Shown here in pieces: positions 1-64,000 of a DNA stretch of 64,000 bases. The DNA is taken from positions 62,001-126,000 of the IMG/VR virus record IMGVR_UViG_3300025085_000002. One strand, written 5' to 3'. The notes below the pieces were generated by a model, which was not told the DNA's origin, made no database searches, and worked only from the letters and a program-made list of their open reading frames with translations. The DNA comes from a virus. Numbering within the stretch: the first letter of the stretch is position 1; each line of letters opens with the position of its first letter. The position numbers were made by a program, and so were the translations under genes.

Positions 1-477
1 ATCAAGGTGACTACTATTGATGACTACACTCCTGGTAAAGCAATAAATCTTGGTGTAAAACTCGCTAAGTATGAAACGATTTTAGTATTGTCAGCACATT
101 CTCAGATTACGAAGATGAATTTGGGTTATGTTCAAACCAAACTAAAGTACTACTCGGCGGTATTTGGAAACCAAACTCCAATTTATAGAGGTAAAAAAAT
201 TACTAAGAGATACATATGGTCTCATTTCGGAACTGATGAAGAGGTGGATAATATGCATTCTACTATTGAAGATAGACCATTCTTACACAATGCATTTTGC
301 TTTTACAATAAAAAAGATTTGGTTAAGAATCCATTTGATGAATCTATTCCAGGAAAAGAAGATAGGTATTGGGCAATTGAGATTTTAGAAGAAGGTAAAA
401 ACTATTTATATACACCAAGTATCGAAGTAAATCACTACTATACTGGTAATGGCGCGACTTGGAAAGGATTAGGATAA
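1..477 (+). CDS. Family 2 glycosyltransferase, 5'-truncated by window edge
   Basis: The frame is open to base 1, so the real start lies upstream; GTG at 7 is only the first start-like codon. The visible part has the GT-A signature of family 2 transferases: a PGKAINLGVKLAKYE helix followed by the strand TILVLSAH, then KEDRYWA, which resembles the acceptor-side ED-x-W region. It presumably transfers a sugar from a nucleotide-sugar donor. It opens a run of sugar-modifying genes and overlaps the next start by one base (TAATG). Donor and acceptor cannot be read from sequence. Confidence 0.7.
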   Translation: MKVTTIDDYTPGKAINLGVKLAKYETILVLSAHSQITKMNLGYVQTKLKYYSAVFGNQTPIYRGKKITKRYIWSHFGTDEEVDNMHSTIEDRPFLHNAFCFYNKKDLVKNPFDESIPGKEDRYWAIEILEEGKNYLYTPSIEVNHYYTGNGATWKGLG

Positions 478-1175
478 TGTATAATAGAACGAACAAAGTA
501 TATGATGTGGTGGTGTGTACAACCGCAGTAGATAGGATTGATTTACATGAGATGGTATTTCCAAAGTACATTGAGTTCCTATCGGGATTAAATGTATATT
601 GGATGTTTACTATGAATGATATATGGAATAGTGCTGATACATCTATTCAATATCTCATATCACTGCTCAAGCAAAATAATATAGATTATAATTTCAGTTG
701 TCACGGGTTTGGTGGAACTCAGTATGACTTTTACAAATCCGCACACTATTTGGTAAATAATGTTTCTAATATGAATCCTAAATATGGTGTAGTTTGGTTA
801 GAAGATGATTGGTTACTTACAAAAGAAGATAAAAAACTAAAACCTATATTAGAATCTTTTAATTTTGGTGAGAATGACTACATTGGATTAGCAGCAAATA
901 AGTTTATGAGTTTTAATCCTGGTGTATTTGGTATGGGGATTATAAATAAAATAATGTTGAAAAACATAAACAATATGGAAGGTGTATATGGACCATCAAT
1001 TGATGATTTTGGGAAGGGTAATCCTGAAAGAGCAAGTTTGTATGGACCAACAAGGCAACCATCCTCGCTAAAATGTCCAGGTAAACATCATCACCGACCT
1101 TACTTTAAGGATATCGGTAGGAGTTGGGTTTCTCGTAATAAATTAAAAGAAAGAACTTTTAAACAAAATTTATAA
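477..1175 (+). CDS. Putative glycosyltransferase-like protein
   Basis: 232 residues, starting at the ATG that overlaps the previous stop (TAATG); a TTG at 459 would extend it but breaks the coupling. The N-terminal strand VYDVVVCTTAVDR and the motif WLEDDW near residues 107-111 look like a GT-A fold with a metal-binding acidic cluster. The C-terminus is basic and His-rich (KHHHRPY). I do not recognise a precise family; the assignment to glycan modification rests on the acidic motif and on lying between a GT2 enzyme and an epimerase. Confidence 0.5.
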   Translation: MYNRTNKVYDVVVCTTAVDRIDLHEMVFPKYIEFLSGLNVYWMFTMNDIWNSADTSIQYLISLLKQNNIDYNFSCHGFGGTQYDFYKSAHYLVNNVSNMNPKYGVVWLEDDWLLTKEDKKLKPILESFNFGENDYIGLAANKFMSFNPGVFGMGIINKIMLKNINNMEGVYGPSIDDFGKGNPERASLYGPTRQPSSLKCPGKHHHRPYFKDIGRSWVSRNKLKERTFKQNL

Positions 1176-2041
1176 TGAAAATATTAGTTACAGGTGGTGC
1201 AGGTTTTGTAGGAACAAACCTCATCAAAAGATTATTGAAAGATGGACACAATGTAGTATCTATCGACAATTATTATACTGGTAATGTACAAAATCATCAA
1301 AAAGGATGTAAGTATCTAAACCACGACCTCAGAAACATTACTGAGTTTATGGATGTTGATGTTGTATTTCACTTGGCAGCGATTGCCCGTATCCAACCAT
1401 CATTCAAATTACCCAAAGAATATTTTACTACCAATGCAAATGGAACTCTGAATTTGGTAGATTGGTGTGCTAATAATAACGTACCAATCATATACGCTGG
1501 TTCATCATCAAAACATAGTGGTAGATTTAAGAATCCATATACATTCTCAAAAGATGTGGGTGAAGACATCATTTCACTTTATCAGAAACATTATGAGTTG
1601 AAATCATCAATTACACGATTTTACAATGTATATGGACCACATCATCTAAAAGATGGTGGGTATTGTACTTTAATTGGTAAATGGGAAAAGGCAATTGAAG
1701 ATGGTAAGTCGCTTACTATTTTTGGTGATGGTACTAAACGTAGAGACTTTACTCATATTGACGATATCGTAGACGCATTAGTAAAGATTATGGAACAAGG
1801 GGCATATGGGTATGACTTTGAACTTGGTAGAGGTAAAAACTACTCTGTTAAAGACATAGCAGATATGTTCAACTATGATGATATTGTTTATGAAGATGAT
1901 AAGCCAGGTGAAGCATTGGTAACTCTTTGTGAAGATACACTCGCTAATGAAATACTTGGTTGGATACCAACTAAGGATATAGATAATTACATAACAAGTT
2001 ATATAAATGAAAAAGAACATAATATTCATACCGGCAATTGA
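1175..2041 (+). CDS. NAD-dependent epimerase/dehydratase (extended SDR)
   Basis: 288 residues. The N-terminal GGAGFVG (residues 7-13) is the Rossmann NAD-binding loop, followed by DNYYTGN as in UDP-glucose 4-epimerase and dTDP-glucose dehydratase relatives. YTFSK is the YxxxK catalytic pair, and RFYNVYGPHH and RRDFTHIDD are the conserved substrate-side motifs of extended SDR enzymes. Length is slightly below the usual 310-340. It probably makes or interconverts a nucleotide sugar used by the adjacent glycosyltransferases. Start and stop overlap both neighbours. Confidence 0.88.
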   Translation: MKILVTGGAGFVGTNLIKRLLKDGHNVVSIDNYYTGNVQNHQKGCKYLNHDLRNITEFMDVDVVFHLAAIARIQPSFKLPKEYFTTNANGTLNLVDWCANNNVPIIYAGSSSKHSGRFKNPYTFSKDVGEDIISLYQKHYELKSSITRFYNVYGPHHLKDGGYCTLIGKWEKAIEDGKSLTIFGDGTKRRDFTHIDDIVDALVKIMEQGAYGYDFELGRGKNYSVKDIADMFNYDDIVYEDDKPGEALVTLCEDTLANEILGWIPTKDIDNYITSYINEKEHNIHTGN

Positions 2042-2774
2042 TGCAGGTCGTGGAAGGCACCACGCATACAATTACAGTATTCAATCTTGGCAGAAGTGGG
2101 CTGAGAAAAATAATGCTGAAGTTGTAATTTGGGATACTGCGTTATATACTTGGGAAGAGATGACTATCCCATGGCAACGATATCACTTATTTAAAATACT
2201 TGACCATAACGAGATAGAATTTGACCAAGTTCTAATGGTTGATTCCGATACGATAGTACATCCAGATACACCTAATTTCTTTGAAATGAACGAACGTAAG
2301 TATACTGGTGTTCTTGATTTGGGGTGTTGGGAATGGACTGGTAGGTCACTAAGACATTACAAAGATATGTTCGATGGTTACAAGCTAGATAGAGGTATGT
2401 ACTTTAATGGTGGATTTCAAATTGTAAACGAATCCCATAGAGAATTCTTTGATTACGTATTAGACTTTTATTTTAAAAATCAAGATACTTTGGTAGAAAA
2501 GCAAAAAGCAGGATTGGGTACTGACCAAACTGTTATAAACTATCTGATACAAACTCAAGGAATTGATTTGAAGATGTTACCTGCCACATTCAATCTACAT
2601 CATATGTCGAGTAAGAACCTACTTAACTTTGGCCAATCGTGGTGGGGTGATAGTATGGATAATCTATACGAACAAGCGTGGGTATATCATTTTAATGCAA
2701 TTCCTAAAAATGGATTGAATAGAAACTCATCATACTTTATAAAAAGAGCATACGAGGAATTATGGGGAGAATAG
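2007..2774 (+). CDS. Glycosyltransferase with DxD motif
   Basis: 255 residues; start overlaps the epimerase by 35 bases. VLMVDSDTIVHPDT near residue 76 contains a DSD metal/nucleotide-sugar motif of GT-A enzymes (family 8 or galactosyl-transferase-like). MYFNGGFQIVN and GLGTDQTVINYL, with an aromatic C-terminal strand, match the acceptor region of such enzymes. The exact family is uncertain. Likely part of the glycan operon. Confidence 0.62.
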   Translation: MKKNIIFIPAIDAGRGRHHAYNYSIQSWQKWAEKNNAEVVIWDTALYTWEEMTIPWQRYHLFKILDHNEIEFDQVLMVDSDTIVHPDTPNFFEMNERKYTGVLDLGCWEWTGRSLRHYKDMFDGYKLDRGMYFNGGFQIVNESHREFFDYVLDFYFKNQDTLVEKQKAGLGTDQTVINYLIQTQGIDLKMLPATFNLHHMSSKNLLNFGQSWWGDSMDNLYEQAWVYHFNAIPKNGLNRNSSYFIKRAYEELWGE

Positions 2775-3709
2775 CATTTATATCAGAGTTACCATTTAAT
2801 GGTAAGGTGAATAGAAACCACCCACATATGAGAACTGAGTTTGCTCAATTTTGTGCTCTAAACGCAGACCATTATTGTTTCTATCAGATGGAACAATTAC
2901 AATCTGAATACGACCATATCATTCTACTCATTAGTAAGACTGATAAACTCAGAGATTTTGTATACCAAAAAGAAAAGTTGGTATCAGACTTGAGGAAGTT
3001 TGGTAAGAAGATTTGGTTTATGCAAGAGGCAACCGCACAAATATATCAAACAAAAGAACTTCATCATCAGATTTGGCATTATAATTTATTACAAGAAGTA
3101 GATGGTATCCTTACTGAAAATGTAACGGATTTTAACTACTTTAAAGGTATAACCTCTTCTGATAAAGAAATTCACACAATTCCCACTTTGATTATTGAAG
3201 ATAATTTTGTATATTTAAAAAATACTACAAAAGAAGAAAAGGTTATGATGGGTGGTAATTTCACTTCTTGGTATGGTGGGTTTGATTCTTACTTGGTATC
3301 GAGTGAGTTTAACAAACCAATATCAGTACCTAAAATGAGAACAGTTGCAAACGAAAGCCAATTGGTAGAGGTATTACCACACGTTACATTTTCAGAGTGG
3401 ATGAAACTCCTATCAAGTTATAAGTACGCGGTACATCTAATGCCTAACACCACTGCAGGTACGTTTTCATTGAATTGTTCTTTTCTTGGTATACCATGTA
3501 TAGGTTATGTTGATGCTGATACACAACGATTATCTCAACCCATGCTATCGGTTGATAGATTTGATTTAGAAAGTGCACGAAGTTTAGCAAAACAACTTAG
3601 AGATGATGAGGGCTTCTATAATGAATGTTCCAAATCGGCTCTAAATAATTACAACAAACACTTCCATGAGAATGTGTTTTTAACTAAAATGAATAAAATA
3701 TTATGTTAA
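2762..3709 (+). CDS. Putative GT-B type glycosyltransferase
   Basis: 315 residues. The C-terminal half has the arrangement expected for the donor domain of a GT-B enzyme: HLMPNTTAGTFSLNCSFLG followed by IPCIGYVD resembles the Gly-rich turn and 'G-x-P-x-I' segment that bind the nucleotide sugar. The N-terminal half (NRNHPHMRTEFAQFCAL) is unassigned. It overlaps both neighbours by 7-13 bases, so it is translationally coupled in the sugar block. Confidence 0.5.
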   Translation: MGRIAFISELPFNGKVNRNHPHMRTEFAQFCALNADHYCFYQMEQLQSEYDHIILLISKTDKLRDFVYQKEKLVSDLRKFGKKIWFMQEATAQIYQTKELHHQIWHYNLLQEVDGILTENVTDFNYFKGITSSDKEIHTIPTLIIEDNFVYLKNTTKEEKVMMGGNFTSWYGGFDSYLVSSEFNKPISVPKMRTVANESQLVEVLPHVTFSEWMKLLSSYKYAVHLMPNTTAGTFSLNCSFLGIPCIGYVDADTQRLSQPMLSVDRFDLESARSLAKQLRDDEGFYNECSKSALNNYNKHFHENVFLTKMNKILC

Positions 3710-4908
3710 ATAAATCAGATATATCATTTATCCAACCATCTCGTGATAATTTAAAGTACCTAAAGTGGTCATACGATTCAATCAGAAAGAATGGTGGGCC
3801 AGAACCAACCATTTGTGTTGCAGATGACTTCAGTAACGATGGAACTTGGGAGTGGTGTCAAGAAATGATGACCACGGACCCAAACTTCAAGGCAATACGA
3901 AACGAAGGACCAACACGATTGGGTCATACTATTCTATACGATAGATTAATCAACGAAGTAGCTACCACGCCAATTGTAGGTATATATCATGCTGATATGT
4001 ATTTATGTCCTGGCGCTCTTGAATCAGTATTAGAACACATTAAACCTCTAAGTGTGGTATCACTTACTCGTATCGAACCACCATTACATCCGGATGGTCC
4101 TGAAAAGATTCTTTTGGACTTTGGTATTGAGCCGGAAGAGTTTGTTGATTTAGAAGATAAGCTATTAGAACAATTACCATCGTTAAAACAAGGTAAAACT
4201 ACTGAGGGTATATTTGCCCCATGGTTCTTATTTAAAGAAGACTTTACTTCTATTGGTGGACACGACCCGTTATTTGCACCCCAATCAAAAGAAGATACTG
4301 ATATCTTTAATCGATTCCATCTGAATGGATATAAGTTTATTCAGACTTGGGATGGGTTTGTATATCATATGACTTGTAGAGGTAGTAGATTTGCAGATGG
4401 AGCGAAGCGTAATCCAAATGGAGAGGTCTTCATGAAGAATAGGGAGACTGATGAGTGGTTGATTCAGAATCAACGTTCAACTCGTAACTTCCTTAGAAAG
4501 TGGGGGCATTATTGTAAACATGATAAGTTAATGAAACCAGTCGTACCACATAAGTACGATATACAATTCAATATTGAAAATGGTACTTATGCATTACTAC
4601 ATGCCTTAGAACCCTGGTGTAGTAGAATTGTAATAGATTTAGATAAAGATAAAATCAAAGAATATATTGAGTTAGAACAACCAAGCACTCAGTTCGATTT
4701 AAGTAAAAGAATCAATGTAGATGTAGATTCTGATATTGAAATTAGTTTTGATGGTAATAAATTTACACAAAATGCATTTAATTACATACAGCAATTATCA
4801 GAAATATTAGATTTTAACGATTTTTCTAATGGTGAGTATGAATTAGACATATTTAATATAAAGGTGAATCGTGTAAAACACTACGATTCTGAGTTAATTA
4901 ATCTATGA
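3703..4908 (+). CDS. Family 2 glycosyltransferase
   Basis: 401 residues. The first 230 form a GT2 domain: DISFIQPSRDNLKYLKWS, then ICVADDFSNDGTWEW (the DDxSxDGT motif) and GIYHADMYL (DxD-like, near residue 90), with a GGHDPLFAP acceptor loop. The last about 130 residues are acidic, lack a recognised domain and may bind the acceptor or another protein. Start overlaps the preceding gene by 7 bases. Confidence 0.75.
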   Translation: MLNKSDISFIQPSRDNLKYLKWSYDSIRKNGGPEPTICVADDFSNDGTWEWCQEMMTTDPNFKAIRNEGPTRLGHTILYDRLINEVATTPIVGIYHADMYLCPGALESVLEHIKPLSVVSLTRIEPPLHPDGPEKILLDFGIEPEEFVDLEDKLLEQLPSLKQGKTTEGIFAPWFLFKEDFTSIGGHDPLFAPQSKEDTDIFNRFHLNGYKFIQTWDGFVYHMTCRGSRFADGAKRNPNGEVFMKNRETDEWLIQNQRSTRNFLRKWGHYCKHDKLMKPVVPHKYDIQFNIENGTYALLHALEPWCSRIVIDLDKDKIKEYIELEQPSTQFDLSKRINVDVDSDIEISFDGNKFTQNAFNYIQQLSEILDFNDFSNGEYELDIFNIKVNRVKHYDSELINL

Positions 4909-5150
4909 GATACTTTATATTACTACCAGGAGACACCGAAGAATCAGTTGATTTCTCAACTAATGTCTTAGGTGAAATTTCATTCAAAAACTTTTGGGCA
5001 GACCAAGGGTTTGAGATATTAGTAAGATTGGTAGAAAAGTATCCGGACACTTTATCTGAAGTGACAATCAAAGACGAACAATCTAAATCTTATTCCGTAG
5101 AAGAATTCTTGGACAAAATTAAAAAGTTAAAGGTAATCCAAAATGGGTAA
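4905..5150 (+). CDS. Hypothetical small protein
   Basis: 81 residues, start overlapping the glycosyltransferase stop (ATGA). Contains LLPGDTEES near the N-terminus and a Lys-rich C-terminal helix; no membrane segment. Not recognised. Its conserved overlap arrangement with both neighbours supports that it is expressed. Confidence 0.65.
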   Translation: MRYFILLPGDTEESVDFSTNVLGEISFKNFWADQGFEILVRLVEKYPDTLSEVTIKDEQSKSYSVEEFLDKIKKLKVIQNG

Positions 5151-5328
5151 AATAGACCTTAATAAATTAGAAGACTATGTAGATAGTCATGAGAGATATG
5201 AAAAATTTACAAAATCAAATAGGAAGAAAGCTAATAATGAAGAAAACTTTCTCCAATCACAAGGGAAGTCTGTTGGGGGGAGAACGACTGACACTTATAT
5301 CGGTCAACGAACAAAAGCAAGAACTTAG
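5143..5328 (+). CDS. Hypothetical small basic protein
   Basis: 61 residues, charged, predicted helical at the N-terminus (LNKLEDYVDSHERYEKF). It starts 8 bases inside the upstream gene. Its 3' half overlaps another plausible ORF in a different frame (5237-5392), so either or both may be real. No recognised domain. Confidence 0.5.
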   Translation: MGKIDLNKLEDYVDSHERYEKFTKSNRKKANNEENFLQSQGKSVGGRTTDTYIGQRTKART

Positions 5329-5392
5329 AGTATCAGACCCATTCGGAAGTGACTGGATAATTCCTTTGGAATTTGTAGATACTTATATATAA
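5237..5392 (+). CDS. Hypothetical small protein, overlapping frame
   Basis: About 51 residues from the ATG at 5237 (an earlier ATG at 5189 exists). The sequence has alternating hydrophobic residues (GERLTLISVNEQKQELRVSD) and ends FVDTYI, which looks like a small beta-rich fold rather than a shadow frame. It overlaps the 3' half of the 5143 gene by 92 bases. Which frame is used cannot be settled from sequence alone. Confidence 0.45.
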   Translation: MKKTFSNHKGSLLGGERLTLISVNEQKQELRVSDPFGSDWIIPLEFVDTYI

Positions 5393-5403
5393 GGATATGT
5401 AAT

Positions 5404-5559
5404 ATGAGTGGATTGAGTAGATATGAAGAAGCACTTGAACGTTTAATCAAATCGGTTGATGAGAAGTGGTCAGCTTCATATAAAAAATCCATAGATTGTA
5501 ATAACCCAAAAGGCTTTAGTCAAAAAGCACATTGTGCCGGCCGCAAAAAAGGAAAATAG
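5404..5559 (+). CDS. Small Cys-containing phage protein
   Basis: 51 residues (ATG 5404, TAG 5557). The C-terminal half reads NPKGFSQKAHCAGRKK with an upstream Cys, a signature I associate with short or C-terminal modules of marine phage proteins; function unknown. It ends one base before the endolysin start, so the two are probably co-translated. Confidence 0.6.
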   Translation: MSGLSRYEEALERLIKSVDEKWSASYKKSIDCNNPKGFSQKAHCAGRKKGK

Positions 5560-5560
5560 T

Positions 5561-6442
5561 ATGTTACTAAAAGTAGGTTCAAAAGGAAACGAAGTTAAAT
5601 TATTACAAGAGTTTTTAGAAATTGGCGCAGATGGTATATTCGGTAAAGGAACTGAGAAATCAGTTAAAGAATTCCAAAAAATCAATGGTTTGGTTGCTGA
5701 TGGTATCGTTGGCGCTTCCACTTGGGATTGTATGGGTTTGGCTACTACTGATGACTCAGAAAAGACATTCGAAACGGAAAATTGTCTAATTGTTAATAGA
5801 CATTACTTACCTAATGGTGAGTATAAATCAGGCCCAACTAATAAAGAGTATATATTCTTACATCATACTGCAGGGTGGCACAACCCATTCAATTGTATCG
5901 ACCAATGGGGTAGAGATTCTCGTGGTGCAGTAGCAACTGAATTTGTATTAGGTGGTCCATCAGTAAAAGGTAACAATGAAGACTATGATGGTGTAATGGT
6001 ACAAGCATTTCCTGAAGGTGGTTATGGGTGGCACTTAGGTAAGAATGGGTCACAGTATATGCACACACATTCAGTAGGAATTGAAGTGTGTAACTTTGGC
6101 TGGATTAAAGATGGTAAAACATATGCCGGTACACGAGTTCATGAATCTCAGTTGGTTGAGTTAGACACCCCATTTAGAGGATTCAAAACTTGGCACAAAT
6201 ATTCCGATGACCAAATCGAAGCACTTAGAAAGTGGATTCTATGGATTGGTGAGAGAGATAACATTGATGTAAGAAGCGGATTAGTAGAAGAAGTAAAGAA
6301 AAAAGGTGCAGGTGGATTTGAATTCAATGAAGATGCATACTATGGTAGAGTAAAGGGTATGTGGACTCATACTAATACACGTAAAGATAAGTTTGATATG
6401 TTCCCACAACAAGAACTATTAGATATGTTAATCTCTTTATAG
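5561..6442 (+). CDS. Endolysin: peptidoglycan-binding domain plus N-acetylmuramoyl-L-alanine amidase
   Basis: 293 residues from ATG 5561 (a GTG at 5534 lies inside the upstream gene). Residues about 5-60 are a PG_binding_1 repeat (GSKGNEVKLLQEFL, GADGIFGKGTEKSVKEFQ, DGIVGASTW). The rest is an Amidase_2/PGRP fold: FLHHTAGWH near residue 100 supplies the first zinc His, and HTHSVGIEVCNFG carries the second conserved segment. The enzyme should cut the muramoyl-alanine bond to release progeny. No signal peptide, so it needs a holin; holin-like candidates lie downstream. Confidence 0.88.
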   Translation: MLLKVGSKGNEVKLLQEFLEIGADGIFGKGTEKSVKEFQKINGLVADGIVGASTWDCMGLATTDDSEKTFETENCLIVNRHYLPNGEYKSGPTNKEYIFLHHTAGWHNPFNCIDQWGRDSRGAVATEFVLGGPSVKGNNEDYDGVMVQAFPEGGYGWHLGKNGSQYMHTHSVGIEVCNFGWIKDGKTYAGTRVHESQLVELDTPFRGFKTWHKYSDDQIEALRKWILWIGERDNIDVRSGLVEEVKKKGAGGFEFNEDAYYGRVKGMWTHTNTRKDKFDMFPQQELLDMLISL

Positions 6443-6491
6443 TAATATTACATAGTTATAACAGTAACGTAAATCATCCACGGAATTTATT

Positions 6492-9449
6492 ATGAAAAAG
6501 TATTTAATTAATTTATTACTATTGTTATTACCAACTGTAACATTAGCACAAGGTACAAGTTGGTTTGAGTTAAAAGTAGAATTTGGTAGATACATATTCA
6601 CCAGTGGAAATGTATATTCAAACGACCAGTCAATTTTAATAAAGCAAGGTAACGATACATTATACTACAAAGACTACGTTTCCTTAACTAATCCAAGTAC
6701 TTACAACTACACTATTTTAAATTGTGATACTGGTGATGTTAAGATAATACTTAACTCTAATAGAACTAGATGGTGGGATAATCAAGGTGTACCTCCGGTT
6801 GTGTGGTTACGAAACGCAACTCAAGATACATTTGTAAACATAGCCCCAATGACATTAGGGTTATTTAGTGGTGCAAACTCAGTTTACTCATACGATACAA
6901 CTGTTAATCTCCTATCACAACCACCACCATACGCAGGTTGTATGGATACATTATCTTCAACTTACGACTCTAATGCTAATATTAATAATGGTCAATGTAA
7001 ATATCCTGTAACTTTTGCAGTAGATATGAACTCTTATAATGACACGTTCTCTCAAGTTTATGTAAGTGGGCAGTTTAATAGTTGGAGTGGTATTGCAGAT
7101 TCTTTATCTGATTCAGATGGTGATGGTATTTGGACAGGTACTATTGATATACTAAACAATCCAGGTTGGTTATGGAAGTACTCAGTTGATAACTGGGTTG
7201 ACCAAGAGTTACCACCAAATATGCAAAACAATCAAAACCCATACGCTACTTGTTTCTTATTAGATGCCGCAGGGTTTACAAATAGAAATCTTATTGTAGA
7301 TGGAACATCAGTAGTATTAGATACTAATTGTTGGGAAAAGTGTTTAGATTGTGCTGATATTATAGGATGTACTGATACCACTTCTGCCGAATACAACCCA
7401 TGGGCTACAATAAGTGATGGGAAGTGTATAGGGAATCCAGCAGATACACTTTCTTGTTCTTCAAGTGAAACTTACTTAGACGTACAATTCACTCCCGATA
7501 ACTATGGTAGTGAATCAAGTTGGATTCTTTATGACAATAATGGAGCAGTATATACAGCATCTCAAGGGACCTATTCTGGCGCATCACCAGGTATAGCTAT
7601 ATCACATTACATTTGTGTTGATACAAATGTATTAGTAGATATTGTAATTAACGATTCTTATGGTGATGGTTTAAATGGTACTTTATTTGGTGGTCAAGTA
7701 GATGGTGATTTAAAAGTATATGATTGTTCAGGTAATCTATTATGGTCGTTATCTGATACAATTCCAAATGGTAACTTTGGGTATCAATTCACATCTCCAC
7801 AATTTAATACTGGAGGGATATGTTCTTCAGGCGCGTCTGATGTTTATGGGTGTATGAATCCATTCTCAACCACATACAATCCAAGTGCTACAATAGACAC
7901 GGGTACGTGTGGGCCAGCCCGAATAGTAGGATGTACTGACACATCAGCATTCAACTATGTAGATACCGCTAACACCAGTGAGATAATGACTGGCGATTAT
8001 ACCTTAAAAATAAAAGATGGCGCCTCAAATGGTTGGGGTGGTACTTGGTTAGGTATCAAACAAGGTGATAACTTGTCTCCTCAATTTAAAATGGGACCAA
8101 ATGATGGTTATGAATTAACGTTTGATGTACCTTTAAACATCTATGAACCAATTGATTTGTACCTATTTACAACGACTCAATCTCAAAACTCAATCGCTCA
8201 GATAGCATATACGTTGTATGGTCCTGAAGGTGATACTATTGTAGATGTTCCGTTTTGGGGAGCAACTACATTACAATTCCCCATAATTCAAAGAGTTGAT
8301 TCACAACCAACATTTGGTGATGTTTGTATCGAAAAAGTATTCGGATGTACCGATTCAACATCTATTAATTACGATTCATTAGCTAATACCGATGATGGTG
8401 GGTGTATTCCTGTTATTTTAGGATGTATGAATCCATTGTCATTTAATTACAACCCTAATGCAAATACGCCTGATACTTGTATAGCTATTAAAGTAGGTTG
8501 TACGGATTCAACAATGTGGAATTACGACCCATTAGCAAATACGTCAGGTACTTGTATTCCTTATATCTATGGTTGTACAAACCCATCCTCATTTAATTAT
8601 AATGCATTAGCTAACACGGATGATGGTTCATGTGTTCCTGTAATTTATGGGTGTACGGACCCAACATCTTATAATTACGATTCATTAGCTAACACGGATG
8701 ATGGGTCGTGTATCGCTAGAGTGTATGGTTGTACTGATTCAACTTCGTTTAACTTTGACCCATTAGCTAATACTGATAATGGAACTTGTGTTCCTTACAT
8801 TTATGGGTGTATGGATGTTAACTCATTTAACTACAATCCTGATGCTAATACAAATCAAGTATCGGCTACTGATTTTTCAAACCCATGTATTCCAATTATC
8901 TATGGTTGTACTGATTCAACGTCACTTAACTACAACCCATTAGCTAATACTGATAATGGTAGTTGTATTACCCCAATATATGGTTGTACTGACCCAAATG
9001 CTCATAATTATAACCCAAATGCTAATGTTTCTGACACTACGGCGTGTTTATATGATGCTGGGTGTATAGATGGGCCTGGTAACCCATATTGGTTAAATGA
9101 CCCATGTTACGCTTGGGTAATTGATGTAGACGAGTATTGTTGTACTAATTCGTGGGACACTGATTGTCAATATCTGTATGATTATTGTGCTACTGTCAAT
9201 GGTACTCTTAGTATTGATGATATTGACTTTAAAAATATTGTTGTGTATCCTAACCCAACAACAAATACATTAAATATCAGAACTACCTTGGATATTACAT
9301 ATACTTTATACGACTTTATGGGTAAATTGATTGTTGAAAATTCTAAAGAACGAACAATTGATATGTCATCATTAGCAAATGGTGTTTATTTCCTATCAAT
9401 TGAACACCATGGTACACGATTTAATAAAAAAATTGTAAAGGAAGATTAA
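6492..9449 (+). CDS. Large exported Cys-repeat protein with type IX secretion sorting domain
   Basis: 985 residues. Signal peptide (residues 1-20, MKKYLINLLLLLLPTVTLAQ). A beta-sandwich segment follows (TFAVDMNSYNDTF, VYVSGQFNSW), like the glycogen/starch-binding-like modules of flavobacterial secreted proteins. Then come about 13 copies of a 30-residue Cys repeat of the form GCTD-x-x-S-x-NYDPLANTDDGSC, most of them in residues 610-850. The C-terminus (VYPNPTTNTLNI ... YTLYDFMGKL ... LANGVYFLSIE) is a type A T9SS sorting domain. Known for host adhesins and enzymes, this domain directs passage through the outer membrane and surface attachment. The gene sits among phage lysis and structural genes, so infected cells may display it. 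An alternative is a cargo acquired from the host. Confidence 0.85.
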   Translation: MKKYLINLLLLLLPTVTLAQGTSWFELKVEFGRYIFTSGNVYSNDQSILIKQGNDTLYYKDYVSLTNPSTYNYTILNCDTGDVKIILNSNRTRWWDNQGVPPVVWLRNATQDTFVNIAPMTLGLFSGANSVYSYDTTVNLLSQPPPYAGCMDTLSSTYDSNANINNGQCKYPVTFAVDMNSYNDTFSQVYVSGQFNSWSGIADSLSDSDGDGIWTGTIDILNNPGWLWKYSVDNWVDQELPPNMQNNQNPYATCFLLDAAGFTNRNLIVDGTSVVLDTNCWEKCLDCADIIGCTDTTSAEYNPWATISDGKCIGNPADTLSCSSSETYLDVQFTPDNYGSESSWILYDNNGAVYTASQGTYSGASPGIAISHYICVDTNVLVDIVINDSYGDGLNGTLFGGQVDGDLKVYDCSGNLLWSLSDTIPNGNFGYQFTSPQFNTGGICSSGASDVYGCMNPFSTTYNPSATIDTGTCGPARIVGCTDTSAFNYVDTANTSEIMTGDYTLKIKDGASNGWGGTWLGIKQGDNLSPQFKMGPNDGYELTFDVPLNIYEPIDLYLFTTTQSQNSIAQIAYTLYGPEGDTIVDVPFWGATTLQFPIIQRVDSQPTFGDVCIEKVFGCTDSTSINYDSLANTDDGGCIPVILGCMNPLSFNYNPNANTPDTCIAIKVGCTDSTMWNYDPLANTSGTCIPYIYGCTNPSSFNYNALANTDDGSCVPVIYGCTDPTSYNYDSLANTDDGSCIARVYGCTDSTSFNFDPLANTDNGTCVPYIYGCMDVNSFNYNPDANTNQVSATDFSNPCIPIIYGCTDSTSLNYNPLANTDNGSCITPIYGCTDPNAHNYNPNANVSDTTACLYDAGCIDGPGNPYWLNDPCYAWVIDVDEYCCTNSWDTDCQYLYDYCATVNGTLSIDDIDFKNIVVYPNPTTNTLNIRTTLDITYTLYDFMGKLIVENSKERTIDMSSLANGVYFLSIEHHGTRFNKKIVKED

Positions 9450-9450
9450 T

Positions 9451-10530
9451 ATGAAAAAGTTATTGTTATTACTGATATTACCTCTTACAATGTCAGCACA
9501 AACTAAAGATGATAAATCAACACTTAGTGATTTCAAAAAGAATTTAAATAAAATTACTAAGTTTGCTACATTCTATGGTGCATATAATGGTAATAATTCG
9601 ATTTCGGATATTACCACATACTCAGTTACGGATGGGCTAAGTACGACAACAACTGTAACTCCTTACGATTACTCAGCAGTATTTGGATTGAGAAAGATTC
9701 AGAGATTTGGATATGAACCAAATATTCAGAATAGGTTTAAGAATGGTACTGAAAACTCATTCTCAGATGCAGCAACCATAGGAAGTAAATCACGTGGATT
9801 CGAGTATTTGTTCGAATTTGATTATAGAAGACAACAAGGTAAGCAGTTCTTAAATCAAGACCACTTTGTAAGATACATTGCAGACAACTATGTATTTAAA
9901 GTAGAATACTTAGAGGATGGGTTTGCTGATATTGGTTATTTCGAGTCTTCAGAAAGACTTAGACATAAGTTCAATAGAAAGTTTTCAATTAATATAGGTG
10001 CAATGCAACGTATCTCAGAACCATATGGATTCGACCCATTTGCCGATTGTATAAGACCTGATGGTAGTATCCCATGGATGAAAATAGCTACCGATATGGG
10101 GTACAATTGGAATACATTGGGGTTGGGTGATGTTTATACAAATCCTAATGGTGAAATAGTAGCTAATAGTACCGCAGTATTCGAAGAAGTGGTTGTACCA
10201 CAAATACTTTCAGAGTATGCTAATAACCAAAGAAATCAGTTACCTAACAAATGGGAACACTCATTGGTATTAGGATTTGATTATTACAAATACTCTAAAA
10301 ACTTTTGGTTACACTCGTGGGCAAACTTGTTACCATATCACCTTGACTTAGACGATGATTATAGTTACCATAAATTTCACAATGGGCAATGGATAGATTA
10401 TTCAGGTGGACTAATTCTTGGATACCGATTCAATAAGTCATTGGGTATATTTACTGAAGGTAGATATCATCAATATTGGAATCGTAGTTGGTATGAATTC
10501 TCAACTGGTATAAACTTTATTATATTATAA
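9451..10530 (+). CDS. Exported protein, candidate outer-membrane beta-barrel
   Basis: 359 residues. Signal peptide MKKLLLLLILPLTMSAQ with cleavage before Gln. Many alternating aromatic/polar stretches (FEYLFEFDYRR, WEHSLVLGFDYYKY, SLGIFTEGRYHQYW) and a final strand (WYEFSTGINFIIL) fit an outer-membrane barrel. It begins one base after the stop of the T9SS cargo gene, so the pair is probably one transcript; a partner role in anchoring or transport is possible. It is not clearly PorP/SprF. Confidence 0.6.
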   Translation: MKKLLLLLILPLTMSAQTKDDKSTLSDFKKNLNKITKFATFYGAYNGNNSISDITTYSVTDGLSTTTTVTPYDYSAVFGLRKIQRFGYEPNIQNRFKNGTENSFSDAATIGSKSRGFEYLFEFDYRRQQGKQFLNQDHFVRYIADNYVFKVEYLEDGFADIGYFESSERLRHKFNRKFSINIGAMQRISEPYGFDPFADCIRPDGSIPWMKIATDMGYNWNTLGLGDVYTNPNGEIVANSTAVFEEVVVPQILSEYANNQRNQLPNKWEHSLVLGFDYYKYSKNFWLHSWANLLPYHLDLDDDYSYHKFHNGQWIDYSGGLILGYRFNKSLGIFTEGRYHQYWNRSWYEFSTGINFIIL

Positions 10531-10534
10531 TATC

Positions 10535-10768
10535 ATGAAAAACTTTAAAAAAAATATTGGAACATTATTATTGACTATCATAGTAATACTCCACATAATA
10601 TTCATACATTTAAAGATATCAAGCGTAGAATCTAAGATTCCAACTGACTATGTACCAAGAATGGAATATGAATTAAAAGACCAAATGATTAGACAATCGA
10701 TAAATAATATTTTTGGTGATATTAGAGAAATACAAAAAGAACTTGAAAAAATAGAAGAGGGGAAGTAA
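10535..10768 (+). CDS. Small membrane protein with coiled coil
   Basis: 77 residues: one N-terminal membrane helix (about residues 8-26) followed by a charged coiled coil. The segment RMEYELKDQMIRQSINNIFG matches closely in the next gene, so the two are tandem paralogues. Position between exported proteins and a holin-like gene suggests an envelope role such as a spanin or lysis regulator, but no motif proves this. Confidence 0.65.
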   Translation: MKNFKKNIGTLLLTIIVILHIIFIHLKISSVESKIPTDYVPRMEYELKDQMIRQSINNIFGDIREIQKELEKIEEGK

Positions 10769-10771
10769 GTT

Positions 10772-11056
10772 ATGGCTAAGAAGTTAGATGAGGGAACTCA
10801 AATTACTTTAGATTTAAAAACAATAGGAATCATCTTATTCTTTGTTGCCACTGTCGTAGGTATGTGGTTTACATTACAATCTGACATAGAAGATGCAAAA
10901 GAATTACCAATACCACCCGATCCAGAAGTAACACGGATGGAGTTCGATATGAAAGACCAGATGATTCGTAATACTATTCTTAATACACAAGGTGATGTTA
11001 CTGAGATAAAAGAGGACATGAAGCGTATAGAAGAAAAAATAGATGAGTTGAGGTAA
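10772..11056 (+). CDS. Small membrane protein with coiled coil (paralogue of upstream gene)
   Basis: 94 residues; membrane helix at about residues 14-32 (IGIILFFVATVVGMWFTL), then RMEFDMKDQMIRNTILNTQG and a coiled coil ending KIDELR. The shared RMEx-D/K-DQMIR core shows a tandem duplication with the 10535 gene. Start has the AAGTTATG context common in this genome. Function unknown. Confidence 0.68.
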   Translation: MAKKLDEGTQITLDLKTIGIILFFVATVVGMWFTLQSDIEDAKELPIPPDPEVTRMEFDMKDQMIRNTILNTQGDVTEIKEDMKRIEEKIDELR

Positions 11057-11057
11057 C

Positions 11058-11387
11058 ATGAAAAAGATACTACTAATATTATCATTACTATTCATTACAA
11101 ATATATCAAAAGCTCAGATAGTTGTAATACACTTCAATGCTGCTTGGAACGAATCTAATTCAGTTAAGTGGGTAGATGGTTTAGAAGATTGTGATATAGA
11201 ACACGTTGATATCGCTAAAAAACCCAAACTACAAAAAGAATATCAAGTAGTAGTAGTACCTACTATTATAATACTTCAGTATGATGAAGTTAAAAAAAGA
11301 TACCAAGCTGACTTGAGTTTTAAACTTAGTGCTACAAAAGAAGAAATACAAGATGCAATAGATGAACTTGTACTAAGTGGGTTTTAA
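11058..11387 (+). CDS. Exported thioredoxin-fold protein lacking the CxxC pair
   Basis: 109 residues. Signal peptide ending ISKAQ. The mature part follows a thioredoxin fold: VVIHFNAAWNESNSVKW corresponds to the strand and active-site helix, and VVVVPTIIIL carries the cis-Pro loop (VPT). The two catalytic Cys positions are occupied by Asn/Ser residues, so classic redox activity is unlikely; it may act as a binding or scaffold protein in the periplasm. Confidence 0.65.
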   Translation: MKKILLILSLLFITNISKAQIVVIHFNAAWNESNSVKWVDGLEDCDIEHVDIAKKPKLQKEYQVVVVPTIIILQYDEVKKRYQADLSFKLSATKEEIQDAIDELVLSGF

Positions 11388-11397
11388 CATCGTTACA

Positions 11398-11405
11398 TAT
11401 TTATA
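11398..11405 (+). promoter_or_regulatory. TATTTATA box, candidate late promoter
   Basis: ACATATTTATAATC in the gap before 11427. The same box recurs in at least seven other gaps upstream of late-type genes; assignment as a late promoter is inference. Confidence 0.3.
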
Positions 11406-11426
11406 ATCAATAAGGAGTTACATTAC

Positions 11427-11672
11427 ATGAAAACAATTTGGAGAAAGATTATGGCTTTTAAAGACATTTTTAAAGATGACAACGATGTAAACGAGAAAAA
11501 TGTAATAGGATTTCTATCATTTGCAGTAATGGTAATATTCGCAGCTGCCGATTTAATTACTGGTTACTTAGGTAAAGATTTGGTAGTTCAAGAATTCATA
11601 TACAACTCATTTGTGTTTATAACACTTGGTTGTTTTGGCATCGCAGGCTTAGAAAAGTTTGCTAAAAAATAG
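11427..11672 (+). CDS. Holin-like two-helix membrane protein
   Basis: 81 residues with two membrane helices (about residues 27-47 and 55-72) and a basic tail (LEKFAKK). An AAGGAG stretch 11 bases upstream favours ATG 11427; ATG 11451 (MAFKDIFKDD) is an alternative. Size and topology fit a class II holin, and it is 5 kb from the signal-less amidase, but no holin family motif is visible. Confidence 0.5.
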   Translation: MKTIWRKIMAFKDIFKDDNDVNEKNVIGFLSFAVMVIFAAADLITGYLGKDLVVQEFIYNSFVFITLGCFGIAGLEKFAKK

Positions 11673-11678
11673 TAAAAA

Positions 11679-12323
11679 GTGAAACTTAGTGATATAATAG
11701 AACTCAAGTCAATGGGGTACTCCGATGAGATTGACCCTAAACACTTGAAGGTGATGAAGGAAACTCCATCTATGTTGGCTGACTTTGAATGGAAGCAATT
11801 CGCAGGTCAACCACCACATGGTAATGATAATTCCAAAACGAAGATGGAACTCCACCAACTTGCTAAACTCCCTATGGATAACTCATTCGTAAAAGAAATG
11901 GATGATATATCTAAAGTATTCAAAGACTATTGTAATACAGTAGATATCGATTACCCAAAAGGATTAGTGGATATATTGATTGACGATTCTCGTATTTTCA
12001 TAACTAAACTTAAATACTTATATAATAGACCACGACCCAAACAATTGGCAAAACACCCAATGGTGAATGTCCCAATGAAGGATACTGAGTTGGACTCTAT
12101 GAATACTCCCTCATATCCAAGCGGACACTCAACTCAAGGTGTGTTAATTGGTTTGGTTTTGAGTGATATGTATCCGGACCATCAACACAATTTAATGGAC
12201 TTAGCAAAAGACATATCATACTCACGAAATGTGGGAAGAGCACACTACCCATCAGACTCAAAGTTTGGTGAAAAGCTTGGTAACGAAATGTTTAAGTATT
12301 TAAAAAAAGTGAAACTAATATAA
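11679..12323 (+). CDS. PAP2-family (class A type) acid phosphatase
   Basis: 214 residues, GTG start. All three PAP2 motifs are present: KYLYNRPRP (K-x6-RP), PSYPSGHS (PSGH) and SRNVGRAHYPSD (SR-x5-H-x3-D). Members hydrolyse phosphomonoesters or lipid phosphates through a phospho-His. No signal peptide or membrane helices are seen, so it is cytoplasmic or packaged. Start MKLSDIIEL resembles the short leaders of the following genes. It overlaps the next gene by one base. Confidence 0.85.
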   Translation: MKLSDIIELKSMGYSDEIDPKHLKVMKETPSMLADFEWKQFAGQPPHGNDNSKTKMELHQLAKLPMDNSFVKEMDDISKVFKDYCNTVDIDYPKGLVDILIDDSRIFITKLKYLYNRPRPKQLAKHPMVNVPMKDTELDSMNTPSYPSGHSTQGVLIGLVLSDMYPDHQHNLMDLAKDISYSRNVGRAHYPSDSKFGEKLGNEMFKYLKKVKLI

Positions 12324-13411
12324 TGTCACTATACAAACAACATATGGGTGTTCGAATTGCCGAAGGTATTGACCTTGATATGATGAAGCTCATCAACAAG
12401 GCTATGAAGCAAATGCCCGGCTCTCCAAAGCAAAAGAAGACTATTGCACAACTAAATAAGTTGAGAAAATCTGCCGGACTTGAACCACTCAAAGAAGATA
12501 TCAAAATACCAATTAAAGTGGGTGATACTGTTTTAGGTGGTAAATTCAAGAACAAGAGAATTGTAGTAAAGTCAATCGGTAAGAATGAAAAAGGTGATAT
12601 CACAATCAATGGTAGACCACTCCTAAAGTATCGTATTATAGATAAGGTAGAAGAATCCGTACTAGCTGATAAGATTGAGTGTGACAATTGTGGTTCGACT
12701 TGGATGAAGAAAGATGGTGGTGATGACTTATACATTTGTCATAAGTGTGGTCACGACAATCAGAAATACGACAAAGCAGATAAGAGTTATAAACGACTCA
12801 ATGTAGGTGAATCATCTATCAACGAGTTTGGTGGTACTTTGTTTCATTTAGTTGGATTTGATTCAAACAACAAACCAGTTCAAAAGATAATCAAAAGGGT
12901 ATCCGACTCCTTTATGAAGGATGTTGCCAAGTATGGTTCTGAAAAACTATTCAAAAGTGGTAAGAATGTCGAGTATGTAAAGATATACTACGACAAGAAC
13001 CATTTGGTAACTGTAAAAGATGGTGGTAGAAAAATAGTCAAAGAAAAGAGTTGGGGTAAGTTACCAATCAACGAAATCCCAATGGGAGACCTTCAGAAGA
13101 TTGACCAATTCGCAGATAAGAAACTCAATCCAGTAGATGTAGTTCTAACTGACAAACATTTCTTTGATAGATTGAACGACCCCCGTAATGGTAAAGAGAT
13201 ATCACAAGCAGAACTCATAGGGTTCTTTAAACGATTGAGTAAGAAGAAGAAAGAGTTTGTTGAGTTTTTAAATCAGTATAACTCATTGGTGGCTGTGGAT
13301 GATAGAACAAATCTTAACATTCCATTTATGAAGCAGGCAAACAAGGCAATCGCAAAAACAGTGATGCGTAAAAAAGATTTCAAATCTTCCGACAAAAAGT
13401 TGGATATTTAA
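12323..13411 (+). CDS. Hypothetical protein with zinc ribbon; candidate packaged head protein
   Basis: 362 residues. A CxxC...CxxC zinc ribbon (CDNCGSTW, then ICHKCGHDN) lies near residues 120-145. The C-terminal part (VVLTDKHFFDRLNDPRNGK and TVMRKKDF near the end) is a block I recognise only as recurring in T4-like marine phages. The N-terminus contains RIAE followed by G at residues 11-15, which fits the I-x-E|G cleavage rule of T4 prohead protease. Function unknown. Confidence 0.6.
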   Translation: MSLYKQHMGVRIAEGIDLDMMKLINKAMKQMPGSPKQKKTIAQLNKLRKSAGLEPLKEDIKIPIKVGDTVLGGKFKNKRIVVKSIGKNEKGDITINGRPLLKYRIIDKVEESVLADKIECDNCGSTWMKKDGGDDLYICHKCGHDNQKYDKADKSYKRLNVGESSINEFGGTLFHLVGFDSNNKPVQKIIKRVSDSFMKDVAKYGSEKLFKSGKNVEYVKIYYDKNHLVTVKDGGRKIVKEKSWGKLPINEIPMGDLQKIDQFADKKLNPVDVVLTDKHFFDRLNDPRNGKEISQAELIGFFKRLSKKKKEFVEFLNQYNSLVAVDDRTNLNIPFMKQANKAIAKTVMRKKDFKSSDKKLDI

Positions 13412-13430
13412 TAAATTATTCGTATATTAG
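13400..13430 (+). promoter_or_regulatory. Bacteroidota-type promoter, leaderless
   Basis: TTGG (13400), 19-base spacer, TATATTAG (13423-13430). The ATG of the next gene is at 13433, only three bases after the -7 box, so the transcript should have almost no 5' leader. Confidence 0.7.
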
Positions 13431-13432
13431 TA

Positions 13433-14197
13433 ATGAAATTAAAACAACTCATATTAGAAGGAATGTACGATAAACTCACGGGTGAAATCAATAAAGACGT
13501 ATTCAAAACTATCAAGAATGCTATTAAGGGTAGTGGTACTCAAGAGAAGCCAAAGAAGTTTAAAGGGTATGATGTTCGTAAAGACCCAATGCCAATGGTA
13601 GGTACAATGCAAAACCTATTTCAAGGTGAAAATAGAACATTATATGTTGGTGACTACACTGATAAAGTTAGTGGTGTTAGTGTTGAGGTTGAACTCAAGC
13701 TCGCAGTAACTGAGGATGGTGTAGAGCCAGGTAAGTTCTTTATAGATGGTTCAGCTGAAGCTGATGAGGATTTCCCATCGTTGGAAGTAAATATTGGTAT
13801 TCATTCCGATGATGTTAATGGTAGTGTATTTTCAAAGATACAGCCAGTACTCAGAGATTTAGTAAGACATGAGATAGAACACCTAACACATGGCAAGGGT
13901 TCCGGCGCAGAGAAGTCTGGTAAGAGGATGAGAGGTGATACTGCGATGAGACGAAAGATTCGGTCTAATCCTAAATTGTATTACAAATACTTCTTACTAC
14001 CAAAAGAGGTAGATGCAAACATCCACGGATTGTACTCTAAAGCAAAGACAATGAAACAACCCTACCAAAAAGTGGTTGATGATTACTTAGACTCGTTGGT
14101 TGATGATGATGTAATCACAATTGAGAAGAGAAAAGAAATTTATAAGAAGTGGAAGAAACGAATCCCAAAGATTGGTGGACTCCCTAAATTGAAGTAA
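13433..14197 (+). CDS. HExxH-containing hypothetical protein; candidate packaged head protein
   Basis: 254 residues. RHEIEHLTHG near residues 145-152 is an HExxH zinc-metallopeptidase motif, and PKEVDANIHGL about 45 residues later could supply the Glu ligand of a gluzincin. The first residues MKLKQLILE followed by G fit the I-x-E|G consensus of T4 capsid-targeting leaders. It could be an injected protease or a head protein with a degenerate site; both are inferences. Confidence 0.55.
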   Translation: MKLKQLILEGMYDKLTGEINKDVFKTIKNAIKGSGTQEKPKKFKGYDVRKDPMPMVGTMQNLFQGENRTLYVGDYTDKVSGVSVEVELKLAVTEDGVEPGKFFIDGSAEADEDFPSLEVNIGIHSDDVNGSVFSKIQPVLRDLVRHEIEHLTHGKGSGAEKSGKRMRGDTAMRRKIRSNPKLYYKYFLLPKEVDANIHGLYSKAKTMKQPYQKVVDDYLDSLVDDDVITIEKRKEIYKKWKKRIPKIGGLPKLK

Positions 14198-14198
14198 T

Positions 14199-14768
14199 AT
14201 GGCTAAAGTATTAAGAGTTTTTGACTTTGATGACACACTTGCAACAACAGTGTCGTACATCTATGTAAAACACAAAGATGGGACTAAGACCACACTATCG
14301 CCAGAGGAATATGCAAAGTATACCGAAAAATCTGGTGACGAGTATGACTTTAGTGACTTCAATCGTATGTTGAACAAACCACAAGTTATTAAGAAGAACT
14401 TCAAACTACTCCAGCGTATGTTAAAGAACCCTTCTAAGAAGGTAACAATCTTAACTGCACGTAAGTTAGGTTTCCCTATACGAAAGTTCTTTAAAGACGA
14501 GTATGGGATGGATGTATATCCAGTAGCACTCGCATCTAACAATCCAAAGGACAAAGCAGATTGGATTGAAAAACATATCAAAAAAGGATATACTGACATC
14601 GCATTTATGGATGACTCCATTAAGAATGTAAGAGCAGTGGGTAATCTACAAAAGAAATATCCAAATGTCAGAGTTAAGTCAGTACTCGCAGTAGAACATC
14701 TCAGTTCTAATGAAAAGACTGAATTAATAGAAAATTACCTATCTAACACATTCTTAGATATCATATAG
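14199..14768 (+). CDS. HAD-superfamily phosphatase
   Basis: 189 residues. HAD motif I FDFDDTL (residues 8-14, nucleophile and acid/base Asp), motif II TILTAR (near 84-89) and motif III FMDDSIKN (near 138-145) are complete, so it is probably an active phosphohydrolase. Substrate is unknown; phage relatives act on nucleotides or on 3' phosphates of nucleic acid. Starts one base after the previous stop. Confidence 0.82.
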   Translation: MAKVLRVFDFDDTLATTVSYIYVKHKDGTKTTLSPEEYAKYTEKSGDEYDFSDFNRMLNKPQVIKKNFKLLQRMLKNPSKKVTILTARKLGFPIRKFFKDEYGMDVYPVALASNNPKDKADWIEKHIKKGYTDIAFMDDSIKNVRAVGNLQKKYPNVRVKSVLAVEHLSSNEKTELIENYLSNTFLDII

Positions 14769-14770
14769 AC

Positions 14771-14778
14771 TATTTATA
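14771..14778 (+). promoter_or_regulatory. TATTTATA box, candidate late promoter
   Basis: GACTATTTATAACC directly after the HAD gene stop and 36 bases before the next ATG. One of eight such boxes in gene gaps. Confidence 0.3.
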
Positions 14779-14813
14779 ACCATAAGTTACTTAATTCAAT
14801 TAGGACTACGTAA

Positions 14814-15191
14814 ATGGCTAATACGCAAAAAGATATACTTAAAGAAATTCTTGTAGAAATTGCTGAAATGAAGGGTAAGTTACCAAATGGTGAACTTAAA
14901 CGTATGGAAGTGAGTATTAACGAGATGAAAGAAGATTATTCAGACTTAAAGACTGATGTATCTGATATAAAATTTACACTCTTAAATCCTGAAGATGGTG
15001 TAATAGTACGTGTCAATAAAAACACGGTATATAGATATGACCGCGAAGACAAACAAGAGTACTATGATGGCGTACTAACCGAATTTGAAAAAATGAAAGA
15101 TTGGAAGGATGGTGTTACCAAAGCTCTATGGATTTTATTTGGTTCAATGATAGGTGTACTCGGATACATTATAAAATCCAACTTTATGTGA
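14814..15191 (+). CDS. Coiled-coil protein with C-terminal membrane anchor
   Basis: 125 residues. A long amphipathic N-terminal helix/coiled coil, then VTKALWILFGSMIGVLGYII as a single C-terminal membrane helix. This layout resembles XhlA-type haemolysin/lysis accessory proteins, but similarity is by architecture only. Confidence 0.6.
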   Translation: MANTQKDILKEILVEIAEMKGKLPNGELKRMEVSINEMKEDYSDLKTDVSDIKFTLLNPEDGVIVRVNKNTVYRYDREDKQEYYDGVLTEFEKMKDWKDGVTKALWILFGSMIGVLGYIIKSNFM

Positions 15192-15211
15192 TTTACTAAC
15201 TTTCTTAAAAC

Positions 15212-15219
15212 TATTTATG
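15212..15219 (+). promoter_or_regulatory. TATTTATG box, candidate late promoter
   Basis: AACTATTTATGATT in the 33-base gap before ATG 15225; variant of the recurring TATTTATA box. Confidence 0.25.
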
Positions 15220-15224
15220 ATTAT

Positions 15225-15431
15225 ATGATTAACTACGAACAATCGGCAATAGACGAAGTATATGATATTATACTATACAATCCGGACGTTCATAGTGAAA
15301 TGAAGTTAAACATAGTAGATAACCTACTTGAGTATTACACTAATATCGAAGAATATGAAAAGTGTAAAAACTTACAAGAGTTACGGTTAGTTATGGAGAG
15401 AGAAAATGAATCTAATAATAAAAAGACTTAG
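15225..15431 (+). CDS. Hypothetical acidic helical protein
   Basis: 68 residues, helical, acidic, no Cys, no membrane segment. Overlaps the next gene by 26 bases. Not recognised. Confidence 0.55.
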   Translation: MINYEQSAIDEVYDIILYNPDVHSEMKLNIVDNLLEYYTNIEEYEKCKNLQELRLVMERENESNNKKT

Positions 15432-15594
15432 TAGTGAAGTACAAAGTTTAGATGGCAATACATTGATGTATGTTCAGACTGAAGGTGGTACTAACATAAG
15501 AGCCGAAGTTTGTACCGAACAAGAGGTTTCAAACTATATTTACATACTAAAATCAGACTACGATATAAAACAAGTTATATATTTTGACCTTTAA
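15406..15594 (+). CDS. Hypothetical small protein
   Basis: 62 residues with mixed alpha/beta pattern (NTLMYVQTEGG, KQVIYFDL). ATG follows a purine-rich GGAGAGAGAAA stretch, unusually good for this genome. Stop and the next start share a base. Not recognised. Confidence 0.55.
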   Translation: MNLIIKRLSSEVQSLDGNTLMYVQTEGGTNIRAEVCTEQEVSNYIYILKSDYDIKQVIYFDL

Positions 15595-15833
15595 TGGATT
15601 CCCGACTATATTTATTAAATGATGATATCCACTCGTTTGAAGACGTAGTGTTTGTTTTAAAACGTTACTTAGGTTATTCAGACTTACATGGAGCATCTAT
15701 TGCTGAATTAGTACATAGAACTGGTAAGTGTGAAATAAAGATAGGTGAGTTCTCTACATTAGAACTTGTCAAAGAAGCTTTAGTAAAAGAAGGTTATAAC
15801 GTAAGATTGGAAAATGATTATGAAGGATACTAA
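15594..15833 (+). CDS. ClpS-like Clp protease adaptor
   Basis: 79 residues. LYLLNDDIHSFEDVVFVLKR at the N-terminus matches the ClpS core, whose NDD loop binds substrate N-degrons; the HRTGKCEIKIGEFSTLELVKE stretch matches the later ClpS strand and helix. ClpS delivers substrates to ClpA/ClpC-ClpP. The short N-terminal extension typical of cellular ClpS is missing, which may alter delivery. A ClpP-like protease is encoded at 54636, but no ClpA/C is seen in the window, so it would act with the host unfoldase. Confidence 0.72.
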   Translation: MDSRLYLLNDDIHSFEDVVFVLKRYLGYSDLHGASIAELVHRTGKCEIKIGEFSTLELVKEALVKEGYNVRLENDYEGY

Positions 15834-16020
15834 ATCCCAAGGATTGGGTGATACAATTGCAAAAATAACATCTGCTACTAAATTAGACAAGTTAGCAGAA
15901 TCAATTGCTGATGCAGTTGGTGTGGATGATTGTGGGTGTAAATCGAGACAATCCAAGCTAAATAGAATGTTTCCATACAAAACTGGTAGAGACCCTAAAA
16001 ACTTTCCAACAAAGGACTAA
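15820..16020 (+). CDS. Small GLGDTIAKITSAT-type phage protein
   Basis: 66 residues from ATG 15820 (ATG 15814 adds two). It has GLGDTIAKITSATKLDKLAE followed by DDCGCKSRQSKLNRMFPY. I recognise this as a short protein type common in phages of Bacteroidota; role unknown. The CGC motif could bind metal. Overlaps the ClpS-like gene. Confidence 0.62.
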   Translation: MKDTKSQGLGDTIAKITSATKLDKLAESIADAVGVDDCGCKSRQSKLNRMFPYKTGRDPKNFPTKD

Positions 16021-16021
16021 T

Positions 16022-16951
16022 ATGAATTTGATTAATAAGTTGATAAAGGAAGTAATCACCGAGGAACAACTCGATGAGAAACTCATTACATATAACAATA
16101 GAAAACCATATGGTCAAGTAGTATTCTTGGCAGGTGGTGCTGGAAGTGGTAAGGGATTTGCCAGTTCCAACTTCTTAGACTCAGCTGGATTTAAAGTTCG
16201 TGATGTCGATGAAATGAAAAAACAACTCCAAGTCTTAAATAGAATGGGTAAACTCACAGTTTCAGATATCCTAAAAAAGTATGGTAAAAAGATAAAACCA
16301 AAGGATATGGAGATTGTTAACAAGGTATTTAACACCGAATTGCCAAGGGGTGGTAAACAAACTCTTCGTAATCTTAATCTAAAAGATCCAGACCACGTGG
16401 CAACACTACATTATTTGGTAAAGGCCATGGGTATTAAAGATAAGTCTTTAGAGAATATGTTGGCTGCTACAAACAATCCAGAGACACTTCCTAACATTAT
16501 GTTTGATATCACGGCAAAAGATTTAAGTGATATTACTGATGTACTTCCTTTATTGAAAAAAGCAGGTTATGATTCTAAGAACATTCACTTGACTTGGGTT
16601 CTTACAAATTATGTAACAGCAATGGAAAACAATAAAAATAGAGAACGTATGGTACCTGAAGATATTCTTCTAAAAACACATGAAGGTGCTTCAAATACAG
16701 TTTGGTCATTAGTTACACGAGCACTACCAAAAGGAATGAATGGTAGAGTTGACGTTATCCTAAACAACCCACAACATACTGTATTCTATACGGATGGGGA
16801 TGGTAAGACCATTAAAGGTGGTGTTAAGGGTTTCCTTTCACTTCCAGTCAAAAAAGCAGGTGGTTCAATCTTACCAGAAAAAGTTTGGAAAAGCAAACTA
16901 TTTGATTGGATAAAAGATAACGCTCCTGAAGTCATTTCTAAAAATATGTAA
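16022..16951 (+). CDS. P-loop NTPase/kinase-like protein; candidate packaged head protein
   Basis: 309 residues. VVFLAGGAGSGKGFASSNFL around residues 33-52 is a Walker A loop of the zeta-toxin/polynucleotide-kinase type; DVDEMKK soon after and THEGASNTVW fit such kinases. The N-terminus MNLINKLIKEVITEEQL resembles leader peptides of virion-packaged proteins. It may phosphorylate a small molecule or nucleic acid in the infected cell. No known family matched exactly. Confidence 0.62.
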   Translation: MNLINKLIKEVITEEQLDEKLITYNNRKPYGQVVFLAGGAGSGKGFASSNFLDSAGFKVRDVDEMKKQLQVLNRMGKLTVSDILKKYGKKIKPKDMEIVNKVFNTELPRGGKQTLRNLNLKDPDHVATLHYLVKAMGIKDKSLENMLAATNNPETLPNIMFDITAKDLSDITDVLPLLKKAGYDSKNIHLTWVLTNYVTAMENNKNRERMVPEDILLKTHEGASNTVWSLVTRALPKGMNGRVDVILNNPQHTVFYTDGDGKTIKGGVKGFLSLPVKKAGGSILPEKVWKSKLFDWIKDNAPEVISKNM

Positions 16952-16969
16952 TAAAACTAAAAATAAGTT

Positions 16970-17554
16970 ATGAGAGTAAATTCATTAATCGTAGATGATT
17001 TTTATACGAATGTAGATGATGTAAGAGCCTTTGCGTTATCTCAAGAATTTGGTATCACCGGTAATTATCCGGGCAACAGAACAAAGTCATTTGCTAACGA
17101 TACTATCAAGGAATACATAAATTCACTAATACGACCCACGGCAGGTGAAATTACATATTGGGCAACCGATGAATATAATGGCGCGTATCAATATACCACT
17201 CAAAGAGACCGCTCTTGGGTTCATGCTGACCAAACAACAACGTGGGCTGCATTAGTATATCTTACACCAAATGCACCATTAAGTGGTGGAACTGGATTGT
17301 TTAGACACAAAGAGACTGGATTGGAAATGTCACCTAAGTTATCAGATGGTACAATTGACGATGAACTACTTAATGTAGTCTACAAGGATTCCCAAGATAT
17401 GACAAAGTGGGAAATGACAGATAGAATTGCTAATAAATATAATAGATTAGTGTTATATAGAGGTGATTTGTTTCATATATCATTAGACTACTTTGGTACT
17501 AACAAAGAAGATGGTAGATTATTTCAGACATTCTTTTTCAATACTGAATATTAG
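16970..17554 (+). CDS. 2-oxoglutarate/Fe(II) oxygenase-like protein (DUF6445-like)
   Basis: 194 residues. VHADQTTTWAALVYLTP contains an HxD iron-binding pair, and YRGDLFHISLDYFG with the following GRLFQTFFFN supply the distal His and the Arg expected to bind 2-oxoglutarate in the double-stranded beta-helix fold. Likely hydroxylates an unknown substrate. Start has the AAGTTATG context. One-base overlap with the sulfotransferase suggests a shared pathway. Confidence 0.65.
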   Translation: MRVNSLIVDDFYTNVDDVRAFALSQEFGITGNYPGNRTKSFANDTIKEYINSLIRPTAGEITYWATDEYNGAYQYTTQRDRSWVHADQTTTWAALVYLTPNAPLSGGTGLFRHKETGLEMSPKLSDGTIDDELLNVVYKDSQDMTKWEMTDRIANKYNRLVLYRGDLFHISLDYFGTNKEDGRLFQTFFFNTEY

Positions 17555-18201
17555 TGAACTACTCACATAAACATAAGTTTGTATGGGTTGCGCCATTTAA
17601 GGTAGCAAGTAGGGCAACTGCAGATTTCTTTAGAGAACACTCAGACCTAAATCCTCACCTACCAAATAAAGATAATCCTGGTATGATATTCACCCATACT
17701 CAAGGATGGCCTGAAGAATGTCCGAGTGATTACTCATACATTGTGAATGTCAGACATCCATATTATAGGTGGATTTCGTATTGGAAGCATGACCTAAACG
17801 ACACTACCGAATTAAAACCCAATACACCAGACCCATTAACAGCACTCAAGAGTGTTACTGATGAGAGGTGTATGGCTTGGTCCGAGTGGAGAATTATATC
17901 AGATTACCCAATTGACTATATCCTTCACGCGGAATCAGTAGAAGACGACCTTCGTAAACTTCCATTCGTGGATGATGATATGGAGATTAAGTTCACTCGT
18001 AGTAATCGAAGACCCACACAAATACCATTGGGTACAACTTGGGATGAGGAAGAACTCAGAGAGTTGGTATATGATAGATTCAGGCAAGACTATGATAATT
18101 TAGGATATGGTAAGTGGGATAACTACGACCACATTTGGGATTGTAGTCCAAAGACTGGCGCAAACATCAGGTCAGTCAAAACTTTCCCAACAAAAATTTA
18201 A
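17554..18201 (+). CDS. Sulfotransferase-family protein
   Basis: 215 residues with GTG start. FVWVAPFKVASRAT at the N-terminus is the 5'-phosphosulfate-binding loop, and IVNVRHPYYRWISYW near residue 65 is the 3'-phosphate-binding R-x-P-x-x-R motif of Sulfotransfer_2 enzymes. These transfer sulfate from PAPS to carbohydrates. An APS-kinase-like gene occurs at 42900. Its stop codon lies inside the TTAACA element of the next promoter. Confidence 0.75.
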   Translation: MNYSHKHKFVWVAPFKVASRATADFFREHSDLNPHLPNKDNPGMIFTHTQGWPEECPSDYSYIVNVRHPYYRWISYWKHDLNDTTELKPNTPDPLTALKSVTDERCMAWSEWRIISDYPIDYILHAESVEDDLRKLPFVDDDMEIKFTRSNRRPTQIPLGTTWDEEELRELVYDRFRQDYDNLGYGKWDNYDHIWDCSPKTGANIRSVKTFPTKI

Positions 18202-18254
18202 CAATTTCTTAACATTAAAAGCTTGTGTAACTACTACTTTTTCACTATATTTAC
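18198..18254 (+). promoter_or_regulatory. Class I phage promoter (double TTAACA module)
   Basis: TTAACA at 18198 and 18209 (11 apart), TTGT at 18223 (14 further), 19-base spacer, TATATTTAC at 18246. One of eleven promoters with this geometry. Confidence 0.8.
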
Positions 18255-18281
18255 TATGTAATAATGAGAGAGATAAAGCTT

Positions 18282-18512
18282 ATGACAATTAAAGAATTTT
18301 ACTTAGACAACTACCCAAGTGATGAGTTGGGTAATGAGATTAACGAGAACTCAACCTTCGTTGGGTTACTTTGGATGTTACAAACCAAACGTTCTGTCTA
18401 CGACTTTCTTGGAATCTCCGATACTATTGTCAGAGAACGAGTGTTTCAAGAGTTGGCAAAACAGCTTCGATTAAGTTACACCACCATCTACGAGATGTGG
18501 TTGAAAGCTTAA
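18282..18512 (+). CDS. Hypothetical protein
   Basis: 76 residues from ATG 18282. An in-frame ATG at 18264 belongs to the conserved leader (GTAATAATGAGAGAG) shared by several promoters, so the later start is preferred. The protein is helical, with RERVFQELAKQLRLSYTTIYEMW reminiscent of a helix-turn-helix but not decisive. Not recognised. Confidence 0.6.
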   Translation: MTIKEFYLDNYPSDELGNEINENSTFVGLLWMLQTKRSVYDFLGISDTIVRERVFQELAKQLRLSYTTIYEMWLKA

Positions 18513-18564
18513 CAATTTCTTAACATTAAACATTTGGTGATATCAAAAATTATCACTATATTAG
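18509..18564 (+). promoter_or_regulatory. Class I phage promoter (double TTAACA module)
   Basis: TTAACA at 18509 and 18520, TTGG at 18534, 19-base spacer, TATATTAG at 18557. Drives the 18593 gene. Confidence 0.82.
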
Positions 18565-18592
18565 TACTGTAATAATAAGAGATATAAAAGTT

Positions 18593-19138
18593 ATGAAGAA
18601 AGAAAATCCAAACATCCAAGTTGACTTCCAAGGAGTCCGTTACAACGTTCGTAAGACTGCTCTAAGAACTTACACCTATGGTGAGAACGAAGGTAGTAGG
18701 TATTTGAATATTGGGCCAACTGAGGGTGGTCAGATGACTAAACAATACGTTAAGACCATCAACAAGAACTACCTTTGTAAGGTCAAAGCAGAACACTTTA
18801 GTATGGGTAACTCACTAAATGTTTATGTGACTATGAAAGATGGGTCACCAATTCCACAAGAAGACTTTAATAAAATCAAAGACTTTGTTGAGATGTTCAA
18901 GTATGGTAGTTTCAATGGTATGATTGATATGTACGAAACTCGAAACGCAAGTTACGAAACCGACAACGGAAACCACATTGAGGGTGGATGTAAATACACC
19001 CACGTTAGTAACACACCACGATTCGGAACAGTTGAGTGGATTGTCAATGAGGTAACGAATCTTGGTAGAACTCTTGAGGATACTACACAATACGTTTCTA
19101 ACAAAAAGATTGTTGAAAGAGCAGTGGCTCAACTTTAA
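18593..19138 (+). CDS. Hypothetical protein
   Basis: 181 residues, no signal peptide or membrane helix. Beta-rich N-terminal half (FQGVRYNVRKTALRTYTYG) and a polar, Asn-rich middle. Directly controlled by its own class I promoter and starts in the AAAGTTATG context. Expected to be an early or middle protein; not recognised. Confidence 0.7.
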   Translation: MKKENPNIQVDFQGVRYNVRKTALRTYTYGENEGSRYLNIGPTEGGQMTKQYVKTINKNYLCKVKAEHFSMGNSLNVYVTMKDGSPIPQEDFNKIKDFVEMFKYGSFNGMIDMYETRNASYETDNGNHIEGGCKYTHVSNTPRFGTVEWIVNEVTNLGRTLEDTTQYVSNKKIVERAVAQL

Positions 19139-19190
19139 CAATTTCTTAACATTAAAAGTTTGGTGGTTGACTAAATAATCACTATATTAG
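19135..19190 (+). promoter_or_regulatory. Class I phage promoter (double TTAACA module)
   Basis: TTAACA at 19135 and 19146, TTGG at 19160, 19-base spacer, TATATTAG at 19183. The stop codon of the upstream gene is inside the first box. Confidence 0.82.
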
Positions 19191-19209
19191 TACTGTAATA
19201 ATGAGAGAT

Positions 19210-19392
19210 ATGATAAATAAAATTGATTTTAAGTTTTTAGTTGCTTCTTTAATGTTTTTAAGTTTGGGTGTATTAACACTTAATGGTAACATTCAAAACT
19301 ACGTTCACTTCCAAGACCCCTTAAACGAAATGGGATTTGCATTCTTAGGGTTTTTCGGTGGTGTTTTATTCGCATTAGGTATTAAAAAATAA
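19210..19392 (+). CDS. Small two-helix membrane protein
   Basis: 60 residues from ATG 19210 (the ATG at 19201 is part of the shared leader). Two hydrophobic helices (KFLVASLMFLSLGVLTL and GFAFLGFFGGVLFALGI) joined by a polar loop. Could be an inner-membrane effector of infection; no family recognised. Confidence 0.6.
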   Translation: MINKIDFKFLVASLMFLSLGVLTLNGNIQNYVHFQDPLNEMGFAFLGFFGGVLFALGIKK

Positions 19393-19395
19393 AAT

Positions 19396-19704
19396 ATGGA
19401 TTGTAAAATAATAATTGGTTGTCAGTATTACGAAAACTATAACGTAGGTCCGGAAGGATTCGGTGAAGTTCCACATTGGAAACCCAAAGGTGGGCATGAT
19501 TTCCAAATCAAAGTGGATTCAGATTTGTTGTTGTATTCTAATAAGTTAGAACAACATTTAACAAAGTTGGTTGAGGCTCAATCAACTATTGCTGAAAAGT
19601 TTGAGTATCGTGAACACAAACTTGAATGGAGTGAACCATCGGTTTTGAGTACGGAATCTTTGTATGAACTAATTCGAACAGAAGATGAAGAAGTGGCAGT
19701 ATAG
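19396..19704 (+). CDS. Hypothetical protein
   Basis: 102 residues; begins CKIIIGCQYYENYN, with EVPHWKPKGGHDF next. Acidic C-terminus. It overlaps the SWIM zinc-finger gene by 20 bases. Not recognised. Confidence 0.6.
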   Translation: MDCKIIIGCQYYENYNVGPEGFGEVPHWKPKGGHDFQIKVDSDLLLYSNKLEQHLTKLVEAQSTIAEKFEYREHKLEWSEPSVLSTESLYELIRTEDEEVAV

Positions 19705-19876
19705 AGAAATGGGGTCTCGCGATAAGAAGACCAAGAAGCTAAAATACTACAATGTATCAGTTGAGAACTGGAAGATTGTAGATTGTGAGTGTCCGGCACG
19801 TGAGTTCCGTAGATACACCCCTTGTAAACATATGAAACGACTATCAGAAAAGATGTCAAACTTAACAATAAATTAA
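19685..19876 (+). CDS. SWIM zinc-finger protein
   Basis: 63 residues. VDCECPAREFRRYTPCKHMK near the C-terminus is a SWIM motif (CxC...CxH), known to bind zinc and mediate DNA or protein contacts. The rest is a basic N-terminal segment. A stand-alone SWIM protein this small is likely a nucleic-acid-binding or host-takeover factor. Its stop overlaps the next promoter element. Confidence 0.7.
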   Translation: MKKWQYREMGSRDKKTKKLKYYNVSVENWKIVDCECPAREFRRYTPCKHMKRLSEKMSNLTIN

Positions 19877-19916
19877 CATAAAAACTTGTGTATGTCGAAT
19901 ATATTTCGTATATTAC
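19862..19916 (+). promoter_or_regulatory. Class I phage promoter (double TTAACA module)
   Basis: TTAACA at 19862 and TTAACAT at 19873, TTGT at 19886 (13 instead of 14), 19-base spacer, TATATTAC at 19909. The leader contains a run of GA repeats before ATG 19948. Confidence 0.75.
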
Positions 19917-19947
19917 ACCTGTAATAAGAGAGAGAGAGATAATAAAC

Positions 19948-20301
19948 ATGAAACAAAAAACTATTTTCAGCGATATTGATGGGACTTTAGTTCACCAAGT
20001 ACAATTCGAAAATATTGACCCGTTCACTTCCAAAGCACTACCTGGCGCTGTTGAGATTCTAACTAAGATGTTCAAAGAAGGTCACCACATTGTGTTGACT
20101 ACTGCACGTCCAGAAGAACTAAGAGACACTACCATCCAAGAGATGGACTTGTTAGGAATTCCATTTCACCAATTGGTAATGGGTATTGGTCGTAGTGAAC
20201 GTATTTTAATCAACAATACAAGTACTAAGAACCCCAACGAGAAACGTGCTACGGCTATCGAGGTTCAGAAAAACAATGGTATTGAAGGTTACGGACTATA
20301 A
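19948..20301 (+). CDS. Small HAD-like phosphatase
   Basis: 117 residues from ATG 19948 (upstream in-frame ATG lies in the promoter). FSDIDGTLV (residues 6-14) is HAD motif I and VLTTARPEE motif II; the C-terminal ILINNTSTKNP occupies the motif III position as in small sugar-phosphate or capsule-associated HAD enzymes. Substrate unknown. Confidence 0.72.
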   Translation: MKQKTIFSDIDGTLVHQVQFENIDPFTSKALPGAVEILTKMFKEGHHIVLTTARPEELRDTTIQEMDLLGIPFHQLVMGIGRSERILINNTSTKNPNEKRATAIEVQKNNGIEGYGL

Positions 20302-20322
20302 AACTTAAAAACAAATAAATAT

Positions 20323-20499
20323 ATGAAAAAGTTAGCCAAATGGGCACCAGCCCTAATCGCATTAATCGCATTACTCTATTCAGTAGCGTTAGGTTCGATG
20401 GGTCGTACTGAAGAAGCACAATACTCTTCACATTGGCCAAGTACCTTAATCCTATTCTATCTACTAATAGACAAAATTAAGAACACGGAAATACAATAG
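20323..20499 (+). CDS. Small membrane protein
   Basis: 58 residues: a membrane helix (PALIALIALLYSVALGSMG), a polar loop and a second hydrophobic stretch (STLILFYLLI). Not recognised. It lies in a cluster of four tiny membrane or acidic proteins. Confidence 0.55.
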   Translation: MKKLAKWAPALIALIALLYSVALGSMGRTEEAQYSSHWPSTLILFYLLIDKIKNTEIQ

Positions 20500-20501
20500 T
20501 T

Positions 20502-20690
20502 ATGAGCTTTTCAATGTATTTTGTAGGTTTTGTAATTTTTGTATTGTATATGTACTTTACTATTTGGAACATTAATAATGGTTCTAAAAAGCAAGAAGAA
20601 GATTACTACCAAAGACATAATCAACCTAACCCATCTGATTATGATGGCATGGGCAATTATAGTAGGTTCCCTAAAGATGAAATGGACTAA
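20502..20690 (+). CDS. Small membrane-anchored protein
   Basis: 62 residues; one N-terminal membrane helix (YFVGFVIFVLYMYFTIW) and a polar cytoplasmic or periplasmic tail. Start in the ATAGTTATG context. Not recognised. Confidence 0.55.
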   Translation: MSFSMYFVGFVIFVLYMYFTIWNINNGSKKQEEDYYQRHNQPNPSDYDGMGNYSRFPKDEMD

Positions 20691-20693
20691 ACT

Positions 20694-20795
20694 ATGGATT
20701 GGTTATTACTATTACTTATCGGAATACTTGGTGGTTCTACTACTTATGGTATGATACGTGTATTATCGTATCTTCACGATAAGGAGAATGGATGA
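20694..20795 (+). CDS. Tiny membrane protein
   Basis: 33 residues, a hydrophobic helix (WLLLLLIGILGGSTTYGMI) then a charged tail. ATG follows the previous stop by a few bases, and its stop overlaps the next start (ATGA), which supports expression. Confidence 0.45.
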   Translation: MDWLLLLLIGILGGSTTYGMIRVLSYLHDKENG

Positions 20796-21028
20796 CTAAA
20801 GAAGATTTAATAGAGCTTGGATTTGATAGATTTGATGAGTATGATTCGGATGTTGGGGACTGGTATTACTATGAATCAACATGGAATGGTATTGAATTAA
20901 TTACAAATCCATCAGATGAGTGGAATTCTAAAGGAATGTATGTCGAGATAATTGATACAGATGTAAGATTCCGGTCACTAAACGATTTATGGGCACTAAA
21001 GGAGATACTTAGTAATAATATGAAGTAA
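20792..21028 (+). CDS. Hypothetical acidic protein
   Basis: 78 residues with many Asp/Trp/Tyr (EYDSDVGDWYYYESTWNG), preceded by AAGGAGAATGG, a good ribosome binding site. Likely a small beta-rich phage accessory protein; not recognised. Confidence 0.6.
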   Translation: MTKEDLIELGFDRFDEYDSDVGDWYYYESTWNGIELITNPSDEWNSKGMYVEIIDTDVRFRSLNDLWALKEILSNNMK

Positions 21029-21363
21029 TGAGAGATAACTTAAAAACAATAGTTGTACATATACCAAAGCGGTGTAGAAAGCCAAAAATGGATATATTCG
21101 ATGACCACATTGATAAAGTTAACAATGCACGTTCAACTAAATACTTACCAGATGATACCAATATTATTGCAATGGGTATGGGTGGTCAAGGTTTAATTGA
21201 TATGTATAATGAGAAACACTTTGGTATTAAACGTAAGGTAGTATCTAAAAAGGTGGTGAGTTTAAAGAATAAAAATACCACTAAGAAAAAAGTTAATAAA
21301 TCTGAATTGAAGAAAGCTATATCTAACCAAAAGTCATTTGTTAATGGTGAAAAGTTTTGGTAA
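21028..21363 (+). CDS. Hypothetical basic protein
   Basis: 111 residues; start overlaps the previous stop. The C-terminal 50 residues are very Lys-rich and could bind nucleic acid. The -33 box of the groES promoter lies in its 3' end. Not recognised. Confidence 0.6.
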   Translation: MRDNLKTIVVHIPKRCRKPKMDIFDDHIDKVNNARSTKYLPDDTNIIAMGMGGQGLIDMYNEKHFGIKRKVVSKKVVSLKNKNTTKKKVNKSELKKAISNQKSFVNGEKFW

Positions 21364-21387
21364 TCTCAGATTTATTTTGTATATTAG
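21357..21387 (+). promoter_or_regulatory. Bacteroidota-type promoter of groES
   Basis: TTGG at 21357, 19-base spacer, TATATTAG at 21380. No TTAACA boxes upstream. A 23-base leader follows before ATG 21411. Confidence 0.75.
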
Positions 21388-21410
21388 TAAATAATAAAGG
21401 AAAACAAGTT

Positions 21411-21695
21411 ATGAAGTATCAACCTTTGAATGACTATGTGTTAGTCAAAACTATCAAAGAAGAAGAGAAAACTAAAGGTGGACTCTACAAACCATCAGAC
21501 TCTAAAGAGCAAATGCATGGTGAAGTAATATCAGTTGGAAATGGTATCTACACATCCAATGGTACATTGATACCTATGGTTTTAAATGTAGGTGATAGAG
21601 TAATTGTACCAAATACTGGTATCCAAATGAAGTTGGATGGTGAGAAGTACAATATGTATCGTGAACAAGAAATTCTAATGGTAATCAATGAGTAA
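21411..21695 (+). CDS. groES: GroES-like co-chaperonin
   Basis: 94 residues, close to the 95-97 of bacterial GroES. PLNDYVLVKTIKEEEKTKGG matches the N-terminal strand and mobile loop; HGEVISVGNG and VGDRVIVPNTGIQMKLDGE match the following barrel core. It should cap a chaperonin ring, most simply the phage GroEL encoded 1.4 kb downstream. ATG 21411 is chosen because the longer frame starts inside the promoter. Confidence 0.88.
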   Translation: MKYQPLNDYVLVKTIKEEEKTKGGLYKPSDSKEQMHGEVISVGNGIYTSNGTLIPMVLNVGDRVIVPNTGIQMKLDGEKYNMYREQEILMVINE

Positions 21696-21867
21696 GATTA
21701 AACGTTGGATTGATGACGAAATGTCAAAGGGTATTGACCTATTACATCCAGACAATCAAGGATTTGATGATGATTATCAAGAAGAAGGTTTTGGGGAATG
21801 GTGTCACTACTCAGGAATGCCATCACCAAACGCATACGATAATACTGAAGGTTTAGATGAGGGATGA
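21688..21867 (+). CDS. Hypothetical small acidic protein
   Basis: 59 residues starting eight bases inside groES. Asp/Glu/Gly-rich with a central GEWCHYSG. Stop overlaps the next start (ATGA). Not recognised. Confidence 0.5.
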   Translation: MSKIKRWIDDEMSKGIDLLHPDNQGFDDDYQEEGFGEWCHYSGMPSPNAYDNTEGLDEG

Positions 21868-22208
21868 GAAATCTATTAATAGGAACACTTCTATTTATAA
21901 TAGGACAATCGTTAATATGGTTTCAAACCAACGGACAATTCGTATGGCCGTGGTTTAAAAAAAACCCACTGATAGTGTCCATCGTGGCTGGTACGGGTAT
22001 AAGTTACATATTTATTATGGCTACTCGTATGATAGCTGAGTATTATGATGGTACATTGTGGCCTGGTAGGTTTATTGCTTTTGGTAGTGGTATATTTGGA
22101 TTCACATTTCTAACTTGGTATTTTATGAATGAGGGTATTACTCTAAAAACACTTATATCATTAATTCTGGCAATTACAATAGTATCAATACAAATCTTAT
22201 GGAAATAG
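21864..22208 (+). CDS. Polytopic membrane protein
   Basis: 114 residues with about four membrane helices and short loops (e.g. LIGTLLFIIGQSLIWF, LISLILAITIVSIQIL). Charge pattern suggests both termini face the cytoplasm. Unknown role, possibly membrane remodelling or superinfection exclusion. Confidence 0.6.
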   Translation: MRNLLIGTLLFIIGQSLIWFQTNGQFVWPWFKKNPLIVSIVAGTGISYIFIMATRMIAEYYDGTLWPGRFIAFGSGIFGFTFLTWYFMNEGITLKTLISLILAITIVSIQILWK

Positions 22209-22417
22209 TAAAAAGTGAACTCGCTAGACACACGCTGATTCTAAATGAAGTTACTGAAATCGTATACTCAAATCCAATTCATATAAAAGGTATAACTGCC
22301 TATAACGAGAAACGTAAGTTACTAACTCTTACAGATAGAGTTCAACAAAATCGCCAATTACTAAGAAGAAGAGACCTTCAATTTTTACAAAGGTTGATTA
22401 ATAAGTATTCTCAATGA
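22199..22417 (+). CDS. Hypothetical helical protein
   Basis: 72 residues, basic and helical (RVQQNRQLLRRRDLQFLQRL). Start is inside the preceding gene. Not recognised. Confidence 0.5.
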   Translation: MEIVKSELARHTLILNEVTEIVYSNPIHIKGITAYNEKRKLLTLTDRVQQNRQLLRRRDLQFLQRLINKYSQ

Positions 22418-22440
22418 TACTTATATAAAAATGGAAACAA

Positions 22441-23049
22441 ATGAGTAGTTACAAAAAAGGAACAAAACTTCCAAATGGTTATGTTTTAGGTAAAGGAAGA
22501 ACTCCACTTAACCTTACTGAAGCTCAAATCCGTTATGCGATGAAGAACTCCAAATCTAACTCATCTGCTGCAAGATTCCTTAATGTATCATTTACTACTT
22601 ATCAGAAATATTCCAAATTATACAAAGACGATGATACTGGTAAAACTTTATATGAACTACATAAGAACCAAAAAGGTGAAGGTGTAAAGAAACCATATAA
22701 TGTTTCAAAAGGTAGATATGCGCTTCAAGACATTTTGGATGGTAAATATCCTGATTATGGTGTACATTTCTTAAAGAAGAGATTAATCAATAACGCAGAT
22801 AATATGCCAGAGTTCCCACATGAATGTCATAATTGTGGGTATAGTGAAAGTAGAATTACGGATGGAAACGTTCCATTAGTATTAGACCACATGGATGATG
22901 ATTGGACAAATCATAAACTTGAAAATATAAGATTTTTATGTTACAATTGTTATCACAACCTCCGAGGTAATATCAGAGGCAGACAGCCTGAGTGGAGAGC
23001 TGAACAAATTAGAAAAGCAAGAAAAAAACAAAAAAAGAAGGACAAATAA
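22441..23049 (+). CDS. HNH endonuclease-like protein
   Basis: 202 residues. The C-terminal half has CHNCG, LVLDHMDDDWTNHKLENIRFLCYN and CYHN: the two CxxC knuckles and the D-H/N-H core of an HNH nuclease. The N-terminal part (LTEAQIRYAMKNSKSNSSAARFL) looks like a helix-turn-helix DNA-binding domain. Together this is the layout of a homing-type or phage free-standing HNH nuclease inserted between groES and groEL. Confidence 0.8.
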   Translation: MSSYKKGTKLPNGYVLGKGRTPLNLTEAQIRYAMKNSKSNSSAARFLNVSFTTYQKYSKLYKDDDTGKTLYELHKNQKGEGVKKPYNVSKGRYALQDILDGKYPDYGVHFLKKRLINNADNMPEFPHECHNCGYSESRITDGNVPLVLDHMDDDWTNHKLENIRFLCYNCYHNLRGNIRGRQPEWRAEQIRKARKKQKKKDK

Positions 23050-23052
23050 GTT

Positions 23053-24636
23053 ATGGGTAAAGAAGTATTTTACGGAAAGACATCGAGAGAGAAACTCTTA
23101 GAAGGTGTAGATGCATTAGCAGATGCAGTTGTAGTTACATTAGGACCACGTGGTCGTAACGTGATTATTGAAACTGATACAACACCACATATTACAAAGG
23201 ATGGGGTTACAGTAGCTAAGTCTATTGAATTTACAGACCCAACCAAAAACTTGGGTGCTAAGGTAATCAAAGAAGCATCTCAACAAACTGCTGACAACGC
23301 AGGTGATGGGACAACTACCTCAACTGTACTTGCACGTGATATCTTTAAAAAAGGTATGGATGCAATTGAAAAGGGAGCTAACCCAATTGAATTGAAACGT
23401 GGGATGGATACTGCAGTAAAAGGTATTGTTAATAATCTTGTTGAAACCATTTCAACTAAAGTAGAAACTAACGACCAAATCAAACAGGTAGCAACAATCT
23501 CAGCAAATGGTGATTCGGTGATTGGTTCTATGATTGCTGATGCAATGGACCAAGTTGGTCGTGATGGGGTAATTACTGTTGAAGAGGGTAATTCAAGTGA
23601 TGATGAACTGACTATTGTAGAGGGGTTGGAATTCGAACAAGGATACCTATCACATTATTTCATTAACAATCAGACCAAATTGACTTCTGAATTAGAAGAC
23701 CCTATGATTCTTATGTATGATGGTCGTATTTCAGAAATGGATGACATCGTTGGTATCCTTGAGGGTGTATCAAGTAAGAATCAGGCAATTGTAGTAATTG
23801 CTCAAGAAGTAGATGGGCAAGCGCTAGCTACAATGGTAGTTAATTCGGCACGTCAAACCTTAAAATGTGTTGCTATCAAAGCACCTGGCTTCGGTAACGA
23901 ACGTAGTGAGATGTTGAGAGATATGTCTGCTCTAACCGGCGCTACTTTGTTTGGTGGTGTTGGTAAAGAGTTGGAAGATATCACAATGGATGACTTAGGG
24001 TCAGCTGACAAAGTAGTGGTTAGTAAATCTAAATCAGTAATCATTGGTGGTGCTGGTGAATCGGATGATATCAAACTCCGTATTGACCAAATCAAGAATG
24101 AAATCGAAGAATCGAGTTCAGACTATGAGAAAGAAAAACTACACAAACGATTATCTAAGTTAAGTGGTGGTGTTGCAGTTCTCAGAGTAGGTGCTGAATC
24201 TGAAATCGAGATGAAGGAAAAGAAAGATAGAATTGATGATGCTCTACTTGCTACAAAAGCTGCAGTCGAGGAAGGTATTGTGCCAGGTGGTGGTTCTGCT
24301 CTAATCCACGCAAGTGATAGAATACATATGGGTGTTGATAGATTATCAGCTGACCAAGAAACCGGATTCAATATTGTATGTTCTGCCTGTTACTCACCTT
24401 TTAATTCTATTTTAGAAAATGCAGGTTTAACTTATACACCAGAAGGTGAAACTCAAACTACTTATGGTTATAATGTAGTGACTGAACAATGGTGTGATAT
24501 GTTAGAAGTGGGTGTAATTGACCCAACCAAAGTAACACGAACGGCACTTGAAAAAGCTGTCTCAGTTGCATCTACATTACTAACCACGGAATGTATGATT
24601 GTCAATGAGGTAGAGGATAGTGAATCGGAAGCTTAA
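23053..24636 (+). CDS. groEL: GroEL chaperonin
   Basis: 527 residues, slightly shorter than the usual 540-548. ATP-binding motifs TLGPRGRN (near residue 30) and GDGTTT (near 84-89) are intact, and EGIVPGGGSAL preserves the C-terminal nucleotide region. The Gly-Met tail of cellular GroEL is absent; the protein ends in an acidic EVEDSESEA. It should form a folding ring with the GroES encoded nearby. A J-domain gene begins inside its 3' end. Phage-encoded GroEL is rare. Confidence 0.95.
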   Translation: MGKEVFYGKTSREKLLEGVDALADAVVVTLGPRGRNVIIETDTTPHITKDGVTVAKSIEFTDPTKNLGAKVIKEASQQTADNAGDGTTTSTVLARDIFKKGMDAIEKGANPIELKRGMDTAVKGIVNNLVETISTKVETNDQIKQVATISANGDSVIGSMIADAMDQVGRDGVITVEEGNSSDDELTIVEGLEFEQGYLSHYFINNQTKLTSELEDPMILMYDGRISEMDDIVGILEGVSSKNQAIVVIAQEVDGQALATMVVNSARQTLKCVAIKAPGFGNERSEMLRDMSALTGATLFGGVGKELEDITMDDLGSADKVVVSKSKSVIIGGAGESDDIKLRIDQIKNEIEESSSDYEKEKLHKRLSKLSGGVAVLRVGAESEIEMKEKKDRIDDALLATKAAVEEGIVPGGGSALIHASDRIHMGVDRLSADQETGFNIVCSACYSPFNSILENAGLTYTPEGETQTTYGYNVVTEQWCDMLEVGVIDPTKVTRTALEKAVSVASTLLTTECMIVNEVEDSESEA

Positions 24637-25336
24637 AAAATATAACTTAAAGTATGAGTATTTAAAACTTGAAGAAGAGGATACCATTGAGTCTTTCGAT
24701 GAGTATGTATCAGATTTTGAATTTTATTTCGAAAAATACTACAAAAAACCTAAAAAAGGTACACCTACTGCTAAAGAACGACATATTTGGGTAAATGAAG
24801 AAACTGGAGAGGTTCGACACGAAGCCCCAAGTATGTCGTTCGAAGATATGGCAGAGGATAATAAACGAGTAGAACGAGAGAAATCTGAAAAAAAGAAGAA
24901 ACGACTCGCTGAGATTAAAAATAGACCTGATAGGATTAAGAAGTTATATAAAAAAGTAGCAATAGCTACACATCCTGATAAGGGTGGTACTGAATCCGAG
25001 TTTCAAAGAGTGTCCAACGCATTTAATGAGTTAGATTTAGCTACTTTACTTAATTTTGCTGGTAAATATGATGTAGAATATGATTTTGATGATGATGACG
25101 AAGATATTCTTTTGAAGAATCTAAAAAAGCTAGAAGAAAGTATATCACATAAAAAATCAACATTAGCATGGTATTGGGGTACGGGCACACGTGATGATAG
25201 GTTGGACGTATTACGTACCATAAAAAAGCAAACTGGTTGGGATGTTGAAGAATCGGATTTACCACCAGACCTTAAACCAAAAAAAGATGAACAAATCTTA
25301 TTAGAAGATAAGAAAAGTTTGGATAATAAAAAATAA
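24620..25336 (+). CDS. J-domain (DnaJ-like) co-chaperone
   Basis: 238 residues, GTG start 16 bases inside groEL. IKKLYKKVAIATHPDKGGTESEFQ near residues 110-133 is helix II and the HPD loop of a J domain, which stimulates DnaK ATPase. Preceding residues are acidic and Lys-rich with no Gly/Phe region or zinc finger; a short basic-acidic tail follows. Likely recruits the host DnaK to phage substrates alongside the phage chaperonin. Confidence 0.8.
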   Translation: MNRKLKKYNLKYEYLKLEEEDTIESFDEYVSDFEFYFEKYYKKPKKGTPTAKERHIWVNEETGEVRHEAPSMSFEDMAEDNKRVEREKSEKKKKRLAEIKNRPDRIKKLYKKVAIATHPDKGGTESEFQRVSNAFNELDLATLLNFAGKYDVEYDFDDDDEDILLKNLKKLEESISHKKSTLAWYWGTGTRDDRLDVLRTIKKQTGWDVEESDLPPDLKPKKDEQILLEDKKSLDNKK

Positions 25337-25349
25337 TGTTGTATATTAG
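25319..25349 (+). promoter_or_regulatory. Bacteroidota-type promoter, leaderless
   Basis: TTGG at 25319, 19-base spacer, TATATTAG at 25342-25349; ATG 25353 follows after three bases. Confidence 0.65.
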
Positions 25350-25352
25350 ACT

Positions 25353-25433
25353 ATGAATACCAATCAAATATTCCTCTATTGGGATGAAGACATCACAACG
25401 GAGCAAACAAGTTCAACTAAAAACGAAGAATAA
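25353..25433 (+). CDS. Tiny ORF, possible leader peptide
   Basis: 26 residues directly downstream of a perfect promoter and ending immediately before ATG 25434. The short peptide is Asn/Thr/Glu-rich. It could be a true microprotein or a translation-coupling leader for the next gene. Confidence 0.4.
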   Translation: MNTNQIFLYWDEDITTEQTSSTKNEE

Positions 25434-25631
25434 ATGGCAAAATTAAGAAAATTGGTCACCTATACTGATTATAGATGGGAAGAGACTGAGGAATTAACTC
25501 CTGAACAAGTAGAAAAATGGAAGTCAGAAGACGAAGACCTACAAGATGAAGTTCTTGATGAGGTAGAGTTTGAATTATCTCATGACAAGGCCTTGGAAGA
25601 TTCAGAATGGCCTGAACTAATAGAAGACTAA
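25434..25631 (+). CDS. Hypothetical acidic protein
   Basis: 65 residues, very acidic (about one third Asp/Glu), helical. Such acidic small proteins can mimic DNA, but nothing specific shows this. Co-transcribed with the next gene. Confidence 0.55.
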   Translation: MAKLRKLVTYTDYRWEETEELTPEQVEKWKSEDEDLQDEVLDEVEFELSHDKALEDSEWPELIED

Positions 25632-25632
25632 G

Positions 25633-26196
25633 ATGGCAAATCACGTTCAAACTTGGATTCAAGTTCATAAAGGAAATGACCAAGTATTTAAAAAACTCAA
25701 AGAAATGTTCACTCTACCAGAAGGTAAGTGGAATTATAGTGAAGAGATAAACTTTCACGACTTACTATGGCCTGGCCATGAGGATGAAGATTACGATAGG
25801 GGTATATTCACCGAAAGAATGGGTGCTAAATGGTGTTACATTGAAGATGTGAGTTGTTTAGAAGATGACGAGTTTGAAATGTCTACAACTTCAGCTTGGA
25901 ATTGGTCATCAGGAGCATTTGAACGTTTATTTGATATTCTTAAAGAAATTGATGAAGACGTTGTACTTACTGCTACCTATGAAGACGAAGGATATAACTT
26001 TGTTGGTGGTGCTGCAATATCTAAATTAGAAGGTCTATACGATTACCAAGACACTACACTTGAATATCCCGAAACCGATGAGGATGATGAACTTGATAAG
26101 TTTTACGACCAAGTGTCGGAGGCAATGGTATCATGTCGTGACGAAGCACTTGCAGATGCAACTTACATATATACTGAAGAAAACGAAGATGAATAA
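25633..26196 (+). CDS. Api92-like hypothetical protein
   Basis: 187 residues. MANHVQTWIQVHKGNDQVFKKLKEMF resembles the start of Api92-like/DUF1281 phage proteins, and a WxW-rich middle (TSAWNWSSGAFERLF) followed by an acidic tail fits. Function of the family is unknown. Confidence 0.5.
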   Translation: MANHVQTWIQVHKGNDQVFKKLKEMFTLPEGKWNYSEEINFHDLLWPGHEDEDYDRGIFTERMGAKWCYIEDVSCLEDDEFEMSTTSAWNWSSGAFERLFDILKEIDEDVVLTATYEDEGYNFVGGAAISKLEGLYDYQDTTLEYPETDEDDELDKFYDQVSEAMVSCRDEALADATYIYTEENEDE

Positions 26197-26803
26197 AAAA
26201 TGGAATCCTATGAAAACATCATTGACACGATTATCGTTACTATTATTACTATTGCTTGGTTCGGTTACCTCACATGGGCAGACTGGAAAAACAATAAAAA
26301 GTGACATATATACAGTAGTATATTCTGAAGATTATCAACAACCACTTAAATTGACGTATGTAGTACAATGTCCATCAGGTGGTGTTAGTAGAGGTGGGTT
26401 AGATTTCTATACCAACGATTCGGTAAATACTTCAGATGCCGATGACTATCGTAATAATGAGTGGGATAGAGGTCATTTAGCACCCGCAGCCGCATTCAAT
26501 TGTGATAGAGAAACATTAAAGAAAACATTCTCATATCTAAATTGTGCATTACAACATGAAGGACTCAATCGTGGTCCATGGAAAGAGTTGGAACGTTTCG
26601 AACGTAACCTTGCTAAATTCTTTGAAGTAATGGTTAGTATTGAGGTAGACTTTGGAGAGACTCCATATAGAGTACCAGCCGGCGCTGCTATACCTATTGG
26701 GTTTACAAAAACCATATCATTTGATAACAAAATATATCAATTTTACTTTCCTAATACGGATGTAGCAGGGCAGGATTGGTTTAATTTTATTGTGGCGAAA
26801 TGA
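26189..26803 (+). CDS. Exported DNA/RNA non-specific endonuclease (NUC1 type)
   Basis: 204 residues from ATG 26189 (26210 is an alternative; both give a signal peptide ending VTSHGQ). NEWDRGHLAPAAAF is the DRGH catalytic motif, and the Asn of CALQHEGLNRGPWKELE is the expected metal ligand region. Such nucleases cleave both DNA and RNA. Export to the periplasm would suit nucleotide scavenging or destruction of incoming DNA. Confidence 0.8.
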   Translation: MNKKWNPMKTSLTRLSLLLLLLLGSVTSHGQTGKTIKSDIYTVVYSEDYQQPLKLTYVVQCPSGGVSRGGLDFYTNDSVNTSDADDYRNNEWDRGHLAPAAAFNCDRETLKKTFSYLNCALQHEGLNRGPWKELERFERNLAKFFEVMVSIEVDFGETPYRVPAGAAIPIGFTKTISFDNKIYQFYFPNTDVAGQDWFNFIVAK

Positions 26804-26834
26804 GAATAATAACTTTGGGATATAAATTATAGAG

Positions 26835-27122
26835 ATGGGTAGTTTAAAATCAAAATACAAACGAGATAAGTCGGAGCTAATAGAAACGTTATTAGATAAT
26901 GGGCGAACTACTGCTGTATTGGAGATAAATGTTCTTACGACATCTAAAATCAAAGAACATTTAATCTACGAATGTATTTACTTACATAATAGTAAATTAA
27001 AGACTACTCAGATTATTGCTAAGGATATTACCGATGCAATGAGTAGATTAGACCCTTTTATAAAATCAGGCGCATCGAGCTCAGTAATTAATTATGTTTT
27101 GAATAACGAGAACATAATATGA
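26835..27122 (+). CDS. Hypothetical protein
   Basis: 95 residues, alpha/beta mix, no signal peptide. A KIKEHLIYECIYLHN stretch precedes a Ser-rich end. Overlaps the next gene by four bases. Not recognised. Confidence 0.55.
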   Translation: MGSLKSKYKRDKSELIETLLDNGRTTAVLEINVLTTSKIKEHLIYECIYLHNSKLKTTQIIAKDITDAMSRLDPFIKSGASSSVINYVLNNENII

Positions 27123-27310
27123 AAGATAAGATAGTATTTCTTTTATCAGTAGGTGTAATCCTTTTACTTGGAATGTTAATAATAGGGGATTTTATTATCT
27201 CTCTAAAAGAAAACAGGCCAGTAGATGAATCAATTATACATTTGATACAAGTATCAATCACAGGTGTAATAGGAATATTAGGAACTTACTTTGGAATGAA
27301 AAACAAATAA
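27119..27310 (+). CDS. Small holin-like membrane protein
   Basis: 63 residues with two membrane helices (VFLLSVGVILLLGMLIIGDFI and VSITGVIGILGTYFGM) and a basic end, separated by an acidic loop. Size and topology are holin-like. Confidence 0.5.
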   Translation: MKDKIVFLLSVGVILLLGMLIIGDFIISLKENRPVDESIIHLIQVSITGVIGILGTYFGMKNK

Positions 27311-27313
27311 ATT

Positions 27314-27550
27314 ATGGCAAATCCAATAGGTTGTATTGAAGCAATTAATAATGTAAGAACATCTGTTCAAGGGAATGACCCAAGGGGATGGATGAAAGCA
27401 TGTGCAATAGAAACTTTACTAAAAGGTAAAAGTGGTAAACATTTTAAAAATTGTTTGATTCATAAAATGGAATCTACTGCTCAGCACATCGAAGACCCCG
27501 TGGGGTATGCAGACGAGTTATATAATGAAATTAAGGGTAAGTGTAGTTAA
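27314..27550 (+). CDS. Hypothetical small protein with conserved Cys
   Basis: 78 residues with four Cys (GCIEAI, KACAI, KNCLIH, KGKCS) spaced through a helical chain. Could form disulfides or bind metal. Not recognised. Confidence 0.55.
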   Translation: MANPIGCIEAINNVRTSVQGNDPRGWMKACAIETLLKGKSGKHFKNCLIHKMESTAQHIEDPVGYADELYNEIKGKCS

Positions 27551-27553
27551 AAC

Positions 27554-28126
27554 ATGAAAAACTTAATAGTAATAGCACATCCTGATAAGAAATCATTTTG
27601 TTATAATGGTATCTACAAAACTATTTTACAAACATTGGATGTAGATGGTGAAGAAATTAGAGTAGCAGATTTATACGCTGATAACTTCGAGAGACCACGA
27701 ACTGATATAATTAATCGTTATAAAGAAGATGTTACGTGGTCTGATAGAATCTATTTTGTATCGCCAGTATGGTGGTTTAGATTGACTCCGAGGTTGGAAG
27801 TATTCTTTGATGAAGTATTTTCTCCAGGATTCGCATACAAGTTTGTACCTATCATTGGTAAGTACGCATACCCTAAACCATTCTTAAAAGATAAGATAGT
27901 TAGAACTTACATCACCCACGGAGCACCAGCACTTCCAGTACTTACACTTTACTTGAACTCAGTTAAACTTCGGTTAGTTATGGGTGTATACACATTTGTA
28001 TTTGGATGGTCACCATCAAGGTGGTTAAAAACAAAACAATTTTGGTCAGTACCATTCGTTTCAGATAAAAAACGTAAGTCCTACTTACAACGTGTTATTA
28101 AAGATATTCGGAAGGATTTAAAATAA
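27554..28126 (+). CDS. NAD(P)H-quinone reductase, flavodoxin-like fold
   Basis: 190 residues. LIVIAHPDKKSFCYNGI is the FMN/FAD phosphate-binding start of the Flavodoxin_2 family, and VSPVWWFRLTPRLEVFFDEVF is the flavin-proximal segment typical of MdaB/WrbA-like enzymes. It would reduce quinones with NAD(P)H, an unusual metabolic gene in a phage. Possibly protects against oxidative stress during infection. Confidence 0.8.
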   Translation: MKNLIVIAHPDKKSFCYNGIYKTILQTLDVDGEEIRVADLYADNFERPRTDIINRYKEDVTWSDRIYFVSPVWWFRLTPRLEVFFDEVFSPGFAYKFVPIIGKYAYPKPFLKDKIVRTYITHGAPALPVLTLYLNSVKLRLVMGVYTFVFGWSPSRWLKTKQFWSVPFVSDKKRKSYLQRVIKDIRKDLK

Positions 28127-28360
28127 TTGGAATCAGAAGATATTGATAGAATAATTGAAATGGCTTGGGAAGATAGAACTCCCTTTGAAGCCATAGAATT
28201 TCAGTTTGGTATCAAAGAGAATGAGGTTCGTAAGATAATGAGAACTCATATGAAAGAGTCATCATTTAAGATGTGGAGAAAGAGGGTCAAAGGTCGTAAA
28301 ACCAAACACGAGAAGACCACAACATCAATTAGATTTAAAAGCAGTAACCAAAAGTTATGA
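28127..28360 (+). CDS. DUF2805 (TIGR03643-like) protein
   Basis: 77 residues, TTG start one base after the previous stop. IIEMAWEDRTPFEAIEFQFG followed by SFKMWRKRVKGRKTKH is the full signature of DUF2805, a small basic protein widespread in aquatic bacteria and of unknown function. It is probably host-derived. Confidence 0.8.
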   Translation: MESEDIDRIIEMAWEDRTPFEAIEFQFGIKENEVRKIMRTHMKESSFKMWRKRVKGRKTKHEKTTTSIRFKSSNQKL

Positions 28361-29271
28361 AAAACATAATAGTTTTAATTACATTAGTAGTAAGTATAAA
28401 TGCTAACGCATCTCACTTTATGGGGGGTATCATCCAAGTTGCTCAAAAGAGTCAAGACTCCGTTTCCATTGGGATGTATATTGTAGGTGACCAATTCCCA
28501 ATACTTCCACAATATGTAACTTTAGAAATATGGGAGATGGATTCCCAAGGGTCGTATGACTTGGGTGGGTATATTACACTTACTAAATTCAACAATGGTA
28601 CACATCAAGGATTTAACACCGCAAACTACGGAAGTGATTATATTAATTTAGATTCGAACAAATATAGATTTATATATACCAATTGCTGTTGGTCAGTCTT
28701 AAATAACTCAACTAACTCTACTAATTCAGAGTTTGTCATATCAACGGACTATTGGCACGTTCCAAACAATACCACACCATATATGGAAAATCCAATGTGG
28801 ATTAATGTTCAGAGTAATAGTGTGAATGTTATGAAGCCGGTGTGGGGAATCTTTAATTGTTATTTTGGACATGATGACAATGATTCAGTCAACTTATATA
28901 TGACCGAACTCTATTCATCCTATTCAAATGGAGTATTCGTACCTCAAACACAGACATCAACTAATATATCAGCTAATAATGATTCAATTACATTTGTAGG
29001 TACAACTTTAGGAAGAGTGGGTTATGGATTTCAGATTGATAAATATCGTAGTGGATACCTACTCACCAGCCAACGAATTCAATGGACATTTGTAGTGACA
29101 CAAACCACACTTGATATTGAAGAAAATATCGGATATCGAGATATGGAATATAAAGTCTACGATTGGAGTGGTCGCTATATGGGAAGTGATATAAAAACAC
29201 TAAATGGTGGATTATACGTAGTTAGATATAGTAATGGTAAAATGGAGAAGATAAATGTATTACTTCGATAG
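28357..29271 (+). CDS. Exported protein with degenerate T9SS-like C-terminus
   Basis: 304 residues. Signal peptide ending INANA, then SHFMGGIIQV, a start seen in flavobacterial secreted proteins of the 'H-x-x-GG' type. Beta-rich, Asn/Ser-rich middle. The last about 50 residues (YKVYDWSGRYMG, LNGGLYVVRYSNGK) resemble a T9SS type A sorting domain with the PNP motif missing. It may be a second cell-surface cargo of the phage. Confidence 0.6.
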   Translation: MKNIIVLITLVVSINANASHFMGGIIQVAQKSQDSVSIGMYIVGDQFPILPQYVTLEIWEMDSQGSYDLGGYITLTKFNNGTHQGFNTANYGSDYINLDSNKYRFIYTNCCWSVLNNSTNSTNSEFVISTDYWHVPNNTTPYMENPMWINVQSNSVNVMKPVWGIFNCYFGHDDNDSVNLYMTELYSSYSNGVFVPQTQTSTNISANNDSITFVGTTLGRVGYGFQIDKYRSGYLLTSQRIQWTFVVTQTTLDIEENIGYRDMEYKVYDWSGRYMGSDIKTLNGGLYVVRYSNGKMEKINVLLR

Positions 29272-29437
29272 TGAACAAACAAATGCCCGTTCTATGATGG
29301 GAAAGTATTTTATGGCATCTCTATTATGGAATACCGAGCCAGAGAAAATGATGTCTATATTAAAAGTAATGGGTAGTACATATACCGAATATGGATTACC
29401 AATTGACTACGATTCATTGGGGATAGAGAGATGTTAA
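29255..29437 (+). CDS. Hypothetical small protein
   Basis: 60 residues, Met-rich (RSMMGKYFMASLLW), overlapping both neighbours. Not recognised. Confidence 0.45.
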   Translation: MYYFDSEQTNARSMMGKYFMASLLWNTEPEKMMSILKVMGSTYTEYGLPIDYDSLGIERC

Positions 29438-29832
29438 AAGTAGTAGCTGGATTTTTATTTGATTATGATACATTCCTTATAGGACAACGTAAGTCAGATA
29501 ACAACTCATATCCAGACTATTGGGAATTGCCAGGTGGGAAGGTTGATGATTCTGATTTAAATACGGACGAGTCAATCAAACGAGAGTGGAGAGAAGAATT
29601 AGATATAGAGGTCTTTATATGGCACGAACTACCTACTCAGATAATCAACGATATAGAGGTTATTCCTTATATGTTGAAGTATGAAAGTGGGAAGCCAACA
29701 CTAAATGAACACAAATCAGTAAAATTCGTGAAATTTAATGAAATAAAACACTATAAATTGACTCCAATAAGTAAAGAAATACTACATATAATAAAGAGGT
29801 CATACAACATATTTTTAAAACCACAGGAGTAA
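29431..29832 (+). CDS. NUDIX hydrolase
   Basis: 133 residues. LPGGKVDDSDL...ESIKREWREELDI is a NUDIX box with one extra residue and Asp instead of Glu at one position; the REx-x-EE core is intact. Members hydrolyse nucleoside diphosphates linked to another group. Starts ATG in the last codons of the previous gene. Confidence 0.8.
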   Translation: MLKVVAGFLFDYDTFLIGQRKSDNNSYPDYWELPGGKVDDSDLNTDESIKREWREELDIEVFIWHELPTQIINDIEVIPYMLKYESGKPTLNEHKSVKFVKFNEIKHYKLTPISKEILHIIKRSYNIFLKPQE

Positions 29833-29839
29833 CACCATT

Positions 29840-30043
29840 ATGAAACCCATCTACGAACTTATCTCTCAGTTCACAAAGAAGACATTCGGTAACAAGAACA
29901 ACACCCCAATCAATCACATCGCAGAATTCCAAGAAGATATACCAACGGTTTGGTCACGTCAATTAGAGTATTCGGAGAAGCCACATATATCATTCGATAT
30001 TACACAAGAAGATATATATAACGACATCCAAAGTAACCAATGA
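29840..30043 (+). CDS. Hypothetical protein
   Basis: 67 residues, polar, no domain recognised. Overlaps the next start by four bases. Confidence 0.5.
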   Translation: MKPIYELISQFTKKTFGNKNNTPINHIAEFQEDIPTVWSRQLEYSEKPHISFDITQEDIYNDIQSNQ

Positions 30044-30216
30044 AAAGCCAGACCGACCCACATCGAGATGGACACGAACGATTTCGTGTGACTAAGAAAA
30101 ATTTGGAAGATAAACTTCCAAATCCCTCTATATTAAATGAATTACAGGACTTCAACACAACCCTTGGCGATGGGTTAGATGACTTGGACGAATGGTATCC
30201 AGATAACGTATTATAA
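30040..30216 (+). CDS. Hypothetical small protein
   Basis: 58 residues; His/Arg-rich start (PHRDGHERFRV) and acidic end (GDGLDDLDEWYPDN). Coupled to the previous gene. Not recognised. Confidence 0.45.
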   Translation: MKSQTDPHRDGHERFRVTKKNLEDKLPNPSILNELQDFNTTLGDGLDDLDEWYPDNVL

Positions 30217-30227
30217 TAAGGTAAATT

Positions 30228-30296
30228 ATGTTTGCGATAATAGTATTAGGTTTGTTGATAATATACACATATAAAATAACACATGATAATGAATGA
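30228..30296 (+). CDS. Tiny membrane peptide
   Basis: 22 residues, a single hydrophobic helix (FAIIVLGLLIIYTY). Stop overlaps the next start, consistent with translation; otherwise weak. Confidence 0.35.
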   Translation: MFAIIVLGLLIIYTYKITHDNE

Positions 30297-30577
30297 TGAG
30301 TAAAGAAATGCCAAGAGAAAGAACAAAGGTATGGGTAAACGTCATACACACGAATAAGACAATCCAATTCTTTTTGAATAATAGTCCTCTACGTGGGGAT
30401 GGTTCGTTTATGTCATTGGAGTATTTTAGCGTATATAAGGAATTGCAAGATTTGAGTGGATATAGATACTTAAATTCAAAGTATGACCTTCTTGACAAGA
30501 TTCCCCCATCTCCAAGTTTTGATGACTTACCATCAAGTCCAACGGAAGAGTATCATGATGATGACTTCGAGTATTAA
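30293..30577 (+). CDS. Hypothetical protein
   Basis: 94 residues (ATG 30293 or 30296). Beta pattern near TKVWVNVIHTNKTIQFFL and a Pro/Ser/Asp-rich tail. Not recognised. Confidence 0.55.
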   Translation: MMSKEMPRERTKVWVNVIHTNKTIQFFLNNSPLRGDGSFMSLEYFSVYKELQDLSGYRYLNSKYDLLDKIPPSPSFDDLPSSPTEEYHDDDFEY

Positions 30578-30788
30578 AAAAAGTGATATAAAACTAAATC
30601 AGCTAAATCTTATGGATATACAAATAGATGAACGTAATAATAGAATCAGAGTTATTAAAGATAACCATGTATATAGTATAGACAAAGAACATCCTCATTA
30701 TGATGTTATAGTAGATAACCTTTTAAATATAGGGAACTCTATAACCACATATAAGGATAAGGTTAAAAGATTCTCTCCACATGGTTAA
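30555..30788 (+). CDS. Hypothetical protein
   Basis: 77 residues from the ATG triplet run 30555-30563. A beta-hairpin-like core (DERNNRIRVIKDNHVYSI) dominates. Overlaps both neighbours. Not recognised. Confidence 0.5.
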   Translation: MMMTSSIKKSDIKLNQLNLMDIQIDERNNRIRVIKDNHVYSIDKEHPHYDVIVDNLLNIGNSITTYKDKVKRFSPHG

Positions 30789-31005
30789 CAAGAAGAATAT
30801 AATAGACTTACATGGAGTAAGGCATGGAGACGTAGAAGAAGTCTTAGAGAATAACCTATTAGGGTATCATGATACGGAAGGCTGGGAGATAATAACAGGC
30901 AATTCAACCTATATGATAGAGATAGTAGAGGAGTTTCTAAGGTTAAACCTATTTAAGTTCTATCGAACCTCTGATAACTATGGTAGAATTATATTAGCTC
31001 ACTAA
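30781..31005 (+). CDS. Smr-domain protein
   Basis: 74 residues. IIDLHGVRHGDVEEVLENNLL contains the DLHG signature, and WEIITGNSTYMIEIVEEFL the TGxG-like catalytic loop (TGNS). Small Smr domains nick DNA or RNA. It is the last gene before the gene-free candidate origin, so it could act on branched DNA there. Confidence 0.75.
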   Translation: MVNKKNIIDLHGVRHGDVEEVLENNLLGYHDTEGWEIITGNSTYMIEIVEEFLRLNLFKFYRTSDNYGRIILAH

Positions 31006-31084
31006 GCTAATCGTAGGGTTATCGTACCCTATCAGAGGACATCAGAGCTGGGAAGTGCTAGTGTAATTTCCACCAAATATTCAG

Positions 31085-31107
31085 AGACCCCTTTATAGGG
31101 GTTTTTT
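31085..31107 (+). terminator. Rho-independent terminator
   Basis: Stem ACCCC/GGGGT with loop TTTATA followed by six Ts (31102-31107). It ends the transcript of the Smr-domain gene cluster. Confidence 0.75.
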
Positions 31108-31435
31108 ATGCCTATAAGGGTAATGATTACTCTTGTGGTCCGTACAAGGGTAAAATAACTACACATTTACCCCCACTTTCCCCCACTTTACCACATTTTC
31201 TATCAGTCACTTAACAAAATGTGTAGTTTTTAAACAATGTGTTAGATTTATAACAAAATGTAAGGATAGTAACACATACCCCTCTCAGCCCTCAATCATT
31301 CATTTTTACCACAATTAACACAAACACACTTTCAGAAAAGGATACTATTACTTAACTACCACAAATTAGACTGGTATTATGTGTCTTTCGCGCGAGCAAG
31401 CAAAATTTCTGACAGGAAAGTTATTAACAGCCCTT

Positions 31436-31444
31436 TGTGGATAA
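31436..31444 (-). other. Perfect DnaA box
   Basis: TGTGGATAA on the + strand, i.e. TTATCCACA on the - strand, inside the longer repeat 31417-31447. Confidence 0.6.
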
Positions 31445-31502
31445 CTTTTTAGGGGTAAAATGTGGGTAGTCCGAGCCACCAAGCCTGAATATTGACCATA
31501 TA

Positions 31503-31516
31503 TTAACATTTGTTAA
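31503..31516. repeat. Near-palindrome TTAACATTTGTTAA
   Basis: Its exact reverse complement occurs at 31679-31692, so the pair forms a 175-base inverted repeat. Confidence 0.55.
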
Positions 31517-31596
31517 TAGACTTACAATGGTTAGCCGCGACTTACAAATGAAACAAAGTGTTACAATTGTAACTATTAAAGTTATTAACAATGGGA

Positions 31597-31605
31597 TGTG
31601 GATAA
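31597..31605 (-). other. Perfect DnaA box
   Basis: TGTGGATAA within repeat 31578-31608, whose first bases match repeat 31417-31447 (AAAGTTATTAACA). Confidence 0.6.
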
Positions 31606-31678
31606 CTTAATGGCTAAATATTTGGCAATGTGGGTTATTTTTCGTATCTTAGTGGGGGGGTATATATAAAAAAAATAG

Positions 31679-31692
31679 TTAACAAATGTTAA
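31679..31692. repeat. Near-palindrome TTAACAAATGTTAA
   Basis: Reverse complement of the element at 31503-31516. Confidence 0.55.
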
Positions 31693-31761
31693 TTCCTCTC
31701 AACCCTAGTGTTTACAGGGGTTAACGAATGATTTAGAATCGTTCTATATAAGGTGAATGGC

Positions 31762-31792
31762 TTGGATATTAAAGAATATTGTTGTATCTTAG
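31762..31792 (+). promoter_or_regulatory. Bacteroidota-type promoter, near-leaderless
   Basis: TTGG at 31762, 19-base spacer, TATCTTAG at 31785; ATG 31797 follows after four bases. Confidence 0.65.
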
Positions 31793-31796
31793 TAGT

Positions 31797-31979
31797 ATGT
31801 TAAAAGATATAAAGGTTAAATACAATTCAAGATTAAAGAGTGTTTCATTTACTAAGGAGTCATCTATCACTGATGAGGAGTTAGAGACGTGTATGGGGTA
31901 TCTTTATTGGAGGTTTCGTAAAGAAGCTAATGATAGTGAGTTCTCTGATGATGGTAAAAAGCTAATATTAAAGATGTAA
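31797..31979 (+). CDS. Hypothetical protein
   Basis: 60 residues (an upstream in-frame ATG at 31779 lies in the promoter). Basic N-terminal half (KVKYNSRLKSVSFTK) and a helical end (MGYLYWRFRKEA). Not recognised. Confidence 0.55.
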   Translation: MLKDIKVKYNSRLKSVSFTKESSITDEELETCMGYLYWRFRKEANDSEFSDDGKKLILKM

Positions 31980-31990
31980 TTGTTAATAAC

Positions 31991-32046
31991 TTAACGATTT
32001 CTTAACATATACAATTTGGCAATCCCAAACTTTATCACTATATTAG
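31991..32046 (+). promoter_or_regulatory. Class I phage promoter (double TTAACA module)
   Basis: TTAACG at 31991, TTAACAT at 32002, TTGG at 32016, 19-base spacer, TATATTAG at 32039. Drives the 32080 gene. Confidence 0.8.
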
Positions 32047-32079
32047 TAGTGTAAGAGTGAGAGAGTTAAAAGATATAAG

Positions 32080-32241
32080 ATGATATTACGAGGATTAATG
32101 ATGTGTCAGATAGTTGATGGGAGTGGAATCCCAGTTAATAATGTAATCTATGAGGATTACGAAAAGGCTAAAGAGCATTGTAATAACTTGATGGAGAACT
32201 ACACCGAGTACTACGGAGTAAGAATACTAACCATTAAGTAA
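32080..32241 (+). CDS. Hypothetical small protein
   Basis: 53 residues, downstream of a class I promoter and a GAGAGAG leader. A helix (NNVIYEDYEKAKEHCNNLM) and two Cys are present. Not recognised. Confidence 0.55.
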   Translation: MILRGLMMCQIVDGSGIPVNNVIYEDYEKAKEHCNNLMENYTEYYGVRILTIK

Positions 32242-32246
32242 GGTAT

Positions 32247-32342
32247 ATGGATGTACAAGAGCAAGTTTATTGGTGTGACCTATGTGAGTGTTACTCAACC
32301 ATATCAGAAGATAACCCGTGGGGTACTTGTTTGTGTTCGTGA
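32247..32342 (+). CDS. Possible tiny Cys-rich protein
   Basis: 31 residues with five Cys (CDLCECY ... CLCS), reminiscent of a zinc-binding ribbon. A second frame from ATG 32251 is also open, so the call is tentative. Confidence 0.4.
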   Translation: MDVQEQVYWCDLCECYSTISEDNPWGTCLCS

Positions 32343-32384
32343 AATAAAAGTGAAGTAAAATAATAATAGCTAAATATATAGTAT

Positions 32385-32588
32385 ATGAGAAGAGAGTATA
32401 GTAATGGGTATATACCCAAGATAGAGTATTGGAATGGTAAACTACAATATGCCATTAGTCAAAACAATTGGGTAGAGGTAGAGTATTGTATGAAGAAGAT
32501 GAACCACTTCGTTTCTCGTCAGTATGTAATAGAGAACCAACAACCCTTCACCCCAGGCGTGAATGGCGCTCCCACCTTTCAGTTATAA
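32385..32588 (+). CDS. Hypothetical protein, paralogue of 33455
   Basis: 67 residues. GYIPKIEYWNGKLQYAIS and MKKMNHFVSRQY are shared in form with the gene at 33455, and the 5' regions of both genes are also similar. Part of a local duplication. Not recognised. Confidence 0.5.
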   Translation: MRREYSNGYIPKIEYWNGKLQYAISQNNWVEVEYCMKKMNHFVSRQYVIENQQPFTPGVNGAPTFQL

Positions 32589-32615
32589 AGAGAAGAGACC
32601 TCTAATTAAGTTAAT

Positions 32616-32653
32616 CTAAGCCGTTCCACCCCCGTAAACCATTATAGGTGATG
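32616..32653 (+). repeat. 38-base direct repeat, copy 1
   Basis: Identical over 38 bases to 33627-33664. Both follow paralogous genes. It contains GGTGATG; it could be a recombination product or a structured RNA part. Confidence 0.75.
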
Positions 32654-32709
32654 TATGGAGATGTACCAAGTAAGGTGGACTGGTTAAAACAAATACACGA
32701 GAGAAAGCT

Positions 32710-32862
32710 ATGAACAAGATGAATCAATTCCTACGCATTGCAAATGCGAGACTCAAAAAGACATACCCTAACAAGATGCAGAGAAAGTCTTGGGCTGCTA
32801 ATATGTATGCGAGATGGATAGAGCGCAAAACCTTTAATGATACAAGTAAGGGTATAAACTGA
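32710..32862 (+). CDS. Hypothetical small basic protein
   Basis: 50 residues, basic and helical (RIANARLKKTYPNKMQRKSW). No recognised domain. Its 3' end is in a tandem repeat (32831-32895). Confidence 0.45.
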   Translation: MNKMNQFLRIANARLKKTYPNKMQRKSWAANMYARWIERKTFNDTSKGIN

Positions 32863-32895
32863 CCTTTAATGATACATTGTAAGGCTATAGCTTGA
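32831..32895 (+). repeat. Imperfect tandem repeat, two 32-33-base units
   Basis: CCTTTAATGATACA begins both units (32831 and 32863), and each ends near TGA. The first unit overlaps the stop of the previous gene. Confidence 0.5.
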
Positions 32896-32916
32896 CACTT
32901 TTAAAACAAACGAGAA

Positions 32917-33186
32917 ATGAAAACACCAATGCAAAAACTAATTGAAGTGCTGAAAGTCCATAGAGATACGGCATTTGAAAAGGAGAAACAATACGAAGAC
33001 CTTGTATTGACTGAATACTATGAAGGCAGAGCAAAGGCATTTGAAGATGCTATAAGTTTTGCGGAACTACACCTTGAGAAAGAGAAAGATGTGATGTGCG
33101 ACTTTGCAGATGACTATCAAAGGAACTGCTTCCAAAAATCAGCAGATGACTACTTTGAGGAAACCTTTAAAAAAAAAGAGAAATGA
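32917..33186 (+). CDS. Hypothetical protein (MKTPMQ family)
   Basis: 89 residues, helical, starts MKTPMQKLIEVL. It shares this start and general form with the next gene, so they are tandem duplicates. Function unknown. Confidence 0.5.
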   Translation: MKTPMQKLIEVLKVHRDTAFEKEKQYEDLVLTEYYEGRAKAFEDAISFAELHLEKEKDVMCDFADDYQRNCFQKSADDYFEETFKKKEK

Positions 33187-33428
33187 AAACACCAATGCAA
33201 GAGTTGATTGAGCAACTTGAAAAAGAACACAAGAGATTTTTAGAGGAAGATGATGTGCCTAATTGGTTCTACAAAAACGGAATAAAACAAGCAATCAAAT
33301 ACGCTGAATCAATGCTTGATAAAGAGAAAGAGGTGATGGAGTCTGCTTGGCAAGATGGTATGTATGAATGTGACGGAGACGGAACATTTGAAGATTTCTA
33401 CAAAACCTTTAACACCAAAGAGAAATAA
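33183..33428 (+). CDS. Hypothetical protein (MKTPMQ family)
   Basis: 81 residues, starts MKTPMQELIEQLE, helical and acidic. Tandem paralogue of the 32917 gene, with overlapping start and stop (ATGA). Confidence 0.5.
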   Translation: MKTPMQELIEQLEKEHKRFLEEDDVPNWFYKNGIKQAIKYAESMLDKEKEVMESAWQDGMYECDGDGTFEDFYKTFNTKEK

Positions 33429-33454
33429 AATAATAATTGCTAAATAAGTAGTAT

Positions 33455-33622
33455 ATGAAGTATACACAAGGGTATATCCCAAAAATTAAGTACTGGTACG
33501 GAGTACTAAAGACAGCCGAAGGAGCAACGGCTATGAATCATGCTCTGAGTAAGATGAACTACTTCCAAAATAGACACTATGAAGTGTATGGGGAGTGGAT
33601 ATCAGTAGATGACCTTATCTAA
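33455..33622 (+). CDS. Hypothetical protein, paralogue of 32385
   Basis: 55 residues beginning MKYTQGYIPKIKYWYG, sharing GYIPKI-x-YW and -x-KMN-x-F with the gene 1.07 kb upstream. A 38-base exact repeat also follows each copy. Confidence 0.5.
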   Translation: MKYTQGYIPKIKYWYGVLKTAEGATAMNHALSKMNYFQNRHYEVYGEWISVDDLI

Positions 33623-33626
33623 GGAA

Positions 33627-33664
33627 CTAAGCCGTTCCACCCCCGTAAACCATTATAGGTGATG
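33627..33664 (+). repeat. 38-base direct repeat, copy 2
   Basis: Exact match of 32616-32653. Confidence 0.75.
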
Positions 33665-33887
33665 AAAGAGACTCGTGTGGGGGGTGGGGGCATTTTAACG
33701 TAACCCTCTAGCAATCAAGCTGTTAGAAGGGGCTGGGGTCGGTTTTCCTATCGAGCCTGGTTTTTTTGGATGGAAAAGAAGTCCCCTCCACGCTTGGATA
33801 CACCAAAGTGAGATGATATTAAAATACCTAATGTTAATATATGGGTAATACTTGTTAATAACCTGTCAATACTTTCAGAGATATTGT

Positions 33888-33918
33888 TTGGTTATACAAG
33901 TATATTGTTGTATATTAG
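33888..33918 (+). promoter_or_regulatory. Bacteroidota-type promoter
   Basis: TTGG at 33888, 19-base spacer, TATATTAG at 33911, leader with AATAAGAGATAAGAGTT, then ATG 33942. No TTAACA pair at the fixed spacing. Confidence 0.7.
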
Positions 33919-33941
33919 TAGAGTAATAAGAGATAAGAGTT

Positions 33942-34235
33942 ATGACGTATTTAATTGACCCACAAGATTTAGTCCTTAGAGCATGGACACGTATTAAAGG
34001 TTTCAATGACATGGTTATTGGTAACGACATTGAATCACACACACTATTAGAACTAGCAACTGAGGTTTCTGAAGAGTGGACTAACGATTGGGATGAAGAC
34101 CAAGGGTTTGGTTCTTCTGATGGGACGTATATGTTAAAGGAGTTTATTGATTCCGTGATAGGGCTGGTTCATTGGAAGAATCATAAGAAAGAGTATTCTA
34201 CTAAGTTCAACCCGATGTTAGAGGTTGTTAAATAA
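33942..34235 (+). CDS. Hypothetical protein
   Basis: 97 residues, acidic with several Trp (SEEWTNDWDEDQGFGSSDG). Not recognised. Leads a small operon of tiny genes. Confidence 0.6.
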   Translation: MTYLIDPQDLVLRAWTRIKGFNDMVIGNDIESHTLLELATEVSEEWTNDWDEDQGFGSSDGTYMLKEFIDSVIGLVHWKNHKKEYSTKFNPMLEVVK

Positions 34236-34244
34236 TTTTGGATT

Positions 34245-34403
34245 ATGAAGTATTGGAAGTATTATAAGGTGCCTGTGTTTTTTTCGTGGTTGTTCAGAGT
34301 TAGAATGGAACGATTGGGTTGGAAGGTTACCAAGGTCTCAGGCGTTATACTATTAACCTATCGTGTGTCTACATATGATAGAGAGTTATATATGGGGTTA
34401 TGA
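34245..34403 (+). CDS. Hypothetical small basic protein
   Basis: 52 residues, aromatic and basic at the N-terminus (MKYWKYYKVPVFFSWLFRVR). Could bind membranes. Not recognised. Confidence 0.45.
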   Translation: MKYWKYYKVPVFFSWLFRVRMERLGWKVTKVSGVILLTYRVSTYDRELYMGL

Positions 34404-34462
34404 TAAGAAATAACGATAATCTTTACATAGTAAAGGAGATGTGATAAGAAAATGGAAAGTTT

Positions 34463-34699
34463 ATGACTGATAAACAATGGTCAGCTTTAATAAGGATGAC
34501 AAGGGGTGGGATACATTCAGTAGAAGCTTCCCTTGGAAAGATAACCTTGATTAAAAAGGATGATGGGTTTGACTTAGAGTATCCTTCCCATAGTGTATCT
34601 TTGTATAGGGATGTTGATATACCTTCTACTGATGGTTATTATCTTCATTATATGTATAATGATTTATTTAATAAAGTATTTGACCACTCTTGTATATAG
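34463..34699 (+). CDS. Hypothetical protein (WSALIRM family)
   Basis: 78 residues. Starts MTDKQWSALIRM, shared with the gene at 34822. The rest is beta-like and not conserved. Function unknown. Confidence 0.5.
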   Translation: MTDKQWSALIRMTRGGIHSVEASLGKITLIKKDDGFDLEYPSHSVSLYRDVDIPSTDGYYLHYMYNDLFNKVFDHSCI

Positions 34700-34750
34700 T
34701 AGTATTTAGCTGATTTAATTTTATATCACTTTATTTAACACCAAAGACAG

Positions 34751-34825
34751 ATGAAAGAGTTAATAATAATTACTTTGATTGTAAGTATGATGTTTATGTA
34801 CCTCACTAATAAAGAAAAGAAATGA
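34751..34825 (+). CDS. Tiny membrane peptide
   Basis: 24 residues with one hydrophobic helix (LIIITLIVSMMFMYL) and a Lys-rich end. Its stop overlaps the next start. Confidence 0.35.
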   Translation: MKELIIITLIVSMMFMYLTNKEKK

Positions 34826-35085
34826 CCTCACAAGAATGGAGTGCGTTAATTAGGATGGCAACATCCACATCCACAAATAGTTATAGTGGCCATTACAAGG
34901 GGATTCCTATTGAGGTAACGGCCAACACTATGTTGACACGAGTACGGCTAAATACTAACCACGACAATATTGTCCAACCTATGAGCTTTACGAAAGATGG
35001 ACCATTATTACCTTTGTATAGAAAGGTGTTTAAGGAATTGTATAGAGTATGGTATGATGTTAAGGTAGATAATTTACCATTTTAA
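34822..35085 (+). CDS. Hypothetical protein (WSALIRM family)
   Basis: 87 residues starting MTSQEWSALIRM; paralogue of 34463 at the N-terminus. No known domain. Confidence 0.5.
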   Translation: MTSQEWSALIRMATSTSTNSYSGHYKGIPIEVTANTMLTRVRLNTNHDNIVQPMSFTKDGPLLPLYRKVFKELYRVWYDVKVDNLPF

Positions 35086-35089
35086 AGTT

Positions 35090-35164
35090 ATGAAAAGAAT
35101 TAAAAAGTTATTAGTTGAGTATTGGAACCTATTGTTAGATGGGTATAGAGCAAATAAGCGATAG
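35090..35164 (+). CDS. Tiny basic peptide
   Basis: 24 residues, amphipathic and basic; AAAGTTATG start context supports translation. Function unknown. Confidence 0.3.
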   Translation: MKRIKKLLVEYWNLLLDGYRANKR

Positions 35165-35201
35165 GGCAATAAATGAAAATTTATTTTAAACACACGTTGT
35201 T

Positions 35202-35423
35202 ATGATTTTTAGGAGTGGGAAATACCAAGGTTACTCGGTAGACGAAGTTAGACGAATTGCCCCATGGTATATAAGGTGGGTTCAAGAGAATCGTCCTGAG
35301 ATGTTACGTGAACGGACTCCTCGTAAAAAGACTACCACCAAAGTTATTGAAGACGAACACCACGACCATCCCGGCCGAGTTATCCAACCACTAATACCGG
35401 CATCGTGGGACGAGGCATTCTAA
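35202..35423 (+). CDS. ExoX-C-like small protein
   Basis: 73 residues. FRSGKYQGYSVDEVRRIAPWYIRWV matches the short 'GKYKG...V...DPxYLxW' module seen at the C-terminus of exonuclease X and in many phage proteins. A basic linker and a His/Asp-rich tail follow. It likely binds nucleic acid. Confidence 0.6.
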   Translation: MIFRSGKYQGYSVDEVRRIAPWYIRWVQENRPEMLRERTPRKKTTTKVIEDEHHDHPGRVIQPLIPASWDEAF

Positions 35424-35431
35424 TATACGTT

Positions 35432-35548
35432 ATGGATAACATCCTTCGTGGGTTAACTATAATAATGGAACTTACGTTATTTGGTTATAGTAGTATTCAT
35501 CTAATATCCAATCTGAGAAAGTATATAAAACGTAAACGAAATAACTGA
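35432..35548 (+). CDS. Tiny membrane-like protein
   Basis: 38 residues, moderately hydrophobic helix (LTIIMELTLFGYSSIHLI) and a basic tail. Weak evidence. Confidence 0.35.
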   Translation: MDNILRGLTIIMELTLFGYSSIHLISNLRKYIKRKRNN

Positions 35549-35603
35549 ACAAAGTTTTGGTTAGAAACTGAGGGTATCTTTAAATCACATTATATTTATA
35601 TAT

Positions 35604-36131
35604 GTGAAACGATTACTATACATAACTCTACTTGTGTTGTGTATTCCCTTCTCTATGAAATCTCAAAGTTATGTCAATCCAATCAAATCAATCGAACACG
35701 GGGTTTACACCGACCATAACTTCACATACCCATACACACAAGTGGGTATGGCACTACGTAGTGGGTTATACTTTGAGTTAGGTATGTTAGACCTACCTAC
35801 TGAAATTGATATTGGTTTTAATCAAACTATCCAACAACGAGCTGGTAGACTGGCTTGGATGATAAACAATATGGAAGAGCCAGTTGGATATAAAGGAAAA
35901 CCTCGATATAAAGAATTTTACTATTCAGTTGGGTACGTTGGTCAATTCAAACGTTATAGAGGTGTTATACAATATGGATATTCAAACGAAGACTCTATGA
36001 TTAAGATGTCAAATTATTATAGAGCAATAGATTCATCTCCTGGCCATCTCGATATTGGAGTACACTTACAATATGGAATGAGACGTAGGTTTTTATTTAT
36101 TGGGTACTCTTGGGGAATTCACCTCAACTAA
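35604..36131 (+). CDS. Exported small beta-barrel-like protein
   Basis: 175 residues, GTG start. Signal peptide ending SMKSQ. Repeating aromatic strands (YYSVGYVGQFKRYRGVIQYGY, RRRFLFIGYSWGIHL) fit a small outer-membrane or periplasmic barrel. A TATATTTA box lies just upstream. Not recognised. Confidence 0.6.
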   Translation: MKRLLYITLLVLCIPFSMKSQSYVNPIKSIEHGVYTDHNFTYPYTQVGMALRSGLYFELGMLDLPTEIDIGFNQTIQQRAGRLAWMINNMEEPVGYKGKPRYKEFYYSVGYVGQFKRYRGVIQYGYSNEDSMIKMSNYYRAIDSSPGHLDIGVHLQYGMRRRFLFIGYSWGIHLN

Positions 36132-36135
36132 ACAT

Positions 36136-36191
36136 TTAACAATTTCTTAACATACATCGTTTGGTAAATCCGACATTTATCCTTATATTTA
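36136..36191 (+). promoter_or_regulatory. Class I phage promoter (double TTAACA module)
   Basis: TTAACA at 36136 and 36147, TTGG at 36161, 19-base spacer, TATATTTA at 36184, GTAATAATGAGAGAG leader. Confidence 0.82.
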
Positions 36192-36210
36192 CTATGTAAT
36201 AATGAGAGAG

Positions 36211-36507
36211 ATGATGAAAGATAGTTTTAAGTCAGTTACCGAAATGGCAAAGAGTGACATTTCAAAATATATAGGTGAGTTGAAGAAAGATGAATCTACT
36301 GAGTTTAAGAACAACAAACATCTTCATAGGATTGGTCGTAAGTTTTCAAGTGGGAAATACAACTCACCACAATACGGACCAAACGATTGTTTTTTAGTTG
36401 GCGATACAATTTATCACGAGTCATATATCTACTCGACTGAAATGTTGTTCTCAAAAGAAACAAAGTGGTTAAACAAACAATTAGGAATTCACTCGGTAAA
36501 TAAATAA
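36211..36507 (+). CDS. Hypothetical protein
   Basis: 98 residues from ATG 36211 (36202 is the leader ATG; 36214 also possible). Lys/Ser-rich helical start, then a more ordered end with FLVGDTIYHESYIYS. Not recognised. Confidence 0.6.
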   Translation: MMKDSFKSVTEMAKSDISKYIGELKKDESTEFKNNKHLHRIGRKFSSGKYNSPQYGPNDCFLVGDTIYHESYIYSTEMLFSKETKWLNKQLGIHSVNK

Positions 36508-36510
36508 GTT

Positions 36511-36855
36511 ATGTCAGTATTTAAAAACACCAAACCAGTAAACTCGATTGAAGAGTTTGAGAATCAGTTAGTTAATCAATTGACTGCCCATTATAAGGGT
36601 TGGTTTAAAAGTTATAATCCCACTTCGACTCCCGAAGTCAAAATCAACAAGGGGTCTAAGTTCTACAAGATTATCGTAGGAACTTCGGTATGGGGGTTCA
36701 TCGCAAGAATCCCATTCGTTCACAAGGGTATCCAACTGAAGAAGGGTGACTTGATGAAACCTGCCGGTTGGTCGGCTGCTGCTAAACATTCTCGTGGTAA
36801 TGTAATTGAAGGAACTGCAATGTACGGACCATATGGACCTATGTACCTAAAATAA
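36511..36855 (+). CDS. Hypothetical protein
   Basis: 114 residues in the AAGTTATG start context. Conserved-looking core: FYKIIVGTSVWGFIAR, then GDLMKPAGWSAAAKHSRGNV. Not recognised. Confidence 0.6.
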   Translation: MSVFKNTKPVNSIEEFENQLVNQLTAHYKGWFKSYNPTSTPEVKINKGSKFYKIIVGTSVWGFIARIPFVHKGIQLKKGDLMKPAGWSAAAKHSRGNVIEGTAMYGPYGPMYLK

Positions 36856-36861
36856 AAAGTT

Positions 36862-37041
36862 ATGAACAAATTAAAAAAGAAATTGTTAACAAAGTGGTTT
36901 ATGGAATGGGTAAAGACTGAGACTGATGTCGAGACTCTACAAGCTACTACTATGTTTATTAGAAATCGTAAAGTAGAATTGGTAGGTGAGGAGAAACCAC
37001 CGATTGGATTCCGTAGAAATAATTTGGAAATGTCAAAATAA
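36862..37041 (+). CDS. Hypothetical small protein
   Basis: 59 residues, basic with PPIGFRRN near the end. AAAGTTATG context. The thyA promoter -33 box is in its 3' end. Confidence 0.45.
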   Translation: MNKLKKKLLTKWFMEWVKTETDVETLQATTMFIRNRKVELVGEEKPPIGFRRNNLEMSK

Positions 37042-37054
37042 TTTTGTATATTGT
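37024..37054 (+). promoter_or_regulatory. Bacteroidota-type promoter of thyA
   Basis: TTGG at 37024, 19-base spacer, TATATTGT at 37047; 31-base leader. Confidence 0.7.
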
Positions 37055-37085
37055 AACAAGCTTTAACACTAAATACAATAACTAA

Positions 37086-37967
37086 ATGAGTATAGACACT
37101 ACTTATAAAAACCTTTTGGTTGATATCATGTATGATGGTATCGAACGTGATGATAGAACTGGTACTGGTACTATATCTATATTTGGTGAACAAATTAGAT
37201 ATTGTATGTGTAATGGATTTCCATTACTTACCACAAAGAAGATGGCTATCAAAACTATGATGACCGAATTGAAGTGGTTCTTAAAAGGAGATACCAACAT
37301 CAAGTACCTTGTTGACAACGGATGTAACATTTGGAATGGTGATGCTTATAAGAATTATAGAAATAAGTTTGAACCAACCCCATATCAATTTACTCCAGAT
37401 ACAATGGAAGAATTCATCAACAAAATCAAAACTGATGCTGAATTTGCAAATGAGAATGGTGAGTTAGGTCCTATCTATGGAAAGCAATGGAGAGATTGGA
37501 ATGGTAAAGACCAAATCCAAAATCTAATCAACGACCTTAAAACAAATCCTAATAGCAGACGACTAATGGTATCTGCTTGGAACGTAGGTGAGTTGGATGA
37601 TGTGGTTCTACCACCTTGTCATTATGGATTCCAATGTTATGTATCAGAAGGTAAACTATCACTAATGTGGAATCAGAGAAGTGTGGATACATTCCTTGGT
37701 CTACCATTCAACATTGCATCATATGGTACATTACTCCTACTACTATGTGAGGAGACTGGATACAAGCCAGGTGATTTGATTGGTAATCTTGGGGATGTAC
37801 ATTTATATAAAAATCATATAGATGCCGCTAAGACTTTAATTCAAAGAGATGATATGAGTATACCAAAGTTAAAGTTGAGTAATGTAGATATTCTAAATGG
37901 TGAGTTCGATTATGAAGTTATCGGATATGAATCACATCCACCTATTAAAGCTCCATTAAGTAATTAA
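37086..37967 (+). CDS. thyA: Thymidylate synthase
   Basis: 293 residues. DDRTGTGTIS, the phosphate-binding region, LPPCHYGFQCY with catalytic Cys178, and QRSVDTFLGLPFNIASYG are all canonical ThyA motifs. It methylates dUMP to dTMP using methylene-tetrahydrofolate and supports phage DNA synthesis. Own promoter just upstream. Confidence 0.96.
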   Translation: MSIDTTYKNLLVDIMYDGIERDDRTGTGTISIFGEQIRYCMCNGFPLLTTKKMAIKTMMTELKWFLKGDTNIKYLVDNGCNIWNGDAYKNYRNKFEPTPYQFTPDTMEEFINKIKTDAEFANENGELGPIYGKQWRDWNGKDQIQNLINDLKTNPNSRRLMVSAWNVGELDDVVLPPCHYGFQCYVSEGKLSLMWNQRSVDTFLGLPFNIASYGTLLLLLCEETGYKPGDLIGNLGDVHLYKNHIDAAKTLIQRDDMSIPKLKLSNVDILNGEFDYEVIGYESHPPIKAPLSN

Positions 37968-37978
37968 GTAAAATAGAT

Positions 37979-38137
37979 ATGACACACGAACAAGAAATTG
38001 AAGAAATCTTAATCGAGGCCCACGCTCATGGTATGAGGGATGAGGTAATGGAATGGGCTAAAAAGGAAATGGAAGCGAATCATAAATTAAGTAGAGTTGA
38101 TGCATACCATCAAGGATACTTAGAATTTTGTAAATAA
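37979..38137 (+). CDS. Hypothetical small protein
   Basis: 52 residues, acidic helix with three His near the middle. Follows thyA by 11 bases. Not recognised. Confidence 0.5.
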   Translation: MTHEQEIEEILIEAHAHGMRDEVMEWAKKEMEANHKLSRVDAYHQGYLEFCK

Positions 38138-38138
38138 G

Positions 38139-38234
38139 ATGTTAGAATACGCAATATTTATCCCGATGATTACAATTGGTTTGATAGGAGGATATCAAAT
38201 GTATTTAGATTATAAAGATAGTTGTAATAACTAA
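38139..38234 (+). CDS. Tiny membrane protein
   Basis: 31 residues, one hydrophobic helix (FIPMITIGLIGGYQMYL). Weak, but closely packed between genes. Confidence 0.35.
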   Translation: MLEYAIFIPMITIGLIGGYQMYLDYKDSCNN

Positions 38235-38244
38235 AGAAACGCAA

Positions 38245-38448
38245 ATGGAAGAATTTGGTTATAGAAAGTCTCTATTGGATAGAGATAACATTGACTTGTT
38301 TATAGTAGATGATGAAAATCAAGAAATTATAGCCGAAGTGTTGTTGGAAGAAAACGGATGGGTTGATACACCAACGAACTCAGCTGAATTACCTAAACTA
38401 CAACCTTGGCAAGAAGAGATACTGAATAAAGAAATAACTCATGACTAG
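38245..38448 (+). CDS. Hypothetical acidic protein
   Basis: 67 residues, many Asp/Glu, with LFIVDDENQEII. Overlaps the next start by eight bases. Not recognised. Confidence 0.5.
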   Translation: MEEFGYRKSLLDRDNIDLFIVDDENQEIIAEVLLEENGWVDTPTNSAELPKLQPWQEEILNKEITHD

Positions 38449-38755
38449 CGAAAAGAAATACTATGCTGTTGTTAAAGTTCGTAAAGCTGAACTTATAAGA
38501 CCAACCGAGTCACAACTTATGTCGTATTATATGGACTATGGATATAATAATGTAGATGAGGTAGTAGATGATTATGGTAGTCTTGAGGAAGTGTTACGTG
38601 AATGGTACAATAATACGAATTACTTAAATGAGTTCACTGAACACCAACAACAATCTAACATATTTGGAATTGATTGGGATTCCGAATGGGAGCAGGTTGA
38701 TATAATTGAAAAAGAGAATTGGGAGTCTATATACAATAGTACATATGTTTCTTAG
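38441..38755 (+). CDS. Hypothetical protein
   Basis: 104 residues, KKYYAVVKVRKAELI start (beta), Tyr/Asp-rich middle, acidic end. Not recognised. Confidence 0.55.
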   Translation: MTSEKKYYAVVKVRKAELIRPTESQLMSYYMDYGYNNVDEVVDDYGSLEEVLREWYNNTNYLNEFTEHQQQSNIFGIDWDSEWEQVDIIEKENWESIYNSTYVS

Positions 38756-38951
38756 TTTATTAAAATGGTATGTCATAGTTGGTGTTATCAATTTAGCTAT
38801 AATTGATTTCTTTACCAACAAAGTATCTGAGATACGAGGTACGGCTGGTTTGAGCAATCTTGAACGAGTGGTTATACTTTGTGGTTGGCCGGTTTTCTCT
38901 ACCATATTCTGGTATAATTTTATAAAATCATTTACGAAAAAAGATGACTAA
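38745..38951 (+). CDS. Small membrane protein
   Basis: 68 residues from ATG 38745, two hydrophobic helices (LLKWYVIVGVINLAIIDFF, VVILCGWPVFSTIFWYNFI), Lys-rich end. Overlaps its neighbours. Confidence 0.5.
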   Translation: MFLSLLKWYVIVGVINLAIIDFFTNKVSEIRGTAGLSNLERVVILCGWPVFSTIFWYNFIKSFTKKDD

Positions 38952-39483
38952 GACTTTTTTAGAAATAGGTTCATGTGATTTTGATACACTATCATATATG
39001 TCGTTCCATGGTTGGCATGGTGTGGTCATGGAACCTATACCAAAATACTTTAACAATATAAAGTTCGAAGAAAACATACACTATGTAAATGCAGCAATAT
39101 ACCCAACTGATGGGTTGGCTACTATGTATATGGCTAGCGATGAGGTTATAGAAAAAGATTCAGACTTCAAAGGTATGAGTACCTTACTCGAAAACTCTAA
39201 TGTAAATCTTACTATACCGATTGAGGTTAGAACCATGTGCTTTGATACGTTGTTTAAATTAACCAATATTGATGAAATTGATTATCTAAAAATAGATACT
39301 GAGGGTTATGATGGTGAAGTACTACGTATGTTCCCATGGCACCGATGTAAACCTAAATACATAAAGTTTGAATCCGAACATCTTGTTTTAAATGGATGGG
39401 AAGCTGATATAATGGAGTTATTAAAAGTCAATGGGTATCACGTGGAGATTGATGAACGTAATTGGTACGCTATAAAACTTTAA
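38944..39483 (+). CDS. FkbM-family methyltransferase
   Basis: 179 residues. TFLEIGSCDF is SAM motif I, VVMEPIPKYF the following acidic loop, and IDYLKIDTEGYDGEVL the FkbM signature. These O-methylate sugars or other hydroxyls. Only the SAM domain is present, so it is shorter than typical. It fits the glycan theme of the window. Its stop overlaps the promoter element. Confidence 0.85.
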   Translation: MTKTFLEIGSCDFDTLSYMSFHGWHGVVMEPIPKYFNNIKFEENIHYVNAAIYPTDGLATMYMASDEVIEKDSDFKGMSTLLENSNVNLTIPIEVRTMCFDTLFKLTNIDEIDYLKIDTEGYDGEVLRMFPWHRCKPKYIKFESEHLVLNGWEADIMELLKVNGYHVEIDERNWYAIKL

Positions 39484-39534
39484 CAATTTAGTAACAATCT
39501 AATTTTGCAGTTTAAAATATTATTCGTATATTGG
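39480..39534 (+). promoter_or_regulatory. Class I phage promoter, diverged
   Basis: TTAACA at 39480, GTAACA at 39491, TTGC at 39505 (14 on), 18-base spacer, TATATTGG at 39527. Confidence 0.6.
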
Positions 39535-39556
39535 TAGAGATAAACATTGAAGAAAT

Positions 39557-39886
39557 ATGAAATATAATAAAATCACAAATGAAAAATCAGCACTTGAATT
39601 AGTTGGTAACACTTCTCTAAAGGACCGATTGATTGGTTGGAACTACAAACAACTCGTTGCCACCTTTGGTGACCCAACATTCTCAAACGAAAGTGGTGAT
39701 GGTAAGATTCAAAAAGAATGGGTATTCCAACGTACCTCAGATGGTGAAATATTTACTATCTACGATTGGAAGACGTATGATACCGAATACACTACTACTA
39801 TGAACTCTGATTGGAACGTTGGTGGTAAAACATATGCTGGTGATTTTGTCATTGATTTAATAACTGAACTTAAAAAGAAAAACTAA
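39557..39886 (+). CDS. Hypothetical protein
   Basis: 109 residues; YKQLVATFGDPTFS, DGKIQKEWVFQRTSDGEIFTIYDWK suggests a small beta-sheet domain of the DUF type used by phage nucleotide-binding or inhibitor proteins. Own class I promoter. Not recognised. Confidence 0.6.
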   Translation: MKYNKITNEKSALELVGNTSLKDRLIGWNYKQLVATFGDPTFSNESGDGKIQKEWVFQRTSDGEIFTIYDWKTYDTEYTTTMNSDWNVGGKTYAGDFVIDLITELKKKN

Positions 39887-39887
39887 T

Positions 39888-40049
39888 ATGAGTAAGTATT
39901 CATTTTATTCAATTGACGATTCGACTAAAGAATCGATTTATACGTGTGACGCATCCTCATTAGAAGAAGCACGAAGTGTATTTGCCAAAGGTAAGTTATT
40001 AGAATTAGAGGTTTTTGATAAATTGTACTCAGTTAAAAAGTGTGGATAG
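39888..40049 (+). CDS. Hypothetical small protein
   Basis: 53 residues with SKYSFYSIDDSTKESIY at the N-terminus. Ends one base before the next start. Not recognised. Confidence 0.45.
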   Translation: MSKYSFYSIDDSTKESIYTCDASSLEEARSVFAKGKLLELEVFDKLYSVKKCG

Positions 40050-40050
40050 T

Positions 40051-40806
40051 ATGACGATAGATAAAGTCTATATAATTACAATTGACCAATCCGCTGATAA
40101 TTATAATAGTATCTTAAAAAGATTGAACGCGTTATCCTTACCTAATCACACAACGTACCATATAATTGATGGTGTAAATGGTCGTGAAGAATTATCTACC
40201 GATGAACTTAGAGATAGTCATGGTGTGAGTTTCTATAAAGATTGGGTTGCCAATTCCGAATCAAATGGTAATTCATTTTACAATAGAAATGTTACTGTTG
40301 GTGAGGCTGGTGGTATGTGTTCTCATATAAGAGTATGGGAAGATGCATATAAGAACGGACATGAAACTATACTGATATTAGAAGATGACTTCGAGCCCAT
40401 TACGGAGTTTCCATGGGAATCATTTGATGAACTCCAAGACTATGATTGGGATTTAGCTTTCTTATCAAGAACGTTAGTACCTAATATGGATGGGGTTAGT
40501 GATAGTAATGTGGGGTTGGCTAATTGGGTAAGTCCTGGTTATTCATATAACACACATTCATATGTAATTACACGTGAAGGACTACGTAAGATTATAGAAT
40601 ATAATTTAGATACATTAAAAAATAATATAATAGTATCAGATGAATTCTTACCATCTACATACACCTATCACCCAAGACAAGATATGCGTACTATGTTTAA
40701 ACGTAATATGAACGCTATCGCACACAAGGTGAGTTTAGTTGGTCAAACTCGATTTGAATCAGCCGGCAACTCATTAACCGAACCAATTGAAGGTATAGAT
40801 TATTAA
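40051..40806 (+). CDS. Family 25 glycosyltransferase (LPS type)
   Basis: 251 residues from ATG 40051. KVYIITIDQSADNYNSILKR start, GEAGGMCSHIRVWEDAY and ILILEDDFEP are the hallmark motifs of GT25 (LPS galactosyltransferase-like). Sits with FkbM, sharing the glycan theme. Donor unknown. Confidence 0.8.
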   Translation: MTIDKVYIITIDQSADNYNSILKRLNALSLPNHTTYHIIDGVNGREELSTDELRDSHGVSFYKDWVANSESNGNSFYNRNVTVGEAGGMCSHIRVWEDAYKNGHETILILEDDFEPITEFPWESFDELQDYDWDLAFLSRTLVPNMDGVSDSNVGLANWVSPGYSYNTHSYVITREGLRKIIEYNLDTLKNNIIVSDEFLPSTYTYHPRQDMRTMFKRNMNAIAHKVSLVGQTRFESAGNSLTEPIEGIDY

Positions 40807-40809
40807 ATT

Positions 40810-41127
40810 ATGAATGAACAAGAACTACACAAACTATTAGAGATTCAATACCTAAAAGGTCGTATTGATGAACTACATAAAGCAATACCAACTGTAACTG
40901 ATTTGAGTCGTAGTCGTAAGTTAGACCAACGATTGGATAAGTACTACAACAAGTTAAAGTCAATTGATGAGATGGCATATCACTTGTATCAAGTAGAGCA
41001 TACTAATCAACAAATTTCAAAAAAGAAATCTAAAGATTTTATGAAAGAACTTTTGGAAAAAGTGATACCACATATTAGTAATAGTGGGTTGGTGCATGAA
41101 ATAGAAAATCAAATATCTAAATATTAA
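40810..41127 (+). CDS. Helical coiled-coil protein
   Basis: 105 residues, long helices with heptads (ELHKLLEIQYLKGRIDELHK). Could be a scaffold or inhibitor. Not recognised. Confidence 0.5.
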   Translation: MNEQELHKLLEIQYLKGRIDELHKAIPTVTDLSRSRKLDQRLDKYYNKLKSIDEMAYHLYQVEHTNQQISKKKSKDFMKELLEKVIPHISNSGLVHEIENQISKY

Positions 41128-41130
41128 GTT

Positions 41131-41505
41131 ATGTCTGAAAAGATTTATGTCCGTAAAGTAGAGACTTGGACAATCTCATCGGCAAGTGAACCTATTGAGG
41201 TTAACGTAGAAGCGCTTCGTAAATGTGAACCCCCATACGAAGGAGACTCTGACCAAGAGTTAGTTAACTATCTTCAAAACAACGTATTCATGGAGTATGA
41301 GTTCTACGAAAACGAAACCAACATCGAGGCGTATGGTGAAGATGCTGTTTTTGACTTGGTTATGGAAGAGGCATATGTAGACAATGAGTTCTTTGATTCA
41401 CGTAATAAGGGTGAAGAGTCGAGTCTTCAGATAGGTATTCCCGATGAGGAGTGGTCAAAGTATGGTGGTTTCCAACCATTAGCAAACGGAGAATACGAAT
41501 ATTAA
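41131..41505 (+). CDS. Hypothetical acidic protein
   Basis: 124 residues, AAGTTATG context. Acidic, beta-rich core (ERPIE-like KVETWTISSASEP start). Not recognised. Precedes the tRNA cluster. Confidence 0.55.
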   Translation: MSEKIYVRKVETWTISSASEPIEVNVEALRKCEPPYEGDSDQELVNYLQNNVFMEYEFYENETNIEAYGEDAVFDLVMEEAYVDNEFFDSRNKGEESSLQIGIPDEEWSKYGGFQPLANGEYEY

Positions 41506-41513
41506 ATAGGGTA

Positions 41514-41587
41514 GGACTCGTAGCTCAGCTGGATAGAGCATCTGCCTTCTAAGCAGACGGTCATAGGTTCGAATCCTATCGGGTTCA
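41514..41587 (+). tRNA. tRNA-Arg (TCT)
   Basis: Cloverleaf with acceptor GGACTCG/CGGGTTC, D-arm GCTC...GAGC, anticodon loop CTTCTAA (TCT), T-loop TTCGAAT, discriminator A. No encoded CCA. Confidence 0.92.
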
Positions 41588-41679
41588 CATAGAGTGGGTA
41601 AAAAGTTTAGTACACCTCTGCAGGGGTAAATGTAAGTTACTATTAATAGGACTACGTATCCTAACGACTACTCTTATTT

Positions 41680-41751
41680 GCTCGGTTCGTCTATCGGTTA
41701 GGACCTATGGTTTTCATCCATAAAAGAGGGGTTCGATTCCCCTACCGAGTA
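41680..41751 (+). tRNA. tRNA-Glu (TTC)
   Basis: Acceptor GCTCGGT/ACCGAGT, anticodon loop TTTTCAT (TTC), T-loop TTCGATT, discriminator A. Confidence 0.92.
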
Positions 41752-41755
41752 CAAT

Positions 41756-41826
41756 TGTCCGATGGTGTAATGGCAACACTTCTGTTTTTGGTACAGACAT
41801 TCAAGGTTCGAGTCCTTGTCGGATAA
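41756..41826 (+). tRNA. tRNA-Gln (TTG)
   Basis: Acceptor TGTCCGA/TCGGATA, anticodon loop TTTTGGT (TTG), T-loop TTCGAGT, discriminator A. Confidence 0.92.
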
Positions 41827-41851
41827 CTAAGTTTACTAAAGTTGAGTAGAC

Positions 41852-41859
41852 TATTTATT
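41852..41859 (+). promoter_or_regulatory. TATTTATT box, candidate late promoter
   Basis: GACTATTTATTTAA between tRNA-Gln and the 41880 gene. One of eight recurring boxes. Confidence 0.25.
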
Positions 41860-41879
41860 TAAAATTAAATTACAAAGTC

Positions 41880-42137
41880 ATGAGTAAAATTTCAAGAAGA
41901 TTATTCCAAGCATTGGAATCAAAATATACGGCAGAGATTATGGATGCAAGAGCACGTATCTCTATCTACTTTGAAAATCCGGTAGCTATCGGAGAACACC
42001 CACAACATACTGAAGAGATTGATTTGTTAGTATCACAGTTGACTGATGCTACTGATAAACTATCTACACTACGTGATAACTTTGGCCAAGAGTATGGTGA
42101 GTTTGATGATAACGACAAACAAGTATTAAAGGGATAA
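41880..42137 (+). CDS. Hypothetical helical protein within tRNA cluster
   Basis: 85 residues, helical and acidic (LVSQLTDATDKLSTLRDNFG). It lies between tRNA-Gln and tRNA-Ser. Not recognised. Confidence 0.6.
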   Translation: MSKISRRLFQALESKYTAEIMDARARISIYFENPVAIGEHPQHTEEIDLLVSQLTDATDKLSTLRDNFGQEYGEFDDNDKQVLKG

Positions 42138-42146
42138 TATCCGCTA

Positions 42147-42231
42147 GGAAGATTGGCAGAGTGGTCGATTGCACTGGTCTTGAAAACCAGCGTACAGCAA
42201 TGTACCATAGGTTCGAATCCTATATCTTCCG
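42147..42231 (+). tRNA. tRNA-Ser (TGA)
   Basis: Class II tRNA with long variable arm (GCGTACAGCAATGTAC), acceptor GGAAGAT/ATCTTCC, anticodon loop CTTGAAA (TGA), T-loop TTCGAAT, discriminator G. Confidence 0.92.
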
Positions 42232-42261
42232 CAATTCGCAGTCAAGTATTTTATATTTTAT

Positions 42262-42292
42262 TTGTTTTATTCAAAAAATTGTTGTATATTGT
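42262..42292 (+). promoter_or_regulatory. Bacteroidota-type promoter of the tRNA-like RNAs
   Basis: TTGT at 42262, 19-base spacer, TATATTGT at 42285-42292. Transcription should begin around 42297-42300, 5-8 bases before the first tRNA-like element. Confidence 0.7.
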
Positions 42293-42304
42293 ATAAACAA
42301 TAAC

Positions 42305-42376
42305 GCGGGAGAAGACTTAAAAGAAAGTCGTCTATCATCCAGATAGAAGGTGTTGGGGCAGTACCAACCTCCCGCT
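42305..42376 (+). ncRNA. tRNA-Gly(UCC)-like RNA, copy 1
   Basis: 72 nt fold: acceptor GCGGGAG/CTCCCGC (7 bp), AA linker, GACTT/AAGTC arm with loop AAAAGA, one G, TCTAT/ATAGA arm with loop CATCCAG, linker AGGT, GTTGG/CCAAC arm with loop GGCAGTA, discriminator T. This is exact tRNA topology. Position 34-36 is TCC and the first three pairs and U73 match bacterial glycine identity. U33 is A, position 8 is A, the D-loop lacks GG and the T-loop lacks TTC, so it is not a normal decoding tRNA. Whether it is charged is unknown. Confidence 0.62.
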
Positions 42377-42379
42377 CAA

Positions 42380-42439
42380 AGAGAATGGTTAAAGATTGGG
42401 ATAAGGCCGCTCAATTTAAGCTACCGGTTATCATTCTCT
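42380..42439 (+). ncRNA. Candidate structured RNA between tRNA-like elements
   Basis: AGAGAATG (42380) pairs with CATTCTCT (42432), extendable to 10 bp with G-U pairs. Inside, ATTGGG/CTCAAT forms a hairpin whose loop bases GGCCG can pair with downstream CGGTT, an H-type pseudoknot. It lies on the same predicted transcript as both tRNA-like RNAs. Function unknown. Confidence 0.4.
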
Positions 42440-42444
42440 ATAAT

Positions 42445-42516
42445 GCGGAAGAGGAGTTAAGAGAAACTCGTTGAACATCCAGTTCAAAGATGGTGGGGCG
42501 GAGCCACCCTTCCGCT
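42445..42516 (+). ncRNA. tRNA-Gly(UCC)-like RNA, copy 2
   Basis: 72 nt with the same layout as copy 1: GCGGAAG/CTTCCGC, AG, GAGTT/AACTC with loop AAGAGA, G, TTGAA/TTCAA with identical loop CATCCAG, AGAT, GGTGG/CCACC with loop GGCGGAG, discriminator T. Six base pairs differ from copy 1 by compensatory changes and none is broken. It carries the same glycine identity set and the same loss of U33, GG and TTC. Confidence 0.62.
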
Positions 42517-42522
42517 CAATAA

Positions 42523-42595
42523 GCGAAAGTAGCTCAGCTGGTAGAGCATCACCTTGCCAAGGTGGGGGTCGCGAGTTCGAATCTCGTCTTTCGCT
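42523..42595 (+). tRNA. tRNA-Gly (GCC)
   Basis: Acceptor GCGAAAG/CTTTCGC, D-arm GCTC...GAGC, anticodon loop TTGCCAA (GCC), T-loop TTCGAAT, discriminator T. A canonical glycine tRNA directly after the two unusual ones. Confidence 0.92.
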
Positions 42596-42607
42596 CTAAG
42601 ATTCTTA

Positions 42608-42892
42608 ATGAACAAGAAAGAACACATATCTAAACTTTGGAATAAGAAAGACGTATCTGATATAATTCTGATGATGTATACTCTTATAGAAAATACTGAT
42701 TGGGATGTAACTGAGAAGAAGAAGTCATACGCTGTATTGAAGGGTATAATTGCATACACTGATAGGGGTGATGACTTGTTATCACATCATAGAGATTACT
42801 TACACAAAGAATGGAGTGATGCTTGGGAAGACCAAATAGATAACTCAGCAAGAGAAGAAATAAAAGAGTGGTTATTAGGACCAGCACTTTAA
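42608..42892 (+). CDS. Hypothetical protein
   Basis: 94 residues from ATG 42608 (the longer frame overlaps tRNA-Gly and is rejected). Helical, acidic C-terminus. Not recognised. Confidence 0.6.
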   Translation: MNKKEHISKLWNKKDVSDIILMMYTLIENTDWDVTEKKKSYAVLKGIIAYTDRGDDLLSHHRDYLHKEWSDAWEDQIDNSAREEIKEWLLGPAL

Positions 42893-42899
42893 TAAGAAT

Positions 42900-43334
42900 A
42901 TGATACATTGGTTTTATGGACAGCCAGGAAGTGGTAAGACCACACTGGCTAAAGCTATGATAAGTAACTCACCTCAATTGGAGTTTAAGAAACACATACA
43001 TATTGATGGTGATGAAATGAGAACTATCTTTAATAATAAAGATTACTCAAAAGAAGGTAGGTTGAATAACTTACGTAATGTTAATAATATAGCAAGATTC
43101 TTAGAATACAAAGGGTACGATGTATTCGTATCAGTTGTTGCTCCTTACAATGATATACGTGATGAGCTAAGGGATTTAGATATTAATTACTATTACGTAC
43201 ATACAACTGAAACGAGGGGTCGTGAAGATTACTTTGCGTCTGATTTTGAATTCAACGACTCTGATATTAAAATTAACACAACAAACAAATCAGTTACTGA
43301 ATCATTAAATGAAGTATTCACTATTCATAGGTAG
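42900..43334 (+). CDS. Adenylylsulfate-kinase-like P-loop kinase
   Basis: 144 residues. WFYGQPGSGKTTLAKAM is the Walker A of the APS kinase/gluconate-kinase group, HIDGDEMRTIF the DGD loop that follows it in CysC, and VFVSVVAPYNDIRDEL resembles the CysC 'VSxISPY' segment. It may phosphorylate APS to make PAPS for the sulfotransferase at 17554, but another acceptor cannot be excluded. Overlaps the nucleotidyltransferase. Confidence 0.72.
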   Translation: MIHWFYGQPGSGKTTLAKAMISNSPQLEFKKHIHIDGDEMRTIFNNKDYSKEGRLNNLRNVNNIARFLEYKGYDVFVSVVAPYNDIRDELRDLDINYYYVHTTETRGREDYFASDFEFNDSDIKINTTNKSVTESLNEVFTIHR

Positions 43335-43659
43335 GTGGCAACCATGGCACGAAGGTCATCAATGGTTAATTGACCAAGAGTTAAATAAAGGTAATAACGT
43401 TTGTCTTGCTATACGAGATGTGGAGGTTGATGAGAATAACCCATGGACCGCTAAACGTATACAAATGAGATTGGGTCACATTCACTACGACTTGATAACT
43501 CAAGGTAGAATTAAAACTGTTATTATTCCTGACATACAATCGGTTAACTATGGTAGAGGTGTGGGTTATGACATAAATGAACACGTGCCACCACAAGAGG
43601 TATCCGACATATCAGCTACTAAGATTCGAGAACAAATGAAAAAAGATGGTAAGTTATAA
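43309..43659 (+). CDS. Cytidylyltransferase-like nucleotidyltransferase
   Basis: 116 residues. FIGRWQPWHEGHQWLI contains the HxGH motif and ISATKIREQM the ISxTxIR motif of the adenylyl/cytidylyltransferase fold. Short for a full NMN or ATP-sulfurylase enzyme; substrate unclear. Possibly works with the adjacent kinase on sulfate or a sugar/NAD precursor. Confidence 0.78.
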   Translation: MKYSLFIGRWQPWHEGHQWLIDQELNKGNNVCLAIRDVEVDENNPWTAKRIQMRLGHIHYDLITQGRIKTVIIPDIQSVNYGRGVGYDINEHVPPQEVSDISATKIREQMKKDGKL

Positions 43660-44045
43660 TGGAATTAATATCAACACATCCAGTTAAGAAATCTGATTTA
43701 GGATTTCATGCTAATCTATTTGGTGGTAAGTTACTTGCTTGGTTAGATGCAGCTGGGGCTGCGTTTGCATCTCAAGTATGTGACACTCCACGAGTCGTTA
43801 CTATTAAGATAGACGAGTGTTTATTTAAACGACCAGCACGTGAGGGTCAGTTAATTAAGATATATGGTAGTGTTGCTGAGATAGGGACCACTTCGGTTAC
43901 ATTGTATATGGAAGCAAGAGCACATAACGTATACTCAGGTAATCAATCAGTTATACTATCTACAAACATAAAATTCGTAAGGGTAGATGAAAATGGTGAT
44001 TCAATACCTATATCGGATAGAGTTCGTGATAAATTTAAAAAATAG
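43659..44045 (+). CDS. Acyl-CoA thioesterase (hotdog fold, YciA-like)
   Basis: 128 residues. LFGGKLLAWLDAAGAAFASQ is the hallmark of the acyl-CoA hydrolase hotdog, and a second hotdog strand set follows (LFKRPAREGQLIKIYGSV). It would hydrolyse acyl-CoA thioesters, an uncommon phage metabolic gene. One-base overlap with the previous gene. Confidence 0.8.
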   Translation: MELISTHPVKKSDLGFHANLFGGKLLAWLDAAGAAFASQVCDTPRVVTIKIDECLFKRPAREGQLIKIYGSVAEIGTTSVTLYMEARAHNVYSGNQSVILSTNIKFVRVDENGDSIPISDRVRDKFKK

Positions 44046-44058
44046 ATGTTGATAACTT

Positions 44059-44067
44059 TGTGGATAA
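44059..44067 (-). other. Perfect DnaA box
   Basis: TGTGGATAA (TTATCCACA on the - strand) in the gap after the thioesterase, together with a near-match TGTTGATAA at 44047. Confidence 0.45.
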
Positions 44068-44072
44068 CTTAG

Positions 44073-44080
44073 TATTTATA
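44073..44080 (+). promoter_or_regulatory. TATTTATA box, candidate late promoter
   Basis: TAGTATTTATACATG just before the 44082 start. Confidence 0.25.
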
Positions 44081-44081
44081 C

Positions 44082-44216
44082 ATGATGAAAAAAACAAAAG
44101 ACACATTACAAAAAAAAGAGTTTACCATTCAAGAGATATGGCAGGCTATGCGTGGTAATGTACATAAAAGTAAAAAACAATATACGCGTAAGGCTAAACA
44201 TAAGAAAAACTTATAG
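44082..44216 (+). CDS. Hypothetical basic protein
   Basis: 44 residues, strongly basic (about a third Lys/Arg). Start ATGATG is right after the TATTTATA box. May bind nucleic acid; not recognised. Confidence 0.45.
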   Translation: MMKKTKDTLQKKEFTIQEIWQAMRGNVHKSKKQYTRKAKHKKNL

Positions 44217-44300
44217 TTTGCGTTACATCGTTAGTGATTTCTAAGTCACTAACTTTCTTATTTAGATTCGTTCTAAATTTAAGATTAATTCAAATACTTC

Positions 44301-44331
44301 TTGGCATTTCGGATTTTTATTCGTATCTTTA
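44301..44331 (+). promoter_or_regulatory. Bacteroidota-type promoter
   Basis: TTGG at 44301, 19-base spacer, TATCTTTA at 44324, leader with AAAGAGAGATAA, then ATG 44367. Confidence 0.68.
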
Positions 44332-44366
44332 CATAGTAAAGAGAGATAATTAATAAAGAATAAAAA

Positions 44367-44552
44367 ATGAAAAAATCAATCAACGTAAGTCAAGAGAATT
44401 CAAAAATGTTAGGTGGTAAGTTATATATCACCGGTTTGAAAATGTCAAGATTGGGAGCCAAACTCTCAGAGTCTATCGTCAAGGGTAATACAATCAATCA
44501 CCCTACAATGGGTCTAATGTATGAATACAATGGTCCTTACTCTCGCAAGTAA
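44367..44552 (+). CDS. Hypothetical small protein
   Basis: 61 residues; KKSINVSQENSKMLGGKLYIT start. Basic, no domain recognised. Confidence 0.55.
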   Translation: MKKSINVSQENSKMLGGKLYITGLKMSRLGAKLSESIVKGNTINHPTMGLMYEYNGPYSRK

Positions 44553-44569
44553 AATAGTTTCAGAAAACT

Positions 44570-44625
44570 TTAACAATTTCTTAACATTAGGAACTTGTTT
44601 ATATCGAATATATTCACTACTTTAG
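44570..44625 (+). promoter_or_regulatory. Class I phage promoter (double TTAACA module)
   Basis: TTAACA at 44570 and 44581, TTGT at 44595, 19-base spacer, TACTTTAG at 44618. Confidence 0.8.
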
Positions 44626-44648
44626 TATAGTAATAAGAAATGAGAAGT

Positions 44649-46754
44649 ATGTCAAAAAATAATCTATCCTATTCATCGTTCTGGCTTGATGAGTCAATCT
44701 TCGATGATACTGAGATTTCTTCAGTAGAAAAGAAGTCAAATGACTTAATGAAGTTAATGTCTTACAAACGTAGTATCGCTAACTTCGTTTCCATCGTAAC
44801 TGGCAAGTCAATTCCTGTGACCTTTGATGGTCGTGGAGACCAATCCTATACTGATGGTACTGAGGTTGTTATATCGGCTAAGTTAGATGATAAAGAGTTC
44901 GACCCTGTTGTTGGTCTGGCTCTCCACGAGGGTTCTCACATCGCACTGACTGACTTTACAACACTTACGGAAATGAATCGTGGTTACCTACCTACTACTA
45001 TTGATAAAGAGTGGATGGCTAATCGTTACCAATGTGAGACTGATGAACTTAGTCACATAGTTAGTAACAATCTAAAATCACTTCTTAACTACGTTGAAGA
45101 TAGACGTATTGATAATCACGTTTACACTACGGCGCCTGGCTATCGTGGTTACTACGAGTCTATGTACGATAAGTACTTTCACTCTAAGGTAATTGACAAA
45201 GGTCTTGAGTCTTCTGAGTATCGTACTGAGGATTGGGATTCTTATATGTTCCGTATCATCAACTTGACTAACGAGAATCGTGACCTCGATGCTCTTAAAG
45301 GTCTTCGTGAGATTTGGAATGTACTTAATCTACGTAACATATCACGACTAAAATCATCGTGGGAAGCTATGGATGTGGCTGGTGAGATTCTTATGATTGT
45401 TGAAAAACAACTTGAGGTTGCCGGTAGTGATACTGGCTCATCGTCTAATGGTGATGGTGAACCACAAGGTGGTGATAGTGAAAATGGTGAGTCACCTATG
45501 AGTGGTGACACTGAGAATAACCCCACTTCTGATGATGGTATGAGTTCTAATGGAAATGGTGAAACATCACCAAGTGACTCCGATGATGGTTCAGATTCAG
45601 ATGATGAGTCTACACAAGGTGGGTCTCCAAGTGGTGAAGGTAATCCTAATGGGGCTGGTGGTCAATATGAACCACTCTCAGACCGCCAAAAGAAAATGTT
45701 GGATAACGCTATTGAAAAACAAAAAGAGTTTCAAGAAGGTGATGTTAAGAAGAAGAAGATTTCCAAGTCTGACAAGAATAAGATTGACCAATTAGATAAG
45801 GCTGATATCAAGTCTGAGGTTACTGGTAAGGGATTCGCCAAAAGTAATTGGTCGGTTGGTTCCAATGGAGTTCAAACCTACATTATTAACAATTTAACCC
45901 GTGGGTTAATTGATTCGGATATGGTGGGTATGTTGACTAATTCGGAATACAGAACCAGTGGTAGTGATAAGTATATCAAGAAGGGTATTCAGTTGGGTAC
46001 TATTCTTGGTAAGAAACTCAAGACTCGTAATGAGGAACGTGTCCTCACTACCCCACGAATGAAGAGTGGTAAGTTGAGTAGTCGTATGATTCATGAGATT
46101 GGGTTTGGTAACTTCGATATCTTTGAACAAACTTTAATAAGTAACGCTACACCGATTGTATTACATATTTCAATTGACGCGAGTTCATCAATGAATGGGT
46201 CAAAATGGAATAGTACACAAACCGCTGCTGTGGCTATTGCTAAGGCGGCTTCGATGACTGACAACATTGATGTTGTTATTTCGTACCGAGGTATCTACTA
46301 CTCACCAGGCAATTGGAGTAAGTGTCAACCACTAATGTTGATTGCATATGATAGTCGTAAAGATAAGTTCTCAAAGATTCAACAATTATTTAAACACATT
46401 CAATCCGATGGTACTACTCCTGAGGGATTGTGTTATGAGGCTGTGATGAATGAGATTACTAAAACCAAATCAGGTGTGGACACATACCTAATAAACTTCT
46501 CAGATGGTTTTCCTGGTTTTGATAACCAAGAGATTTCTTATGGGGGTCAAGCCGCCAGAAAACATACGGCAGAGCAAGTGTCTAAAATGAGAAAGGCTGG
46601 AGTTAAGGTGTTGTCATATTTCATATCCGAATGGGAGGGGCATGGTACTGATGGGTTTAAACAAATGTATGGAAACGATGCTGAATTTATTGACACCAAT
46701 AATATGACCCAACTGGCTAAGACCTTAAATAAGAAGTTTGAAGTTGTTATTTAA
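44649..46754 (+). CDS. VWA-domain protein with HExxH motif (CobT-like)
   Basis: 701 residues from ATG 44649 (ATG 44640 is part of the leader). LALHEGSHIALTD near residue 92 is an HExxH site; residues about 255-345 are a Gly/Ser/Asp/Asn low-complexity linker; the C-terminus is a von Willebrand A domain with the MIDAS motif DASSSM near residue 510. This layout is like the cobaltochelatase CobT subunit and phage VWA proteins that pair with MoxR/CobS AAA+ ATPases, and such an ATPase lies 0.4 kb downstream. It may chaperone or load metal into a phage target. Confidence 0.78.
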   Translation: MSKNNLSYSSFWLDESIFDDTEISSVEKKSNDLMKLMSYKRSIANFVSIVTGKSIPVTFDGRGDQSYTDGTEVVISAKLDDKEFDPVVGLALHEGSHIALTDFTTLTEMNRGYLPTTIDKEWMANRYQCETDELSHIVSNNLKSLLNYVEDRRIDNHVYTTAPGYRGYYESMYDKYFHSKVIDKGLESSEYRTEDWDSYMFRIINLTNENRDLDALKGLREIWNVLNLRNISRLKSSWEAMDVAGEILMIVEKQLEVAGSDTGSSSNGDGEPQGGDSENGESPMSGDTENNPTSDDGMSSNGNGETSPSDSDDGSDSDDESTQGGSPSGEGNPNGAGGQYEPLSDRQKKMLDNAIEKQKEFQEGDVKKKKISKSDKNKIDQLDKADIKSEVTGKGFAKSNWSVGSNGVQTYIINNLTRGLIDSDMVGMLTNSEYRTSGSDKYIKKGIQLGTILGKKLKTRNEERVLTTPRMKSGKLSSRMIHEIGFGNFDIFEQTLISNATPIVLHISIDASSSMNGSKWNSTQTAAVAIAKAASMTDNIDVVISYRGIYYSPGNWSKCQPLMLIAYDSRKDKFSKIQQLFKHIQSDGTTPEGLCYEAVMNEITKTKSGVDTYLINFSDGFPGFDNQEISYGGQAARKHTAEQVSKMRKAGVKVLSYFISEWEGHGTDGFKQMYGNDAEFIDTNNMTQLAKTLNKKFEVVI

Positions 46755-46765
46755 TGTTGATAACT

Positions 46766-46821
46766 TTAACATAAACTTAACATTAAAAGTTTGGATTTAT
46801 AAAATAAATGTCGTACTTTAG
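46766..46821 (+). promoter_or_regulatory. Class I phage promoter (double TTAACA module)
   Basis: TTAACA at 46766 and 46777, TTGG at 46791, 19-base spacer, TACTTTAG at 46814. Confidence 0.82.
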
Positions 46822-46840
46822 TACTGTAAGATTGAGAGAT

Positions 46841-47059
46841 ATGAGAAAGACAATTGAAGTAAAAAAAGTTTTAGATTACGTTAACAACCAACTCCAACGT
46901 ACTGATGAGTATTGCGATGATAAGTTCAAAGCAGGTATGTGTACAATGATTGAACGAATGTTGTATGATACCAATCAGTATAATGGGTACACCCCATTGA
47001 ATGATGTTAATGTAGGTGAGGTTGGTTATTACAATCGGTTTTATCATATGAAAAGTTAA
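46841..47059 (+). CDS. Hypothetical small protein
   Basis: 72 residues from ATG 46841 (in-frame upstream ATG lies in the promoter). Helical, with Cys at two positions. Not recognised. Confidence 0.6.
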   Translation: MRKTIEVKKVLDYVNNQLQRTDEYCDDKFKAGMCTMIERMLYDTNQYNGYTPLNDVNVGEVGYYNRFYHMKS

Positions 47060-47111
47060 CATAAACTTAACATTAAAAGTTTGGAGTTGTGAACCTAAAT
47101 CACTATATTTA
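47056..47111 (+). promoter_or_regulatory. Class I phage promoter (double TTAACA module)
   Basis: TTAACA at 47056 and 47067, TTGG at 47081, 19-base spacer, TATATTTA at 47104. Confidence 0.82.
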
Positions 47112-47139
47112 CAGAGTAATAATTGAGAAATATAAAAAT

Positions 47140-48405
47140 ATGAAGTCACAAAAATCAGTTTTCGGTAAGATTGTAGAAGTAGACAATCAACTAATGTTTC
47201 AAGACTCCAATGGAGTTAACTTCCTTATTGAGGAATTAAACGAGAAGGGTTCTTCTCTTTACAAACGTGCCAGAGCGGCCGCCAACAATCCTGCTAAGTG
47301 GGGATGGAAGGTTCGTGTCGTTGGTCGATTGTCCGATGGTGAGTTAGGACACACACGTGTTCCATCATCAAAGGTTGAAGATAACCTTGAGCCTGTTGGT
47401 AACTTCAACAATCCAAATGGTGGGTTGTTATCATTGGAGTATAAACCAAAATCACAATCAACACCAATTTCAGTTGAGATGTCAGATGATGTCCTCAAGT
47501 TTATTCACGAGGAGTCTGAAGGTCTTAAACCTCAGATGTTGTTTATGAATCCTTTGAAGTGGAAACTTCTTATTCGTAACATTATCCGTGGTAAGAATAT
47601 TATGATGACTGGTCCAGCCGGTTGTGGTAAGACTATGGCTGCTAAGGCTGCTGCCAATTCAATTGAAGGTTACAACACCTTTGTAATTAACTTGGGAGCT
47701 ACCCAAGACCCACGAACCACATTGATTGGGAACACTCAGTTTGAAACCAAGAAAGGTACGGTGTTTAACCCATCACCATTTGTCAAGGCGATATCCACTC
47801 CAAATACCGTGGTTGTTCTTGATGAGTTGACTCGGGCCCATCCTGAGGCTCACAACATTCTAATGACCGTACTTGACCAAGGTCAACGTTACTTACGTCT
47901 CGATGAGGCTGCTGACGCTCCTGTTGTTAAGGTCGCCGATGGTGTTTCGTTCATCGCCTCTGCTAACATTGGTAATGAGTACACCGCTACACGTTCTCTT
48001 GACCGGGCAATTCTTGACCGATTCATTCCAATTGAAATGGATACTTTGACTCGTGATGAGGAAACTCAACTACTTCAAATGATGTACCCATCGGTTGATA
48101 TTGAGATTCTAAATAATGTTGCTGAGGTGACTTCCATGACTCGTAACGAGTTGATGTCTGAGTCTCCAAAGTTATCTAACGCACTATCTACACGGACCGC
48201 AGTTGAGATTGGGTCTCTACTCTACGATGGGTTCTCACTAAGTGAGGCTGCAGAGTTGGCTGTTTATCCAATGTTCGACCAAAGTGGTGGGGCTGAATCT
48301 GAAAGAGTTTATATGAAACAATATGTTCAGAAGTTCTTAGGTGAGATTCCTCAAGATGATAACTTGTTCAATGTTGAAACCGAAGATATTTCTAATCCGT
48401 TTTAA
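47140..48405 (+). CDS. MoxR/CobS-like AAA+ ATPase
   Basis: 421 residues from ATG 47140. MTGPAGCGKT is the Walker A (near residue 157), VVVLDELTRA the Walker B, and FIASANIGNEYTATRSLDRAILDRF the sensor 1/arginine-finger region of MoxR/CobS. The N-terminal ~140 residues are unique. It most likely works with the VWA protein upstream. Confidence 0.87.
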   Translation: MKSQKSVFGKIVEVDNQLMFQDSNGVNFLIEELNEKGSSLYKRARAAANNPAKWGWKVRVVGRLSDGELGHTRVPSSKVEDNLEPVGNFNNPNGGLLSLEYKPKSQSTPISVEMSDDVLKFIHEESEGLKPQMLFMNPLKWKLLIRNIIRGKNIMMTGPAGCGKTMAAKAAANSIEGYNTFVINLGATQDPRTTLIGNTQFETKKGTVFNPSPFVKAISTPNTVVVLDELTRAHPEAHNILMTVLDQGQRYLRLDEAADAPVVKVADGVSFIASANIGNEYTATRSLDRAILDRFIPIEMDTLTRDEETQLLQMMYPSVDIEILNNVAEVTSMTRNELMSESPKLSNALSTRTAVEIGSLLYDGFSLSEAAELAVYPMFDQSGGAESERVYMKQYVQKFLGEIPQDDNLFNVETEDISNPF

Positions 48406-48407
48406 TC

Positions 48408-48821
48408 ATGGGATATAATCCGTTCAGATGGTATACTAAAGGAAAGAAAAAGCGTTTACCCATTAACGCTCACTTGTTTGACAAGATTAAGAATGGGGAC
48501 TTCAATTATTCTCACTATTACACGGAAGCGGAGAGTGCTCGTAAAGAGTACTCTTCCATCTTCCAAAAGACAATGGATGAGACCGGCGACTACGCTATGG
48601 CTAGAACGGCTGCTAAGATGAAAAACGTAAAGGCCTTGAAACTTGACGAAGAAGCGTTTAAGGATGAACAAAAGTTATTACGTGATTTGAAGATTGAATT
48701 AAGAGAGAAGTTTGGATTTTGTTTGTGGGATGAGATGATGAGTAAAAAAGCAATGGACCTTGAGGAGTTGTATAATTACTATTGTCACGAACAAATGAGA
48801 CGAAATGGTTTGGATGTTTAA
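48408..48821 (+). CDS. Hypothetical protein
   Basis: 137 residues, basic N-terminus (RWYTKGKKKRLP), helical, with a conserved-looking FCLWDEMMS. Co-transcribed with the AAA+ ATPase, so may be its cofactor. Not recognised. Confidence 0.6.
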   Translation: MGYNPFRWYTKGKKKRLPINAHLFDKIKNGDFNYSHYYTEAESARKEYSSIFQKTMDETGDYAMARTAAKMKNVKALKLDEEAFKDEQKLLRDLKIELREKFGFCLWDEMMSKKAMDLEELYNYYCHEQMRRNGLDV

Positions 48822-48840
48822 TATTTTTTTTGTATATTTG
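48810..48840 (+). promoter_or_regulatory. Bacteroidota-type promoter, near-leaderless
   Basis: TTGG at 48810, 19-base spacer, TATATTTG at 48833 (exact -7 consensus); ATG 48846 after five bases. Confidence 0.72.
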
Positions 48841-48845
48841 TATAT

Positions 48846-49172
48846 ATGATTTACGACCCTAATAATGAATTAACCGAAGAAGAGATAACTCAATTGAGTG
48901 AAGATGCATTCTTCGAGTATTTAGATACCAAAGCAGAGTATCTTAAAACAAAGACACGACCATTGGGTCAGTATCATACTAAGATGTATGCAGCATTAAG
49001 TAAAGGTGATAAGTTGACAACTAAGGAGTTGAAGAGAGCAAAAGAAATTGGTCAGTTAGGTGACAATGAAGTTAACGAAAAGATTGCTGAGGCCGCTTCT
49101 AAATTGGGTGGCGACCCTAAGTATAACAACGTTGATAACGTAAAGACTAATAGGTCAGAGTGGTTTGATTAG
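48846..49172 (+). CDS. Hypothetical acidic protein
   Basis: 108 residues, helical, acidic. SEDAFFEYLDTKAEYLKTK and a KLGGDPKYNN segment. Not recognised. Confidence 0.55.
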   Translation: MIYDPNNELTEEEITQLSEDAFFEYLDTKAEYLKTKTRPLGQYHTKMYAALSKGDKLTTKELKRAKEIGQLGDNEVNEKIAEAASKLGGDPKYNNVDNVKTNRSEWFD

Positions 49173-49173
49173 T

Positions 49174-49347
49174 ATGGGATTTAATAAAAAAACATTACCA
49201 AGTAAGGAAAAACTTCAGAGTATGGTTTATGACTATGGAACTGAAGAGGTTGTACTTAGATATAAAAACGCAGATATGTTAATGGGTAATTCCGATGCTA
49301 TGGCGTATTTACAAACTATAATAAGAGAGTATGAATTGGGAAGATAA
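49174..49347 (+). CDS. Hypothetical small protein
   Basis: 57 residues, starts MGFNKKTLPSKEKLQSM. Follows directly and overlaps the next start. Not recognised. Confidence 0.5.
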   Translation: MGFNKKTLPSKEKLQSMVYDYGTEEVVLRYKNADMLMGNSDAMAYLQTIIREYELGR

Positions 49348-49960
49348 AGACGAGTTCGAAGATATGTTTTCCGAAGTTAGAAAGCAACTATATAAAGATG
49401 ATTTTTTTCATTTAATGAATATTGAACACATTGAGAAGTTCCTTGAGTATTTAAGAGATGACTTGTCCAATTCCAATGACGATGACTTATTGTCCGATGT
49501 TCTTATGAAAACTTTTAGGACATATGAAATGTGGGAGACTGATAACGCATTATCTGAATTATCAGACAAGGGGTTGGTACGGATGGTATTACGTGCGGAT
49601 GGTAAGTTGGCTTACGAAGCAACTGACGATGGTGTAGAACTCAATGACTATATTCAATCTATGGCAAGTCATATGGATTATAGAGAAGATAATCAAACAG
49701 ACTATATTATGGATTTAAAATATTCACCTGAAATATTTAGAGTAACTGGTGCTGATGATGCATTAAAATTTGTTGACCATGGAGATAACTTTGAGTTCAT
49801 TGTTATCCCCGCTGGAAGACAACACGATGGTGAAGAGTTCGTTGAATTCTATCATACAATTTTCACTCATTATAATGATCCTGGCCCTAATGGTCAGTAT
49901 GAGTTAGTAGACGAGGTTCAGCTCTACGATATGTTAAACAATAATTATAATCAATATTAA
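49331..49960 (+). CDS. Hypothetical acidic protein
   Basis: 209 residues; two-part, with a helical N-terminus (about residues 1-110) and a C-terminal beta part (DNFEFIVIPAGRQHDG). Not recognised. Confidence 0.6.
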   Translation: MNWEDKDEFEDMFSEVRKQLYKDDFFHLMNIEHIEKFLEYLRDDLSNSNDDDLLSDVLMKTFRTYEMWETDNALSELSDKGLVRMVLRADGKLAYEATDDGVELNDYIQSMASHMDYREDNQTDYIMDLKYSPEIFRVTGADDALKFVDHGDNFEFIVIPAGRQHDGEEFVEFYHTIFTHYNDPGPNGQYELVDEVQLYDMLNNNYNQY

Positions 49961-49973
49961 ATAAAAGTAAATT

Positions 49974-50174
49974 ATGAGTTATTACATTGCAAAAGTAAAG
50001 GTTCATCATGAAGATGACAAAGGAAGAGTTAAAAAAGTAACTGAACAATATTTAGTTCAAGCCATATCTGTAACGGATGCTGAAACTAAGGTTGTTGCTG
50101 AATTCGAAGGAAGTAATTTAGAGTTCGAGGTAACTGCTGTCGTTGACACTAAAATTATCAGTGTTATACAATGA
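49974..50174 (+). CDS. DUF4494-like protein
   Basis: 66 residues. YYIAKVKVHHEDDKGRVKKV and EQYLVQAISVTDAETKV match the short Bacteroidota family DUF4494, of unknown function. Its presence supports a Bacteroidota host. Confidence 0.68.
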   Translation: MSYYIAKVKVHHEDDKGRVKKVTEQYLVQAISVTDAETKVVAEFEGSNLEFEVTAVVDTKIISVIQ

Positions 50175-50383
50175 TATACTCAGTAGGTGATAATGTAGTA
50201 GTAAACGTGAACGGCACTAACCGAGTTGGTGCCGTCACGATTGCTAAAAAGCTTAAAAAGGGGTGGGTCTATTCAGTACATTTGGAAAATGGAAAGACGC
50301 TTGAATCATGTTCGGTTAACAAAGAGTTGACAACGTATCACATAAGTCGTACACTTACAAAGATATTTAATAATGGTAATTGA
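50171..50383 (+). CDS. Hypothetical protein, SH3-like core
   Basis: 70 residues; YSVGDNVVVNVNGTNRVGAV and GWVYSVHLENGK suggest a small SH3-like beta-barrel. Overlaps both neighbours. Confidence 0.5.
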   Translation: MIYSVGDNVVVNVNGTNRVGAVTIAKKLKKGWVYSVHLENGKTLESCSVNKELTTYHISRTLTKIFNNGN

Positions 50384-50669
50384 TGTTAAGAAATTTAAAT
50401 CTTTAAAACGTAAGGTCTTAAAGAAGTACCCATCCGCTAAAACTGAAATGACCACTGATGGTCGTTTTACAATATCAAATGGAAATGGTGGTTCTATTGG
50501 TTTAGAGTTTATGATACCACCACAAGACAGTGTTAGTATGGCGTGGTTTTGGGCAGCAGAGTGTGTTAGGTATAAGCAAAATATTAATAGAACACACCCC
50601 ATACGAAGTGCTATGAGTTTTAACGAGAAAAAGTTTAATAGAGTTTCTCGTAGAAATCGCAGAAAGTGA
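50373..50669 (+). CDS. Hypothetical basic protein
   Basis: 98 residues, basic ends and a central GNGGSIGLEFMIPP. Not recognised. Confidence 0.5.
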   Translation: MVIDVKKFKSLKRKVLKKYPSAKTEMTTDGRFTISNGNGGSIGLEFMIPPQDSVSMAWFWAAECVRYKQNINRTHPIRSAMSFNEKKFNRVSRRNRRK

Positions 50670-50690
50670 TTTTATTAAAGTTGTGAAAAC

Positions 50691-50698
50691 TATTTATA
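50691..50698 (+). promoter_or_regulatory. TATTTATA box, candidate late promoter
   Basis: AACTATTTATAGTAAATAAAC 23 bases before ATG 50721. Confidence 0.35.
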
Positions 50699-50720
50699 GT
50701 AAATAAACAATTTCTATATA

Positions 50721-51020
50721 ATGAAAAAGCACAACAATAAACAACGTGGGTTTGTAAACCAATCTTATGGAGTTACAGAAAGTGAGGTCGTTCGACAGGC
50801 CAAAGCTTATGGTAAAAATTATAGTTCAATAGACTTCGCTTTTAATCCTGATTTAACAAAGGAAGATTTTCCTATAAAAAATCGTATGGAGCTTGGGTCG
50901 TTAATAGTGGGTAACCATGAAATTGAATTAACAAAGTCGGAAGCAACGAAGATTATTCAAACATTGGAAACTGCTATATCTTCGACTCAACAACGATATC
51001 GGTTAGGTATTTTAAACTAA
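50721..51020 (+). CDS. Hypothetical protein
   Basis: 99 residues, mostly helical C-terminus (HEIELTKSEATKIIQTLETA). Not recognised. Confidence 0.55.
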   Translation: MKKHNNKQRGFVNQSYGVTESEVVRQAKAYGKNYSSIDFAFNPDLTKEDFPIKNRMELGSLIVGNHEIELTKSEATKIIQTLETAISSTQQRYRLGILN

Positions 51021-51029
51021 AATTTAAAA

Positions 51030-51398
51030 GTGGGTGATGATGTAATTTCAAGGATACTAACTTCAACGTTGGATACCACTGACCATGGAGATGTTTCTGA
51101 ATTAGCATTATTTTTAGATGATGGGGTCTCTACAATCTTAACGGAACGTAAAGACCCTTACTTCACCATAGCTAAGCAAAAGATAAAACAACTCATTACC
51201 TTTGCGGACGAATCCCCCTCAGTAGATTACACTAACAAAATGATTAAGAGTCTACTTAGATTGGAGTCTTACATAGCGGACCAAACAATGGATTTGGTAT
51301 TTGTTGAAATTTGTTTAGAGTGTGCTAGGGATAAAAATATAATAACACGAGAGGCTTTAATTTTATTAAATGAGATACATAACTCAATTAATAGATAG
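51030..51398 (+). CDS. Hypothetical protein
   Basis: 122 residues, GTG start. Helical throughout with an internal Cys pair (FVEICLECARD). Not recognised. Confidence 0.5.
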   Translation: MGDDVISRILTSTLDTTDHGDVSELALFLDDGVSTILTERKDPYFTIAKQKIKQLITFADESPSVDYTNKMIKSLLRLESYIADQTMDLVFVEICLECARDKNIITREALILLNEIHNSINR

Positions 51399-51430
51399 TT
51401 ATAGTAAACGGAAGGGATATTGGTGTTATT

Positions 51431-51790
51431 ATGGAAAATTATTTTGGAGAATGGCATTGGGATGAATCTGAATATAACTTCTTTATGTCACTTGGGGTTG
51501 TAGCCAAATTAGAATACGTATACGATTACTTTAATATATCGGATGACGTTCTTTTTGAGTTTGAGGTTGACGATGAATTTGACATTGACGATGAACATAC
51601 ATCAGCTACGTCTATTGATGTAGTTATTACTGATACACATTTTCTTTTAACGTGTAATGACTATGATATAGCTATGAAAACAATAAGCACGTTTCAAATG
51701 GATGGTTATATATTGACGTTTGATAAGAAAAAAGGTGACACTTATTTCTATAAATGTATAGGAATGTCACAACCACTATCGGTAAACTGA
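51431..51790 (+). CDS. Hypothetical acidic protein
   Basis: 119 residues, Asp/Glu-rich (FEVDDEFDIDDEHT), beta C-terminus. Not recognised. Confidence 0.55.
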   Translation: MENYFGEWHWDESEYNFFMSLGVVAKLEYVYDYFNISDDVLFEFEVDDEFDIDDEHTSATSIDVVITDTHFLLTCNDYDIAMKTISTFQMDGYILTFDKKKGDTYFYKCIGMSQPLSVN

Positions 51791-51870
51791 CATCGTGTCA
51801 TGAAATAATCAATTGGTCTACATATTGTTCTATTGTTAATGTATTAATAAATTAATAAAAGGAATATAAT

Positions 51871-52215
51871 ATGACGTTTAATAGACTAAACACAATGGTC
51901 TCCGACTTTATGTTGGGGGAGTGGGGGAATGAAGCAGGCCTTAATTCAAATACTGCTTTTTTAAAAGATGATGTACTAACTATGGAATTCGCAGTGCCTG
52001 GATTGTCCAATGAAGACATCGATGTTATTGTTGCTGACCGAATGATTGAAATCAAAGCTGAAAAGGAACATCGTAAATTGGAAAAGAGATACAAGATACA
52101 TGATGCGTTTGATATAAATAAAACATCTGCTGTTGCTAAGGATGGGTTACTTATTGTATCAATACCTAAGTATGAGGACCGTAAGGCTAAATCGATAAAA
52201 GTAAAAGTTAAATAG
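51871..52215 (+). CDS. Small heat-shock protein (Hsp20/alpha-crystallin)
   Basis: 114 residues, at the short end for the family. LTMEFAVPGLSNEDIDVIV and DRMIEIKAEKE match the first strands of the alpha-crystallin domain, and AVAKDGLLIVSIPK is the conserved G-x-L core. It binds unfolding proteins as an ATP-independent holdase. AAAGGAATATAAT upstream is a fair ribosome site. Confidence 0.88.
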   Translation: MTFNRLNTMVSDFMLGEWGNEAGLNSNTAFLKDDVLTMEFAVPGLSNEDIDVIVADRMIEIKAEKEHRKLEKRYKIHDAFDINKTSAVAKDGLLIVSIPKYEDRKAKSIKVKVK

Positions 52216-52412
52216 TGTATAGATTCTTCAGGTCGCAAAAAGTTACGTTTAATGATAAGTTGTTCATCGTGGTTAAAAAAATTAAAATTGACCGAAATCC
52301 GATAATTGATGTATGGAAGGAACACCTTAACGCTGATACTGTTTTAAAAAGAGATGGATACTATTGGTTTTGTGAGGAAATTCCTTCAATTGACTTTGAA
52401 GAATTAACATAA
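52215..52412 (+). CDS. Hypothetical small protein
   Basis: 65 residues, GTG start overlapping the Hsp20 stop. Basic N-terminal half (RFFRSQKVTFNDK), FCEEIPSIDFEEL end. Not recognised. Confidence 0.5.
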   Translation: MYRFFRSQKVTFNDKLFIVVKKIKIDRNPIIDVWKEHLNADTVLKRDGYYWFCEEIPSIDFEELT

Positions 52413-52459
52413 ATTTAACATAGGGGGCTTGTATAGTCCCCTTTTTTTTTGTACATTTA
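52404..52459 (+). promoter_or_regulatory. Class I phage promoter overlapping a terminator
   Basis: TTAACA at 52404 and 52415, TTGT at 52429, 19-base spacer, TACATTTA at 52452. The -33 box lies in the hairpin loop and nine Ts fill the spacer. Confidence 0.78.
52422..52450 (+). terminator. Rho-independent terminator nested in promoter
   Basis: GGGGGCT/AGTCCCC stem (7 bp, loop TGTAT) followed by nine Ts. It ends the Hsp20 transcript while the same bases form the promoter of uvsE. Confidence 0.72.
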
Positions 52460-52478
52460 CATAGTAAATAAGAAACAT

Positions 52479-53408
52479 ATGACAAACCTCGGATATTGCT
52501 GTATCAACATGACCCTTCGTAAGGACAAGATTACTACCAATCGTAGTATGATTAAAAAAACATTCCTTAAAGAAGGTATCAGTAGGTCATCAGACCTTGC
52601 ATTACAAAATGCTAAAGACCTTGTAGAGATTATCAAATGGAACGAACGTAATGGTTTCAAACTATTCCGTATGTCGTCTGACTTAGTTCCATGGGCTAGT
52701 GAGTTCAAGTTATCAGATATGCCAGACTATACTAAGTTTAGTAATGTACTCAAGGGTGCAGGTACTTTAGCTAAGTCGTATGGTCAACGTATCACTTCAC
52801 ATCCTGGCCCATTCAATGTATTGGTGTCACCTAATGATAGAGTTGTAGATAACACGATTAGAGACCTTTCAATACACGGAGAACACTTTGACCTTATGGG
52901 GTTAGAGAGAAGTCATCAGAACCCTATTAACATCCATTGTAATGGTGTCTATGGTGATAAGATGTCTGCTATGAATCGTTTCATCACAAACTTCAAGAGA
53001 TTGCCTGAGTCAGTCCAATCACGATTGGTTGTTGAGAACGATGACAAAGCAAGTATGTACTCAGTCAAAGACCTTATGTACCTACACGAACATATTGGTA
53101 TTCCGATTACGTTTGACTATCACCACCACAAATTCAATACCGGTGGGTTGTCTGAACAAGAAGCACTTGAGTTGGCTATGTCAACGTGGGGTGACTACAA
53201 ACCCTTAGTCCATTACTCTGAATCACGTCTATTGGAACAAGAAGGTGTAAAAGCACAAGCACATTCTGATTTTATCTATTCTGAAATCAATACATATGGT
53301 CATTCTTTAGACATTGAGGTCGAGGCTAAGATGAAGGAGTTGACTGTGTTAGATTATCTTTCCAATTTTGGTACACATCCAAAAGGGCATAGTATGGGGA
53401 AAGCTTGA
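52479..53408 (+). CDS. uvsE: UV damage endonuclease UvsE/UvdE
   Basis: 309 residues from ATG 52479. LGYCCINMTLR start, FKLFRMSSDLVPWASE and ITSHPGPFNVL, NPINIHCNGVYGDK, VVENDD and FDYHHHKF are the metal-binding motifs of the TIM-barrel UvdE family. It nicks 5' of UV photoproducts for alternative excision repair. Downstream of a class I promoter, so possibly an early repair gene. Confidence 0.93.
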   Translation: MTNLGYCCINMTLRKDKITTNRSMIKKTFLKEGISRSSDLALQNAKDLVEIIKWNERNGFKLFRMSSDLVPWASEFKLSDMPDYTKFSNVLKGAGTLAKSYGQRITSHPGPFNVLVSPNDRVVDNTIRDLSIHGEHFDLMGLERSHQNPINIHCNGVYGDKMSAMNRFITNFKRLPESVQSRLVVENDDKASMYSVKDLMYLHEHIGIPITFDYHHHKFNTGGLSEQEALELAMSTWGDYKPLVHYSESRLLEQEGVKAQAHSDFIYSEINTYGHSLDIEVEAKMKELTVLDYLSNFGTHPKGHSMGKA

Positions 53409-53437
53409 TTTAATTAATTTATTAATTATTTTCCTGA

Positions 53438-53445
53438 TATTTATA
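53438..53445 (+). promoter_or_regulatory. TATTTATA box, candidate late promoter
   Basis: GATATTTATACCTATC inside a CCTGATA...TATCAGG hairpin, 100 bases before ATG 53546. Confidence 0.28.
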
Positions 53446-53545
53446 CCTATCAGGTGGTTAACTTGGCTTGAGCTGCTTAGCGAAAACGTAGTTTAATAAT
53501 AAGTACAACTCCTGAAGTTAGTAAAACCAATTTGTGGAAAAATAA

Positions 53546-54577
53546 ATGAAAAAACTTTTTAATAGGAAGAATATGTTCATACTTCTAATGACTATCAGTA
53601 CATTAGGGTTAGCTATTTCAGCTGCATATTATTCAGTATTTGGATTGAGTTCACTGTTTGCTGGTGCTAGAACTGAGGTAATAATAATGGCGGGTTCATT
53701 AGAGTTTTCTAAACTTATAATAGCATCATACTTACATAACAATTGGAAGACTGCTGGTTGGATGAAGTGGTATCTTACCTTAGCAGTTGGTGTATTAATG
53801 GTAATCACCTCAGCAGGTATCTATGGATTCTTAACATCAGCATATCAAAAGACTGCTGACCAATTAGGTGTATTGGATAAGCAAGTTCAAGTAATTGATT
53901 TAAAGAAGGGAAGATTCCAAGAACAATTGGATTACTTTAATATAGAAAAGAATCAGTTATCGGAATCAATTACGGAACTACGTAATGGGCTATCTAATAA
54001 TGTAGTACAATATCGTGATAAAGAAACTGGTCAGATTATAACAACAACGTCATCATCTCAACGTAGAGCTTTGGAACGTCAATTAGCATCAGCAGTTGAA
54101 TCACGTGATGGTATATCTATAAAAATTGAGGTATTGACCGATTCAATTACATCACTTGATTTAAAAGTATTGGATTTGGAATCTAATAATGAAGTAGCTG
54201 CCGAAGTCGGACCATTGAGATATATGTCCGCAATAACCGGCCGACCTATGAATGTGATTGTGAATTGGTTTACATTACTTATAGTATTTGTATTTGACCC
54301 ACTTGCTATTTCAATGGTAATAGCATTAAACAAGTTAACATCTAAACCTACTGATGTAAAACTACCAATCTCTGAAGAGGAAGAGTCAGACGAAGTTATC
54401 GATGATGTTATTGTGCCAGAACTTACCAAAGTACCAGTTGTACCAAAGACTGAACCAATTGAAAAGGAAGATGTAACATTTATCCCAACGGATGATGATG
54501 CTAGAAAATTATATGGTGAGAATCGTAAATCCAATTCAAAGACTAAACATATATACAAAAACGCATCTACTAAATAA
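53546..54577 (+). CDS. Membrane protein with coiled coil
   Basis: 343 residues. About three membrane helices in the first 95 residues, a long coiled coil (about 105-215), a helix near 225-250 and a Pro/Glu/Lys-rich soluble tail. Similar architectures occur in T4-like marine phages without known function. May span the inner membrane to act on host physiology or DNA injection. Confidence 0.6.
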   Translation: MKKLFNRKNMFILLMTISTLGLAISAAYYSVFGLSSLFAGARTEVIIMAGSLEFSKLIIASYLHNNWKTAGWMKWYLTLAVGVLMVITSAGIYGFLTSAYQKTADQLGVLDKQVQVIDLKKGRFQEQLDYFNIEKNQLSESITELRNGLSNNVVQYRDKETGQIITTTSSSQRRALERQLASAVESRDGISIKIEVLTDSITSLDLKVLDLESNNEVAAEVGPLRYMSAITGRPMNVIVNWFTLLIVFVFDPLAISMVIALNKLTSKPTDVKLPISEEEESDEVIDDVIVPELTKVPVVPKTEPIEKEDVTFIPTDDDARKLYGENRKSNSKTKHIYKNASTK

Positions 54578-54579
54578 AT

Positions 54580-54610
54580 TTGTGTATGTCAATATTTTTT
54601 TGTATATTGT
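54580..54610 (+). promoter_or_regulatory. Bacteroidota-type promoter of clpP
   Basis: TTGT at 54580, 19-base spacer, TATATTGT at 54603, then a 25-base leader before ATG 54636. Confidence 0.7.
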
Positions 54611-54635
54611 ATATAAATAAACAAGTTATAAACTA

Positions 54636-55265
54636 ATGGATGAACTATACAACACAACACCAACCTCTGCTGGAGTTAATTTAAGTTATCATGATACGGA
54701 TAACTCTAAAGATGGCCATAAAAGTTTTTATCGTGAATTCGATTATGGTATAGACACCACGGACAATGTTATCTTAATACAAGATGAAATATCAAGTGGG
54801 TTAACATTTGACATTGTATCTAAGGTCAGATTACTTCTGAAGATAAATGGTGATATCAATACTATTAATATATTACTCAACTCTCCTGGTGGGGATGTAA
54901 TCGAAACTTTAGCTTTGATAGATTACATGAAGTCTCAAGAAGCTCAAGGTATTAAGTTTAATATCATCGTAAGAGGGTCAGCTATGTCAGCAGCAGCACT
55001 TCTACTTACTTGTGGTACTGGTCTACGGGCTGCATCTAAACACTCTAAGATTATGGTACATCAATTATCAACAGTCGCAGTAGGTAAGTTGAGTGATGTT
55101 AAATCAAACGCACGATTCTCTGAAGAGTTAGAGAATGATTGTAATCAACTTATGGCTGAAAATTCTAAAATGGACAAAGAGTATTGGGAAGGTATATCTT
55201 CTTCAGACTACTTTATGTCAGCAGAAAAAGCACTTGAGTGTGGTATCATCGATAAAATAATTTAA
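54636..55265 (+). CDS. clpP: ClpP-like serine protease
   Basis: 209 residues. LLNSPGGDVIETLALIDYM and RGSAMSAAALLL match ClpP; the catalytic Ser is Ser118 and IMVHQLS supplies His142. As in ClpP, the Gly-rich strand precedes a buried active site. It may work with host ClpA/ClpX and the phage ClpS-like adaptor, or serve as the prohead protease, as ClpP folds do in some phages. Confidence 0.87.
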   Translation: MDELYNTTPTSAGVNLSYHDTDNSKDGHKSFYREFDYGIDTTDNVILIQDEISSGLTFDIVSKVRLLLKINGDINTINILLNSPGGDVIETLALIDYMKSQEAQGIKFNIIVRGSAMSAAALLLTCGTGLRAASKHSKIMVHQLSTVAVGKLSDVKSNARFSEELENDCNQLMAENSKMDKEYWEGISSSDYFMSAEKALECGIIDKII

Positions 55266-55271
55266 AATAAT

Positions 55272-56051
55272 ATGTTAGACTTTTTCACAGCAGAAGAACT
55301 CGTAGAGAACTACGAGAAGTTCCGTAAACTAATTAACAAAACATTTGAAGGTGACCGATTAGAGGCACTTAATAAAATGTACGACCACTTCGAAGAACGT
55401 ATGATTTATACACCAGCATCTTCGGTAGAACATTACCACAATGCATTTCCAGGTGGATACATCGACCACGTTCTTAGGGTAACACGTAATGCTTTAAAAG
55501 TATACGACCTTTATTCTGAGTTAGGTGGTGTTGGTGATTATAGTAGAGAAAGTCTAATATTCACAGCACTACACCACGACCTTGGTAAGTTGGGTACGCC
55601 TGAGTTGGATTACTATGTTAAGAATGATTCCGAATGGCACATAAAGAATCAAGGTAAGATTTACAAAACAAATTCAGACATCCATTGGATGAATCTAAAC
55701 GATAGAACATTCTATCTACTAAACTACTTTGGTATTCAATGTACCCAAGAAGAATGGATTGGTATTAAACTTACTGATGGGTTGTATGACGAGAATAACA
55801 AAGAGTATTTTATCAAGTACAATAAAGATGACGCATTAAAAACATCGATGCCATACGTAATGCATACCGCTGACTTATTCGCTGCAAGATACGAGAATGA
55901 GAGATGGATGAAAGAAATGAATCCAATAAAGTCTACACGGAAGTCAACTATTGGTAGACCTAAGAAGGGGAATTTAGGTGACGCTTTTACTAATAGTAAT
56001 ACTGATACTAAAAGTGTATTCGACGCGTTTAAAGGAATTATAGAGGAGTAA
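55272..56051 (+). CDS. HD-domain phosphohydrolase
   Basis: 259 residues. SVEHYHNAFPGGYIDHVLRV, ALHHDLGKLG (the H-HD pair) and VMHTADLFAARYE are motifs of HD metal phosphohydrolases that act on nucleotides or phosphodiesters. C-terminal tail is basic and low-complexity. Confidence 0.8.
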   Translation: MLDFFTAEELVENYEKFRKLINKTFEGDRLEALNKMYDHFEERMIYTPASSVEHYHNAFPGGYIDHVLRVTRNALKVYDLYSELGGVGDYSRESLIFTALHHDLGKLGTPELDYYVKNDSEWHIKNQGKIYKTNSDIHWMNLNDRTFYLLNYFGIQCTQEEWIGIKLTDGLYDENNKEYFIKYNKDDALKTSMPYVMHTADLFAARYENERWMKEMNPIKSTRKSTIGRPKKGNLGDAFTNSNTDTKSVFDAFKGIIEE

Positions 56052-56052
56052 T

Positions 56053-56334
56053 ATGATTATAACAATTATTATATTATCAATAACAACAATCGTATTTTTA
56101 TTTAGTACGATAAACCTTCTTCGTAAGAACGAAGCATACGAAGATGTTGTGGAAGAGCAGGAGATAGTAATATCAGACACCGCAAATAGAATTGATGATT
56201 CTATGGCTAAGATGAAAGAGATTGATAAGTTAGGTTCTTTTGAAGCAGATGATGAGACTGGATTTATCTTTAAGAATTTGTATGAAGTAATTGAGCAATT
56301 AGAAAAGTACTATGGGTCGAAAGAGGAAGAATAA
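56053..56334 (+). CDS. Small membrane-anchored coiled-coil protein
   Basis: 93 residues; N-terminal membrane helix (IITIIILSITTIVFLFSTINLL), acidic helical remainder. Overlaps the sigma factor gene. Not recognised. Confidence 0.55.
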   Translation: MIITIIILSITTIVFLFSTINLLRKNEAYEDVVEEQEIVISDTANRIDDSMAKMKEIDKLGSFEADDETGFIFKNLYEVIEQLEKYYGSKEEE

Positions 56335-57028
56335 AAGATATTTTAATAAAATAAATGAGATTGCAATCAACGCATATAACAATTGTGATGACCAGCGACT
56401 AAAGAATAAAATATACAATCGGTTTATTCATTACCCATTTGATAAACTTGCAGAGAATGTAATACATACTTACAAGACTTATTATTTTGAAGTTCCATAC
56501 GAAGATGTTAAAGCAAATGTAGTAGCATTCTTAAATGAGAAGATTCATAAGTTCAATGGAGACAATGGTAGAGCGTTCTCATACTTTACTGTAATAGCAC
56601 GTAACTATTTGTTCAATGAAAACAATGCTAATTATGCTCGTATGAAAATGAGAGATGGTGTTGAAGTCATAGACTCGTCACGTGATATTGTAAATGAGGT
56701 ATTCGATAAACGACAAATGGAAGCTCTAAAAGATTTCATGGATTACTATGTAATGTACATGGATAGTAATATTCTTACAATATTCAATAAAGAACGGGAC
56801 CAAAAGATAGCAGATTCGCTTACTGAATTATTTAGAACACGTGATAACCTATATTCTTACAATAAAAAGGCTCTCTATATACTTATTAGGGAGAGAACTG
56901 GAGTTCAGACTCAATACATCACACGTGTGGTAGGTAAGATGAAGGTTATATACAAAGAACTATATATCGATTTTATGAAAGGTGATATATTACCAGTAAC
57001 ACATCGAGTGGAGGAATTTAATGGATAA
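56312..57028 (+). CDS. gp55-like late sigma factor
   Basis: 238 residues. HKFNGDNGRAFSYFTVIARNYLFNENN around residues 85-112 resembles the sigma-70 region 2 core ('F..Y....RN..') as in T4 gp55. A basic N-terminus may bind core RNA polymerase. It sits directly before the baseplate genes, where T4-like phages need late transcription. The -10 it uses may be the TATTTATA box. Confidence 0.72.
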   Translation: MGRKRKNKRYFNKINEIAINAYNNCDDQRLKNKIYNRFIHYPFDKLAENVIHTYKTYYFEVPYEDVKANVVAFLNEKIHKFNGDNGRAFSYFTVIARNYLFNENNANYARMKMRDGVEVIDSSRDIVNEVFDKRQMEALKDFMDYYVMYMDSNILTIFNKERDQKIADSLTELFRTRDNLYSYNKKALYILIRERTGVQTQYITRVVGKMKVIYKELYIDFMKGDILPVTHRVEEFNG

Positions 57029-57383
57029 GGATACTGAATTATTTAAAGGTAAGTCTTTCTCGGATATTATGTCAGACATATATTCCAATCAAAAAAAGAA
57101 AGACCGCCAAATCAAACTACTGATTGCTCAACTCGAACCAATGGTTAAGAGTTTGGGTGATGCATCAGTAGTTGTACCTTTGATAAAAGAATACTTAGAT
57201 ATATCAGTTCGTAATGACGATGCTTTAATTAAATTAGCAGCAATCGTCCAACGTATGATGAAGGACAACAATTCGGGCTCAGATGGTGGTATGTTATTAT
57301 CACCAGAGGAGAAGAGACAATTGATGGATGCTATTGATGAGGTTGAGAAAGACCTACCTAAAGACGATGGGGGTGATGAATGA
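57021..57383 (+). CDS. Hypothetical protein
   Basis: 120 residues, helical, with a SPEEKRQLMDAIDEVEKDL end. Between the sigma factor and baseplate hub, so a small late-gene cofactor (gp33-like role) is conceivable but not shown. Confidence 0.5.
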   Translation: MDKDTELFKGKSFSDIMSDIYSNQKKKDRQIKLLIAQLEPMVKSLGDASVVVPLIKEYLDISVRNDDALIKLAAIVQRMMKDNNSGSDGGMLLSPEEKRQLMDAIDEVEKDLPKDDGGDE

Positions 57384-58378
57384 AATATGCACAAGTATTA
57401 GAAGTATATTTAGATGATGATAACCCCAACGGACCCTACTCAATACAAGCTTCTCTAAAAGAATCAAATACAAGTAAACGTATTTTAGCTAAGCCATTAA
57501 GTATACTTAGTAAAACTATTCCTGTTGTTGGTGAGTATGTATGTATACAAAAAGCACCTTCTGATTTCATATCTGCTACGGGTGGTGGTGCTACTGTATT
57601 TTATTACTCACATCCGGTTTCATTACAAGGTAATGTAAATAATAATATATTAGAAAACGCAACCAGACTTGAAGGAAGTACGATTGGTGGTGATTATAAT
57701 ATTACCTCAGCCGGAGTTCCGAACACATCAGGCCCTTCTAAATCCGACCCTAAGAATAAAGAGTTCAAAATAGTATCAAACCTATCACAATTACAACCAT
57801 ACTCAGGTGATATTATACATGAGGGTAGGTTTGGCCAATCAATTCGATTTGGGTATACTCCACAAAATTCAGATTCTAAGATTAAACCATCTTGGACCTC
57901 AACTACACCCGAATCACCAATCACTATTATTCGTAATGGCGCTGGTAACTCAAATGGGTATAATAAATTTGTTATAGAAGATATCAATGATGACGACTCA
58001 TCTATATACTTAGCTTCTAAACAAAAGGTTGGAATTAAGTCGTCAAATAACTTTACGTTAGGAGTTACACCCACATCTCTATATACTAAACCACAAATAG
58101 TATTAAACTCGGACCGACTCGTTCTAAATTCAAAAAAAGACTCAGTTCTAATCAGTGGTGCTAAATCGGTAAATGTATCAACGTCCAATTGGAAAGCTGA
58201 TATGGATGTCATATTCAGTCAGTTGGAATCAATCACCGATGCACTATTACAGTTAGCACCCCAACTAACTGCGGCTGCCAATACTGGTGGGCCAGTCCCA
58301 TCACTAACGGCCGGTGGTCCTCAATTGTTATCTACGATTACTCAAGTAAAAACTCAGTTAACATTAATGAAACAATAA
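57380..58378 (+). CDS. Baseplate hub/spike-like protein (gp5-like)
   Basis: 332 residues. The N-terminal third is OB-fold-like; GDIIHEGRFGQSIRFGYTP and ESPITIIRNG are motifs I know from marine T4-like baseplate hub proteins. No lysozyme domain is visible. It likely forms the spike base and starts the structural block. Confidence 0.6.
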   Translation: MKYAQVLEVYLDDDNPNGPYSIQASLKESNTSKRILAKPLSILSKTIPVVGEYVCIQKAPSDFISATGGGATVFYYSHPVSLQGNVNNNILENATRLEGSTIGGDYNITSAGVPNTSGPSKSDPKNKEFKIVSNLSQLQPYSGDIIHEGRFGQSIRFGYTPQNSDSKIKPSWTSTTPESPITIIRNGAGNSNGYNKFVIEDINDDDSSIYLASKQKVGIKSSNNFTLGVTPTSLYTKPQIVLNSDRLVLNSKKDSVLISGAKSVNVSTSNWKADMDVIFSQLESITDALLQLAPQLTAAANTGGPVPSLTAGGPQLLSTITQVKTQLTLMKQ

Positions 58379-58391
58379 TTATATATAAACA

Positions 58392-58399
58392 TATTTATT
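58392..58399 (+). promoter_or_regulatory. TATTTATT box, candidate late promoter
   Basis: ACATATTTATTATC directly before ATG 58403. Confidence 0.25.
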
Positions 58400-58402
58400 A
58401 TC

Positions 58403-58885
58403 ATGGATACAAAGAAACTAATTAAGGCAATTCAACTCATCATTAAAGAAGAGGTAAAGAAGGAAGTCTCTAAACGTGAGAAGTCTTTACGAGCTTCTAT
58501 TATAAAAGAGATAAAGCAATCACAACCAAACGTTGTTGATAAAGACCCGCTTGATGTAGACCACGTATTTGAATCTAATACTAAAATAAATAAATCATTT
58601 ACCGGCAACGCAACGTTAAATGATATGTTAAACGAAACCGCTGATAGTGGTGAGTGGAGAAGTATTAATTCAAATGGAGTTGGTGGTGGTATGTTTGATG
58701 CATCACAAGCACAGGCGTTCGCTGGTGGTATGGGTCAACAACCACAAGTGTTACAAAACGCAGATGGTAGAACAATACCAACTAATCAGCTACAACAAAC
58801 TGACGCAGGTAAAGCGGTAGTTGACGCACTAACACGTGACTACTCAGGTTTAATGAAACATATAAATAATAAGAAGGGTAGCTAA
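58403..58885 (+). CDS. Hypothetical structural protein
   Basis: 160 residues; basic helical N-terminus (LIKAIQLIIKEEVKKEV), then Gly/Gln/Ala-rich low-complexity stretch and an ordered end. Position between hub and gp25 suggests a baseplate or virion accessory role. Confidence 0.55.
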   Translation: MDTKKLIKAIQLIIKEEVKKEVSKREKSLRASIIKEIKQSQPNVVDKDPLDVDHVFESNTKINKSFTGNATLNDMLNETADSGEWRSINSNGVGGGMFDASQAQAFAGGMGQQPQVLQNADGRTIPTNQLQQTDAGKAVVDALTRDYSGLMKHINNKKGS

Positions 58886-59319
58886 TGGCATCCCGTAATG
58901 AATTTAGTATCAATCCTTTAGACTTAAAAAGGAATAAGGCAGTTGGAGTTTTGTTACCATTGGGTGGTAGTCCATTATTTAAACTATCATATACAACTGA
59001 AGAGCAGGCTATATCTAATCTTAAAAACTTGATTTTAACAAGAAAGGGTGAACGTCATCTTCAACCAACATTTGGTTCCGATGTATACTCATTGTTATTT
59101 GAACAAATGACAGAAGACTTAGCAGATGATTTGGAAAGTTCACTACGAGATGATATTAAATTCTGGCTTCCATATATTATTATAGATAGTATACGAGTAA
59201 TTACCAACGAAGATAATAATAGAGTAAACATAAATTTAGTAGTTAAGGTAACTGACCGTGGGGCAAACACAAAAATAACAATTCTTGTTTCAGAGCAAGG
59301 TAATATATCTATTGTTTAA
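58885..59319 (+). CDS. gp25-like baseplate wedge protein
   Basis: 144 residues. SNLKNLILTRKGERHLQPTFG is the gp25 signature ('I-x-x-LL-T-x-GER'), and the alpha/beta core follows. In T4 gp25 bridges the wedge and tail sheath and resembles T6SS TssE. Next to gp6-like, as in T4-like phages. Confidence 0.88.
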   Translation: MASRNEFSINPLDLKRNKAVGVLLPLGGSPLFKLSYTTEEQAISNLKNLILTRKGERHLQPTFGSDVYSLLFEQMTEDLADDLESSLRDDIKFWLPYIIIDSIRVITNEDNNRVNINLVVKVTDRGANTKITILVSEQGNISIV

Positions 59320-59328
59320 GGATAAGAC

Positions 59329-61239
59329 ATGGCTGATAAAATAAAAAAAGATGTAAATTTAATAGGTAGAGACTTCGGTGATATCCGTAAGAATCTAATT
59401 GACTTTACTAAAACATATTTCCCAAATACCTATAATGATTTTAATGAATCATCTCCTGGTATGATGTTTATGGAAATGGCGGCATATGTGGGTGATGTAC
59501 TTTCATATTATACCGATGTTCAATTAAGAGAATCTGTTTTAGAAGAAGCTCAAGAAAAGTCTAATGTATTTACAATAGCACAATCATTTGGGTATAAGCC
59601 AAAGTTAAATGTACCAGCAACAACCGATATGACTGTGTATCAGATATTACCTGCGATGGGTAGTGGTGATAATGTTAAGCCAAACTTTGACTACGCATTA
59701 ACCTTAAAAGAAGGTATGGTCATTGGTTCAACTGAAAGTCCCAACGTTGAATTTACTACTATAAATAAAGTAAGATTTGCACAATCATCTTCATTCGACC
59801 CCACTGACGTTTCGGTTTATCAAATTGACGAAACAACAAACGAACCTATCTATTATTTATTAAAAAAATATGTTAAAGCAGTTAGTGGTAAAAGTGAAAC
59901 ATCTACATTTAACTTTGGTTCTCCAAAACCTTACGATAAAATAAAAATAGAAGCGGATGGTTTGATTGATGTAATAAGCATCATGGATGATGATGGTGAT
60001 GAGTGGACTAAGGTTGAGTATCTAGCACAAGACACTGTGTTTGAAGAATTACCAAACACTACCGATTACTCATTAGCCATGGCTGCTTACGCAAATGAGA
60101 CACCATCATTACTTAAACTAAAAAGAGTACCCAAACGTTACATTACACGTATAACTGACGATGGTACACTCGACATTCAATTTGGAGCAGGGGTATCATC
60201 AAATTCAGACGAAGAGATACTTCCAAATCCGGATAACGTTGGCTCCGCACTATATCCCGCAAGTGGTGACCTTGACCAAGGGGTTGACCCATCAAACTTT
60301 ATGTACGCTAAAACATATGGTGTAGCTCCAGCTAATACCGAATTAACTGTTACATACCGAATAGGTAATGGTGTTTCTGATAACGTTCCATCTTCTGATT
60401 TAACAACGATTGTAGAACGTGTAATTGAAACTGATGGTAGTAGGTTGGTTGGTGATGTTTTTAATGTAGTTAAAAACTCAATAGCAGTAACGAACGAAGT
60501 AGCAGCAACTGGCGCCCAATTTGAAGAAGAGATTGAGCAGGTACGTAACAACGCTCTTGCATATTTTAGAGCACAAAATAGAGCCGTAACCAGAGAAGAC
60601 TACTTACTTAGAGCGTACGCATTACCACCACAATTTGGTTCGGTAGCAAAAGCATATGCTGCACCTGACTTCCAAATCAATACTTTATTGGATGATGGTC
60701 CGGACCCAATTCCAAATCCATTAGCAATTAACTTCTATACATTAGGATATGATTCTAAGAAAAAGCTTACTCAGTTAAACAATGCTACAAAGCAAAACTT
60801 ACAAAACTATTTGTCTTACTATCGTATATTAACTGATGCTGTAAATATTAAAAATGCATACATCGTAAATATTGGTATCAACTTCGAAATAATAGTATTA
60901 CCAAATTACAATTCAAATGAGGTTCTCTTAAAATGTATCAACACATTAAAAGAATTATTCAAAATCGAACGTATGGCTATTAACAAACCGATAAATCTAA
61001 CTGACTTATATGTTAGCTTGGATGGAGTTGATGGTGTTCAATCGGTAGTCAGACCTAATAAAGAAGATGAGGGTGGGTTACAAATTATAAATAAATTTGG
61101 CGGAACTTATTCTGATAATAAATATAGTACAAAAGAAGCTACCAGAAATGGTATAGTGTATCCACCAAAAGACCCAACTTGTTTTGAAATAAAATATCCT
61201 GACGTAGACATCGTAGGTAAAGTTGTATCATTATTTTAA
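59329..61239 (+). CDS. gp6-like baseplate wedge protein (baseplate J family)
   Basis: 636 residues. An extended N-terminal region, then VRNNALAYFRAQNRAVTREDYLLRA near residue 400-425 and following NIKNAYIVNIGINFEIIVL match the baseplate J / T4 gp6 core. Two copies of gp6 join neighbouring wedges. Length matches T4 gp6 (660). Confidence 0.85.
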   Translation: MADKIKKDVNLIGRDFGDIRKNLIDFTKTYFPNTYNDFNESSPGMMFMEMAAYVGDVLSYYTDVQLRESVLEEAQEKSNVFTIAQSFGYKPKLNVPATTDMTVYQILPAMGSGDNVKPNFDYALTLKEGMVIGSTESPNVEFTTINKVRFAQSSSFDPTDVSVYQIDETTNEPIYYLLKKYVKAVSGKSETSTFNFGSPKPYDKIKIEADGLIDVISIMDDDGDEWTKVEYLAQDTVFEELPNTTDYSLAMAAYANETPSLLKLKRVPKRYITRITDDGTLDIQFGAGVSSNSDEEILPNPDNVGSALYPASGDLDQGVDPSNFMYAKTYGVAPANTELTVTYRIGNGVSDNVPSSDLTTIVERVIETDGSRLVGDVFNVVKNSIAVTNEVAATGAQFEEEIEQVRNNALAYFRAQNRAVTREDYLLRAYALPPQFGSVAKAYAAPDFQINTLLDDGPDPIPNPLAINFYTLGYDSKKKLTQLNNATKQNLQNYLSYYRILTDAVNIKNAYIVNIGINFEIIVLPNYNSNEVLLKCINTLKELFKIERMAINKPINLTDLYVSLDGVDGVQSVVRPNKEDEGGLQIINKFGGTYSDNKYSTKEATRNGIVYPPKDPTCFEIKYPDVDIVGKVVSLF

Positions 61240-61249
61240 AAGGTAGAAG

Positions 61250-63340
61250 ATGATTTATAGAATATATCCAAAAAAAGACGCAACCATATACGAAGACTCC
61301 GCTCGTAAAAATCAAAACACGGGTAAGGATGAGATTCTTGAAATCGGTAAGTTTTACGATACTGATAACACCTCTTTATTGGGTAATAGTAGAGCACTCA
61401 TTGAATTTGATTTAAAAGAAATATCATCTTCAATAGCCAATGGGGACATCACATCACCACAATATAGATTGAGAGTTGAGAATATTGAAAGTCGTGAAAT
61501 TCAATCTGAATACGACTTATTTGTATATCCGTTATATGAGGGGTTTACCGAAGGACTTGGTTCTCAAGATGACAAACCACACAATGAATCAGATGTTAGT
61601 TGGGTAACACGAAGTTTATCAGAAGGGTGGGATATATTGAATTCCACAGTTGGTAAGCCAGTTGACCCATCATTAATTCCAGCACTTGAAACTTACTACA
61701 ACTTTAATTCAAATGCAGGTAACTTTGAGTTAGTTGAACCAATACTTGGTACTGATGGTAGTTCACCATCATTACAAGCAATCGATGGGGCATTGGTGTT
61801 ATCGGCATCCAACTATGGTGGTGGAACTGCCGCTCTATCCTCATCATTGGATGAAGGTAAAGTCTACACAATATCATTTGACGCAAAGCAATTGTCGTTA
61901 TCTGGAATTGATTTTAGAGTATATAAGCCAGATGGTTCATATTATGATGATAGTGAAGTTAGTGGTTATTTTGATTCATTATTGGGTAGTAAATCATATG
62001 AGATGTCATTCACAGGCTCGGCTGCTGTAAATGGTAATAAGATACATAAAGTCTTATTTACATTCTTTGATGATAATGGTAGTAACGGGTCGGATGGTCA
62101 GCTTGATAACTTCTTCGTATACAGTAATGTAGAGAATGATGTAATATTTCTTGACCAATTCAATATAGATGGTGACCTACCATCTACGTATGTTGTAAAT
62201 GACATTATTTTAAGTGAACACCAATCTAAACAAATCACCACTATTAAAGATGGTGTACTGATAATGTCAGCGTCAAATTTCGGTGGTGCTACATTAAATC
62301 GTAAAGCAACATTACAAGACACACTAATATACACAGCAAGTTTTAGTATAGATCCAGGAACAATACATACAAGTTCAGCTGATGGGTCTCCATCCGGTAT
62401 TGTATTTAGTATTCAAGAACCTGATGGTAGGCTTTTAGACTCGTCTGAATATTTACAAAACTCATATGTATCAAACTTAACATCGTCAAACGATGTCACG
62501 GTATTTTTTAAAGCACAACAGGATGGGAATCACAACTTTAGATTTACATTCTTTGGTAGTGGTAGTGGTGATTTTAGTGGGTCTTTAGATAATTTCTCAC
62601 TCAAAACCCCAAATGTATTAACGTCTTCATATTATACTGATTTTAAATACGATGCGCACTGGATTTCTAATCAAGGTGGTGGTACATGGTTTACTTCATC
62701 ATTCAACACAGGTAAACATTACTACCAATCTTTTGATAAGTACACGTCTAATTTGGATGTCGAAGTAACTGATTATGTAAATGATTGGTTGGATGGTACA
62801 CGAACCAATAATGGTTTCATTGTTAAAAAATCTAAAACGGATGAACAATCAACAACTAAGTTTGGTTCAATCAAATTCTTCTCGTCAGATACCAACACAA
62901 TCTATCCACCGGTATTAGAAGTAAGATGGGATGGTGATTCATTCGATACGGGTGCACTATCCGCGCTGAGTGGTGATGATATCATACTATATGTTAAGAA
63001 TTTGTCAACTGAGTATAAAGAAAGTTCCAAAGCCAAGATTAGAGTCTATGGTAGAGAACGTTTTCCGGCACGTACATTTTCATCAACATCAAATTACAAA
63101 TTGGTTAAATACCTACCAGCTACCTCATACTACTCGGTAGTTGATGCTGAAACAGAACAGGTAATTATTCCGTTCGACACTACTTATACTAAGGTGGGTT
63201 GTGACTCCGAAGGTAACTATTTTAACTTTTGGTTTAATGGACTTCAACCGGAACGATTCTATAAGTTTATATTTAGGGTAGACCAGAATAGTACAACAAA
63301 ATATTATGATGATAACTTCTATTTTAAGGTGGTTAGATAA
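61250..63340 (+). CDS. Large virion protein with DNRLRE-like domain and duplicated beta-sandwich
   Basis: 696 residues. Residues 1-120 (YPKKDATIYEDSARKNQNTG and ALIEFDLKEI) resemble a DNRLRE domain. Two diverged beta-sandwich repeats (LSASNYGGGTAALSS... and MSASNFGGATLNRKA...) follow near residues 185-285 and 340-450, then a C-terminal domain. Likely a baseplate or short tail-fibre component that contacts glycan. Confidence 0.62.
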   Translation: MIYRIYPKKDATIYEDSARKNQNTGKDEILEIGKFYDTDNTSLLGNSRALIEFDLKEISSSIANGDITSPQYRLRVENIESREIQSEYDLFVYPLYEGFTEGLGSQDDKPHNESDVSWVTRSLSEGWDILNSTVGKPVDPSLIPALETYYNFNSNAGNFELVEPILGTDGSSPSLQAIDGALVLSASNYGGGTAALSSSLDEGKVYTISFDAKQLSLSGIDFRVYKPDGSYYDDSEVSGYFDSLLGSKSYEMSFTGSAAVNGNKIHKVLFTFFDDNGSNGSDGQLDNFFVYSNVENDVIFLDQFNIDGDLPSTYVVNDIILSEHQSKQITTIKDGVLIMSASNFGGATLNRKATLQDTLIYTASFSIDPGTIHTSSADGSPSGIVFSIQEPDGRLLDSSEYLQNSYVSNLTSSNDVTVFFKAQQDGNHNFRFTFFGSGSGDFSGSLDNFSLKTPNVLTSSYYTDFKYDAHWISNQGGGTWFTSSFNTGKHYYQSFDKYTSNLDVEVTDYVNDWLDGTRTNNGFIVKKSKTDEQSTTKFGSIKFFSSDTNTIYPPVLEVRWDGDSFDTGALSALSGDDIILYVKNLSTEYKESSKAKIRVYGRERFPARTFSSTSNYKLVKYLPATSYYSVVDAETEQVIIPFDTTYTKVGCDSEGNYFNFWFNGLQPERFYKFIFRVDQNSTTKYYDDNFYFKVVR

Positions 63341-63846
63341 TGAATAAACGTGGCGTAAGACGTAATGGTAGAGGTCAGATAATCTCATACGAGATTGATG
63401 GCGCATCCGATTCTAATGTAGATTCACAAATATATGGTGATGTTACACTTACATCGGATGATAATAATTATAGTAGTACTATAAAGCATGACTTGATACA
63501 AAGGTCAAGTCGGCCATTTTTTAATTCAGACCAGCAGCCAATATCTGTTTCGTATGAAACGTATACTGATGTTGAATTTTCTGATGAGTTTATAAATGAA
63601 GTAGATATTAAGGAACCACGTGATGTGTTTGCTGTATTTACGTTCCAATCTTTAGTAAGAAATATAAATGAAGGTGTGGTAGGCCCAACGGCAGGTCCAA
63701 CCGGCCCACAAGGTACGACAGGTCCAACAACAGGTTTTGGTTCAACAACTCCAACGACAGGTTTTGGCTCAACCGGTCCAGGCCGACCATCCCCAACACC
63801 GTCACCAAGCGGACCTTCGGGTGGTGGATTTAAAGGCGGACTATAA
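63340..63846 (+). CDS. Structural protein with collagen-like tail
   Basis: 168 residues; ATG overlaps the previous stop (TAATG). The first 110 residues are ordered; the last about 50 are Gly/Pro/Thr/Ser repeats (GPTGPQGTTGPTTG) as in collagen-like phage fibres. Likely a fibre or connector protein. Confidence 0.6.
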   Translation: MNKRGVRRNGRGQIISYEIDGASDSNVDSQIYGDVTLTSDDNNYSSTIKHDLIQRSSRPFFNSDQQPISVSYETYTDVEFSDEFINEVDIKEPRDVFAVFTFQSLVRNINEGVVGPTAGPTGPQGTTGPTTGFGSTTPTTGFGSTGPGRPSPTPSPSGPSGGGFKGGL

Positions 63847-63849
63847 TAT

Positions 63850-64000
63850 ATGTCATTGGATAGATTTAAAAATAAAGAAGAAGTTGTTGGGTTCGTTCCA
63901 ACCTATGGAAACACATTTAACGATGGTGTCGATGGTACTCTTAGACCATTAACTGTAAATGATGTTGATGGTACACTTGCGCCCGGAGTTTTATCAAAAC
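63850..64000 (+). CDS. Structural protein, truncated at window end
   Basis: Starts ATG 63850 and runs to base 64000 without stop (50 codons seen). SLDRFKNKEEVVGFVPTYGN and VDGTLRPLTVNDVDG are visible. Position suggests another baseplate or tail protein. Confidence 0.5.
   Translation, partial: MSLDRFKNKEEVVGFVPTYGNTFNDGVDGTLRPLTVNDVDGTLAPGVLSK

Follow-up and report, generated by a model that had tools for sequence, protein, structure and literature searches.

Fem transferases, which depend on tRNA, are enzymes of the GNAT fold, and some of the staphylococcal cell-wall tRNA-Gly possess a G55 (GUGC in the T-loop), as do the phage variants described here. The non-proteinogenic tRNA-Gly of staphylococci serve FemXAB in the making of pentaglycine bridges, so that a GNAT-fold transferase uses glycine off the ribosome, and the GG18-19 of the D-loop is lost in these cell-wall tRNAs (PMC4052509). 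A second system of relevance is Mom of phage Mu which, according to a passage of PMC3874153 (its ref. 20), makes alpha-N-(purin-6-yl)glycinamide in DNA. The DUF4338/DruA domain, present in DruA of the Druantia defence system, has been described as a GNAT domain as well (PMC10853773).

The locus studied here lies in a window of 64,000 nucleotides, spanning bases 62001-126000 of a virus record of 172,976 bases (IMGVR_UViG_3300025085_000002), and holds two tRNA-Gly-like RNAs, named copies A and B. As in staphylococci, the glycine identity is kept, GG18-19 is changed and an ordinary tRNA-Gly is encoded alongside. In contrast to the staphylococcal tRNAs, the RNAs are phage-encoded, have positions 18/55 swapped to A/G with G19-C56 kept, carry A8/U14 and are often without U33, and the candidate user enzyme of the phage probably acts on DNA, whereas the staphylococcal one acts on the cell wall. 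The likeness to Mu consists of two Mom-family genes in the same phage, the Mu product being a glycinamide-adenine, and the likeness to Druantia of a DruA-family protein which is encoded next to the RNA in related phages. Unlike Druantia DruA, the phage protein is encoded by a stand-alone gene, placed in the window's genome between sliding clamp and clamp loader, outside any Druantia defence operon. Our search of the literature, subscription papers and preprints excepted, returned no publication on these RNAs or on the donor of the Mom group.

Results and discussion

Two tRNA-Gly-like RNAs in the tRNA array of a T4-like phage

The tail sheath, major head protein and terminase that it encodes mark the phage as T4-like. 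A tRNA array at 41514-42596 contains five ordinary tRNAs (Arg, Glu, Gln, Ser and Gly(GCC), called by ARAGORN and Rfam), and copies A and B sit between tRNA-Ser and tRNA-Gly(GCC), the latter beginning 5 nt downstream of copy B. The features of the array are the following.

41514..42232, + strand: tRNA-Arg(UCU), tRNA-Glu(UUC), tRNA-Gln(UUG) and tRNA-Ser(UGA), all canonical (ARAGORN, Rfam)
41880-42137: ORF of 85 aa inside the array
42305..42377, + strand: tRNA-Gly-like RNA, copy A, 73 nt (fold, covariance model, alignment)
42380..42439, + strand: conserved structured RNA between copies A and B (alignment of six relatives)
42445..42517, + strand: tRNA-Gly-like RNA, copy B, 73 nt, paralogue of copy A (fold, covariance model, alignment)
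42523..42596, + strand: ordinary tRNA-Gly(GCC) with canonical U8, G18G19 and TTC (ARAGORN, Rfam)

Copy A combines an acceptor GCGGGAG/CTCCCGC and U73 with a D-arm GACTT..AAGTC, an anticodon loop CATCCAG (anticodon UCC) and a T-arm GTTGG GGCAGTA CCAAC; copy B has the acceptor GCGGAAG/CTTCCGC, the same anticodon loop CATCCAG and the T-loop GGCGGAG. A cloverleaf with a 7-bp acceptor and D, anticodon and T arms is present in both, and when folded each alone they adopt an identical four-arm structure (-29.2 and -28.3 kcal/mol), bearing out the tRNA topology and the coordinates that a preliminary description had assigned to them. Of the 73 positions, 55 are identical between the copies. All six compensatory pairs which that description reported between them could be verified (5-68, 12-23, 28-42, 29-41, 31-39 and the second T-stem pair, the last being U-A in copy A and G-C in copy B), with zero pairs broken. 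Neither copy was called by ARAGORN, or by Rfam at the gathering score or at E<=5, and blastn of both against cultured phages gave only chance matches of AT-rich flanks.

The RNA at 42380-42439, between the two copies, consists of a 10-bp stem, a 7-bp hairpin with a ATAAGGCCG loop and a 4-bp pseudoknot to CTACCGG; its pairing is 100% kept, with seven double-changed pairs, among the six relatives compared, and an Rfam search with it gave no match. Elsewhere in the window, an APS-kinase-like ORF and a weakly nucleotidyltransferase-like ORF lie at 42900-43659, downstream of the tRNA array, and the start of an ORF at 23053-24633 resembles a GroEL-type chaperonin.

A conserved RNA family in three groups of phages

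Contigs of IMG/VR were searched with a DNA pattern first and then with a covariance model, R1, built from eight sequences. Homologues with preserved pairing, which the preliminary description had suggested looking for in this way, were found in many contigs (E about 1e-23 to 1e-12), and two matches of the DNA pattern in Chloroflexi genomes were discarded as unsupported by the covariance model. The family comprises 64 distinct sequences, of the window type and of a sister clade, plus deviant copies in the Pelagibacter phages HTVC008M and Mosig. In a 55-sequence alignment 98.7% of the cells are paired, and 18 of the 23 pairs have undergone double changes, 282 cells being double-changed where slid controls gave 24-46 and shuffles 80. 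Copies A and B are members of a real, conserved RNA family with a selected structure, far beyond chance.

Window-type contigs usually carry two copies, 76-559 nt apart, and in one case three. The second T-stem pair is mostly U-A in first copies and G-C in second copies, and first copies are alike at 60/73 positions, compared to 55/73 between first and second copies. Because first copies are thus closer to each other than to second copies, two paralogous lineages appear, from these alignments, to be maintained in the window-type phages.

Phages of the sister clade carry one RNA copy each, and several of them also encode a tmRNA. Their RNAs are called by ARAGORN, have kept U33 and mostly have kept TTC as well. 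As a separate observation, tmRNAs with unusual tag peptides occur in the DruA-carrying phages L123, L124, L130, L133, L134, L138, L176 and L196, mostly of the sister clade.

The third group is formed by the cultured Pelagibacter phages HTVC008M and Mosig EXVC030M, in which the variant is built on a T4-type tRNA-Gly body. Their elbow-variant tRNA-Gly genes are unannotated (KC465899.1:91140-91211 and MT647606.1:7781-7852), and in both the 3' CCA is encoded. Between the Mosig RNA and T4-type tRNA-Gly(UCC) the acceptor and D-arm are near letter-for-letter the same (GCGGATATCGTATAA..GTATTAC), whereas the D-loop TGG has become AAG and the T-loop TTCGATT has become GGCAGTA. The Mosig RNA overlaps an annotated hypothetical CDS of 96 bases (Mosig_000011), which is probably spurious, and HTVC008M was published with zero tRNAs (PMC7029224).

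Coupled swaps at the tRNA elbow

From the tertiary set U8-A14, G18-U55, G19-C56 and U54-A58, G19-C56 alone is kept in copies A and B. The preliminary description had noted that both lack U8, the D-loop GG and the TTC of the T-loop. The canonical letters are indeed absent, but they have been exchanged in coupled swaps at 8/14, 18/55 and 54/58 rather than lost, and only half of GG18-19 is replaced (A18 in 49/64, G19 being kept). Of the 64 distinct sequences, all have A/U at positions 8/14 (canonical: U8/A14); 49 have A/G and 15 have G/U at positions 18/55, never a mixture; 47 have G/G and 17 have U/A at positions 54/58; and 63 have G/C at positions 19/56. Since these pairs have been swapped in a coupled fashion and G19-C56 persists, the L-shape is probably preserved.

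Two intermediates, L064:4963 and L102:4441, have A18/G55 together with U54/A58, indicating that the 18/55 exchange can come before the 54/58 exchange. The pelagiphage RNAs carry A18/G55 on a body with canonical U8/A14, positions 54/58 being G/G in Mosig and A/U in HTVC008M, and contig G046 (IMGVR_UViG_3300021960_000046) holds, besides a UCC variant at 32794-32865, a tRNA-Gly(GCC) with A18/G55 at 30194-30266 on the - strand. On the strength of these T4-type-body and GCC forms, the A18/G55 exchange probably arose several times.

The elbow change is close to glycine-specific in this data set. U55 is present in 181 of 183 non-glycine tRNAs from the same loci, and control phages without DruA (T4, S-PM2, G038, LR756508) have an ordinary G18/U55 tRNA-Gly. 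The T-stem was also considered as an argument for the EF-Tu avoidance invoked in the preliminary description, and it does not tell the variants from ordinary tRNA-Gly: nearly all variants have the weak EF-Tu pairs G49-C65 and U51-A63, yet so do 5 of the 10 ordinary phage tRNA-Gly(UCC) from the same loci.

Glycine identity is kept and decoding features are relaxed

The glycine set for bacterial GlyRS recognised at the outset in copies A and B (G1-C72, C2-G71, G3-C70, U73, C35 and C36) is kept in both and across the family: C35, C36, A37 and U73 are found in all 64 distinct sequences and GCG at positions 1-3 in 63, the single exception being U2-G71. Anticodon UCC is found in 51 sequences and ACC in the remaining 13, each of them a glycine anticodon. 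U33 is needed for the anticodon turn in elongator tRNAs. Its absence, reported for the two copies, is correct for them (both have A33) but does not hold as a rule for the family, as U33 is lost in 30 and present in 19 of the 49 distinct A18/G55-type sequences and is present in 15/15 distinct G18/U55 sequences of the sister clade.

Features read by the synthetase are thus kept and features read by the ribosome are loosened, which makes use off the ribosome the best explanation in our view: copies A and B would be phage-encoded glycine tRNAs specialised for an off-ribosome job, a tentative reading to which we assign a probability of roughly 0.4. The likening of the two RNAs to staphylococcal off-ribosome tRNA-Gly in the preliminary description gains support from the kept identity, the restriction of anticodons to UCC and ACC, the relaxed U33, the almost glycine-restricted elbow change and the ordinary tRNA-Gly alongside. 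Host GlyRS would charge the RNAs, as their identity elements suggest, and the altered elbow and relaxed U33 would, by analogy with the staphylococcal cell-wall tRNA-Gly, keep much of the charged RNA out of translation.

These same features have to be weighed against a role in decoding, in which each RNA would be a tRNA-Gly(UCC) whose unusual core is compensated and which is maintained to translate GGA and GGG in phage mRNAs. Such a tRNA would account for the exclusive use of glycine anticodons, the constant A37, the kept G19-C56 and compensated elbow swaps, the location of the RNAs in tRNA arrays, and the sister-clade relatives with U33 and mostly TTC that ARAGORN calls. It would not be expected to lose U33 as often as seen here, or to show an elbow change nearly confined to glycine. 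Moreover, the variants coexist with an ordinary phage tRNA-Gly(GCC) or (UCC), the latter in L072, L093, L098 and L102, and there are usually two paralogues even though GGA and GGG make up only 938 of the 3263 glycine codons in the ORFs of the window's phage genome. We therefore hold a decoding role to be doubtful.

There is precedent for phage tRNAs that escape host anticodon nucleases, and it raises the alternative of a replacement tRNA-Gly resisting a host anticodon nuclease, or another tRNA-attacking defence, that reads the normal loop or elbow. It fits with variation at positions 32, 33 and 38 and in the elbow while the identity is kept. A resistant tRNA must still decode, however, and U33 is often absent; the changes span both loops and the 8/14 pair, and the association with DruA described below is left unexplained, making nuclease resistance distinctly unlikely.

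DruA and Mom as candidate users of the glycine

In 22/22 sister-clade copies, a DruA gene starts 43-66 nt downstream of the RNA, with a small conserved hairpin in between. The encoded protein of 396-397 aa belongs to the DruA family (PF14236/DUF4338, 4.6e-26). An AF2 model built from 40 sequences (pLDDT 87.9, compared to 60 for an earlier model from 8 sequences) gave weak matches in the PDB, mainly to GNAT proteins, with a best E of 6e-3. A direct sequence relation between DruA and Mu Mom was also considered and dropped, as profile comparison shows none. The constant spacing and the hairpin could also mean that the sister-clade RNA acts in cis on the DruA transcript, as its leader or as an element for its processing, which is highly improbable given that the window-clade RNAs are part of tRNA arrays, with the DruA gene 62 kb away, that the pelagiphage RNAs are about 4-7 kb from this gene, and that charging is suggested by the glycine identity and the encoded CCA.

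The DruA orthologue in the window's genome (G000:40864-42051) lies between the sliding-clamp and clamp-loader genes, and the same replication cluster holds a tandem pair of genes for Mom-family proteins (PF25680, E 4e-43 and 3e-44; G000 33024-33782 and 33847-34560), the gene order being Mom, Mom, two ORFs, DNA polymerase, clamp, DruA, clamp loader. Both DruA and 2-3 Mom genes are present in 9/9 RNA-positive contigs of at least 115 kb, a count that leaves out near-identical records of the window's phage. These near-complete genomes are few, most contigs being fragments, and the nine are non-independent as the co-occurrence tracks lineage. An RNA-negative relative, G008 (181 kb), has neither DruA nor Mom. 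In the Pelagibacter phages the variant RNA goes together with DruA while Mom is absent, which makes DruA the more constant of the two partners and rules out an explanation by Mom only. Distant cyanophage DruA-like proteins have no variant tRNA alongside, and a viral scan with Mom returned close relatives only. In one sister-clade phage, a DNA methyltransferase-like ORF with a DPPY motif is located near the DruA gene (L099:9470-10252, - strand).

An invariant glycine identity set, relaxed decoding features and duplicated copies would also suit a role as decoy for GlyRS, for a tRNA nuclease (both raised in the preliminary description) or for a Gly-tRNA-acetylating toxin, any of which the RNA would sequester, yet an intact covarying elbow, the encoded CCA of the pelagiphages and a fixed site before DruA are all unnecessary for a decoy, and we consider this role improbable.

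If the RNAs are off-ribosome glycine tRNAs, their glycine may be taken by phage acyltransferase-fold enzymes, the best candidate users being the GNAT-like DruA-family protein and the tandem Mom proteins of the replication cluster. DruA and/or Mom would then hand the glycine on to a substrate of the phage, for which DNA is the likeliest choice in view of the gene context and the known Mom product. As a purely chemical proposal, if N6 of adenine were glycylated by Gly-tRNA and the product then underwent an intramolecular Smiles-type rearrangement via a five-membered intermediate, exactly alpha-N-(purin-6-yl)glycinamide would result. The full scheme of tRNA-dependent DNA hypermodification, in which GNAT enzymes of the DruA/Mom type would take glycine from the phage-encoded Gly-tRNA and place glycinamide-adenine, or another glycyl base of this kind, in the viral DNA, is rather unlikely as it stands. 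We know of no tRNA that participates in the Mu Mom system, and several observations speak against a donor role off the ribosome: Mu, to our knowledge, possesses mom without a tRNA gene of its own, the DruA gene of the window's clade is 62 kb away from the RNAs, the pelagiphages lack Mom, the distant cyanophage DruA-like proteins occur without a variant tRNA, the co-occurrence tracks lineage, the T-stem pairs recur in ordinary phage tRNA-Gly(UCC), and DruA has weak PDB matches and shows no sequence relation to Mu Mom.

Conclusions

The RNAs described here constitute a widespread family of phage tRNAs that standard tools have overlooked, including in the cultured Pelagibacter phage HTVC008M, and they display a naturally occurring, coupled change at the tRNA elbow, from G18/U55 to A18/G55, which is confined almost entirely to glycine tRNAs. 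They make it testable whether an aminoacyl-tRNA is the source of a glycine-like group for the acyltransferase-fold DNA modifiers Mom and DruA and, if the proposed tRNA-dependent DNA hypermodification is true, it would identify a donor for the Mom modification.
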